Shown piece by piece: positions 1-37,318 of a DNA stretch of 37,318 nucleotides. The DNA is from an uncultured Clostridia bacterium (GTDB lineage Bacteria > Bacillota > Clostridia > Oscillospirales > Ruminococcaceae). Both the position numbers and the translations under genes were made by a program. Positions within the stretch are counted from its first letter, which is position 1. Each line of letters begins with the position of its first letter. Below the pieces are notes generated by a model, which saw only the letters and a program-made list of their open reading frames with translations, was not told where the DNA came from and did no database searches. The stretch spans positions 1-37,318 of the forward strand of contig CAMNVW010000003.1 of NCBI GenBank assembly GCA_946563605.1. The letters run 5' to 3'.

Positions 1-15
1 CGCCCCACTCCCTCG

Positions 16-106
16 GGAACTTTCTTGTGTGAAGAAAGTTCCACAAAGAGCACACTCGGAACCTCCTGGTTCCGAGACCTCCAGCAGAGAGAGGAGTTCC
101 CCTCTC
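16..106. repeat. three tandem hairpins, probable intergenic repeat remnant
   Basis: Three perfect hairpins follow one another: an 11-bp stem at 16-26/32-42 (loop GTGTG), a 9-bp stem at 55-63/68-76 (loop TCCT) and a 6-bp stem at 89-94/101-106. None is followed by a T-run, so they do not look like terminators. The style (short perfect stems with 3-6 nt loops strung together) matches the other intergenic repeats of the window. I see no gene in 1-270. Confidence 0.6.
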
Positions 107-219
107 GACTCCCCCGCAAGAAACTCACTTTCTACTCCTATAAGAGACCGTAACCAACGAACTTCTCTGCCCTTTTTATTTATCTCTAAAAATATTTTTA
201 AAAAAGTTTATAAAAAGGC

Positions 220-251
220 TTGCATTTTACTTTGAGATGTGATATTATAAT
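220..251 (+). promoter_or_regulatory. tRNA promoter
   Basis: TTGCAT at 220-225, a 17-bp spacer and TATTAT at 243-248 (overlapping TATAAT at 246-251) lie about 20 bp upstream of the tRNA. The alternative -10 would need a 20-bp spacer. Confidence 0.5.
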
Positions 252-270
252 AAAGCGCTTAAAAATATAT

Positions 271-347
<77 letters not shown>

Positions 348-349
348 TA

Positions 350-380
350 GGCAATCGTCGAAAGGCGGTTGCCTTTTTTT
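350..380 (+). terminator. intrinsic terminator after tRNA-fMet
   Basis: A 10-bp stem (350-359 with 364-373, two or three G-T pairs), GAAA tetraloop, then seven T (374-380). Confidence 0.9.
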
Positions 381-546
381 GTTATGAGAACGCCGAATCC
401 GCACCTGCGGTGAGCACTTCGCGTTCGGACTCTTTTCCTTTATCCTGCTAGGTGCTCGCGCTGGAAGCTATCTGCAAACTATCACCCCTGTCATCAGACT
501 CTTTTCTTCTGTCTGACATAACGATGCTGCATCAATCAACGCAAAC

Positions 547-580
547 AAAAAACCGTACAGCTTATGCTGTACGGTTTTTT
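547..580. terminator. bidirectional intrinsic terminator
   Basis: A 15-bp perfect stem (547-561/566-580) with loop TTAT. Six A on the left and six T on the right give it a U-tract in both directions. On the minus strand it ends the MATE gene, whose stop is 12 bp away. The stretch 381-546 holds nothing I can identify. Confidence 0.92.
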
Positions 581-591
581 ATCTGCAATCG

Positions 592-1983
592 TTATGCCGC
601 TGCTTTCTTCTTCGCTGTGGCTTTTGTTTTCGCTTCGATGCGGTCAAAGTTATGAATCCAGTCTACCTTCAGGAAGTAAATCAGGAATACGACACTGCTG
701 CAGGACCATGTAATTGGATACGCGCGGGAAACGGTCTGCAATTCCGGTACGAATTGGATTGCAACTGTAATGTAGATTACACGAACTACGCACCAGAAAA
801 CCATCATCGTAACCATCGAAACACTCGCCTTGCCTGCGCCTCGCATAATCGCTGCGATACAGTGCGAGAAAGCCAGCAGACAATAGAACAAACAGATCGT
901 GCGCATATGCAGTGTGCCAAATCTGACAACATCCGGCTGATCATTAAAAATTGCGATCATCTGCGGTGCGAAGATGTACGAGATAATACCGATCAATTCT
1001 GCAATCACTATGGAACAGCCAATGCCGAAACCAGCACCTTTTTTCACACGGTCATACCGGTGTGCCCCCAGGTTCTGTCCGACAAAGGTGCTCAGCGCCT
1101 GTGTAAAGCAGGTAATCGGCAGAAATGCGAAGCCTTCCAGTCGGGAATACGCACCGCAGCCAGCCATTGCAGCCGAGCCAAAGGCATTGATATTGCTCTG
1201 TACGATAACATTCGCAAATGAAACTACCGAGTTCTGAACGCCTGCCGGCAAACCAAATCGGAGGATATCGCGCAGGCTCTTGAGATCGAACCGAATCTCT
1301 CTCCAATCCAGATGGTATACCTCGGTTGTTGAACGCACCAGATAGGTGACGCACAGCAGCACGCTGATACCCTGTGCAATGGTTGTTGCCGCGGCAGCAG
1401 ATGCAACGCCCCAATGCAGTCCTGCTACAAAGAACAGATCCAGCGATACATTGATCACACTGGAAACCATCAGGAACATCAGCGGATGTCGGCTGTCGCC
1501 TACCGCATGAAGAATACCTACAAATATATTATACATGACCGAGAAGATAATACCGTAGGAATAAACGCGGAAATAAATAATGGATTCAGCCAGAACGTTT
1601 TCAGGCGTTCCCATCCACTGCAGCAACGTAGGCGTCAAAATAACGCCAAACGCCGTTAAAAATGCACCTGCCGCCAAACCAAATGCAATCATCGTATGTA
1701 TGGCTTTGCGCATATCGTCGTATTCTTCTGCGCCAAACAGCTTTGCAATGACAACGCCTGCGCCCATCGCGACACCGTTAAAAAGTCCAACCATCATCTG
1801 AATCAGGCTTCCTGAGGAACTAACTGCCGCCAAAGCAGTGTCACCGATATAATGACCTGCTGTCCAGGAGTCAAACATACTGTAAAACTGCTGGAGCAGA
1901 CCTCCAAAAAATATTGGCAGTGCAAATAAAAGGATCGCCTTCCATATCGAACCTTCTGTCATGTAGTTTTGCTTCGTTTGCAT
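592..1983 (-). CDS. MATE family efflux transporter
   Basis: 463 residues, the usual MATE length, with about 12 hydrophobic segments. Near the N terminus the family pattern is visible: LLFALPIFFGGLLQQFYSMFDSW, where L-P-I in helix 1 and the Q-x-x-Y/D-x-x run are typical of the DinF/NorM-like branch (the quoted stretch covers residues 17-39). MATE proteins are inner-membrane antiporters that use Na+ or H+ gradients to export cationic compounds or drugs; the substrate cannot be read from the sequence. The C terminus is very basic and alanine-rich (KTKATAKKKAAA). The ATG at 1983 has AAGGAAG about 12 nt upstream and a consensus promoter; the next Met (residue 8) has no better ribosome binding site. 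It stands alone between two terminators. A second MATE gene is at 33669-35039 but is not a close copy. Confidence 0.93.
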   Translation of the reverse strand: MQTKQNYMTEGSIWKAILLFALPIFFGGLLQQFYSMFDSWTAGHYIGDTALAAVSSSGSLIQMMVGLFNGVAMGAGVVIAKLFGAEEYDDMRKAIHTMIAFGLAAGAFLTAFGVILTPTLLQWMGTPENVLAESIIYFRVYSYGIIFSVMYNIFVGILHAVGDSRHPLMFLMVSSVINVSLDLFFVAGLHWGVASAAAATTIAQGISVLLCVTYLVRSTTEVYHLDWREIRFDLKSLRDILRFGLPAGVQNSVVSFANVIVQSNINAFGSAAMAGCGAYSRLEGFAFLPITCFTQALSTFVGQNLGAHRYDRVKKGAGFGIGCSIVIAELIGIISYIFAPQMIAIFNDQPDVVRFGTLHMRTICLFYCLLAFSHCIAAIMRGAGKASVSMVTMMVFWCVVRVIYITVAIQFVPELQTVSRAYPITWSCSSVVFLIYFLKVDWIHNFDRIEAKTKATAKKKAAA

Positions 1984-2032
1984 AAGACTCTAACACTTCC
2001 TTACCTTTTTTCCACAAGTAAACAACAATTAA

Positions 2033-2061
2033 ATTATATATCGGTTTTTTTTAGATGTCAA
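2033..2061 (-). promoter_or_regulatory. consensus promoter of the MATE gene
   Basis: On the minus strand TTGACA (2061-2056), a 17-bp spacer and TATAAT (2038-2033): a perfect housekeeping promoter, about 50 bp before the start codon. Confidence 0.9.
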
Positions 2062-2092
2062 ATCGCACGAAGATTAGAATTTTAGGTATATG

Positions 2093-2132
2093 AAAAAACG
2101 AGCTGTAAATATGGATTTATTTACAGCTCGTT
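2093..2132 (-). terminator. intrinsic terminator of the DUF1847 gene
   Basis: A 14-bp perfect stem (2097-2110/2119-2132) with an 8-nt loop; on the minus strand it is followed by a run of six T (complement of 2093-2098). Confidence 0.9.
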
Positions 2133-2145
2133 CATTTTCGTATTT

Positions 2146-2817
2146 TTATTGATTATATTCTGTATCTTTCGGATTGAGATCGTCTGGATTTTCGGGATAG
2201 AATTTGCTCTTATAATAGCCCTGTGCCAGATAAACCGGCGCCAGCGGGTTATGTCCGGTCACACGGTCTTTCACCGCCAAAGCTGTAATCGGTGCTTCGG
2301 AATATTTGATGAACAGGGTGTCGTGTCCAACGCACAAACCGAGTATCAGGTTAAAATCGGTCTTTGCTTCATTTAACAGCAACGCCTGACCAATCGGGTT
2401 GCACATACTTTCGGTTTTGCAGTTGCCTCTGACCGCCTGCGCATCCGTGAGTCCGAGGAAGTCCTTGGTGATCGCTCCGTTTTTGCAGATAATGGAAACC
2501 ACCTCAAAACCATTGTATTCGAGGATGTTGGTGACCTCCTGTGCTTCCTTAAACAGTCCGGTGCAGAATGCCAGACCAATTTTATGATAGCCGCCGCGGT
2601 GCAAGAATTTGATAATTTCAATCAAACGCGTATCTTTGCAGTAGCCACCGGCTTCGGTCAACGCCGCACAAACCGCAATCTTATGATTTTCTTCCTCCTG
2701 ATACAGTGCCTTCGCCTGCTCTTGAATCGGGGCGTTCTTGCTCGGACATTCCGGCAAGGTCTTTTCCATATTCTGTTTTGTGCATCCTCGTTGGAAACAT
2801 TTTGTACAGTTATACAT
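2146..2817 (-). CDS. DUF1847 family Cys-rich, probably metal-binding protein
   Basis: 223 residues. The N terminus carries a cysteine cluster (C-x2-C at residues 4-7, then C12 and C24) typical of the DUF1847 family of predicted metal-binding proteins found in clostridia and other anaerobes. A conserved central block includes FCTGLFKEA and a C-terminal block LGLCVGHDTLF; further cysteines are scattered through the middle (for example GNCKTESMCNP). No signal peptide or membrane segment, so it is cytosolic. The function of the family is unknown; thiol or metal chemistry is an inference from the cysteines. The ATG at 2817 has AAGGAGG upstream. It is a single-gene unit with its own promoter and terminator. 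Confidence 0.85.
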   Translation of the reverse strand: MYNCTKCFQRGCTKQNMEKTLPECPSKNAPIQEQAKALYQEEENHKIAVCAALTEAGGYCKDTRLIEIIKFLHRGGYHKIGLAFCTGLFKEAQEVTNILEYNGFEVVSIICKNGAITKDFLGLTDAQAVRGNCKTESMCNPIGQALLLNEAKTDFNLILGLCVGHDTLFIKYSEAPITALAVKDRVTGHNPLAPVYLAQGYYKSKFYPENPDDLNPKDTEYNQ

Positions 2818-2853
2818 TGGGCAGTTCCTCCTTTACATCTCTTTTTCTTTTCC

Positions 2854-2862
2854 ATTATAGCA
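2854..2862 (-). promoter_or_regulatory. extended -10 promoter of the DUF1847 gene
   Basis: On the minus strand TATAAT (2859-2854) preceded by TG at the extended -10 position (2862-2861). No good -35 is present. A small inverted repeat GCACA/TGTGC (2860-2864/2869-2873) overlaps the spacer and could be an operator. Confidence 0.5.
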
Positions 2863-2988
2863 CAAATCTGTGCAAATTACATCCCCTTCTTTTTGGGGAG
2901 GGTCAATTTTTCAAGCATGAAAACGACAAGGCATATCCCCCTTTTTTGCCGCATAGCTTTTATCAAAACTGATTTTAAGGAGGTTCGT

Positions 2989-4398
2989 ATGCTCCAGCAA
3001 ATTTTAGAGTCCGCCGTACAGCTGCTATGGGGACGCGGCACTGTTGCCTTCACACTGCTGTGCGGCGTTTATTTTACCGTATGCACAGGTTTCCTGCCCA
3101 TTTCGCCCAAGCGATTGCCCACTGTACTGCGCAAAACGGTCGGTTCCCTTTTTGAGCCGCGCAAAAAAAATGACGGTGTCTCACCGTTTGCCGCTGTCAG
3201 CACCGCTTTAGGCGGCACAATGGGCGTCGGCAACATTGTCGGCGTTGGCGCCGCCCTCGCGCTCGGTGGCGCCGGCAGTATCTTTTGGATGTGGGTGGGT
3301 GCATTTTTAGGGATGGCAACCAAATACATGGAGGTGTTCCTTGCGGTACAGTGGCGGCAAAGGGATCCAAGCTCCTGCTCCAACAAAGGCGGTCCCATGT
3401 ACTATATCTCTCAAGGGATTCCGAATCTGCTCGGAAAGATCCTCGCCGTTATTTTCTGCGTTTTCTGTGCGCTCGCAAGCTTTACCAGCGGCAGCATGAC
3501 CCAGACAAATGCCATCGCACAATCGCTGATGGAAAGTTTCTCCGTTTCCCATCTCCTCTGCGCGATTGTCCTCACCGTTCTCTGCGGCTGGGTGCTGTCC
3601 GGTGGATGCGACCGTGCGGTCAAGACCTGCTCAAAGTTAGTGCCGGTGATGTCGCTGTTTTATCTGCTCGGCTGCGGCTATATCCTCTTTCGTTTCCGGC
3701 AGAATATTCCGACCGCCTTTCACGAGATATTCGCACAGGCGTTTTCCCCCAGCGGAACGGTCGGCGCAGCTGCCGGATTTTTTACAGCTATGCGGGTCGG
3801 TATTTCCCGGGGAATATTTACCCACGAAGCCGGATTGGGCAGCGCATCGATTGCGCACGCGTGCAGTGACGCCAAAACTCCCGTCGAGCAGGGCTTTTGG
3901 GGAATCTTCGAGGTGTTCTGCGACACCATTTTGGTCTGCACCGTCACTGCTGTCGCCATCCTCATCAGCGGTGTACCGCTCTCCCCCTCTTCGGCGCAGG
4001 CAGCTTTCGGCATGGTGATGGGCGACGCCGGCGAAAAGATGCTTTCTGTTGCAATCTCGCTGTTTGCCTTTGCGTCGGTCATCAGCTTTTGTCTGTACGG
4101 TCAGCGCTGTGTGGAATATCTCTTTCCAAAGAGCAAGACGGCGATGCGCTGTTACCGGATGTTATTTCTCGCCGGCTGTGCGACGGGCTGTTTTACCCAA
4201 TTATCCCCCGTTTTTCTGCTGGCAGACCTGCTCAACGCCTGTCTGCTGATTCCAAATCTTGTCGCGCTGGTGATTCTCTCACCCCAGGTATTCTCTAAAA
4301 CCAAAGATTATTTTCTAAAAGGAGGAAATAAGGTATGTTCATCTGTTCGGTCAAACCCAAAGACTTCATCAAACGGCTTCTTCTCATCGCTCTCCTGA
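2989..4398 (+). CDS. AGCS family sodium/amino-acid (alanine/glycine) symporter
   Basis: 469 residues with about 10-11 membrane segments. Blocks typical of the alanine/glycine:cation symporter family (AlsT/DagA) are present: GTMGVGNIVGVGAALALGG (near residue 75), MWVGAFLGMATKYMEV, GPMYYI, and FTHEAGLGSA-like SRGIFTHEAGLGSASIAHA. The protein takes up Ala/Gly or related amino acids with Na+; exact substrate is not readable. The reading frame is open far upstream (to 2584), but only the ATG at 2989 has a strong site (AAGGAGG at 2977-2983) and starts the membrane protein proper; the upstream part is antisense to the DUF1847 gene. The last 64 bases overlap the next gene, so the two are co-transcribed and probably translationally coupled. 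The C-terminal tail after the last helix is short, Ser/Lys-rich and unlikely to be conserved. Confidence 0.93.
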   Translation: MLQQILESAVQLLWGRGTVAFTLLCGVYFTVCTGFLPISPKRLPTVLRKTVGSLFEPRKKNDGVSPFAAVSTALGGTMGVGNIVGVGAALALGGAGSIFWMWVGAFLGMATKYMEVFLAVQWRQRDPSSCSNKGGPMYYISQGIPNLLGKILAVIFCVFCALASFTSGSMTQTNAIAQSLMESFSVSHLLCAIVLTVLCGWVLSGGCDRAVKTCSKLVPVMSLFYLLGCGYILFRFRQNIPTAFHEIFAQAFSPSGTVGAAAGFFTAMRVGISRGIFTHEAGLGSASIAHACSDAKTPVEQGFWGIFEVFCDTILVCTVTAVAILISGVPLSPSSAQAAFGMVMGDAGEKMLSVAISLFAFASVISFCLYGQRCVEYLFPKSKTAMRCYRMLFLAGCATGCFTQLSPVFLLADLLNACLLIPNLVALVILSPQVFSKTKDYFLKGGNKVCSSVRSNPKTSSNGFFSSLS

Positions 4399-4832
4399 TT
4401 TTGATTACTGTCTGCGCCATCCGCTTTCTCAAAAAAGACGCGGCAAAGGACCCCGCTTCACCGCTGCCCTCTATTTCCCAAACGCACGACATCCACGCAC
4501 CCGACAACACCTCACGCATTACATTCCTCAACAACTTCGGCTGGAAAGTTTCCAAGGAACCCATCGAGGTTGTGCAGGTGGTGATCCCCGAAACCTTCGG
4601 GGACGTCTATCAAAATTACAACGCCATCCAAACCGAGCAGGGCTTTGACCTGAGCAAATTCAAAGGAAAGCAGGTCACGCGCAGCACCTATTCGGTGCTG
4701 AACTACCCCGAACAGAAGGAGTATATCCGCGCAAACCTTTTGATTTATAACGATGAGATTATCGGTGGCGATATTTGCTCGGTCTATGCCAAAAACGGGT
4801 TTATGCACGGCTTTGCCTTCCCGACAAAGTAG
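4335..4832 (+). CDS. DUF4830 domain membrane-anchored protein
   Basis: 165 residues. One N-terminal membrane anchor (about residues 11-32, very leucine/isoleucine rich) is followed by a Pro/Ser/Asp-rich linker and a compact extracytoplasmic domain. The domain pattern (RITFLNNFGWKV, then IP-x2-F, Y-x2-YN-x-IQ-x2-QGFDL, GK, YP, a nonpolar-VYN run and ending IGGDICS...GFMHGF) fits DUF4830, a clostridial family of unknown role. The ATG at 4335 has AAAGGAGG upstream, and the first 64 bases lie inside the symporter gene in another frame. The pairing suggests the same expression conditions; it does not show a shared function. Confidence 0.8.
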   Translation: MFICSVKPKDFIKRLLLIALLILITVCAIRFLKKDAAKDPASPLPSISQTHDIHAPDNTSRITFLNNFGWKVSKEPIEVVQVVIPETFGDVYQNYNAIQTEQGFDLSKFKGKQVTRSTYSVLNYPEQKEYIRANLLIYNDEIIGGDICSVYAKNGFMHGFAFPTK

Positions 4833-4952
4833 TATTTCCTAGGAAATATTGAAAAAGCGAGGTTTTTCGGAGGGAAACTTAGAGAGTTTTAGCGTATTTC
4901 CCAGGAAATAGGGGAATTTACAGGAAATTTCCGAAGGATTTCCTGGGAAATA
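4833..4952. repeat. array of near-identical palindromes
   Basis: TATTTCCTAGGAAATA (4833-4848, perfect), TATTTCCCAGGAAATA (4895-4910) and GATTTCCTGGGAAATA (4937-4952) share the consensus ATTTCCYRGGAAAT. A shorter perfect palindrome GGAAATTTCC lies at 4923-4932. Centres of the three main copies are 62 and 42 bp apart, close to six and four helical turns. The array begins right at the stop codon of the DUF4830 gene and lies upstream of the next gene's terminator-promoter region. Confidence 0.65.
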
Positions 4953-4958
4953 TTCTGT

Positions 4959-4990
4959 CCCCATCCGCAGTATTGTGCGGATGGGGATTT
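4959..4990 (+). terminator. intrinsic terminator of the symporter/DUF4830 operon
   Basis: An 11-bp GC-rich perfect stem (4959-4969/4976-4986), loop GTATTG, followed by ATTTTGTGTTT. Confidence 0.85.
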
Positions 4991-5023
4991 TGTGTTTATG
5001 CGGTAGAAAAAGAGCGACACCTG

Positions 5024-5032
5024 TGTTATAAT
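5024..5032 (+). promoter_or_regulatory. extended -10 promoter of the HTH-TPR regulator
   Basis: TATAAT at 5027-5032 with TG at 5024-5025 (extended -10). The -35 region is poor (TAGAAA near 5004-5009), which is common for regulated or extended -10 promoters. Confidence 0.7.
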
Positions 5033-5055
5033 GGGAGCACAGGGGGGGTGAAAAC

Positions 5056-5985
5056 TTGCAAGCATACAAAATAGGAGACTACATCCGCAAGAATCGAGAA
5101 GAAAAAGGCATCAGCCAAAAACAGCTTTGCAGCGGTATTTGTGTCCATACAACGTTGTCACGCATCGAAATGGGCAGGCAGGAACCATCCTATTACATTG
5201 TACAGGCACTTTTGCAAAGGCTCGGTATCTCGGAAGAAGGAGTTCAAATTCTGATGGGACCGCAGGAATTCGAGCTGGCTGAATTGCAGCGTGAAATTGT
5301 GGTAGATAATGCCGGCAAGCGTTTTTTAGACGCTCTGGAAAAAATCCACAGACTGGAACAATTTCCTCAAGCGCAGACCGAACCGCTGATTCAGCAGTTT
5401 TTGCTGCGGTCACGCGTGCTGTCCGGTTACGTAGAAAACGGCGAGCACAAAAAGTACGATTATCAAACACAGCGGCAGATGCTGATTCAGGCACTGGAGT
5501 TGACCTGTCCAGAGATTACAATGGACAATATCGGCAGTTTTTTGCTGAGCGAAAATGAGGCAAAAATCATCAACCAAATTGCGATTACTCATTCCGAAGA
5601 AGGAGATCGCAGACAGGCGATTGAGATTTACCGTCAGCTGCTGAAATATGTGCAGGATCACTTTGCAAATACTGAGGTCAACGAGCGTTTGCTTCCGCTG
5701 ACCGCCTACAACTACTCTCGTCTGTTAGGGCGGGAACAGCGGTATGAGGAGGCTATTGAGATTGCCGAACTTGGCAGAAAATCTTGTGTAAACAGTAACA
5801 AATGTCAAATGTTGGGTTCTCTACTGTTTAATATTGCCTGTTGTCTGCATGAACTAGGCGATGATGAAAAATGTAAAGAGTTATTGATTGATGCTTACCA
5901 TATCAATAAAGTGATGGAGCGTCCAAAAAGTTGTAAAGTGGTGCAGGAATATGCCAAAGAAACCTTTGGCATGGAGATTCTCTAA
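5056..5985 (+). CDS. HTH (XRE) regulator with TPR-like C-terminal region; possible peptide sensor
   Basis: 309 residues starting at TTG (5056), with AGGGGGGTG just upstream and no better start. Residues about 5-60 form an XRE/Cro-type helix-turn-helix (IGDYIRKNREEKGISQKQL...TLSRIEMGRQEPS). The remainder, about residues 70-309, is wholly helical with TPR-like pairs, for example EEGDRRQAIEIYRQLLKYV, REQRYEEAIEIAELGRK and HELGDDEKCKELLIDAYHI. This architecture (HTH plus about five TPRs, 280-310 residues) is that of RRNPP-type regulators such as PlcR, Rgg and PrgX, which bind short secreted-and-reimported peptides. The closest neighbour is a convergent gene for a small secreted peptide; the stop codons overlap by 4 nt. 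That context supports a peptide-sensing role, but the cognate ligand is inference. An ordinary TPR-containing XRE regulator remains possible. Confidence 0.8.
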   Translation: MQAYKIGDYIRKNREEKGISQKQLCSGICVHTTLSRIEMGRQEPSYYIVQALLQRLGISEEGVQILMGPQEFELAELQREIVVDNAGKRFLDALEKIHRLEQFPQAQTEPLIQQFLLRSRVLSGYVENGEHKKYDYQTQRQMLIQALELTCPEITMDNIGSFLLSENEAKIINQIAITHSEEGDRRQAIEIYRQLLKYVQDHFANTEVNERLLPLTAYNYSRLLGREQRYEEAIEIAELGRKSCVNSNKCQMLGSLLFNIACCLHELGDDEKCKELLIDAYHINKVMERPKSCKVVQEYAKETFGMEIL

Positions 5986-6200
5986 GCAACTTCTCCTTCT
6001 GGATCATCAATATAATCGCAAGGCATGATTCCAGACTCTCCGCCGTTTTCCGGCGGCTGGGGGGTCTGGTTTTGTGTACCCTCGTCTTCCATCGGCGGTG
6101 GGGTCGGCAGGTCGGTCGGTTTGGTTTCTTCGGCAAAAGCGGTCATTGGGATGGCGGCAAGCATCAAAGCGGCAAGCAAAGCAACAAATGTTTTTTTCAT
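5982..6200 (-). CDS. small secreted peptide, candidate signalling propeptide
   Basis: 72 residues. A canonical signal peptide (KK, hydrophobic core to about residue 18, cleavage predicted after AFA at residue 23) is followed by a 49-residue acidic, Pro/Thr/Glu-rich segment with one cysteine (C61). The C terminus reads SGIMPCDYIDDPEGEVA. The ATG at 6200 has AAAGGA at a suitable distance and its own TTGACA promoter. It ends tail-to-tail with the HTH-TPR regulator: its TAG (5984-5982) overlaps the regulator's TAA (5983-5985). Size, export signal and position next to an RRNPP-like regulator are what a signalling propeptide would show. It is longer than PapR or SHP and has a long disordered middle, so a small structural or immunity peptide is an alternative. 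I do not recognise the family. Confidence 0.7.
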   Translation of the reverse strand: MKKTFVALLAALMLAAIPMTAFAEETKPTDLPTPPPMEDEGTQNQTPQPPENGGESGIMPCDYIDDPEGEVA

Positions 6201-6243
6201 AAAAAATCAAATCCTTTCTAAAATGGTTGTCGCGACTACTTAC

Positions 6244-6273
6244 ACTATAAGCATAAAGCTTTCTGTTTGTCAA
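6244..6273 (-). promoter_or_regulatory. promoter of the secreted-peptide gene
   Basis: On the minus strand a perfect TTGACA (6273-6268), then TTATAG after 17 bp (6250-6245) or TATAGT after 18 bp (6249-6244). The TTG of the -35 box is part of the left arm of the 46-bp palindrome. Confidence 0.7.
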
Positions 6274-6316
6274 TAGACATTTCACGCACACAAAAGTGTG
6301 CGTGAAATGCCTATTG
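6271..6316. promoter_or_regulatory. 46-bp divergent operator-like palindrome
   Basis: Two 21-base arms (6271-6291 and 6296-6316) are complementary except for one A-C mismatch and surround AAAA (6292-6295). The inner 14 bp, CATTTCACGCACAC against its complement, are perfect. No T-run follows on either side and it lies upstream of both divergent genes, so it is an operator candidate rather than a terminator. The outer CTATTG ends reach into both -35 boxes, which are placed symmetrically about the centre (TTG starting at 6273 and 6314). Confidence 0.8.
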
Positions 6317-6342
6317 CTTTCTTTAGAAAAATCGGGTATGAT
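6314..6342 (+). promoter_or_regulatory. promoter of the secreted-protein operon
   Basis: TTGCTT at 6314-6319, 17-bp spacer, TATGAT at 6337-6342. The -35 starts inside the right arm of the palindrome, mirror-symmetric to the divergent promoter. Confidence 0.7.
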
Positions 6343-6388
6343 GGATACAAGGAGCTCCTGAAAATTAAATTAAAGGAGAGATTCATTT

Positions 6389-6811
6389 ATGACGAATCTG
6401 AAAAAACTGTTTGCAGCCGCTATGGCAACCGCAATGCTGGCAACCATGAGCACAGGTGCGTTTGCTGCAAGCGCAAAAGACCCTGCTGGTTTACAGGAGC
6501 TCGGTGATAAATACGGAATCACTGTAGAATATGTAGGAGAAAGAGAAGGCGCACCTGTTTACGAGATTGAGGATTTAGAAAAATTCAACGAGATTATCGC
6601 AAATCAGAAACTTTCTGGAAGGGCTTCTTGTCAGCATGACTGGTTTTATATTTGGACAACCAAAGATCAGCAATGCATCCGCAATTCAAGAAATCATCAT
6701 ACTTATGCACAAAAATTAGAAAAGTGTAACAAGTGCGGTGTAATTATGAATACGGGAGAATGGGAAATCTGGGATTGCCCATCTGGCTGCCGCAAGAGCG
6801 ATTATCTTTAA
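6389..6811 (+). CDS. secreted Cys/His protein, unknown function
   Basis: 140 residues. Signal peptide with predicted cleavage after AFA (residue 26). The mature N-terminal half is a small alpha/beta-looking segment (ITVEYVGEREGAPVYEI). The C-terminal half has six cysteines (81, 96, 113, 116, 130, 134) and H83, H103, H104, including CQHDW (81-85), C-x2-C (113-116) and C-x3-C (130-134): either a secreted zinc-binding fold or disulfides. The ATG at 6389 has AAAGGAG 10 nt upstream. It is the first gene of an operon with the next one (38 nt apart), which shares the HDW and C-x2-C pattern. I do not recognise the family. The promoter is coupled to that of the secreted peptide through one palindrome. 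Confidence 0.8.
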   Translation: MTNLKKLFAAAMATAMLATMSTGAFAASAKDPAGLQELGDKYGITVEYVGEREGAPVYEIEDLEKFNEIIANQKLSGRASCQHDWFYIWTTKDQQCIRNSRNHHTYAQKLEKCNKCGVIMNTGEWEIWDCPSGCRKSDYL

Positions 6812-6849
6812 ACAATATTAGCATATGTCATTAGGATAGAGGTGTAAAA

Positions 6850-7374
6850 ATGAAGAAAAAATTACTGGCATCTATCTTATTATCAGCAATGCTGTTAAGC
6901 GGTATGCAGGTTTTTGCTCAGAAATTGGATGCTCCAGTCGCTTCAGAGGAAGATTTGATGACGTTCTCGGGAATTGAATTTGAAAAATCTTCCAAAGATG
7001 GAACGCTTATCTATAAAATCTTGGAGAGTTCCAAGGAGGGTTCCGAAGATATTTACCAAAAAGCCCTTGAGGAAAATAACCGGCGAATCGAAAAACTTTG
7101 GGATGAAAACGCTCTCTCCAAGTTTGCGGAAAAAGAAAAATTAAATATTGACTTTAACAAGGCGAATTATGGTTTGGTTCAGTTTAACTGCACCGTGTCC
7201 GATATTACAGTTGATGAGCTTTCATCGAAACTGAAACATCAGGTCATCAAGAAAACGGACAAAAGTCATCAGCACGACTGGATATACTTTGATGTTACCG
7301 ATCAAAATAAAGAGAACAAACTGTTCCGCCATTGCCAGACCTGTGAAAAGTGGCAGGCATATCACCTTGATTAA
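6850..7374 (+). CDS. secreted protein with C-terminal HDW/C-x2-C motif, unknown function
   Basis: 174 residues. Signal peptide with predicted cleavage after VFA (residue 23). The middle is a highly charged helical region (about residues 60-105, with NNRRIEKLWDENALSKFAEKE). The C terminus has SHQHDWIYFDV (residues 139-149) and HCQTCEKW (161-168), matching the HDW...C-x2-C arrangement of the preceding gene, with W-to-C spacing 18 instead of 28. The two are therefore probably distant paralogues with different N-terminal parts. Start ATG 6850 is preceded by AGAGG. A strong terminator ends the operon. Function unknown; an exported metal-binding or surface role is only an inference. Confidence 0.8.
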   Translation: MKKKLLASILLSAMLLSGMQVFAQKLDAPVASEEDLMTFSGIEFEKSSKDGTLIYKILESSKEGSEDIYQKALEENNRRIEKLWDENALSKFAEKEKLNIDFNKANYGLVQFNCTVSDITVDELSSKLKHQVIKKTDKSHQHDWIYFDVTDQNKENKLFRHCQTCEKWQAYHLD

Positions 7375-7402
7375 CACGAAAAAATAAATTCACCCACAAG
7401 CA

Positions 7403-7441
7403 AGTAAGGACATCCTCTCGGATGTCCTTACTGCTTTTTTT
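7403..7441 (+). terminator. intrinsic terminator of the secreted-protein operon
   Basis: A 13-bp perfect stem (7403-7415/7420-7432), TCTC loop, followed by GC and seven T (7435-7441). Confidence 0.93.
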
Positions 7442-7460
7442 ATTTATCAAAAAAACGCCG

Positions 7461-8060
7461 TTATTCTGCATCGTCAGAATAGATTTCCCGCACATACACC
7501 TTTTCTTCCCACTTCACAAGCTCTTCTTCCTTCGTCTGCGGCAAAAGCGCCGGCTGTTCTTCCAGCAAATCAATCATCCGGCAGTCCCGTCTGCGCGCGT
7601 AGTTGACCGTCTGCGCTGTTCCGCTGCGCACCTGATGCTCCAGATAAAACGCGCAAACACAGCTGTGTTCCACCATATAATAGTTGCGCTTTTTCATGCA
7701 GTCGGACGTATACTGCGAACACAACACCTGCACATCGTCGGCGTGCTCTTTAATCTGTTCATAAAGCTGCTGCTCCCTGCGCGTCCATTGTTTTGCCTGC
7801 TCGGGGTAGGGCAGCGCCAGATACAGCCGTATCTGCGGAAAATAGACCTTCATCTCCAGCACCGTCATTGCCGCCAGCGTATCAAAGCCTCTCGCGCCGC
7901 CGGCATAGAAGATGGTGATGTCCTCCTGCACCAGCGAGGCGATGGTCTTGCGCAGGTTCTGCCGAATCTGCTCCAATTTTTCAAATTCACGGGGCAGCTG
8001 ACGATGACCTGTCAGACAGCAGCTATGCCATCTTGCCTGATTCGTAAATTGATTTTCCAT
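7461..8060 (-). CDS. SLOG family protein (DUF1273/YpsA-like)
   Basis: 199 residues from ATG 8060. The Rossmann-like SLOG features are visible: CCLTGHRQLP near the N terminus and the phosphate-loop-like FYAGGARGFDTLAA (around residue 50), then LYLALPYPEQAKQW. These proteins are related to DprA/LOG and are thought to bind nucleotides or nucleotide-derived ligands; the role of YpsA-type members is not settled. A start six codons earlier (8078) would overlap the preceding gene; the ATG at 8060 fits better, with GGAGG and AGAGG upstream, 5 nt after the glycosylase stop. It is the last gene of a three-gene reverse operon with the glycosylase and the pseudouridine synthase. Confidence 0.85.
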   Translation of the reverse strand: MENQFTNQARWHSCCLTGHRQLPREFEKLEQIRQNLRKTIASLVQEDITIFYAGGARGFDTLAAMTVLEMKVYFPQIRLYLALPYPEQAKQWTRREQQLYEQIKEHADDVQVLCSQYTSDCMKKRNYYMVEHSCVCAFYLEHQVRSGTAQTVNYARRRDCRMIDLLEEQPALLPQTKEEELVKWEEKVYVREIYSDDAE

Positions 8061-8065
8061 CCTCT

Positions 8066-8695
8066 TTACCCCCTCCATTTAACCGACAGATACGCGCTTT
8101 TCGTATCCACAAAACGGTACAAGAAGTCCTTCGCTTCTTGGGCGTAATCAATGTTGATGCGCTTCGTCGCCGCGATCTGCTCGTCCGGCACGGCAATCCC
8201 CTCGCACAGATACAGTTCCTCTCCGGTAAGAAGTTTGCCGTTTTCCTTTCGCGTAATCCCCATTGCATCGCACAGCCTGCCTGGACCTGCAAGCAGGCTT
8301 TTTTTGTTTAAACTTTTGATGTTCTTTTTCATCTGCCGCAGCTGCATCATCTGCTCAATGCCCTCCACCGGCTGTGCCGCGCGTATGAGCACCGCTTCGG
8401 GAACTCCTTCCTCCCTTGTGGTGATATTCAAGCAGTGGTACATCCCATAAATAAGATAGACATACGCCCTGCCGCCTGATTCAAACATGACCTCGGTACG
8501 CTCCGATTTCCCCTTATAGGCATGACACGCCTTATCCGAAAATCCGGTGTACGCTTCGGTTTCGCAGATGATTGCGGACAGCCGCTGTCCATCCTTTTCA
8601 TGGACAAGCAGCTTGCCGATGAGCTGGCGCGCCACGGCTACGGTATCCTGAAGATAAAACTGCGGTGGGAGCTTTTGAAAAGAAACCTGCTGCAT
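8066..8695 (-). CDS. DNA-3-methyladenine glycosylase (AAG/MPG family)
   Basis: 209 residues, the normal length for bacterial AAG-type glycosylases. Family motifs are present: LIGKLLVH near residue 25, ICETEAYTG (catalytic Glu region), DKACHAYKGKSERTEVMF, and GRAYVYLIYGMYHCLNI, followed by AVLIRAAQP and GPGRLCDAMGI. The enzyme excises alkylated purines (3-methyladenine, and in this family also hypoxanthine) by cutting the N-glycosidic bond; it works in cytosolic base-excision repair. Start ATG at 8695 has AAAGGAG immediately upstream; a longer reading frame to 8776 runs back into the synthase gene. Only 2 nt separate it from the stop of the pseudouridine synthase, so the two are translationally coupled. 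Confidence 0.95.
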   Translation of the reverse strand: MQQVSFQKLPPQFYLQDTVAVARQLIGKLLVHEKDGQRLSAIICETEAYTGFSDKACHAYKGKSERTEVMFESGGRAYVYLIYGMYHCLNITTREEGVPEAVLIRAAQPVEGIEQMMQLRQMKKNIKSLNKKSLLAGPGRLCDAMGITRKENGKLLTGEELYLCEGIAVPDEQIAATKRINIDYAQEAKDFLYRFVDTKSAYLSVKWRG

Positions 8696-8697
8696 TT

Positions 8698-9450
8698 TTA
8701 CTCCTTTTCCTCTGTGGAAGATGGCATCTCCCTGCATTTCACAAGTGCAATTTCCTCTTTGCTGAGTTTGCGGCACTGTCCCTGCGCAAGATTCGGGTCT
8801 AAATCCAGTTTTCCCATTTTGACGCGCTTTAATTCCAGCACCTTTAATCCATAGGCGCCGAACATCCGTTTAATTTGGTGGTACATTCCCTCCCGCAGGA
8901 TGACTTCACCCCAATCACCCTGCGGTTCGGAGGAAATCTTTTTCAGCGATGCCGGCAGGGTCAAATCTTCTCCAATGACAACGCCCTTCTCAAAGCCCTT
9001 TTCCATCTCCTCGGTGATGGTTCCGTTGACCAACGCGTGATACGTTTTACTGATATGCTTTTTCGGGGACAGGATATCATGGGCAAAATCGCCGTCATCG
9101 GTAATCAGCACAAAGCCGGTGGTATCCTTGTCCAATCTGCCCGCCGGAAACAAACCCTTGCGCCACAACTCTTTCGGCACCAAGTCCACCACCGTCGGCA
9201 GATTTTTATCCTCCGTTGCGCTGACAACCCCCTTGGGTTTATGGAGCATCAGATAAATATGCTGTTCGAGCGAGATTTCCTTTCCCTGCACCGCAACAAG
9301 ATCGTTGTCCATATCGACGCCGAAGTCCGCGTTTTTGACGACCTGCCCGTTGACGGTGACTGCCCCTTTGCGAATCAATATTTTTACATCGCTGCGGGAC
9401 AGCGCGCCCTGCATGGCGATGATTTTATCAAGACGTTGTTTTTTTGCCAT
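8698..9450 (-). CDS. RsuA-family rRNA pseudouridine synthase
   Basis: 250 residues. An S4 RNA-binding domain (about 1-60: RLDKIIAMQGALSRSDVKILIRKGAVTVNG) precedes the catalytic domain with FPAGRLDKDTTG, in which D107 is the catalytic aspartate. Further family blocks are LMLHKPKGVVS and EGMYHQIKRMFGA. Length and order match RsuA (16S rRNA pseudouridine 516) rather than RluB, but site specificity cannot be proved from sequence. Start ATG 9450 has GGAG upstream. First gene of the reverse operon with the glycosylase and SLOG protein; the minus strand shows TACAAT with an extended TG around 9510-9520 as a possible promoter. Confidence 0.93.
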   Translation of the reverse strand: MAKKQRLDKIIAMQGALSRSDVKILIRKGAVTVNGQVVKNADFGVDMDNDLVAVQGKEISLEQHIYLMLHKPKGVVSATEDKNLPTVVDLVPKELWRKGLFPAGRLDKDTTGFVLITDDGDFAHDILSPKKHISKTYHALVNGTITEEMEKGFEKGVVIGEDLTLPASLKKISSEPQGDWGEVILREGMYHQIKRMFGAYGLKVLELKRVKMGKLDLDPNLAQGQCRKLSKEEIALVKCREMPSSTEEKE

Positions 9451-9629
9451 TTCTTTTTCTCCAACCCTTTTTTCAAATCATGATTTTTCTTTTGACGGTG
9501 TCACTATGATTGTACCACAAGAGAGGAAAAAGGAAAAGTGAATAAAACAATCCTCAACCGCACAAAACAGCTATACTGTTCATTTTTGAAAATCATACGC
9601 CGCTTCTTTGCTTTCCCAACGTAATTATG

Positions 9630-9690
9630 AACTATATAGGCATTAAATAGCCTATATAGTTTGTTTTATTATATCAAATTTGCCTATACA
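9630..9690 (+). promoter_or_regulatory. promoter and operator of the small HTH repressor
   Basis: A perfect 12-bp inverted repeat AACTATATAGGC (9630-9641) / complement (9650-9661) is followed by TTGTTT (9661-9666), an 18-bp spacer and TATACA (9685-9690). A third half-site GCCTATA (9682-9688) sits on the -10 box. A protein bound to these half-sites would block RNA polymerase, so autoregulation is likely. Confidence 0.7.
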
Positions 9691-9723
9691 ATTCAAGTAC
9701 AAATAAAGTAAACAGGTGATTTT

Positions 9724-10065
9724 TTGATAGATTATTATAGAATCGGGCAACAAATACGAAAATACAGGAAAGCTCACGGTTTCTCCCAGGAAGAACTGGC
9801 TGAAAAAATCGGCATTTCCGTCACCCACATGAGTCATATTGAAACCGGCAACACAAAACTCAGCCTGCCTGTCCTTGTGGATATTGCGCACGCGCTGGAA
9901 GTGCGGACCGACGACTTGTTAAACGAAGCCCCTCCTGAGCGGCAAATAACCTTTGAAGAGCTGGCTGCAACCTTAGAAAACTGCACCACCCAACAAATTC
10001 GTATTATCAATGAAATCGCGAAAGCCACTAAGATTGCGCTGGAAAAGTATTCCGACGTTGAATAG
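9724..10065 (+). CDS. small XRE-family HTH regulator
   Basis: 113 residues starting with TTG (9724) after AGGTGA. Residues about 5-60 form a classical Cro/CI helix-turn-helix (IGQQIRKYRKAHGFSQEELAEKIGISVTHMSHIETGNTKLSL), followed by a short helical C-terminal tail (LAATLENCTTQQIRIINEI) that could serve dimerization. It is a monocistronic gene whose promoter is overlapped by a large palindrome, most simply its own operator. No phage or restriction-modification genes are adjacent, so its targets are unknown. Other small XRE proteins in the window are not close paralogues. Confidence 0.88.
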   Translation: MIDYYRIGQQIRKYRKAHGFSQEELAEKIGISVTHMSHIETGNTKLSLPVLVDIAHALEVRTDDLLNEAPPERQITFEELAATLENCTTQQIRIINEIAKATKIALEKYSDVE

Positions 10066-10107
10066 CGCAGCCGTAGTGTGTGGAGCTATCCCAAAAATGA
10101 ATCTATA

Positions 10108-10146
10108 AAAAACGGCTGTGCAATTCAATGACGCACAGCCGTTTTT
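10108..10146. terminator. bidirectional intrinsic terminator
   Basis: A 14-bp perfect stem (10108-10121/10133-10146) with an 11-nt loop, A-run on the left and T-run on the right. It closes the HTH gene (plus) and clpB (minus), whose stop is at 10160. Confidence 0.92.
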
Positions 10147-10159
10147 CTGTTTCTATTTT

Positions 10160-12772
10160 TTAGCGGATGACCAGTTCGCCGTTTTCGGCATCAATCACCA
10201 CTTTACACAGTCCTTCGTCTTTATCCGACTGACCGATTTCTCCAGCGATGATCTTTCTGCCAAGCATCGTTTCAATATGGCTTTGGATAAACCGTTTGAG
10301 CGGACGCGCGCCATAAATCGGGTCGTAGGCGTTGTCGATGATATACTGTTTTGCAGCGTCGGTCAATTCGAGCTCGATCTGTTTTGCCATCAGACGTTTT
10401 CTCAAATCCTTCATCTGCAAATCAATGATACCGCCGATATTCTCCCTTGTAAGCGGTTTATAGAACACGATTTCATCCAGACGGTTGAGGAACTCCGGTC
10501 GGAAGCTGCTCTTGAGCAGTGCGTTGACCTGATTCTTTGCTTCCTCGCTGATATCGCCGTCCGGTGTGATGCCCTCAAGAATATAGCTGGAACCTAAGTT
10601 CGAGGTCAAAATGATGATGGTGTTCTTAAAATCGACCGTTCTGCCCTGCGAGTCGGTGATTCGTCCATCATCCAACACCTGAAGCAGGACATTGAATACA
10701 TCGGGATGCGCTTTTTCCACCTCATCGAACAGTACGACGGAATATGGACGGCGGCGCACCGCTTCGGTCAGCTGACCGCCTTCCTCATAGCCGACATATC
10801 CTGGAGGCGCACCGATCAGACGGGACACCGAGTATTTCTCCATATATTCGCTCATGTCGATACGAACCATATTGTTTTCGTCATCGAACAACGTCTTTGC
10901 AAGCGTCTTTGCAAGCTGTGTCTTACCGACACCGGTTGGACCTAAGAACAAGAACGAGCCAATCGGTCTGTTCGGGTCGGAAATGCCTGCTCTGGAACGC
11001 AGGATTGCTTCACTGACAAGGCGCACCGCTTCATCCTGACCAACCACGTTTTCATGCAGGATGTCCTCCATGTGCAGCAGCTTCTCCCGTTCTCCCTCCA
11101 TGATTTTGGAAACCGGAATGCCTGTCCACTTGCCGACAACCTTGGCAATCTCCTCTTCGGTCACTTTATCCCGCACAAGGCTGGACTGCTGCGCTTCCTC
11201 CGCGAGCTTTTCTTCCTTTTCCAGATCCGCTTTGAGCTGCGGCATCTTGCCGTATTTTAATTCTGCCGCTTTGTTGAGGTCATATTCCCTCTCGGCGCGT
11301 TCGATTTCTCCGCCTGTGCGTTCGATTTCCTCACGCAGCTTCTGAACCTTGGTGATTGCCGTCTTTTCGTTGTCCCACTGTGCCTTCATGGAATTAAATT
11401 TTTCGCGCAGCTGGGCAAGTTCTTTGGTAACTGTGTCCAGACGCTCTTTCGAGAGCTTGTCCTCCTCTTTTTTGAGCGCTGCCTGTGCGATTTCCTGCTG
11501 AATGATCTTGCGGTTGAGTTCATCCATCTCGATTGGCATGGAATCCATCTCGGTGCGGATCATCGCACACGCTTCATCCACAAGGTCAATCGCTTTATCC
11601 GGCAGGAAACGGTCGGAGATATAACGGTCGGACAAGGTTGCCGCCGCAAGCAGCGCCGCATCCTGAATCTTAACGCCGTGGTACACCTCATAACGTTCTT
11701 TTAAACCTCTCAAAATGGAGATGGTATCTTCGACGGTCGGTTCCGCTACAATAACCGGCTGGAATCGTCTTTCGAGCGCCGCATCCTTTTCGATATATTT
11801 GCGGTATTCGTCCAAGGTAGTCGCACCGATACAATGCAGCTCGCCTCGCGCAAGCATTGGTTTGAGAAGATTGCCGGCATCCATCGAGCCTTCGGTCTTG
11901 CCGGCGCCTACGATGGTGTGCAGTTCATCAATAAAGAGGATGATCTTGCCCTCGCTCTTTTTGATTTCACTTAACACCGCTTTGAGTCTTTCCTCAAATT
12001 CACCGCGGAATTTTGCGCCTGCAATCAGCGCGCCCATATCCAGTGAGAAGATGGTTTTATCCTTTAAGCTTGCCGGAACATCTCCGCGCACGATACGCAG
12101 CGCCAATCCCTCCGCGATGGCAGTTTTGCCGACGCCAGGCTCACCGATGAGCACCGGATTGTTTTTGGTCTTTCGGGAAAGAATCATAATGACATTGCGG
12201 ATCTCCGAATCTCTGCCGATGACCGGATCAAGCTTTTTATTTCTTGCCGCTTCCACCAGATCCTGACCGTATTTTTTCAGCACATCATAGGTGCTTTCCG
12301 GCGAATCGCTGGTGACGCGGGTGTTCCCTCTGACCTGCTGGAGAACCTGCAAAAAGCTGTTCTTTTGAATATCAAACAGCTTGAAGATTTCTTTCAGATG
12401 CTGGTTTGGATTTTCAAGCAAAGAAATCATCAGATGCTCGACCGAAACATATTCGTCCTTCATCGAGTCGGCAATATTCTCCGCCTTGGCTAAAACGACA
12501 TCGACATCCTGTGCAATATAAATCTTACCTGCTTCTCTGCCGGAGCCGGTCACGCCGGGCATCTTGTCAATTTCCTGTTTGACCGCCTGTGCGACTGCCT
12601 GCGGGTCCTTATCCATCTTTTTCAGCAGCTGGGCAATCAGGCTTTCGTCCAGCGTCAACAGTGCATACAGCAGGTGCTCCTGTTCAATCTGCATATTGTT
12701 GTTTTCCAGCGCGAGATTGTTTGCCATCTGTACGGCTTCCAAAGATTTTTGCGTAAATTTTTGTGCATTCAT
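10160..12772 (-). CDS. clpB: ATP-dependent disaggregase ClpB
   Basis: 870 residues, normal for ClpB. Order of domains: N-terminal Clp repeat domain (1 to about 145), NBD1 with Walker A GEPGVGKT (near 205) and Walker [11 protein letters not shown], a long coiled-coil middle domain (about 400-520, Glu/Lys rich, the mark that separates ClpB from ClpA/ClpC), and NBD2 with GPTGVGKT (near 605), [14 protein letters not shown] and LTSNLGS. It pulls proteins out of aggregates together with DnaK. A GTG three codons earlier (12781) is nearly on top of the AAAGG; the ATG at 12772 has the better spacing. It follows the ribbon-helix-helix gene by 55 bp without a terminator, so the two are probably one operon. 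I see no CIRCE or CtsR-type operator in the upstream region. Confidence 0.97.
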
Positions 12773-12827
12773 TCTCTTCACACCTTTCCTTCCAGGTTCT
12801 ATTCCTATTTCTTTTTGAAGATTTTAC

Positions 12828-13484
12828 TTAACAGATAATCGGCGTCTCTTTGAGATATTCCAAATAGAGACCCTCGATGATGTCCTCCCATTGGCTGACC
12901 TCCTGACCGATACAGGCTTTGAGAGCGCGGTCAATCATCTGGATATACGCCGCGATCGCACTGCCGATCTCATGATCCCTGCTGTTCTTGTTGAGCAGCG
13001 AAAAATTGCGGATCAATTTTCCCTGTCCCACCTGATACTGCGTCACTAGCCGCGGATACAAGCGGTGAATATATTTTTGCTCAATTTTGCAAAACTGATA
13101 AAAGAACGCATCCAGCAATTCAATCAGTGCGCCGGACTGGGTGCGCGTCATAATTTTCAGCTGTGCGATTTTCTCCTCGCTGCCTTGCGCAAGCTCTACG
13201 GTATATTTAATGGTAGGATTATATTTTACCCGAAGCGGACTGCGGATACTCAAAATGCCGTTGGCGCTGCGGCTGAGCACCTGAAACGGCTCAAAGCCAT
13301 TGATGACCGACTCCAACGAATCAAAGATGTCCTTCCTGCGCTTTTCCGGCGTGATGAACGAAACATATTCCGCCAGAATCTGATTGATCAAATTGGAACG
13401 GCTGCTGCCCAATGTATACGCCGCGCGGTCTACTGCCGCCACAACATCATCGCTGAGCACCAGACTGTAAACACTTTTACTCAT
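12828..13484 (-). CDS. ribbon-helix-helix domain protein upstream of clpB
   Basis: 218 residues from ATG 13484. The first about 45 residues (MSKSVYSLVLSDDVVAAV then TLGSSRSNLINQILAEYV) look like a CopG/Arc-type ribbon-helix-helix: a short strand, then two helices with the R-S-N-L-I-N turn. The remaining 170 residues are mixed and charged, with LLDAFFYQF and a C-terminal region rich in aromatic and acidic residues; I do not recognise a second domain. An alternative GTG start four codons upstream (13496) would place its ribosome binding site at the transcription start predicted from the promoter, so the ATG is preferred. It is probably the first gene of a clpB operon, which makes it a candidate regulator of the stress response; that is inference. 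Confidence 0.75.
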   Translation of the reverse strand: MSKSVYSLVLSDDVVAAVDRAAYTLGSSRSNLINQILAEYVSFITPEKRRKDIFDSLESVINGFEPFQVLSRSANGILSIRSPLRVKYNPTIKYTVELAQGSEEKIAQLKIMTRTQSGALIELLDAFFYQFCKIEQKYIHRLYPRLVTQYQVGQGKLIRNFSLLNKNSRDHEIGSAIAAYIQMIDRALKACIGQEVSQWEDIIEGLYLEYLKETPIIC

Positions 13485-13513
13485 CTTCTTCCACACTTTC
13501 TTCCTTTTTCATC

Positions 13514-13542
13514 ATTGTACGACATATTATTAAATTTGTCAA
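13514..13542 (-). promoter_or_regulatory. consensus promoter of the RHH-clpB operon
   Basis: On the minus strand TTGACA (13542-13537), 17-bp spacer, TACAAT (13519-13514). The predicted transcript starts near 13507, leaving a leader of about 23 nt before ATG 13484. Confidence 0.88.
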
Positions 13543-13720
13543 CCGCATTATATAATATTATCTGCAAATTTACAGTTTATATACAAATCTCCTCGCCGCG
13601 TGTGTACAAGATTTTCACCTTTCCGCACGATACAATTTATCAAATGTATGTTAAAATAAAGGGCAGACGGACAAAACGCCTACCCATATCAACGATTATC
13701 TTATGAAGGAGTGTACACAT

Positions 13721-14908
13721 ATGCAACCTATTATCAGCGCTGACAACACCTGGGCATTATGGGCTTTTCTGATCGGTGATGCAGCACTTTCAATCTGGCT
13801 GGAACAAAAATACAAATGGGCTTCCAAAGTGACCGGCTGTGTCCTTGCACTCATTGGAATGATGGCTCTTTCCAATCTCGGCATCATCCCAACCGAATCC
13901 CCTGTTTATGACAGCGTGTGGTCTTATGTCGTCCCATTGGCAATTCCACTGCTACTGTTTCCATGCAACATCAAGAAAATCGGCAGGGAAAGCGGCAAGC
14001 TGCTCATCATCTATTTAATCAGCTCTGCCGGTACGGTGATTGGCGCGCTGACCGGATTCTTTGCACTGCATAAATTCATCCCGGACGCGAATATCGTCGC
14101 TGCGATGTTTACCGGAACCTACACCGGCGGTTCGGTCAACTTTGTCGCAATGGCGGACACCTTCAACGCCTCCGCACAGTTAAGCTCGCAGGCAGTTGTT
14201 GCGGACAACCTGTTGATGGCGCTGTACTTCTTTATTTTGATTGCAATGCCTTCCATCAACTTTTTCCGCAGAAATTATAAACATCCGCTGGTCGATGAGG
14301 TAGAAGCAGGACTGGGAAGCGGCGCGAAAAATTACTGGCGACCAAAACCGATTTCCCTGATGAACATTGCGTTTTGCTTTGCTTCTTCCACCATCATCGT
14401 CGCTGTTTCCACCATGCTCGCAGATTTCTTTGCAGGTTTATTCCCGGGCGACGGCATTTCCTTTATTCTCAACCAGCTGCTCGGCAACAAATACCTCATC
14501 ATGACCACCATTACGATGCTTTGCGCCACCTATCTGCCAAAGCTTTTCAACAACGCTCCGGGCGCGAATGAAATCGGCACCTTCCTCATTTACATTTTCT
14601 TTGCGGTCATCGGCGCACCGGCTTCGATTTCCAGCATCATTATGCAGGCTCCGCTGCTGTTGGTGTACGCGCTGATTATCATTGGCTGCAATATGCTGAT
14701 CACGCTGATCTTCGGAAAGCTGCTTCATTTCAGCTTGGAGGAAATCATCCTTGCCTCCAACGCAAACATCGGCGGCCCTACCACCGGTGCTGCGATGGCA
14801 ATTTCCAAAGGCTGGAATAAGCTGGTCGGTCCTGTCATGCTGATTGGTACACTCGGTTATATCCTCGGCAACTACTACGGCATCTTGCTCGGCAACCTGT
14901 TAAAATAG
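13721..14908 (+). CDS. DUF819 family integral membrane protein
   Basis: 395 residues with about 11-12 membrane segments. The start pattern (ADNTWALWAFLIGDAALSIWLEQKY), GTYTGGSVNFVAM in the middle and ANIGGPTTGAAMAISKGW near the C terminus are typical of the DUF819 family (YjcL-like). The two inverted G-rich blocks, one in each half, suggest an internally duplicated transporter fold; substrate unknown. ATG 13721 has GAAGGAG 9 nt upstream, whereas an in-frame ATG at 13703 lies before that site and would put it inside the gene. Single-gene unit ended by a strong terminator. Confidence 0.9.
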   Translation: MQPIISADNTWALWAFLIGDAALSIWLEQKYKWASKVTGCVLALIGMMALSNLGIIPTESPVYDSVWSYVVPLAIPLLLFPCNIKKIGRESGKLLIIYLISSAGTVIGALTGFFALHKFIPDANIVAAMFTGTYTGGSVNFVAMADTFNASAQLSSQAVVADNLLMALYFFILIAMPSINFFRRNYKHPLVDEVEAGLGSGAKNYWRPKPISLMNIAFCFASSTIIVAVSTMLADFFAGLFPGDGISFILNQLLGNKYLIMTTITMLCATYLPKLFNNAPGANEIGTFLIYIFFAVIGAPASISSIIMQAPLLLVYALIIIGCNMLITLIFGKLLHFSLEEIILASNANIGGPTTGAAMAISKGWNKLVGPVMLIGTLGYILGNYYGILLGNLLK

Positions 14909-14918
14909 GCATAATGTA

Positions 14919-14955
14919 AAAAAGAGGGCAAAGGAATATCCTTTGCCCTCTTTTT
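14919..14955. terminator. bidirectional intrinsic terminator
   Basis: A 16-bp perfect stem (14919-14934/14940-14955), loop AATAT, with A and T runs forming the base. It ends the DUF819 gene. Confidence 0.93.
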
Positions 14956-14962
14956 AATTTAG

Positions 14963-15374
14963 AAAGTTTTCGCCAGCCTTTTACAAAAGGCTGCGGATTC
15001 CAAAGGCAGCGCCTTTGGTAGGGTTTGGGACAACGTCCCAACAATAAAATAATAAAATAGAAATCGTTAGGGGCAGGATGCTGTTTCGATGTTGTGGTAC
15101 GGGAGTACCGTTTCACGAAGTGAAACCTGCTTTCCGTTATAAGCAAGCTGCCTGCATCCGCAGGCAGGGTACTTCCGCACCATAGCGCTGATTTTACATA
15201 GTGCCCCAAACGATTTTTATTTTTATATTATTTTTGTTTTTGGCATTTCGCACGTTATGATAAACACTGAAAACAATGCAAAGCCAATTTTATCTTAAAA
15301 GCAAAAGTGTGACCTTGCGACCAAGGGCTTTGCCCTTTGGAAACCCACAACTTTTGAAAAAGTTGACAAAACTT
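14963..15374. repeat. repeat element A with hairpin-bearing inverted ends
   Basis: The left end (14963 to about 15019) reads AAGTTTTCGCCAGCC, a hairpin CCTTTT/AAAAGG, GCGGATT, then the near-palindrome CCAAAGGCAGCGCCTTTGG. The right end (about 15305-15374) is the same modules inverted and diverged: CCAAGGGCTTTGCCCTTTGG, a hairpin AACTTTT/AAAAGTT and ACAAAACTTTTAT. Between them are a hairpin TTGGGAC/GTCCCAA (15025-15031/15035-15041) and the cloverleaf core. The element fills the gap between the DUF819 gene and the GNAT gene. No coding potential that I can support. Confidence 0.7.
15061..15216. repeat. cloverleaf-forming core (MITE-like or structured RNA)
   Basis: The ends AAATCGTTAGGGGCA (15061-15075) and TGCCCCAAACGATTT (15202-15216) are complementary at 14 of 15 positions. 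Inside, 15091-15109 pairs with 15168-15186 (19 positions, one mismatch, a few G-T pairs) and encloses three hairpins: 15110-15116/15120-15126 (7 bp, GAA loop), 15128-15132/15141-15145 (5 bp, 8-nt loop) and 15148-15155/15160-15167 (8 bp, ATCC loop). The result is a four-way junction on a long interrupted stem. Flanks are AT-rich and partly complementary too. Confidence 0.7.
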
Positions 15375-15866
15375 TTATTTTGAAAATCGCAAGATTTTCT
15401 CCATCTTAAAATTGGTCATCACAACGCCTTTCCTCTCGACCTGCTGCTGTCTTAAAACACGATAGCCCCTCGATTCAAAAAAAGGTCTTGCTGTAATGGA
15501 CACATCCGAAGTGACGCTCGCACAGCCGGCATCCTTTGCCGCCTGCTCCAATGTCTGCACCAGCAGCGTTGCGACGCCCTGCCGCTGAAAGTCACGGCTG
15601 ACATACAGCCTGTCCAGATAGCCGCTTTGCACGTCCATATCTGCAAAGCCTGCCATCTGCCCGCCTTCCCACACAACCAGACTCAGATGCTGCTGCAAAG
15701 AATTGTGCCATCTGGTTCGGGTCTGCTCGTCCTCCAGCACACTGTACGGCGCCCATGCTTCCTGCTGCGCCTGATTATAGTCGCCTGCGTTGACGCTGTG
15801 TACCGTATCGCAAAAAAGCTGAAGCATTTGTGTGAGATCCTGCGCCCGATAGTGTTTCAGTTCCAT
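15375..15866 (-). CDS. GNAT family N-acetyltransferase
   Basis: 163 residues from ATG 15866, which has AGGAGG upstream; the longer frame to 15962 has no such site. The acetyl-CoA binding motif A is clear: LDRLYVSRDFQRQGVATLLVQTLEQAA (the R/Q-x-x-G-x-A/G core is RQGVA), followed by VTSDVSITARPFFESRGY, the usual motif B. This resembles the YafP/PhnO-like small-molecule acetyltransferases; acceptor unknown. The stop codon is directly next to the right end of repeat element A, so the repeat probably inserted or spread at its 3' end and may serve as its terminator. Confidence 0.88.
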   Translation of the reverse strand: MELKHYRAQDLTQMLQLFCDTVHSVNAGDYNQAQQEAWAPYSVLEDEQTRTRWHNSLQQHLSLVVWEGGQMAGFADMDVQSGYLDRLYVSRDFQRQGVATLLVQTLEQAAKDAGCASVTSDVSITARPFFESRGYRVLRQQQVERKGVVMTNFKMEKILRFSK

Positions 15867-15997
15867 TGTTTTTCCTCCTGTTGTTTGATAAATAAACTGC
15901 AAATCGAAAAAATCCGCCTTTATCTGTTTTAACATTTTAAGCAATGATTTTTCAAAGCTCATTTACACCGGCTTAACAAACAATTTTTTTGCCGGTG

Positions 15998-16118
15998 TAT
16001 AATAAGGATGTACTCAAAAACAAGAACGAAGCCGCATCGTTCATTTGAGTATTTGCTCTACCCTCCTCAAAAACACACCTCAGAAGAAAAAGACCTGTCG
16101 GAATCGACAGGTCTTTTT
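15998..16118 (+). ncRNA. candidate small RNA (speculative)
   Basis: A TATAAT at 15998-16003 follows an inverted repeat ACACCGGC/GCCGGTGT (15965-15972/15991-15998). A transcript from about 16010 would contain an interrupted hairpin (ACTCAA...TTGAGT with inner AACGA/TCGTT) and end at the terminator 16087-16118. No -35 of quality is present and the 52-codon frame that starts at 16009 runs through the terminator, so it is not persuasive as a gene. Confidence 0.25.
16087..16118. terminator. bidirectional intrinsic terminator
   Basis: A 14-bp perfect stem (16087-16100/16105-16118), loop GAAT, A5 and T5 at the base. It ends the HTH gene on the minus strand (stop at 16139). Confidence 0.9.
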
Positions 16119-16138
16119 ACTTTTATACAAACCTGTTG

Positions 16139-16369
16139 TTATTTTTTCCCCTTTGCCCTCGGATAAGGCGTTGGACAGTCGGTACGTCCAAGCAGATAAT
16201 CGGTACTGGTTCCGTAAAAATCCGCAAGCGCGCAAAGAAGCTCGTCGGTGAGGGATTGCGTTCCTGTTTCTATATAGCTGTATTTTCTCTGTGTGATATG
16301 AATTGCCTTTGCTACCGTTTCCTGTGAAAAGTCATGGTCCTCCCGTAAATCTTTGATCCTGTTCTTCAT
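16139..16369 (-). CDS. small XRE-family HTH regulator
   Basis: 76 residues from ATG 16369. Almost the whole protein is a Cro/CI-type helix-turn-helix: IKDLREDHDFSQETVAKAIHITQRKYSYIETGTQSL, then LADFYGTSTDYLLGRTD, the common end of these single-domain regulators. Upstream in-frame codons GTG 16378 and ATG 16375 are too near the AGGG to be used. It is divergent from a small Cys-rich gene, and the shared 93-bp region carries repeated TATCTA/TAGATA sites, so it likely controls itself and its neighbour. Confidence 0.88.
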   Translation of the reverse strand: MKNRIKDLREDHDFSQETVAKAIHITQRKYSYIETGTQSLTDELLCALADFYGTSTDYLLGRTDCPTPYPRAKGKK

Positions 16370-16404
16370 TTTCATCACCCTGTTTTAGGGTAACTCAGAC
16401 GGAT

Positions 16405-16443
16405 TTTATCTATCGACTTTTAGATAGAATTTATCTAAGATAA
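16405..16443. promoter_or_regulatory. operator-like repeats between divergent genes
   Basis: TATCTA (16407-16412) and TAGATA (16421-16426) form one inverted repeat; TTATCTAAGATAA (16431-16443) is a perfect palindrome with the same half-site. TAGAAT at 16425-16430 could be the -10 box of the plus-strand gene. Confidence 0.55.
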
Positions 16444-16462
16444 GATTAGGAGAAGGTATTGT

Positions 16463-16642
16463 ATGAAACATATTCTTTCCTGCGAAAATGAATTTTGCAT
16501 TTACTGGAAAAAGGATCAATGCGTTTTAGACAAAATTTCTTTAGACAATCAGGGTGTCTGTCAAGCGTGTATTCATGTAACGATTCCAGACGACCAACTG
16601 GACACCCGACCAACTGGACACCCTGCGCAAAAAACTGCTTGA
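16463..16642 (+). CDS. small Cys-rich protein, C terminus frameshifted
   Basis: 59 residues from ATG 16463, with AGGAGAAGG upstream. Five cysteines in the order C7-x4-C12-x7-C20-x12-C33-x2-C36 (SCENEFCIYWKKDQC, then GVCQACIHV) suggest a metal-binding knuckle of the kind seen in small clostridial proteins of unknown role. After residue 46 a 16-bp tandem duplication (16591-16622) shifts the frame, giving DTRPTGHPAQKTA and a stop at 16642. Removing one copy restores a 63-residue frame that continues DTLRKKLLDTLENSTEI and stops at 16670, just before the terminator. The ancestral gene was therefore probably 63 residues, and this copy is altered only at the tail. Divergent from the HTH gene. Confidence 0.75.
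   Translation: MKHILSCENEFCIYWKKDQCVLDKISLDNQGVCQACIHVTIPDDQLDTRPTGHPAQKTA
16591..16622 (+). repeat. 16-bp perfect tandem duplication
   Basis: CGACCAACTGGACACC occurs twice in a row (16591-16606 and 16607-16622) inside the small Cys-rich gene. Because 16 is not a multiple of three, it changes the reading frame. Confidence 0.95.
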
Positions 16643-16673
16643 TACCTTAGAAAACTCAACCGAGATATAACCC

Positions 16674-16711
16674 AAAAAGGACAGAGGTTAAAACAAACCC
16701 CTGTCCTTTTT
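16674..16711. terminator. bidirectional intrinsic terminator
   Basis: AAAAAGGACAG (16674-16684) pairs with CTGTCCTTTTT (16701-16711); an inner GGTT/AACC extends it. It closes both the Cys-rich gene and typA. Confidence 0.88.
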
Positions 16712-16722
16712 CATCGCCTATC

Positions 16723-18543
16723 TTATCTGTTTTTGCTCCAAGCTTTCATACGCTCAGCTTTATCCAGAATACGTTTTCTCATGCGGATGCTTTGTGGTGT
16801 GACTTCAATCAGTTCATCGTCGGTGATAAACTCGATTGCCTGCTCCAAGCTCATGTTCTTCGGCGGAATCAGGCGCAGCGCGTCATCGCTTCCCGATGCA
16901 CGGGTGTTGGTCTGATGTTTCTTCTTGCAGACGTTAACGACGATGTCCTCATCCTTTGGAGACTGTCCAACGATCATACCCTCGTAAACTTCCACACCAG
17001 CGCCGATAAAGAGACTTCCTCTTTCCTGTGCATTGTACAGACCGTAGGTAACAGAAGTGCCTGTCTCAAATGCAATCAGAGAACCGGTAGTACGTTTTGG
17101 AATGTCGCCCTTATATGGTTCATATCCATAGAATACGGAACTCATGATACCTTCACCCTTGGTGTCGGTCAAAAATTCGTTGCGGTAACCGAACAGACCT
17201 CTTGCAGGAATGATAAATTCCAGCTTCGTTCTGCCGTTGAATGGGTTCATCGAAACCAGTGTACCTTTTCTGGTACCCATCTTTTCCATGACCGAACCGG
17301 TCGCAAAATCTGGAACGTCGACAACCAGCTGTTCCATTGGTTCCAGTGTCTTGCCGTTTTCCTGCTGGAACAGTACCTGTGGGGTGCTGACCTGGAACTC
17401 ATAGCCTTCACGGCGCATGGTTTCAATCAGGATGGACAGGTGCATCTCACCACGGCCTGCTACGCGGAATGCCTCGGTGGATTCTGTTTCGTATACGTGC
17501 AGGGAAACGTCCTTGAGGGTTTCCTTGAACAGACGGTCGCGCAGGTGACGGGAGGTCAGGAATTTACCCTCTTTGCCTGCAAATGGGCTGTTGTTGACCG
17601 AGAAGGTCATCTCAACCGTTGGTGCGGAAATCTTGACAAATTCCAGCGGTTCCGGTGCATCCGGCGCGCAGATGGTTTCGCCGATGGTCAGCTTCTCAAT
17701 ACCGGAGATGCAGACGATATCGCCGACGGTTGCCTGCTGTGCAGGAACTCTCTGCAAGCCTTCAATCTGGTACAGGGTAACGATCTTTGCGCGGTAGGAA
17801 ACTTCTGGGTGATGGTAGTCGCAGACGATGACCTGATCGTTTACCTTCAGAGTACCTCTTGTAATTCTGCCAATACCGATTCTGCCGACAAAGTCGTTGT
17901 AGTCGATGGAGGAAACCAGCATCTGAGCAGGGCCCTGATCGTCACCCTGCGGTGCAGGAACTTCTTCCAGAATGGTATCAAACAAAATATCGAGGTTTTC
18001 GCCTTTTACGCCTGGCTCACGGGAAGCAGTGCCTTCCTTGCCGGAGCAGTAAAGGATTTTGCTTTCGAGCTGTTCTTCGCTTGCGTCGAGGTCAAACAGC
18101 AGGTCGTAAACCTCTTCGGTTACTTCTTCGTTTCTTGCGTCAGGACGGTCGGTCTTGTTGACAACGATGATGACCTTGTGTCCCAAGGACAGCGCTTTGG
18201 ACAGAACAAAACGGGTCTGCGGCATTGGACCCTCGAAGGAGTCTACCAGCAGAATAACGCCGTCTACCATCTTCAGAATACGCTCTACCTCGCCGCCGAA
18301 GTCCGCGTGTCCTGGGGTGTCGATGATGTTGATTTTGGTGCCTTTATAATTGATGGCTGTATTTTTTGCAAGGATCGTGATGCCTCTTTCACGCTCAAGG
18401 TCTCCGTTGTCCATAACGCGGTCTTGAACAGACTGGTTATCACGGAAGGTTCCGCTCTGTTTGAGCATCTGGTCAACCAGAGTTGTCTTACCGTGGTCAA
18501 CGTGCGCGATAATGGCGATATTTCTCAAATCGTTTCTAATCAC
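16723..18543 (-). CDS. typA: ribosome-associated GTPase TypA/BipA
   Basis: 606 residues, standard for TypA. The translation-factor G domain is complete: [10 protein letters not shown] (G1, residues 14-23), the RERGIT switch region, DTPGHAD (G3) and NKTD (G4), followed by EF-G-like domains II, III and V and the TypA-specific C-terminal domain ending KAWSKNR. TypA binds the ribosome at the EF-G site and helps ribosome assembly and growth under stress such as cold. The start is GTG at 18543 with AAAAGGAG upstream. Monocistronic, with its own promoter and a terminator shared with the convergent small gene. Confidence 0.97.
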
Positions 18544-18620
18544 GAAAAACTCTCCTTTTTTAAGCTGTTATCTTATTTTCTGAATCTGTGTAAAGTACGA
18601 ATCTCAAAAATTCTTTTTTC

Positions 18621-18649
18621 ATTATATCGCGAAAAACGCGCAGTTTCCA
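18621..18649 (-). promoter_or_regulatory. promoter of typA
   Basis: On the minus strand TGGAAA (18649-18644), 17-bp spacer, TATAAT (18626-18621). The leader is about 70 nt. Confidence 0.65.
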
Positions 18650-18758
18650 GCATTTTTTTTATTTCCCTTGTATTGCATAAAGCAGCCGCCTACAAGGAAT
18701 TTGTTTTTGTTTAGATTGTAAAAATCCTGCGTGCAAAATTCGGCGTTCCCTCCAATGT

Positions 18759-18788
18759 TTGCGCCAGCGTCCTGCATCATGGTATAAT
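18759..18788 (+). promoter_or_regulatory. probable promoter of the pyridoxamine kinase gene
   Basis: TATAAT at 18783-18788; TTGCGC at 18759-18764 is a weak -35 with an 18-bp spacer. Confidence 0.5.
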
Positions 18789-18828
18789 CCTCTTACCATC
18801 AATTGTTCTTTTTCGAGGAGGTTTTATT

Positions 18829-19692
18829 ATGCCTGATCGTCCCAAGCGTGTCGCCGCCATCCATGACCTTTCCGGTTTTGGACGCTGCTCCCTTTCCGTT
18901 ATTCTGCCCACCCTGTCGGTGATGGGCGTGCAGGTATGCCCTGTGCCGACCGCAGTTTTTTCCACCCATACCGGCGGACTTGGCGAGGTTGAGCGCCGCG
19001 ATCTGTCCGATTTCACCCTGCCCTGTTTGGAGCATTACCGCCGCTTAGGGCTGGATTTTGAGTGTGTTTACAGCGGCTTTCTGAGTTCATCGGAACAGAT
19101 CGACCACTGTCTGCAATTTTTTTCCACCTACAAAAATGCCCTCGCGGTAGTCGACCCTGTGATGGGCGACCACGGTCGTCCCTACCGCACCATCACGGCG
19201 GATATGCGCCACCGGCTGAGGGAGCTTGTACAGGTGGCAAACATCATCACACCAAACCTGACCGAAGCGTGTATGCTGCTGAAAATCCCGTTTTTTAACC
19301 AGGCTGTCTCCCGTTCCGAGGCAAGAAGCCTGCTTGCCCGACTCAGCGAACTGGGTCCAAACGATGTTGTTATCACCGGCGTGCCGATGATCTCCGGCAA
19401 AATGGCAAATATCGGCTACGACCGCGACAACAACAGTTATTGGTATATCGAGTGCGACTATGTTCCTGTTTCCTATCCGGGCACCGGCGATTTATTCGCA
19501 AGTGTACTGACCGGCGGTTTCCTCACCGGCGACAGCCTGCCGATGGCGATGGGGCGTGCGACCTATTTTGTAGAACGCTGCATCAAAACCACTTTCAGCT
19601 ATTCTTCCGACACACGGCACGGCGTTATGCTGGAAAAAGAGCTTGCCGCCCTGACCGACCGCCAAAATGTAAAGGACTTTTCATTATTGTGA
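18829..19692 (+). CDS. pyridoxamine kinase (PdxK/PdxY-like)
   Basis: 287 residues of the ribokinase fold. Starts with AAIHDLSGFGRCSL, the substrate-binding segment of bacterial pyridoxal/pyridoxamine kinases; DPVMGDHG (near 105) and TPNLTEA follow, and PGTGDLFASVL carries the catalytic Asp and anion-hole Gly residues (GTGD). It phosphorylates B6 vitamers in the PLP salvage pathway. ATG 18829 has GAGGAGG at the right distance. Single gene; its downstream region is repeat B, starting 2 nt after the stop. PLP enzymes in the window include alanine racemase but there is no linkage. Confidence 0.92.
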   Translation: MPDRPKRVAAIHDLSGFGRCSLSVILPTLSVMGVQVCPVPTAVFSTHTGGLGEVERRDLSDFTLPCLEHYRRLGLDFECVYSGFLSSSEQIDHCLQFFSTYKNALAVVDPVMGDHGRPYRTITADMRHRLRELVQVANIITPNLTEACMLLKIPFFNQAVSRSEARSLLARLSELGPNDVVITGVPMISGKMANIGYDRDNNSYWYIECDYVPVSYPGTGDLFASVLTGGFLTGDSLPMAMGRATYFVERCIKTTFSYSSDTRHGVMLEKELAALTDRQNVKDFSLL

Positions 19693-19693
19693 T

Positions 19694-19915
19694 AAAGAAA
19701 GTTTTCGCCAGCCTTTTACAAAAGGCTGCGGATTCCAAAGGCAGCGCCTTTGGGTGCTCGTCGCAACGAGCGAAATATTTTTATCGTCAGGCGCATTGGG
19801 GAGGTTTGGAGGAGCTTTGCCGTTTTGGCTTCGCCAAATGCTGCCAATCCTATATGGCGGCAAGGCAAACTTAACTTCTTTGCAAGAGAAAAGTTTTTTC
19901 CCCATAAAATAGATA
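19694..19915. repeat. repeat element B
   Basis: Starts two bases after the kinase stop with AAAGTTTTCGCCAGCC, the hairpin CCTTTT/AAAAGG, GCGGATT and CCAAAGGCAGCGCCTTTGG (19734-19752), then the hairpin GCTCGT/ACGAGC, the motif TTTATCGTCAGGCGCAT (about 19780-19796) and a right end GCAAGAGAAAAGTTTTTTCC (19879-19898). Left end equals element A; right end equals the start of element C. No gene is supportable here. Confidence 0.7.
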
Positions 19916-19955
19916 TGTGTTCCCCTAATTTTGTCGGAAAAACCGTCTAACCATA

Positions 19956-19984
19956 TTGGCAGCAATCTAAAATAGTGGTATGCT
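19956..19984 (+). promoter_or_regulatory. promoter of the lipoprotein gene
   Basis: TTGGCA at 19956-19961, 17-bp spacer, TATGCT at 19979-19984. An imperfect palindrome TAGTGGTATGCTACTA overlaps the -10 box. Confidence 0.5.
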
Positions 19985-20045
19985 ACTATTAACGACAATT
20001 ATCCCGTCGTAAAACTCTGCTTGTGTTTTGGAAAGGAGCGTCACC

Positions 20046-20780
20046 ATGAACCTGCATTTTCTGAAAGCGAAAAAAATCGTTTGCCTGCTTACTTGCGTCG
20101 CTGTAATACTTTCTTTCACCGCCTGTGCGGGTGATTCCAAAGGCTTCGCTCCCAAGGAAAAATCCACCTGGGCGCAGCTGTACCAGCACTTTGACAAGGA
20201 AGGCTTCAAAAATCTGCCGCAGGAGGTGCAGGACGTCTTGAAAGCCGACCTGCTCAGCGATGACACCGCTAAAACGACCTCCCCATTGACTTCCGACACC
20301 TCTGTTGCGCCGGTCTATCCAGAAGGAAAAGAGGATGAAGTCAAGCAGTTCATAGAAAATGCCATCTACTCCTCCGATTCTGGTTTTGTTTATCTGGAAA
20401 ATGAAAGCCCCGACAATGTAAAGGATTCCAAGATGATGCAATTTTTCATCATCGCCGGTCCCTCAGCGGAGGAAAATTCCATTGCATATCTGGCGGACTT
20501 CGTCATCTTTTCGGACAGTCCTTCCGCCAACGTTCTTATTGCGCTTCAGGACAAACAGTCCGGCGAATATGTTGCGTTTCACAGCAGCTCGGAGGCTGTT
20601 CACACCAACGATTCCAATGCAAAAATGACGCTGGAAATGACCGAGTGCAGTTTGGAAAAGGCTTTCCCTGACCTGCAAAAAGGCAAGGAATACAAGGTGC
20701 AGGCAATCGCGGTCGCCTGTGTCCCCGAAGGCTATGCCAGCATCGACACGATGTACGCTTTATGCGACATCACCCTCTAA
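20046..20780 (+). CDS. lipoprotein of unknown function
   Basis: 244 residues from ATG 20046, which follows AAAGGAG; an in-frame ATG at 20028 would remove that spacing. The N terminus is a lipoprotein signal peptide with lipobox FTAC (cysteine near residue 27), so the mature protein is anchored to the outer face of the membrane. After a Lys/Pro/Ser linker there is one globular region with alternating strands (IAYLADFVIFSD, SANVLIALQD, YVAFHSSSEAVH, KEYKVQAIAVACV). No catalytic motif is evident and I do not recognise the family. Monocistronic. Confidence 0.85.
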   Translation: MNLHFLKAKKIVCLLTCVAVILSFTACAGDSKGFAPKEKSTWAQLYQHFDKEGFKNLPQEVQDVLKADLLSDDTAKTTSPLTSDTSVAPVYPEGKEDEVKQFIENAIYSSDSGFVYLENESPDNVKDSKMMQFFIIAGPSAEENSIAYLADFVIFSDSPSANVLIALQDKQSGEYVAFHSSSEAVHTNDSNAKMTLEMTECSLEKAFPDLQKGKEYKVQAIAVACVPEGYASIDTMYALCDITL

Positions 20781-20814
20781 CTATTCCCCGTTCCTCATCC
20801 CGTCTTACATTCCT

Positions 20815-20848
20815 GCGCTGTCCGCTCCAAAAGCGGGCAGCGCTTTTT
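20815..20848 (+). terminator. intrinsic terminator of the lipoprotein gene
   Basis: A 12-bp stem (20815-20826/20832-20843, one G-T pair), 5-nt loop, five T (20844-20848). Confidence 0.88.
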
Positions 20849-20862
20849 CCATTTTTTTTGCG

Positions 20863-20891
20863 TTGTCATTCCTGCATCCGACTGTTATAAT
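20863..20891 (+). promoter_or_regulatory. promoter of the small coiled-coil gene
   Basis: TTGTCA at 20863-20868, 17-bp spacer, TATAAT at 20886-20891. Confidence 0.8.
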
Positions 20892-20952
20892 AGTTTTACA
20901 AATTATTTATATTTGTAAAAACCACACTTAGATGAGAAAGGAAGTCATTGCG

Positions 20953-21135
20953 ATGCACCAGCAAGAAAAACGCTCCGAACAGCCGAACAAAGGGGACAGC
21001 GTCAAAGAGCTTTTACAGCAGCAGTCGGAGGAACTGAAAGATTACATCGACCGCAAACATCGGGAGATGGAGGAACTGCTTGCCGAAAGTGAAGGGCGGC
21101 TGTCCGAACAGCTTCGGGAAAAGAACAGCCAATAA
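20953..21135 (+). CDS. small charged coiled-coil protein
   Basis: 60 residues from ATG 20953 (AAAGGAAG upstream). Nearly all of it is one amphipathic, Glu/Gln/Lys-rich helix (VKELLQQQSEELKDYIDRKH, then REMEELLAESEGRLSEQLRE) with heptad spacing of leucines, no signal peptide and no cysteine. It could dimerize or bind a partner; function unknown. It has a consensus promoter of its own, which argues for a real gene. Confidence 0.7.
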   Translation: MHQQEKRSEQPNKGDSVKELLQQQSEELKDYIDRKHREMEELLAESEGRLSEQLREKNSQ

Positions 21136-21177
21136 CCTTTTCGTTGTTCCCTTTTTATGATTGTCCTACATAGCATC

Positions 21178-21205
21178 TTGTTTTTTCCGGCTGTCATGTT
21201 ACAAT
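21178..21205 (+). promoter_or_regulatory. promoter of the PH-like gene
   Basis: TTGTTT at 21178-21183, 16-bp spacer, TACAAT at 21200-21205 with TG at the extended -10 position. Confidence 0.65.
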
Positions 21206-21264
21206 AAAAGCGGTATCCTTCCACACCATGCAACCGCAAATCAACAACAAAAGGGGAAATCTTG

Positions 21265-21678
21265 ATGCGTGCAGATAACAGCATAAAAACACTTTGGTCC
21301 GACCGTTCCCGAATTTTGGGAATGCCCATCACCTTTACAAAATATGCCATGTCTGAGGACCGCATTTTCCGTGAAACAGGATTGCTCAGCATCCACTTTG
21401 AGGAGATCCTGCTTTACCGTGTGCGGGACATCAGCATGAAAATAACCTTGGGGCAGCGCATTTTCGGCGTCGGCAGCATCCTGCTGCAAAGCTCCGACAA
21501 AACAGCTCCAATCTTAGAATTAAAAAATGTAAAAGATCCAAGGACTGTGAAAGAAATGATCCATCGTCAGGTGGAGGAAATCAAACTTCAGCGCCGGATG
21601 CGTGTGGGTGAGATTTTAGACGACCCCACCAATGACGACGATTTTGACGACGATGATTCTTTCCATCCTGTTCACTGA
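21265..21678 (+). CDS. PH domain-like protein
   Basis: 137 residues from ATG 21265 (AGGGG upstream; TTG 21262 also possible). Residues about 15-100 run as a beta-rich bacterial PH domain: ITFTKYAMSEDRIFRETGLLSIHFEEILLYRVRDISM then GVGSILLQSSD and LELKNVKDPRTVKEMIHRQVEE, where the second block is the usual C-terminal helix. The tail is extremely acidic (DDPTNDDDFDDDDSFH). No membrane segment, so probably cytosolic. Bacterial PH domains mostly serve as small scaffolds; a specific role is not readable. Confidence 0.8.
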   Translation: MRADNSIKTLWSDRSRILGMPITFTKYAMSEDRIFRETGLLSIHFEEILLYRVRDISMKITLGQRIFGVGSILLQSSDKTAPILELKNVKDPRTVKEMIHRQVEEIKLQRRMRVGEILDDPTNDDDFDDDDSFHPVH

Positions 21679-21683
21679 TGCAA

Positions 21684-21711
21684 AAAAAGCCTCGCAAACG
21701 CGAGGCTTTTT
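21684..21711. terminator. bidirectional intrinsic terminator
   Basis: A 12-bp perfect stem (21684-21695/21700-21711), AAAC loop, A- and T-runs at its base. Between the PH-like gene and the FmdE-like gene, which converge here. Confidence 0.92.
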
Positions 21712-21740
21712 GATTTGTTTTTTGCAGTTAAGCTTGTTGT

Positions 21741-22259
21741 TTAAAATCCGCGGTAGGAGTTGCAGCAATCTAAACAGAGTATTTGTCCGTTTTCCAATCG
21801 TGCCAGCGGTTCTGGAATTGTTTCCTGACATTTAGCGCAAACCACATTGCCGAATATTTTCGCCGGTTCTGGAAACGGCAGAGTGGTCTGTTTATATAAA
21901 AACAGCTCTTTCCCTGATGCTGTCAACAGCTGCTGGATTCGCTGTTCCCTGTCCATCTTCCCCTGCATCGGCTTGAGCACCAGACGAATGGACTTTCCGC
22001 TCTTTCTGCAATAAAAAGAATATGCCATCTTTCCGGTCATATGGAAAATCAGATTTCCCTTTCCGACCGTACATCCGGTCACGATCTGGATTCCATCCAC
22101 TCCGCAGGCATCGTTTTCGCTGATACAGACAAGTTCCTCGTCTTCCGCTCCTTCGTCCAATCCCAGATATTCCATCGCCAACACCGCCGCGCGGTAGCCG
22201 ATTGCCAGTCCCGGACATTTATGCCCATGAAATTTTGCCGCTTCTTCCCATGTTCTCAT
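21741..22259 (-). CDS. FmdE family protein with C-terminal zinc ribbon
   Basis: 172 residues. HGHKCPG (H11-C15) near the start and the ENDACGVDGIQIVTGCTVGKGNL block (around residues 48-70) are the FmdE (formylmethanofuran dehydrogenase subunit E-like) signature; these residues bind a metal in the family. Residues 141-165 (C-x2-C and C-x2-C, 17 apart) form a treble-clef or ribbon zinc site. In bacteria FmdE-like proteins occur without methanofuran enzymes and are often near molybdenum/tungsten functions; none is visible here. ATG 22259 has AAAGGAG upstream. The next minus-strand gene, across repeat C, encodes a LarE-like sulfurtransferase. Confidence 0.9.
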   Translation of the reverse strand: MRTWEEAAKFHGHKCPGLAIGYRAAVLAMEYLGLDEGAEDEELVCISENDACGVDGIQIVTGCTVGKGNLIFHMTGKMAYSFYCRKSGKSIRLVLKPMQGKMDREQRIQQLLTASGKELFLYKQTTLPFPEPAKIFGNVVCAKCQETIPEPLARLENGQILCLDCCNSYRGF

Positions 22260-22299
22260 TGAACAGCACTCCTTTGATTTTTGATTCCTATGGGGGAAA

Positions 22300-22771
22300 A
22301 CTTTTGCAAGAGAAAAGTTTTTTCCTCATCAATAAAATACTGAAAGTTTTGTTCCTAGCAGAATAGATGTCCACAAAATCTCCCACTGGGAGGTTTTGTG
22401 GGTTCGTGCATTACGGTTATTTCTAAAAGGGGTTTTTCTCTTGCAAAAACCCTCTCTTTTCCAATCCGAATTTCGGATTGGAAAATTCACCCCCAAATGC
22501 GCCTGACGATAAAGGTGTTTCGCTCACTGTGACAAGTGATTGAAACTTAGGGAGAATGGAACGCAGTTCCATTCTCAGGGTCACACAACGCAAAACTTAT
22601 TTCTGCACAAAAGCATAAGTGTGACCTTGCGACCAAAGGCTCTGCCTTTGGAATCCGCAGCCTTTTGAAAAAGGCTGGCGAAAACTTTTTGTTTGGAGTT
22701 TGGCGGCAAAGCTGCCAAACTCATGGGGACGGAACGCTTGCCAATTTGCGCTAAAAAGTAAAACCGTCCCC
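22300..22771. repeat. repeat element C (mosaic of hairpin modules)
   Basis: Modules in order: GCAAGAGAAAAGTTTTTTCC; a palindrome CCACAAAA...TTTTGTGG (22371-22400); a TTTTCTCTTGCAAAA module; TTTTCCAATCCGAAT and complement (22458-22485); AAATGCGCCTGACGATAAAG (22495-22514); an 11-bp hairpin (22552-22562/22566-22576); AAGTGTGACCTTGCGACCAA (22617-22636, also in element A); CCAAAGGCTCTGCCTTTGG and its GCC(TTTT) hairpin; GAGTTTGGC/GCCAAACTC (22696-22704/22714-22722); and GGGGACGG/CCGTCCCC (22725-22732/22764-22771). The part 22300-22516 recurs inverted in element D. No gene is supportable. Confidence 0.75.
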
Positions 22772-22772
22772 C

Positions 22773-23597
22773 CTATACCAGTTTCCTTTCCTGATCATAG
22801 CATCCACTTCGCAGGCCCTGCAAATCAAGCGTTACAAAGGAAAATCCCAGCGAAGTGATTTCTTCAGAAATTCTCTCCCGATGCTGAAGCAGCTTTTCAA
22901 AATCTTCCGGCACAATTTCGATGCGTGCAAGCGTTCCATGCACGCGCAAACGACATTGTGCTATCCCGAGGGTATGCAAAAGTTCCTCCCCCGCCTCAAT
23001 CCTTTTGAGTGTAGAAGCTTCCAGCGGCGTATCATAGGGGATTCTGGTCGCAAGGCAGGGTGTTGCCGGTTTCGACGCGCAGGAAAGTCCCATCTGCTTT
23101 GCAAACTGGCGCACCTGTGCTTTGGTAAAGCCATTTTCTGCAAGGGGACTGCGTACCCCCAGCTCTCTGATGGCGCGAATCCCTGGGCGGTACGCCTTTA
23201 AATCGTCTGCGTTTGTACCGTCCAGCACCGCCTGATAACCCTGTTCCTGCGCAAAAGCGATTGCTTTTGCAAACAGCTGCTTTTTGCAGTGATAACAGCG
23301 GTCAACGCCGTTCTGCACCACCTGCGGACAGGAAAGTTCATCAATCTCTAAAACAACATGGTGCACCCCTAAACTTGCGGCGCATTGTTTTGCTTCCTGC
23401 AAATCTGCCTGTGGATGCAGCACCGTCGAAAAGGTGACTGCCGCGATATGGTCAAGTCCGATTCCCGCCTGTTCTGCCGCCTGACAGCAGGCATTTAATA
23501 AAACGGTGCTGTCCACTCCTGCTGAAAATGCGACGCACACCTTTTGCCGCACAAGCTCCGTCAATTCCTTTATCAGCATTTTCTGATGCTGTTCCAT
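22773..23597 (-). CDS. larE: LarE-like ATP-dependent sulfurtransferase
   Basis: 274 residues from ATG 23597 (AAAGGAAG upstream; longer frame to 23666 lacks a site). The PP-loop ATP-pyrophosphatase motif is FSAGVDST (residues 24-31), followed by HCKKQLF with a C-x2-C-like pair (RCYHC), DGTNADDL and SPLAENGFTK, and by SKPATPCLATRIPYDTPL, whose cysteine corresponds in position to the sulfur-donating region of LarE. LarE provides sulfur to the nickel-pincer nucleotide cofactor of lactate racemase and relatives by giving up its own cysteine sulfur (or an Fe-S-bound sulfide). LarA, LarB and LarC are not in the window, so the client is unknown. The gene is bracketed by inverted repeat copies C and D. 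No clear promoter is seen upstream apart from repeat D. Confidence 0.88.
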   Translation of the reverse strand: MEQHQKMLIKELTELVRQKVCVAFSAGVDSTVLLNACCQAAEQAGIGLDHIAAVTFSTVLHPQADLQEAKQCAASLGVHHVVLEIDELSCPQVVQNGVDRCYHCKKQLFAKAIAFAQEQGYQAVLDGTNADDLKAYRPGIRAIRELGVRSPLAENGFTKAQVRQFAKQMGLSCASKPATPCLATRIPYDTPLEASTLKRIEAGEELLHTLGIAQCRLRVHGTLARIEIVPEDFEKLLQHRERISEEITSLGFSFVTLDLQGLRSGCYDQERKLV

Positions 23598-23652
23598 CTT
23601 TTTCTTCCTTTCTGTTCGATGCTTTTTCGCACTTGTCTGTTGGAGCAAAACA

Positions 23653-24160
23653 AAAGTTTTACTCAATTTTTTTCAAAAAATTGCGGATTCCAAAGGCAGA
23701 GCCTTTGGCGCACTCCGCAGAGTGCGGAGTCTTTATCGTCAGGCGCATTTAGGGGTGAATTTTCCAATCCGAATTTCGGATTGGAAAAGAGGGGGTTTTG
23801 CAAGAGAAAAACCCCCTTTGGAAATAGCCGTAATGTATAAACCCACAAAACCTCCCAGTGGGAGATTTTGTGGACATCTGTCCTGCTAGGGACAGAACTT
23901 CCAGTGTTTTATTTATGGGGGAAAACTTCCGTTTGAGCTTGCCCCTTCCTATAAACTGAAACCATCCTCGATTTTTAGAGAGTTTGGAACAGCTTTGCTG
24001 TGACAAACTCAAGGTGACAGAACGCTTAGCCAATTTCTGATTGAAACTTTAACTGTCACCGAAAATGCGCCTGACGATAAGGTATTTCGACCTCTGCGGA
24101 GGTCGACCAGAGTTTCACTCTGGATTGGACAACTTTTAAAAAAGTTGACAATACTTTTAT
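23653..24160. repeat. repeat element D (mosaic, inverted relative to C)
   Basis: Starts AAAAGTTTTACTCAATTTTT with the CCAAAGGCAGAGCCTTTGG near-palindrome (23691-23709), then CACTCCGC/GCGGAGTG, TTTATCGTCAGGCGCAT (23731-23748), the TTTTCCAATCC palindrome, the CCCACAAAA palindrome (about 23842-23872), GAGTTTG...CAAACTC (23980-24010), GGTGACAG...CTGTCACC (24013-24060), another AAATGCGCCTGACGATAAG (24063-24081), CGACCTCtgcgGAGGTCG-type hairpin, CCAGAG/CTCTGG hairpin, and the inverted end AACTTTTAAAAAAGTT...ACTTTTAT. 23724-23935 is the reverse complement of 22300-22516 with scattered differences. No gene is supportable. Confidence 0.75.
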
Positions 24161-24166
24161 CTACTT

Positions 24167-25930
24167 TTATTCAAGAAAATCGGTCAGCATCTTTGTGATC
24201 CGTTCGAGCTGCTGCGGCTCAAACGGAGACGCCAGCCCCGTCTTTTCCAGCACCGTTACAAAGCTATCATCGCTGTCTTGATTGACAAGCTCGATATAGG
24301 TTTGCAGCGCGTTGTCATAATCCTCCAAGCTCATCTGCAAAAATTCCATCGCCACACAGCCGGACAGCGCATAGTCGATGGCGTAAAACGGCGTGTCAAA
24401 ATACTGGTTCGTGGTAAACCAGCCCTTGGAAAAGCTCTCCATATCAAAGTAAGGCGATTCAACCACCAAGCCGTATTCTTTCGCAAGCTGTTGATACAGC
24501 TCATTCAGCTGTTCGACGCTCATATCCGGCGACTGATAGATTCTTTCCTGAAACTCATCGTTCAATGCCGCCGTCAGAATCCCTGCCGCCATGGTATAGA
24601 CGTCGTATTTTTGGGCAATCAGCGCATCTTCCCCATAAAACTCCTGATAATACGGCAGCGTCAGCACCTGCATCGTCTGCGAATGGATCTCGCAGACGTC
24701 CATGCTGTGTCCCTCGCTTTTAGAGCCATTCTTCAGCTGCTCCCATATCGCAAAGCAATGCCCAAATTCATGCGAAATACTGAACACATCGTCCTCGCTG
24801 CCGTCGAGATTAGCAAACAAAAACGGCGTATTCAGCGAATAAAGCAGGGTGCTGAAGGTCACGTTCGCTTTGCTTGGAGACGGCTGCGCATCAATATAGT
24901 CATGTGAAAGCAGGTAGGAATAGCACTCCCCCATTTCCTGGGAAATATTCTGATAAACTTTTTCAAAATTCCCCAGCGTATCCTGCCAGCTGCCCTGCGG
25001 CAGCGGCGACGGCTCACCCAGCAAATAGACATAGCCTTCATTCTCTCTGTTTTGCGCACGGGTATAAAAATCCTGCAAATACGACCGATACACCGGCGAA
25101 AGGGTCGATTTAAGGTTTTCGCGAAACTGCCGGATATCCTCTCTGGTATAGCTGTTGCGCAGCATCTCCAAATCAGCGACTTCGGTGTAGCTTTCATATC
25201 CCAACTGCTGTGCAATCTGCTCGCGCAGCCGCACAAGCTCCAAATACAATTCTCCCAACTGTTGATTGTATTTGTCAATAAACTGTCCGTAATAAGCCGA
25301 CTGTCCTTCCGGCTCCAATGAGGAAAAGAGGACCTCTCCTTCCGGCGTATTTACCGTTGCGTGCGCATACTTATCATAATACTGTGCCTCCAGCTTTTTT
25401 TCCTGCTCCTGCAAAGAAAGGGTATTCCGCGAACTTGTCTGTGCGCTCATCTGCATATCCTGCACACCGCTGTCGCCGAAAATATCCTCTGTCATCGACC
25501 CAAACCGAGAGCTTTCTATCTTTTTAAACAGCTGGTCATATCGGTTTTGAATCCGCGCATCCCATGTGTCCAGATATTCCATCTCATCGTTATAATATTC
25601 ATCGTTGAGGTCCGCATAATTCCGAATCTGCGCAATGGTCATCATGCTGTAAAATTCTTCCGTTACCTTGCTGATTTTTCGCAGCGTTCCAATCAACCCA
25701 AAGGGCAGGCGGTCATTTTCTGTCTGTTCCTCCGCCTTTTCGATTAAAGCTAAGACGCTTTCCCCGTCTGGACGCTGATATTCTACCTGCGAAAACGAAA
25801 TCTCAGCAGGTTTGAGCGGTTGTCGGGCACACCCCGACAGCGAGGTCATCAGCAACACGCCCGTTAAAATCAGCGAAAACAAGCGGGTGGACTTTGGGCG
25901 ATGCTGTGGTTTTATCGAAAAGATTGACAA
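24167..25930 (-). CDS. surface lipoprotein of the M3 (oligoendopeptidase) family
   Basis: 587 residues. The N terminus is a lipoprotein signal peptide with lipobox LSGC (cysteine near residue 33). The catalytic zinc motif HEFGH is at residues 387-391 (ISHEFGHCFAIWEQ), with a downstream Glu (CEIHSQTMQVL) as third ligand, as in M3/PepF-type metallopeptidases. The N-terminal half is helical and charged, as in the family. M3 enzymes cut short peptides; most bacterial ones are cytosolic, whereas this one would act outside the membrane on peptides. The start is TTG at 25930 with AAGGAG 8 nt upstream. It is the last gene before repeat D, which lies at its 3' end. Confidence 0.93.
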   Translation of the reverse strand: MSIFSIKPQHRPKSTRLFSLILTGVLLMTSLSGCARQPLKPAEISFSQVEYQRPDGESVLALIEKAEEQTENDRLPFGLIGTLRKISKVTEEFYSMMTIAQIRNYADLNDEYYNDEMEYLDTWDARIQNRYDQLFKKIESSRFGSMTEDIFGDSGVQDMQMSAQTSSRNTLSLQEQEKKLEAQYYDKYAHATVNTPEGEVLFSSLEPEGQSAYYGQFIDKYNQQLGELYLELVRLREQIAQQLGYESYTEVADLEMLRNSYTREDIRQFRENLKSTLSPVYRSYLQDFYTRAQNRENEGYVYLLGEPSPLPQGSWQDTLGNFEKVYQNISQEMGECYSYLLSHDYIDAQPSPSKANVTFSTLLYSLNTPFLFANLDGSEDDVFSISHEFGHCFAIWEQLKNGSKSEGHSMDVCEIHSQTMQVLTLPYYQEFYGEDALIAQKYDVYTMAAGILTAALNDEFQERIYQSPDMSVEQLNELYQQLAKEYGLVVESPYFDMESFSKGWFTTNQYFDTPFYAIDYALSGCVAMEFLQMSLEDYDNALQTYIELVNQDSDDSFVTVLEKTGLASPFEPQQLERITKMLTDFLE

Positions 25931-25962
25931 TCAACTCACTCCTTATATACAGTGTTGTTCCC

Positions 25963-25971
25963 AGTATAACA
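25963..25971 (-). promoter_or_regulatory. extended -10 promoter of the M3 lipoprotein gene
   Basis: On the minus strand TATACT (25968-25963) with TG at 25971-25970. No clear -35. Confidence 0.5.
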
Positions 25972-25994
25972 TAGTATGAACAAGAAAGTAAGAA

Positions 25995-26100
25995 TATTTT
26001 TGTGGGGCTTACGCAGCCCGAGCCACTGATTTGACTTCGAGGAAGTCGAGGCTTTTGTGGGGTTGCGACCCCACAAAAATCTTCCCAGCTTCTTGAAGCT
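25995..26100. repeat. hairpin-rich repeat with two mutually exclusive stems
   Basis: TTTTGTGGGGT (26053-26063) pairs with 26068-26078 around TGCG. The same 3' arm can instead pair with a second upstream copy, ATTTTTGTGGGG (25995-26006 with 26069-26080). Smaller hairpins GGCT/AGCC, GACTTC/GAAGTC and AGCTTC/GAAGCT lie in between and after. No T-run. Same style as the other intergenic repeats. The stretch 25972-26233 has no other feature I can name. Confidence 0.6.
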
Positions 26101-26233
26101 AAAAACAAAACGACAGTTTCCAAAAGAAAACAGGGATGAAGAAAAAATAAGGCGGCATAATAAAAATGATTCCGATGGGATCATATGTGGAGAACAACTC
26201 CGCTGCTAAAAATCAATACAGGAGTGATTTTTT

Positions 26234-26413
26234 ATGGCTATGAACCTTTCTACTATTCTGACCGGCGCTGCTGTTACCGCTGCTGTCGGCACTGCCGCTT
26301 ATATGATGACCGGAAAGAAAAAACCAAATGCAAGACAGATCAAAAAACAGGCTGGCAAAGCTGTTCATGCTGTTGGCGATATTGTGGACAGCATCTCCAG
26401 CATGATGGGTTAA
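26234..26413 (+). CDS. small single-pass membrane protein
   Basis: 59 residues from ATG 26234 with AGGAG (26220-26224) upstream. The first about 25 residues are an Ala/Thr/Gly-rich hydrophobic segment (STILTGAAVTAAVGTAAYMM), followed by TGKKKPNARQIKKQAGKAV and a C-terminal amphipathic helix (DIVDSISSMMG). The layout (short membrane anchor, basic stretch, helical tail) resembles YtxH/DUF-type small stress-related proteins, but I cannot assign a family. A very strong terminator ends the gene, which supports it being real. Confidence 0.75.
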   Translation: MAMNLSTILTGAAVTAAVGTAAYMMTGKKKPNARQIKKQAGKAVHAVGDIVDSISSMMG

Positions 26414-26434
26414 ACCGCATCTTAAGATAAACGA

Positions 26435-26477
26435 CAAGAAGAGAATGTTTTGATAAAACATTCTCTTCTTGTTTTTT
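26435..26477 (+). terminator. strong intrinsic terminator
   Basis: A 17-bp perfect stem (26435-26451/26455-26471) with a GAT loop, followed by six T (26472-26477). Confidence 0.95.
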
Positions 26478-26488
26478 CGCAACCAAAA

Positions 26489-27160
26489 TCATTCCGAAAA
26501 GAACCACGGCTTTCGCACTGTCTCGGCAAGCTGTTCCCGACATTCTCTCCAATCGGGAAAAAAACGTTCGACCTCCTGCCAAAATGCAGGGCTATGGTCG
26601 TGGTGCAGAATATGGCACAGCTCATGCACCACCACATAGTTGACACAGTGCTCCGGCACAAGCATCAATCGCCAGCTGAAATTCAAGTTGTTTTTCCCCG
26701 AACACGAACCCCATCTTCCCTTTGCTCCATTGATGCGGATTCCTGCCGGTTTAACACCCAGCTTCGGCGCGTAAAACGCCACCCGTTTTATAAGTTCCTC
26801 CCTTGCGATGATTCGGTAAAGCTCCACCGCCTGTGCGCGCAGTTCCTGTTCGTTGCCCTCATGCAGAAAAAAGATCCCCTCTTGATAAAATGCCTTCTTT
26901 TCCTGCGTATATTCGATTGGCAGCAGTTCCCCAAACAGCGGCAAATTTCCATCCGACAAGAAAAACTGCTCCTTATTTTGTTTTTGCCGCAGCAGTTCTT
27001 CACGATGAGCCATGATCCATTCTTCCTTCTGCTGCACAAAGCGGTCGATTTCTCTTTTTGCCAGTTTCATCGGCGCACGCACAACGACCGTTCCATCCGG
27101 CTTTACCTGAATGACCATTGTCCTGCGCTTTGCACGGATCAGCGTATACTTCGTTTTCAT
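26489..27160 (-). CDS. YgjP-type (M48-like/DUF45) metallopeptidase
   Basis: 223 residues from ATG 27160 (GGGAGAG upstream). N-terminal half: a strand-rich region (IRAKRRTMVIQVKPDGTVVVRAPMKLAKREIDRFV) typical of YgjP. C-terminal half: WGSCSGKNNLNFSWRLMLVPEHCVNYVVVHELCHILHHDHSPAFWQ, given here in parts: the zinc motif is HELCH with a further His in HHDHSPAFW. The family (also called SprT-like or DUF45) is a zinc-dependent hydrolase; the E. coli member is reported as a UTP pyrophosphatase, the physiological substrate in Firmicutes is uncertain. It lies downstream of the GNAT gene on the same strand, 44 nt after its stop. Confidence 0.88.
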   Translation of the reverse strand: MKTKYTLIRAKRRTMVIQVKPDGTVVVRAPMKLAKREIDRFVQQKEEWIMAHREELLRQKQNKEQFFLSDGNLPLFGELLPIEYTQEKKAFYQEGIFFLHEGNEQELRAQAVELYRIIAREELIKRVAFYAPKLGVKPAGIRINGAKGRWGSCSGKNNLNFSWRLMLVPEHCVNYVVVHELCHILHHDHSPAFWQEVERFFPDWRECREQLAETVRKPWFFSE

Positions 27161-27204
27161 CGTTTCTCTCCCGCTTCTCTCCTTTTTTGGGGGGTGCATA
27201 TGTT

Positions 27205-27972
27205 CTAATAACCCCATATTTCAACCGCGGCATAGGTGTGGCTGTAATGGTAGCCCAGCTTTTGAGCCAGCGCAACCGAGCCTTTATTCTGCGCGTCCCA
27301 GCTGGGGTACAAATTCCGCTTTAAACATTCCAATATCAGCTTTGCGCCGCATACATAGGCGAGTCCTTTTCGTCTGTATTCTTCTTTGGTGTCAATTTCA
27401 ATCTCGATGCCATCCTTGTATCTGGAATAGGAGGACGCGCCGGATACGATAGAATCCCCCTGACAAACCACCGCGCCAATTCCCAGCTTGCGATAGTCCT
27501 CATAGCTTGGAAACTGCGCTACCAAATCGGCACTCCAGACCTGCGTTTTGCACCTCTCATAAAGCGGTTCGTCTATCATGGAAAGGGTGTATCCTTCCGG
27601 CAGAGCTGCCACTGCCCTTTCCAATTTTTCCCTGTCAAAAACGTCCGGCTCCTTTTTGATTGCATAGCGGCAAACGGCTTTCGCCTTTTCGCCGTAATGC
27701 TGTGTGATCATCTTTTCCCAGCGTTCATCCTGCGGAACCATAATCATAAAGTTTTGCGTACACCAGCTGGGTTTATACGACACCAGTTCGATATCCGGCT
27801 CTCCTGCAAAAAAGGTGAAGTCTCCGATCATCGCCATCGCTGCTGTTGGCGCGGTGCTGTGGTTCGCATAGATTTTTCCCATGATTCCCTGCAAGCAGGA
27901 CCAGATCAGCGTTTCTTCCCACCCATCAAACAGCGTCGAAACCTTGCTTGTATCCGTTATTTCGTATACCAT
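27205..27972 (-). CDS. GNAT family N-acetyltransferase (two-domain type)
   Basis: 255 residues from ATG 27972 (GGAGG upstream). The N-terminal half contains a less conserved region with FTFFAGEPD and FMIMVPQDERW. The C-terminal half is the GNAT fold: EIEIDTKEEYRRKGLAYVCGAKLILECLKRNLYPSWDAQN, where R-x-x-G-L-A is the acetyl-CoA loop, then SVALAQKLGYHYSHTYAAVEI. This fits the GNAT_acetyltran family (as in ZmaR-like and related proteins). Acceptor unknown. In an apparent operon with the YgjP protein. Confidence 0.85.
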   Translation of the reverse strand: MVYEITDTSKVSTLFDGWEETLIWSCLQGIMGKIYANHSTAPTAAMAMIGDFTFFAGEPDIELVSYKPSWCTQNFMIMVPQDERWEKMITQHYGEKAKAVCRYAIKKEPDVFDREKLERAVAALPEGYTLSMIDEPLYERCKTQVWSADLVAQFPSYEDYRKLGIGAVVCQGDSIVSGASSYSRYKDGIEIEIDTKEEYRRKGLAYVCGAKLILECLKRNLYPSWDAQNKGSVALAQKLGYHYSHTYAAVEIWGY

Positions 27973-28072
27973 AAACTTTCCTCCAATATTCCTTTGTTTC
28001 TCTGTTATCTTGTTGTATGCTAGCATATCCGTTCCAAATAAGCAAGGCTGGCAAAACTATTTTGTAAAATCT

Positions 28073-28090
28073 TTGTTAAAGTGTTGACAA
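28073..28090 (+). promoter_or_regulatory. Rex-type operator
   Basis: TTGTTAA-AGTG-TTGACAA differs from the Rex consensus TTGTTAA-N4-TTAACAA at one position. It overlaps the -35 box of the alcohol dehydrogenase promoter, the expected repressor position: Rex leaves DNA when NADH rises, switching on NADH-consuming reactions. Confidence 0.7.
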
Positions 28091-28111
28091 ATAAAATTCC
28101 TGCGTTATAAT
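28084..28111 (+). promoter_or_regulatory. strong promoter of the alcohol dehydrogenase gene
   Basis: TTGACA at 28084-28089, 16-bp spacer, TATAAT at 28106-28111. Confidence 0.88.
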
Positions 28112-28125
28112 AGGATTTAGAAGGA

Positions 28126-28143
28126 TTGATAAAAAATAAACAA
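28126..28143 (+). promoter_or_regulatory. second Rex-like site
   Basis: TTGATAA-AAAA-TAAACAA: two mismatches to TTGTTAA-N4-TTAACAA, same spacing. It lies just after the predicted transcription start, 53 bp (about five helical turns) from the first site. Confidence 0.45.
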
Positions 28144-28198
28144 ATCGTTAAATACAAAATTTGATTCATCACAGGAACACTGACAGGAGGATTTTATC

Positions 28199-29374
28199 AT
28201 GGCTAGATTTACATTACCAAGAGATCTTTATCATGGCGAAAACGCTTTGGAAGCACTGAAAACCCTGGAAGGCAAGCGCGCGGTCGTTGTCGTTGGCGGC
28301 GGCAGCATGAAACGCTTTGGTTTTCTGGACAAAGTTTGCGACTATCTGAAAGAAGCCGGCATGGAAGTCGCTCTGTTTGAAGGCGTTGAACCAGACCCAT
28401 CGGTTGACACCGTTATGAAAGGCGCTGCTATGATGCGCGAATTCCAGCCGGACTGGATCGTTTCCATCGGCGGCGGTTCTCCTATCGACGCTGCAAAAGC
28501 AATGTGGGCATTCTATGAATATCCAGACACCACTTTTGAGGAACTGTGCATCCCATTCAATTTCCCGAAACTGCGCACCAAAGCAAAATTCTGCGCAATT
28601 CCATCTACCTCCGGAACCGCTACCGAAGTTACTGCTTTTTCTGTTATCACCGATTATAACAAGGGCATTAAATATCCTCTGGCTGACTTTAACATCACCC
28701 CGGACGTTGCTATCGTAGACCCAGCTCTGGCAGAAACCATGCCAAAGAAGCTGACTGCACACACCGGTATGGACGCGATGACCCACGCAATCGAAGCGTA
28801 TGTATCCACCCTGCACTGTGACTTCACCGATCCGCTTGCACTGCACGCAATCAAAATGATCAGCCGCGACTTGGTGGCAAGCTACAACGGCGATACAAGC
28901 GCCCGCGCAAGTATGCACAACGCACAGTGTCTGGCTGGCATGGCTTTCTCCAACGCGCTGCTGGGCATCGTTCATTCGATGGCTCACAAAACCGGCGCTG
29001 CTTACAGCGGCGGTCACATCGTTCACGGCTGTGCAAACGCAATGTACCTGCCAAAGGTCATCAAATTCAACAGCAAAAATCCAGAAGCAGACAAACGCTA
29101 CGGCGAGATTGCCGCATTCCTTGGTCTGGAACCAACTGCCGACGCGCTGATTGCTCATATCAACGAGCTGAACAGACAGCTTGACATTCCAACCTGCATC
29201 AAAGATTATGAAGGCGGCATCATTGATGAAAAAGAATTCCTCGACAAGCTGCCGCAGGTTGCTGAACTTGCTGTCGGCGATGCCTGCACAGGTTCCAACC
29301 CACGTCCAATCACACCAGCTGAAATGGAAAAACTGCTGAAATGCTGCTTCTATGACGAAGAAGTAAACTTTTAA
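28199..29374 (+). CDS. iron-containing alcohol dehydrogenase
   Basis: 391 residues, group III Fe-ADH. The NAD(P) half has VVVVGGGSMKRFGFLD and SIGGGSPIDAAKAMW; the iron half has CAIPSTSGTATEVTAFSVI, HTGMDAMTHAIEAYVS and GIVHSMAHKTGAAYSGGHIVHGCANA, which contain the conserved metal-binding Asp/His set. It reduces aldehydes to alcohols with NADH (butanol/ethanol-type fermentation) or runs the reverse. ATG 28199 has ACAGGAGG upstream. Low-bias codons and a strong promoter with Rex-like sites suggest high, redox-controlled expression. Single gene. Confidence 0.95.
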   Translation: MARFTLPRDLYHGENALEALKTLEGKRAVVVVGGGSMKRFGFLDKVCDYLKEAGMEVALFEGVEPDPSVDTVMKGAAMMREFQPDWIVSIGGGSPIDAAKAMWAFYEYPDTTFEELCIPFNFPKLRTKAKFCAIPSTSGTATEVTAFSVITDYNKGIKYPLADFNITPDVAIVDPALAETMPKKLTAHTGMDAMTHAIEAYVSTLHCDFTDPLALHAIKMISRDLVASYNGDTSARASMHNAQCLAGMAFSNALLGIVHSMAHKTGAAYSGGHIVHGCANAMYLPKVIKFNSKNPEADKRYGEIAAFLGLEPTADALIAHINELNRQLDIPTCIKDYEGGIIDEKEFLDKLPQVAELAVGDACTGSNPRPITPAEMEKLLKCCFYDEEVNF

Positions 29375-29396
29375 AGTACTCCCCCTTCTAAAATGA

Positions 29397-29426
29397 GGAA
29401 CTGGTCATTTTGACCAGTTCCTTTTT
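29397..29426 (+). terminator. intrinsic terminator of the alcohol dehydrogenase gene
   Basis: An 11-bp perfect stem (29397-29407/29411-29421), TTT loop, five T (29422-29426). Confidence 0.92.
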
Positions 29427-29440
29427 ATTTGGCTGATCTT

Positions 29441-30139
29441 CTATAATGGTTTTATCTCGCGGCACCTTGGAAAATTGGGGCAGCCATAAAACTGCTGTCC
29501 CCGATATTCTCCGCGTGCGGCAGTCCGCAAAACCATCGGCACGCCGCATTTTGGACAAAGCGGCGGCATTTCTTTCCATTCGTTCTCCGCTTTGTCTGTG
29601 TCCTGCTGTTCATACAGAAAATCTTTGACCCGTCTTTTGTCCTTGCCGTAAAGGAACTCACACAGTTCCCTCAGCTCACGCGCACCGTAAACTTTTCTGC
29701 ATGGCACATGAAACAAAGGCAGACCGGCTTTCTGAAACGCTTTGTCCATAAACGCATCCCTTTGGTGGCGGTCGCGGCGGTTGTGGGTGCTGTCATCCAG
29801 TTCGACAGCGCAAAGAATCTCCATCGAATCACGGTCGCACAGGACAAAGTCAACGTGTTTTTGCGAAATCCAGTTAAAATATTTCTGCCGGTCTTTTTTC
29901 ACATCCGCACGCACCCGCAGTACCTCTCTGACTGCGGGCTTTGGACAGATGGTGATATCTTCCCCCACCAATTCCATCAAAACATCATAAAAACATTTTT
30001 CAGCGGCACTTAAAAAATAATCCTGCCGTTCATACGGCGTGCGGCTCCACGGATTTGCGCGGCGAAATTTTCGATGGACTGCATAAATCATCACCAAAAA
30101 CGCCAGAATAACAACTGCCGCTATCCTATACTTTTCCAA
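29441..30139 (-). CDS. DUF2726 protein with topoisomerase-type zinc ribbon
   Basis: 232 residues. One N-terminal membrane anchor (about residues 5-22: RIAAVVILAFLVMIYAVHR), then a DUF2726 domain (AAEKCFYDVLMELV, VDFVLCD, AVELDDSTHNRRDRHQRDAF), a nuclease-like (restriction-endonuclease-fold) core with the D...E-x-D pattern, and a C-terminal zinc ribbon CPKCGVPMVLRTA...FYGCPNFPRC (four cysteines, C-x2-C and C-x5-C) like those ending topoisomerase I. Such proteins may act on nucleic acid; the role is unknown. Start is TTG 30139 with AGGAGGGG immediately before. Confidence 0.85.
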   Translation of the reverse strand: MEKYRIAAVVILAFLVMIYAVHRKFRRANPWSRTPYERQDYFLSAAEKCFYDVLMELVGEDITICPKPAVREVLRVRADVKKDRQKYFNWISQKHVDFVLCDRDSMEILCAVELDDSTHNRRDRHQRDAFMDKAFQKAGLPLFHVPCRKVYGARELRELCEFLYGKDKRRVKDFLYEQQDTDKAENEWKEMPPLCPKCGVPMVLRTAARGEYRGQQFYGCPNFPRCREIKPL

Positions 30140-30154
30140 ACTTTCCCCTCCTGA

Positions 30155-30188
30155 ACAAAGGCCCTCCGATTACTCGGAGGGCCTTTGT
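30155..30188. terminator. intrinsic terminator, 15-bp stem
   Basis: ACAAAGGCCCTCCGA (30155-30169) pairs perfectly with 30174-30188, loop TTAC. It lies between alr and the DUF2726 gene on the minus strand. The T-tract is short (TTTG), but the stem is very stable. Confidence 0.75.
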
Positions 30189-30226
30189 CCGTTTTTGAAA
30201 ATATCCAAACGAATACGCTTCAAAAT

Positions 30227-31420
30227 TTACTCCACCATATGGCGAACATAGTCCACCGCACCGACATCCTTCCCGTTGCGGCGGTAGACTCTTGGCACAC
30301 GCTTTCCGATGACGCACATGACCTCATAGTGGATGGTATCGGTCATCTCTGCAATTTCCTCCATGGTAATACGCTTGCCGTCCTCTTCGCCAACAATGGT
30401 AATCTGCATTCCGTCGCTCAAATCTGGAATATCGGTGACGTCCAGCAAAAGCTGATCCATGCAGATTCTGCCGACGATATTCGCAAAATTTCCATTGACC
30501 AGCATTCTGCCATGATTCGACAAGCTGCGGTGATAGCCGTCGGCATAGCCAATCGGCACCGTTGCGATGCGCATATCATGGTCAGCGGTAAAGGTTCTGC
30601 CATAGCTGAGTTTTGCCCCTGCTTTTACTTCCTTGATCATCGAAATGACCGAGTGAAGCTGCATCGCCGGTTTTAAATCAATCTTTCCCTCACAGGCTTT
30701 ATCCGGCACCAGACCGTAAATCAAAATTCCCGCGCGCACCATATCCAGATGAAATTCAGGGTAATTGACGATGCCGCCGCTGTTGCAGCAATGGCGGAGC
30801 ATAAAGCGGATTCCCTGACGCTGCAAACGGTCGCAGACTTCCATAAAACACTCGTACTGCTGGCGGGTGTAGTCGATGGAGTCCTCGTTATATTCATCCG
30901 AACTGGAAAAATGGGTGAAGATGCCGTCACACCGCAGGTTTGGGAAATTGCAGACGCTCGCGATCTCTTCCACCGCCGTCTGCATATCCTGATCCGCCTC
31001 AAAACCGATGCGTCCCATGCCGGTATCCACTTTAATATGGCAGGCGACCGTCACACCGGCACGCTGCGCCTGCTGCTGAAGTTTTTTTGCGTATTCCAGA
31101 GAAAATACCGCCTGGGTAATATTGTACTCGCAGAGCTGTTTTGCCTTGTTCGGCGGCGTTGTGCCCAGAATCAGAATCGGATGGTAAATGCCCTGGTTGC
31201 GCAGCGACATAGCTTCGTTGAGGTTGGAAACGGCAAACCAGTTGACGCCCAGCCGCACCAACTCATCCGCTATATATTTATCGCCGTGTCCATAGGCGTC
31301 CGCCTTCACCACGCCCATAATCATACACCCAGGTTTTAACTTTTCTTTGATGGAACGGATGTTATAGTCGATGCAGTCCAAATCTACCACTGCCCAGCTG
31401 CGCCGAAGAAAATCAACCAT
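30227..31420 (-). CDS. alr: alanine racemase
   Basis: 397 residues, the usual length. VKADAYGHG carries the PLP lysine (K39); HIKVDTGMGRIGF, HFSSSDE and the second catalytic region YGRTFTADHDMRIATVPIGYADGY (quoted from two adjoining stretches) are family blocks, and VGRICMDQ follows. It interconverts L- and D-alanine for peptidoglycan; D-Ala is also a spore germination regulator in Bacillus. The middle motif reads HCCNSGGI instead of the more common H-x-A-N-S-A, a conservative variant. ATG 31420 has AGGAGG upstream. It is divergent from the spoVA operon. Confidence 0.95.
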   Translation of the reverse strand: MVDFLRRSWAVVDLDCIDYNIRSIKEKLKPGCMIMGVVKADAYGHGDKYIADELVRLGVNWFAVSNLNEAMSLRNQGIYHPILILGTTPPNKAKQLCEYNITQAVFSLEYAKKLQQQAQRAGVTVACHIKVDTGMGRIGFEADQDMQTAVEEIASVCNFPNLRCDGIFTHFSSSDEYNEDSIDYTRQQYECFMEVCDRLQRQGIRFMLRHCCNSGGIVNYPEFHLDMVRAGILIYGLVPDKACEGKIDLKPAMQLHSVISMIKEVKAGAKLSYGRTFTADHDMRIATVPIGYADGYHRSLSNHGRMLVNGNFANIVGRICMDQLLLDVTDIPDLSDGMQITIVGEEDGKRITMEEIAEMTDTIHYEVMCVIGKRVPRVYRRNGKDVGAVDYVRHMVE

Positions 31421-31617
31421 TGCTCTCTCCTCCTGTCATCATAATTTGTCTATCTGCATTGATTTTTGGTTTATCGTTTGAAATGAAATGTCTTCATTCA
31501 GAATACCACCAATTTGCCTGAATGTCACTGGGGTAAAGTCATAATTTTTTTATATCAATTGATACGTTCACGAAAGTTTTTTAGGAAATGCTGACCTTGA
31601 CTTCCAGACATTTCTAT

Positions 31618-31647
31618 CAATGAAAAGAAATTGACAGGCACATACTA
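31618..31647 (+). promoter_or_regulatory. probable sigma-G (forespore) promoter of the spoVA operon
   Basis: CATACTA at 31641-31647 fits the sigma-G -10 consensus (CATWHTA) exactly. CAATG at 31618-31622, 18 bp upstream, matches the -35 GHATR at four of five bases. A TTGACA at 31631-31636 could also serve sigma-A, but its spacing to TATACA is only 15. The rest of 31421-31617 shows a small palindrome TATCAATTGATA near 31554 and nothing else I can name. Confidence 0.6.
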
Positions 31648-31745
31648 TCACTATACACGAATTTCAAAAAAGATACAATCAAATTTTATCAGCCTGAATG
31701 TAAGGCTCCGGCAGCTTTTTACTGCCCCGAAAGGAGAAAAAACAG

Positions 31746-32174
31746 ATGACAAAACAGGAATACGCTTTGTGGGCTCAGCAGGAAAGCCCCAAATCAAAAG
31801 GCCTTGGCGATATTTTGAGAGCATTTTTGTTCGGCGGTCTTATCTGCGTAATCGGACAGCTTCTTATCTTTTTCTTTGAAAACCGCGGCGCAGGCGAAAT
31901 GGCGCCGGTTTTCGCCTCAGCCTGCCTTGTAGTCCTCTCCGCCATACTGACCGGAATCAACATCTATGACAACATCGCAAAATATGCCGGCGCAGGTACG
32001 CTTGTTCCCATCACCGGATTCGCAAACTCAATGGTCAGCGCCGCGATGGAATTTAAGACGGAAGGCTTCATCTTAGGTTTAGGTGCCAAAATGTTTATCA
32101 TCGCAGGTCCCGTTATTGTCTATGGCGTCAGTGCCTCGGTCATTTACGGCATCATCTTATTTTTGCTGGGTTAA
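31746..32174 (+). CDS. spoVAC: stage V sporulation protein AC
   Basis: 142 residues, four membrane segments. The SpoVAC/SpoVAE core is present: FLFGGLICVIGQLLIF, GAGTLVPITGFANSMVSAAMEF and EGFILGLGAKMFIIAGPVIVYG. In forming spores the SpoVA proteins move dipicolinate into the forespore and release it in germination; AC is the mechanosensitive-channel-like inner-membrane part. ATG 31746 has AAAGGAG upstream. First gene of spoVAC-spoVAD-spoVAE, the short clostridial form of the operon. Confidence 0.95.
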   Translation: MTKQEYALWAQQESPKSKGLGDILRAFLFGGLICVIGQLLIFFFENRGAGEMAPVFASACLVVLSAILTGINIYDNIAKYAGAGTLVPITGFANSMVSAAMEFKTEGFILGLGAKMFIIAGPVIVYGVSASVIYGIILFLLG

Positions 32175-32187
32175 GGAGGAAGTACGT

Positions 32188-33219
32188 ATGCCTAAAAAAA
32201 TTGGAAGCAAAACACTTTTGCTAACCTCCTCGCCCTCCATCATCGGATATGCCGCGGTGGGTGCAAAGAAGGAAAAGCAGGGTCCTCTTGCCGATTATTT
32301 TGACTATCTTTCGGAGGATTCCTCCTTTGGCGAAAAGACGTGGGAAAAAGCAGAAACGCTGATGCAGAAAAAAGCTATTGAGCTCGCGCTCCAAAAGTGC
32401 AGCGTCCAGAAAACAGATGTTGATTTTCTGTTCGCCGGAGACCTGCTCAACCAGTGCATCGGTTCAGCTTATGCGTCGCGTGATATGGCGATGCCATTTT
32501 TCGGCTTATATGGCGCCTGCTCCACCATGTCCGAAAGCCTGTGCCTTGCAGCGATGTTTGTGGACGGTCAGCTCGCAAACCGCTGTGTCGCAGCGACCTC
32601 CTCGCACTTTTGCTCGGCGGAGCGGCAGTTCCGCTTTCCGCTTGAATATGGCGGTCAGCGAACCCCGACCTCCCAGTGGACCGTCACCGGTTCGGGCGCG
32701 TGCGTCGTTGCACCGTCTAAACAGGCGCCTTACCTGCGCGCTGTCACAGTCGGCACCGTGGCTGACCTTGGCATTACCGACATCAACAACATGGGTGCGG
32801 CAATGGCTCCTGCCGCCGCACAGACGCTGTGCCAGTTTTTCTCCGACACCTCCACCCGACCGGAGGATTACGACCTTATTTTAACAGGTGACCTTGGCTT
32901 TGTCGGCAGCAGACTGCTGGAGCGAATGATGCAGGCGGAAGGCTACCCGATGGCAAAACTGCACAACGACTGCGGCTTGATGATCTACGACCGCGTAAAG
33001 CAGGACGTTCACGCCGGCGGCTCCGGCTGCGGCTGTGCAGCTTCGGTGCTGTGTTCGTTCATTCTGCCACAGATTGCCTGCCAGCGGCTCAAAAACGTGC
33101 TGTTCATGGCAACCGGTGCGCTGATGAGCCCGACCAGCAACCAGCAGGGCGAAAGTATCCCAGGAATTGCACATCTGCTGCATATCTCTGCTTTCCCAAA
33201 TGAAAAGGAGGCAAAATAA
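32188..33219 (+). CDS. spoVAD: stage V sporulation protein AD
   Basis: 343 residues from ATG 32188, preceded by AAGGAGG; upstream frame runs into spoVAC and is not used. The thiolase-like fold of SpoVAD is visible: PSIIGYAAVGAKKE, GDLLNQCIGSAYASRD, YGACSTMSESLCLAA, TSSHFCSAERQFRFPLEYGGQR and a C-terminal GGSGCGCAASV. SpoVAD binds dipicolinic acid and is a soluble partner of the SpoVA channel. 13 nt after spoVAC. Confidence 0.95.
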   Translation: MPKKIGSKTLLLTSSPSIIGYAAVGAKKEKQGPLADYFDYLSEDSSFGEKTWEKAETLMQKKAIELALQKCSVQKTDVDFLFAGDLLNQCIGSAYASRDMAMPFFGLYGACSTMSESLCLAAMFVDGQLANRCVAATSSHFCSAERQFRFPLEYGGQRTPTSQWTVTGSGACVVAPSKQAPYLRAVTVGTVADLGITDINNMGAAMAPAAAQTLCQFFSDTSTRPEDYDLILTGDLGFVGSRLLERMMQAEGYPMAKLHNDCGLMIYDRVKQDVHAGGSGCGCAASVLCSFILPQIACQRLKNVLFMATGALMSPTSNQQGESIPGIAHLLHISAFPNEKEAK

Positions 33220-33221
33220 AA

Positions 33222-33587
33222 ATGGATTTTATGATGCTTTTGAAAGCCTTCATCGTTGGGGGCATCATCTGTGCCATCGGTCAGGTTTTCATTGATTATA
33301 CCAAGCTCACACCTGCGCGCATCCTTGTCGGATTTGTCGTTTTAGGCGTTATCCTCGGCGCGCTGGGATGGTACCAGCCGCTGATTGACTTTGCCGGAGC
33401 TGGTGCGACGGTTCCGCTGACAGGATTTGGCGCAACGCTTGCTAAAGGAGTGCGCGAAGCGGTTGCCACCGATGGATTTTTCGGTGCATTTACCGGCGGA
33501 CTGACCGCTACTGCCGGCGGTATCACCGTTGCCATTGTTGCCGCATTGATCGCCGGATTCTTCTGCAACTCTGATGAAAAGAGTTAA
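33222..33587 (+). CDS. spoVAE: stage V sporulation protein AE
   Basis: 121 residues with three or four membrane segments, homologous to SpoVAC: LKAFIVGGIICAIGQVFID, GAGATVPLTGFGATLAKGV and EAVATDGFFGAFTGGLTATAGG. Together with SpoVAC it forms the inner-membrane part of the dipicolinate channel. ATG 33222, AAAGGAGG upstream, 2 nt after the spoVAD stop, so translation is coupled. Confidence 0.95.
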   Translation: MDFMMLLKAFIVGGIICAIGQVFIDYTKLTPARILVGFVVLGVILGALGWYQPLIDFAGAGATVPLTGFGATLAKGVREAVATDGFFGAFTGGLTATAGGITVAIVAALIAGFFCNSDEKS

Positions 33588-33600
33588 GCTATCTGAAAGC

Positions 33601-33646
33601 AAAGCCGGCAGATGATTTGTGAACACAAATCATCTGCCGGCTTTTT
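33601..33646. terminator. intrinsic terminator of the spoVA operon
   Basis: A very long perfect stem (33601-33621/33624-33644, 21 bp) followed by TT and A/T. Convergent MATE gene ends 25 bp further on; it may use the same hairpin. Confidence 0.9.
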
Positions 33647-33668
33647 ATACTGCAATCCCTGTGGCAAA

Positions 33669-35039
33669 TTAAAACGCCTGTTTATTTTCCCGAAACAGCT
33701 TTCTTGTTACCAGCAGGAAAACGATTGCCGTCGTGACCGACGCGATAATATCCGCTACGGGTTCTGCTGCCAAAATACCGTTAAATCCGAATACCAGCGG
33801 CAGGATCAGCGCCAGCGGAATCAGCAGGAACACCTTGCGGAGCAGCGCCAAAACCATCGATGTTTTTGCCTGTCCCAACGCCACAAAGGTCTGCTGGCAG
33901 CTGTACTGTATCCCCAGCAGGAACACGCCCAGCATAAAGATCCGCAGGTAACCTGGCGCCACTTCCAACAGCGCCGCATCAGAGGAAAACAGCGTGATAA
34001 AGGCGCGCGGAAATAACATGGTCAACACCCAGACAACGGTGGTGTAAATCATCGCGGTTCGCACAAGCAATGAAAAGGCTTTTTTTACGCGGTCGAGTTT
34101 GCGAGCACCGTAGTTATAGCTGACAATCGGCTGTGCGCCCTGCGTCAATCCAACCAGCGGCAGCACAAAAAACTGCATACAAGAAAGCAGGATACTCATG
34201 ATGCTGATGAGCAAATCCACCTGCTCTCCGCCGTAATGCTTAATCTGCGCATTAAAAGTCAGCTGCACCAGACTTTCGGTGGACTGCATAATAAACGGTG
34301 CAACACCCAACGCCATCGTCGGCAGTAAAATTGCCGGATGAATCCTGAGATTCTTTCTTCGAATCTTCAAAAGTGTTTTTCTGCCAAGCAAAAACCAGAA
34401 CACCCAAACCGCCGAAATCGTCTGGGAAATAACCGTTGCAACAGCTGCGCCGCGCACTCCCAGACCCAATCCATAAATCAAAATAGGATCCAGAAGGATA
34501 TTGCTGACCGCACCGATGATGACAGTCAGCATACTAATCGTTGCAAAGCCCTGCGCACTGATAAACGGATTCAGTCCCAACGCCAGCTGCACCGAAAGCG
34601 TACCCATAAGATAGATGGTAAAATACTGCTGCGCCAGCGGCAGGGAATTTTCTGTCGCGCCAAACCATGTCAGCAGCGTCGCGTTGGTGAGCAAAAAAAG
34701 CGCCGTCAACACAATCGACATTAGGATCAGTGCGGAAAAGCAGTTGCCCAGTATCTTTTCCGCCTCATCTTTTCTCCCTGCGCCCAGCGCGATTGCCGCG
34801 CGCGGCGCACCGCCCATTCCAATCAGCGCAGAAAAGGCGGAGATAATCATAATCAGCGGAAACGAAACGCCCAGCGCCGCCAATGCAAGCGAACCTACTT
34901 CCGGCAAATGCCCGATATAGATGCGGTCCACAATGTTATACAGCGCATTGATGACCTGCGCAGTGATTGCCGGCAGCGACATCTTCACCAGCAGCTTTCC
35001 GATCGGCTGCGTTCCCAGCTTATTTTCTTTTTCCTCCAT
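33669..35039 (-). CDS. MATE family efflux transporter
   Basis: 456 residues from ATG 35039 (AAAGGAG upstream; another in-frame start at 35057 lacks it). About 12 membrane segments; N-terminal MSLPAITAQVINALYNIVDRIYIGHLP and the central LGVAPFIMQSTESLVQLTFN belong to the MATE family (DinF/NorM-like multidrug exporters). The halves are internally related, as in the family. Substrate unknown. The upstream region 35040-35207 shows a GGGGAAAA/TTTTCCCC hairpin near the start and no convincing promoter. Confidence 0.93.
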   Translation of the reverse strand: MEEKENKLGTQPIGKLLVKMSLPAITAQVINALYNIVDRIYIGHLPEVGSLALAALGVSFPLIMIISAFSALIGMGGAPRAAIALGAGRKDEAEKILGNCFSALILMSIVLTALFLLTNATLLTWFGATENSLPLAQQYFTIYLMGTLSVQLALGLNPFISAQGFATISMLTVIIGAVSNILLDPILIYGLGLGVRGAAVATVISQTISAVWVFWFLLGRKTLLKIRRKNLRIHPAILLPTMALGVAPFIMQSTESLVQLTFNAQIKHYGGEQVDLLISIMSILLSCMQFFVLPLVGLTQGAQPIVSYNYGARKLDRVKKAFSLLVRTAMIYTTVVWVLTMLFPRAFITLFSSDAALLEVAPGYLRIFMLGVFLLGIQYSCQQTFVALGQAKTSMVLALLRKVFLLIPLALILPLVFGFNGILAAEPVADIIASVTTAIVFLLVTRKLFRENKQAF

Positions 35040-35158
35040 CACACAAACTCCTTTCAAGGGGAAAAGTTTTCCCCGAAAAAATTTCTCTCTGGGAAAATCT
35101 ATTGCTTATTATGGAACCATTTTCCTTTTTCTACACGACTGCAAAAAGATTTTCCCAT

Positions 35159-35201
35159 CAGCCCGATTCCTGACTGCTGAGGAGAGGCAGAAGTCGGGCT
35201 G
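35159..35201 (-). terminator. possible weak terminator of the Nudix gene
   Basis: CAGCCCGA (35159-35166) pairs with TCGGGCTG (35194-35201) around a 27-nt loop that can form a small inner stem. There is no tight T-run on the minus strand, so the call is weak. Confidence 0.35.
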
Positions 35202-35207
35202 AAAACA

Positions 35208-35762
35208 TTACTGTTCGTTGGATGTGTTTTGTTGGCGCTGCGCATATAATTTGAGAATACCAATCTGTGTCTTGGCATCCTCGATTTCCCCCTGCATCAC
35301 CATCTGCACCGCCTGTGCAAACGGAACACGCAAAACGGTGAGAAATTCCCCCTCGTCCAAATGCTGGTGTGCCTGATGCAGACCGGACGCGCTGTAAATA
35401 TGAATGATCTCGGTACAGTAGGCAGGCGTCGGATACAGTTCACCCAATTTTTCAAAGCGGTCGGCTGTACAGCCGCACTCCTCCTCCAGTTCGCGGATAC
35501 CGCACGTGCGAGGGTCTTCACCCAATTCAATTTTGCCGGCAGGCAGCTCGATGATCTCCTTGCTGTAAGGATAGCGGAACTGCTTCACCAGCAAAATATT
35601 GTCCATTTCATCGATTGCTGCGACGCAGACGCCGCCGTGATGAACCACCAGTTCGCGGGTCGTTGGATGCCCGTTTTCAAGTTCCACCTTATCCTCTCTG
35701 ACCTCAATGATCCTTCCCTGAAAGATCGTCTTTGTTGCGGTCATTTTTTCTGTATGCGTCAT
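35208..35762 (-). CDS. Nudix hydrolase, ADP-ribose pyrophosphatase-like
   Basis: 184 residues from ATG 35762 (AAGGAG upstream). The Nudix box is complete: AGKIELGEDPRTCGIRELEEECGC, with the G-x5-E-x7-RE-x2-EE-x-G pattern; VKQFRYPYSKEIIELPAG before it and GLHQAHQHLDEGEFL after it are typical of the NudF/ADP-ribose pyrophosphatase group. It hydrolyses ADP-ribose or related nucleoside diphosphate derivatives. Alternative ATG starts at 35744 and 35789 are less well supported. The palindromes at 35788-35849 lie immediately upstream. Confidence 0.92.
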   Translation of the reverse strand: MTHTEKMTATKTIFQGRIIEVREDKVELENGHPTTRELVVHHGGVCVAAIDEMDNILLVKQFRYPYSKEIIELPAGKIELGEDPRTCGIRELEEECGCTADRFEKLGELYPTPAYCTEIIHIYSASGLHQAHQHLDEGEFLTVLRVPFAQAVQMVMQGEIEDAKTQIGILKLYAQRQQNTSNEQ

Positions 35763-35787
35763 GTTTGTCACACTCCTTGGATATAAC

Positions 35788-35821
35788 AAAATCCACAGAC
35801 CCGATAGAGTCTGTGGATTTT
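35788..35821. terminator. hairpin between rpsT and the Nudix gene
   Basis: AAAATCCACAGAC (35788-35800) pairs perfectly with 35809-35821. On the minus strand four T follow. It can end rpsT or act as a leader hairpin of the Nudix gene. Confidence 0.65.
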
Positions 35822-35823
35822 AC

Positions 35824-35849
35824 AATAAAATTATCCGGATAATTTTATT
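35824..35849. promoter_or_regulatory. 26-bp perfect palindrome
   Basis: AATAAAATTATCC directly joined to its complement, no loop. It is next to the rpsT stop. On the minus strand TTGAAG followed after 17 bp by GATAAT falls in it, so it may be the operator or promoter region of the Nudix gene. Confidence 0.55.
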
Positions 35850-35883
35850 TTGCTTCAAAGCGAATCCTGTTCACACCGCAAAA

Positions 35884-36135
35884 CTATTTTGCAAGAGCAG
35901 CGAGAGTGGATTTCTTTCTGGCAGCGCAATTTTTGTGGATAATTCCCTTTGCACAAGCCTGGTCGATCTTTTTAACAGCAGCTTTTACGAGAACGTCTTT
36001 GTTATCAGCGTTTTCTGCAATAGCAGCGTTAGCCTGTTTGAGAACAGTTTTCAGGTTTGTTCTGCAAGCTTTGTTGCGAGCTGCACGTTTTTCCTGAACC
36101 AGGATTCTCTTCTTAGCAGATTTAATATTTGCCAT
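35884..36135 (-). CDS. rpsT: 30S ribosomal protein S20
   Basis: 83 residues from ATG 36135 (AGGAGG upstream). MANIKSAKKRILVQEKRAARN and the C-terminal HKNCAARKKSTLAALA are S20; the protein binds 16S rRNA early in small-subunit assembly. Slightly short at the C terminus but complete. Next to gpr in the divergent arrangement also found in Bacillus. Confidence 0.98.
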   Translation of the reverse strand: MANIKSAKKRILVQEKRAARNKACRTNLKTVLKQANAAIAENADNKDVLVKAAVKKIDQACAKGIIHKNCAARKKSTLAALAK

Positions 36136-36172
36136 TCTAAACACCTCCTATTCCATCTTGACAGTACACTCA

Positions 36173-36201
36173 ATTTTATCATCCTTTTTCCAAAAAATCA
36201 A
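36173..36201 (-). promoter_or_regulatory. promoter of rpsT
   Basis: On the minus strand TTGATT (36201-36196), 17-bp spacer, TAAAAT (36178-36173). Confidence 0.75.
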
Positions 36202-36365
36202 CTCCTTTCAAAATTATTTGTGAGGTTTGCCAATTTACAAGACCATAAAGTCCAAATATTCAGCGACTATCCTAGCATTTTTGGTTATTTTCACGCACGT
36301 TTGTATAAAAAATATCCTCCCGTCAAAGATACTTTGCATACAAAGAAGCTGAAAGGAGCCATCTT

Positions 36366-37265
36366 ATGCCGGATCATTTTTCCTATAAACCTTCCTTTTT
36401 TCCGCGTTCCGACCTTGCGCTTGAACTTGCCGCACCTTTAATCGAAAGCAAACAGCTTCCCGAAGGGTTATCTGTCCGCCGCCAAAATTACGGCTGTGTG
36501 GAGATCACCTGCGTGACCATCAGCACACATCAGGCTGCCCAACGCTTAGGAAAACCCTGTGGAAAATACCTGACCATTGAAACACCGCCGCTGTGGAACA
36601 GCCTGCTTGATCCGCAGCAGGAAATCAACGCTGCCGCCGACTGTATCCGCAAGCTGCTGCCCTCGGATGGCAGTATTCTGGTCGTGGGGCTCGGCAACAA
36701 TCAAATCACGCCCGACGCACTCGGTCCGCAGGTGGTCGACCGCATCCTCGCGACCCGACACCTCACCGGCGACCTCGCCCGCAAAACAGGCTTAGACGCC
36801 TTGCGCAAGACCTCCGCCATCTCCCCTGGCGTGATGGGACAAACCGGCATCGAAACGGGTGAAATCGTCCGTGCGCTGGTCAATTTTATCCAGCCTGCCG
36901 CCGTCATCGCCATCGACGCGCTTGCCGCACAGGAGTATAGCCGTTTGGGGCGCACCATCCAAATTTCGGACAGCGGCATTTCGCCAGGCTCCGGCGTTCA
37001 GAACAGCCGCAAAGAATTAAGCGTGAAAACGCTTGGCATCCCTGTTATTTCCATCGGCGTCCCCACTGTGATTGACGGCGCGACCCTCACCGCCGCCTTT
37101 TCCAATGTTCCGAAAGAAAAGCTCTCTGCCGCCGCTTCTGCAATGGTTACGCCGCGAGAGGTTGACCGCATGATTGGTCACGCCGCAAAATTTATTTCCC
37201 TTGCCGTCAATAAATCGCTCTACCCCGACCTTTCGCTTGAGGAAATCTCTTTTTTGTGCGCGTAG
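36366..37265 (+). CDS. gpr: germination protease GPR
   Basis: 299 residues from ATG 36366 (GAAAGGAG upstream). GPR cleaves the small acid-soluble proteins of spores at germination. Family blocks: FFPRSDLALE near the N terminus (the autoprocessing region), VGLGNNQITPDALGPQVVDRI, SAISPGVMGQTGIET, AVIAIDALAAQEYSRLGRTIQI and SGISPGSGVQNSRKEL, VPTVIDGAT. It is shorter than the 340-370-residue Bacillus enzyme, mainly in the prosequence and C terminus. Sigma-G-like CATACAA at 36337-36343 (one mismatch) is upstream but without a good -35. In Bacillus spoIIP follows; here the window ends in a repeat before that could be seen. Confidence 0.95.
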   Translation: MPDHFSYKPSFFPRSDLALELAAPLIESKQLPEGLSVRRQNYGCVEITCVTISTHQAAQRLGKPCGKYLTIETPPLWNSLLDPQQEINAAADCIRKLLPSDGSILVVGLGNNQITPDALGPQVVDRILATRHLTGDLARKTGLDALRKTSAISPGVMGQTGIETGEIVRALVNFIQPAAVIAIDALAAQEYSRLGRTIQISDSGISPGSGVQNSRKELSVKTLGIPVISIGVPTVIDGATLTAAFSNVPKEKLSAAASAMVTPREVDRMIGHAAKFISLAVNKSLYPDLSLEEISFLCA

Positions 37266-37292
37266 GGTTTGTTAGCTTTCCATTTTTATGAT

Positions 37293-37318
37293 AAAAGTTT
37301 TCGCCAGCCTTTTTCAAA
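37293..37318 (+). repeat. start of a further repeat element (truncated by the window)
   Basis: AAAAGTTTTCGCCAGCCTTT identical to the left end of elements A and B, 27 bp after the gpr stop. The rest lies outside. Confidence 0.8.

Follow-up and report, generated by a model that had tools for sequence, protein, structure and literature searches.

A conserved palindrome between mirrored divergent promoters as candidate operator of a PlcR-like RRNPP regulator in an uncultured Clostridia bacterium

Why should two divergent promoters carry their -35 boxes at mirror-symmetric positions within the arms of a single 46-bp palindrome? The question is raised by a locus in a 37,318-nucleotide stretch of DNA (the window, which is the whole stretch analysed) from an uncultured Clostridia bacterium of the Ruminococcaceae, in which the palindrome separates a regulator gene and a convergent peptide gene from two genes for predicted secreted proteins:

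5056-5985, plus strand: PlcR-like RRNPP transcriptional regulator (HTH and TPR), 309 aa, assigned from domain and sequence matches and a structure model
5982-6200, minus strand: predicted secreted peptide precursor, 72 aa, with a signal-like N-terminus and a tail-to-tail overlap of 4 bp with the regulator gene
6271-6316, no strand: palindromic candidate operator, 46 bp, with arms at 6271-6291 and 6296-6316, from an inverted-repeat search, shuffles and five-locus conservation
6389-6811, plus strand: predicted secreted protein, 140 aa, the first gene beyond the operator, with no known family in a Pfam search
6850-7374, plus strand: predicted secreted protein, 174 aa, likewise with no known family in a Pfam search and with a homologue at locus G003:C7 (L038)

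Our analyses suggest, with a probability of roughly two in three, that the palindrome is the operator of the adjacent PlcR-like RRNPP regulator, which would use it to co-control the pheromone and the secreted proteins in a local feedback circuit.

The palindrome has arms of 21 nucleotides, as the sequence-only reading of this DNA had described, of which 20 of 21 positions pair (the sole mismatch being 6277 A against 6310 C) around a centre of AAAA, and it contains conserved half-sites at 6278-6288 and 6299-6309 that read TGCGTGAAATG outward from the centre. It is far beyond chance expectation: when the whole window was shuffled 100 times with dinucleotides preserved, the top-scoring pair of 21-bp arms reached 18 pairs once and otherwise 17 at most, against the 20 of the real site. 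Further long inverted repeats exist in the window, several of which end in T or A runs and look terminator-like, and a generic scan lists the palindrome at 6271-6316 as terminator-like as well. This palindrome nevertheless lies 5' of both transcription units, its stem is followed by CCTATTGCTT instead of a T run, and the five loci described below are its only occurrences found in the genus. On these grounds of position, absent T run and five-locus restriction, we dropped the readings as a bidirectional terminator or a dispersed repeat, whose probability we regard as negligible. Elsewhere in the window, at 22319-23925, a 297-aa ORF that, judged by eye, we take to resemble LarE-type sulfur transferases is flanked by inverted repeats (134, 89 and 63 nt; complementarity 83-88%) whose arms also hold short palindromes.

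The two promoters, together with a short element downstream of one of them, are placed as follows:

6244-6273, minus strand: peptide-gene promoter, with -35 TTGACA at 6273-6268, an 18-bp spacer and -10 TATAGT at 6249-6244; the -35, spacer length and offset are identical in five of five loci
6314-6342, plus strand: secreted-protein promoter, with -35 TTGCTT at 6314-6319, a 17-bp spacer and -10 TATGAT at 6337-6342; the -35 offset is kept in five of five loci
6351-6358, plus strand: GGAGCTCC element close to where transcription from the secreted-protein promoter is predicted to start, shared by four of the five loci

The -35 boxes start at 6273 and 6314, each 20.5 bp from the centre at 6293.5, and the mirror symmetry proposed for them is therefore exact. 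As judged from one sequence, neither promoter would stand out, since a generic promoter scan performs at chance level (5 found versus 4.7 in shuffled sequence) and the plus-strand promoter of the window copy, with a consensus match of 8/12, is under the threshold of that scan and thus unlisted there. The promoters are credible because they are conserved across the five loci. On the peptide side, all five combine TTGACA and an 18-bp spacer with TATAGT or TATGAT at -10 (11/12 match); on the secreted side, all five have a weaker -35, the 17-bp spacer is clear in four and the -10 is unclear in G003:C2. Because this difference is systematic and conserved, equal responses are not to be assumed. The suggestion that both promoters would be affected alike calls for qualification, given this conserved difference in -35 strength and spacer. 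The GGAGCTCC element, which is distinct from the start-proximal Shine-Dalgarno site, is spaced constantly from the secreted-side -10 in four of the five loci, and the combined pattern occurs nowhere else in six genomes.

Which protein might bind between these promoters? A domain search of the 309-aa regulator returned RNPP_C (1.5e-13, above the cut-off), HTH_3 (3.6e-10) and TPR repeats, and its closest solved relative by sequence is PlcR (4.4e-16). The structure model is nearly all-helical, with a mean pLDDT of 91.8, and its best structural match is the PlcR-PapR7-DNA entry 3u3w, followed by other PlcR, ComR and Rgg2 entries. By these sequence and model comparisons the protein is predicted to be a member of the RRNPP family, with an N-terminal HTH and a C-terminal TPR peptide-binding domain. 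In line with this assignment, a small precursor gene with an export signal, as judged by simple composition rules rather than a dedicated predictor, adjoins the regulator gene, and counterparts of 51-75 aa are found at all five loci. The convergent gene at 5982-6200 fits the role of the regulator's pheromone gene, and we propose that the C-terminal eight residues of the precursor, DDPEGEVA, are the pheromone or part of it.

A search of 61 genomes for related regulators found them in 14, with the strong matches mostly in the same genus. The genus grouping of this search places the source, a gut bacterium, near Negativibacillus. The close subfamily comprises five loci from three genomes of this genus, two of them in the source genome: the window (C3), contig 90 of the same genome (L005), G003:C7 (L038), G003:C2 and G002:C5. 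A contig scan added a single further entry, L040, whose regulator start and palindrome are the same as those of L008 and which is therefore not counted as an independent locus. Further copies may be absent from the source genome, which is fragmented (266 contigs) and 87% complete. Pairwise regulator identity among the five loci is 49-67%, and all five have the same layout, with regulator, convergent peptide gene, palindrome and a divergent secreted-protein side, except that on contig 90 the first gene on the secreted side is without its 5' part. This gene behind the second operator (L005 3017-3571) encodes a trypsin-like serine protease (Pfam 1.2e-12) with no visible start or signal sequence, and is either truncated or affected by an assembly fault.

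Read outward from the dyad, the ten half-sites of these loci have TGC at offsets 5-7, AA at 11-12 and TG at 14-15 (consensus TGCnnnAAnTG), and the TTG with which both of the window's -35 boxes had been said to begin starts at offset 20 in all ten. Core spacing is constant at 32 bp, half-site spacing is invariant over the five loci, and the half-site centres lie about 22 bp, or two helical turns, apart. Arm pairing across the loci amounts to 87.5% of cells, versus 27-43% after a shift of the partner by 1 to 3 columns. Changes in the arms are often compensated, with both sides changed in 9 of 24 column pairs, a count taken over five related sequences with a shuffle control that leaves their relatedness in; the outermost four pairs are partly accounted for by the -35s, and the innermost pairs are the least conserved. 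The sequence-only reading had named compensatory changes in related genomes as support for a function, and loss of the palindrome from close relatives that keep both genes as a refutation. Such changes are found, and the palindrome is kept at all five loci, which leaves the idea unrefuted.

The same data bear on the suggestion that the palindrome acts as a DNA structure, a supercoil-driven cruciform that switches both promoters. Its 21-bp arms and AAAA centre would suit such a structure, and its inversion between the two copies of the source genome (see below) points to at least one passage through a hairpin or cruciform intermediate during its evolution. Against this, specific half-site bases are kept while the centre varies, with 8 nt unpaired in G003:C2 and no loop in G002:C5, and the motif is confined to loci with this regulator subfamily. 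Because the bases of the arms are kept and those of the centre, its least conserved part, are not, a cruciform switch found no support here and we consider it very improbable.

When six genomes of the genus were searched for the motif with up to three mismatches, a limit that more degenerate sites would escape, exactly five sites were detected, one beside each intact subfamily regulator; a reversed-pattern control in these genomes gave no match. This 1:1 co-occurrence of motif and regulator subfamily over six genomes argues against another regulator binding the palindrome with the RRNPP gene as a mere neighbour, as does the recurrence of this layout next to other RRNPP genes with palindromes of another sequence. 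That candidate operators differ in sequence between genera could be taken in favour of another regulator, which we nevertheless hold to be very improbable. The regulator at 5056-5985 is the likely ligand. Taken together, the half-sites, their spacing, the mirrored -35s, the compensation and the restriction of the motif to the neighbourhood of subfamily regulators support, by sequence comparison, the earlier suggestion of a protein-bound site common to the two promoters. The regulator of an RRNPP system would be expected to bind an inverted repeat at its target promoters, and the candidate repeat here is conserved, rightly placed and paired one to one with the regulator.

Beyond the close subfamily, the palindrome is mostly absent from the other RRNPP genes of the genus (at most 43% identical), two of which (L022 and L033) have a different palindrome with ends lacking TTGA. 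The third RRNPP regulator of the source genome (L027/L060, G000:C5) has a convergent signal-peptide gene of 83 aa, upstream of which we found no operator-like palindrome. A second genus of the family (G176 and relatives) also has long palindromes, of different sequence, downstream of several related regulators and in several cases 5' of a convergent peptide gene. At L074 and L075 the best -35-like hexamers on the two sides share an offset of 18 bp, and the palindrome of L079 has perfect 24-bp arms, while other loci of this genus have no palindrome. Since palindromes are present at some loci and absent at others, dyads in that position are recurrent rather than universal. Three loci of another genus (L099, L100 and L103) have two adjacent 19-bp palindromes (ATTTGCATnnnATGCAAAT) 5' of the peptide gene, possibly two dimer sites. 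We also considered two small dyads, one per arm and PlcR-box-like at each -35, for the Negativibacillus-group loci, and did not adopt them: at the five loci the in-arm dyad does not exceed that of shuffled arms, and it is clear only in a different group of another genus, at L099 (p 0.008), which leaves the two-dimer model unsupported at these five loci.

The two copies in the source genome offer a closer view of how the operator and its signal may evolve. Window positions 6010-6362 are 89.6% identical over 364 positions to L005 2635-2997 on contig 90, a block that comprises the precursor except its end, both promoters and the palindrome; outside it, the two regulators share about 51% identity and the genes downstream show no relationship. 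The boundary falls at the codons of the last eight precursor residues, which are DDPEGEVA in the window and NGPVGESD on contig 90, the rest of the precursor being nearly identical. We read this as a probable gene conversion that left the putative specificity-determining pheromone end with its own regulator. The precursor ends at the other loci are only partly consistent with this reading, since those of G003:C7 (DEPKGDGN) and G003:C2 (NGPGGDVA) follow the regulator group, but that of G002:C5 (DDPDGDVM) does not. The palindromes of the two copies (6271-6316 and L005 2907-2952) are identical at 45/46 positions when one is inverted and at 39/46 in direct comparison, a difference carried by a small number of asymmetric positions, essentially those of the centre plus a single arm mismatch. 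The contig 90 locus (L005 1-1524) is also syntenic with G003:C7 (L038 about 3256-4771), with an IMP dehydrogenase-like gene beside both and DNA 88% identical, and yet the G003:C7 regulator shares 67% identity with the regulator of the window and 54% with that of contig 90; loci may have swapped regulators.

How might such an operator work? The 72-aa precursor would be secreted and then trimmed, its C-terminal residues would re-enter the cell and bind the regulator, and the operator-bound regulator would contact RNA polymerase at both -35s in class II-type activation. The pheromone and the secreted proteins would then rise together, and the locus would form a local feedback loop. The positive feedback that the sequence-only reading had envisaged is plausible, judging from the family. 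The half-sites lie on roughly the same face of the helix and adjoin the two -35s, which is the position of a class II activator. Less certain are two parts of this scheme, namely that one dimer rather than two bridges both half-sites, and that the regulator acts by activation rather than by relief of repression, although we favour activation.

Its main rival keeps the same operator and regulator, as well as the same output and sign of feedback, and reverses the mechanism: the peptide-free regulator would repress both promoters by occluding the -35s until the peptide releases it. Rgg3-like control, in which repression is relieved by the peptide, is of this kind. The peptide promoter, with its perfect -35 and near-consensus match (11/12) in all five loci, may be strong without an activator, and the operator stops at the -35 hexamers. 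The half-site core, on the other hand, lies just 5' of the -35 instead of covering the -35 and -10, a placement typical of activators, and PlcR, the nearest protein by sequence and fold, is an activator. We consider repression unlikely, if still worth serious attention. Starting again from activation, a more elaborate and rather doubtful model can be drawn, in which a regulator dimer bridges half-sites about two helical turns apart and touches two back-to-back RNA polymerases, so that one binding event would switch pheromone and effector genes, while the block of promoters, operator and precursor would move by gene conversion and the pheromone end would stay with its own regulator, giving two partly cross-wired channels per cell.

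For Negativibacillus and related gut bacteria, the analysis yields the candidate parts of a peptide-signalling system: a conserved operator, a pheromone and the target genes next to them. A literature search on Negativibacillus and quorum sensing found no paper on the subject and no described system, and the main text of a large RRNPP survey, restricted to complete genomes, mentions neither Oscillospiraceae nor Ruminococcaceae (PMC10075063). With two copies in one genome that have near-identical operators and different peptide ends, signal cross-talk and specificity would be directly testable.

Among known systems, PlcR is an activator whose 16-bp palindromic box (TATGnAnnnnTnCATA) lies ahead of the -35 of sigma-A promoters at varying distances; a single box may serve divergently transcribed genes, the targets are secreted proteins and there are many chromosomal sites (PMC2464732). 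The locus described here resembles PlcR-PapR of the Bacillus cereus group in its HTH-TPR regulator, nearest to PlcR by sequence and fold, in its gene for a secreted peptide precursor, its secreted-protein targets and its palindromic box before the -35, one box being able to serve divergent genes. It differs in that its palindrome is 46 bp long and lies at a fixed distance from both -35s, and in that its peptide gene, which runs towards the regulator gene, possesses a separate promoter located at the operator. The half-site TGCnnnAAnTG and its spacing also depart from the 16-bp box, and in place of a chromosome-wide regulon all sites found are local, at a limit of three mismatches that would miss more degenerate ones.

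The targets of the streptococcal regulators RopB, ComR and Rgg2 have been treated as promoters of the class II activator type, whose inverted repeats lie in the -35 region or immediately 5' of it, and the speB and sigX promoters are said to be without a canonical -35 (PMC4162386). The Rgg/SHP, ComR/ComS and RopB systems thus share with this locus the placement of the inverted repeat and the proposal of class II-type activation, whereas here, unlike at speB and sigX, both -35s are recognisable and mirrored. A precedent for a long-spaced operator bound by one RRNPP dimer is provided by AimR of phage SPbeta (PMC6458997), which comes off the DNA on binding its peptide. The present operator differs from that of AimR by facing two promoters and by having its equivalent boxes (CATTTC and GAAATG) 20 bp apart. 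Finally, in bioO, the biotin operator of E. coli, a single long imperfect palindrome likewise controls two divergent promoters; its repressor belongs to another family, and its promoters overlap face-to-face, whereas those described here stand back-to-back.
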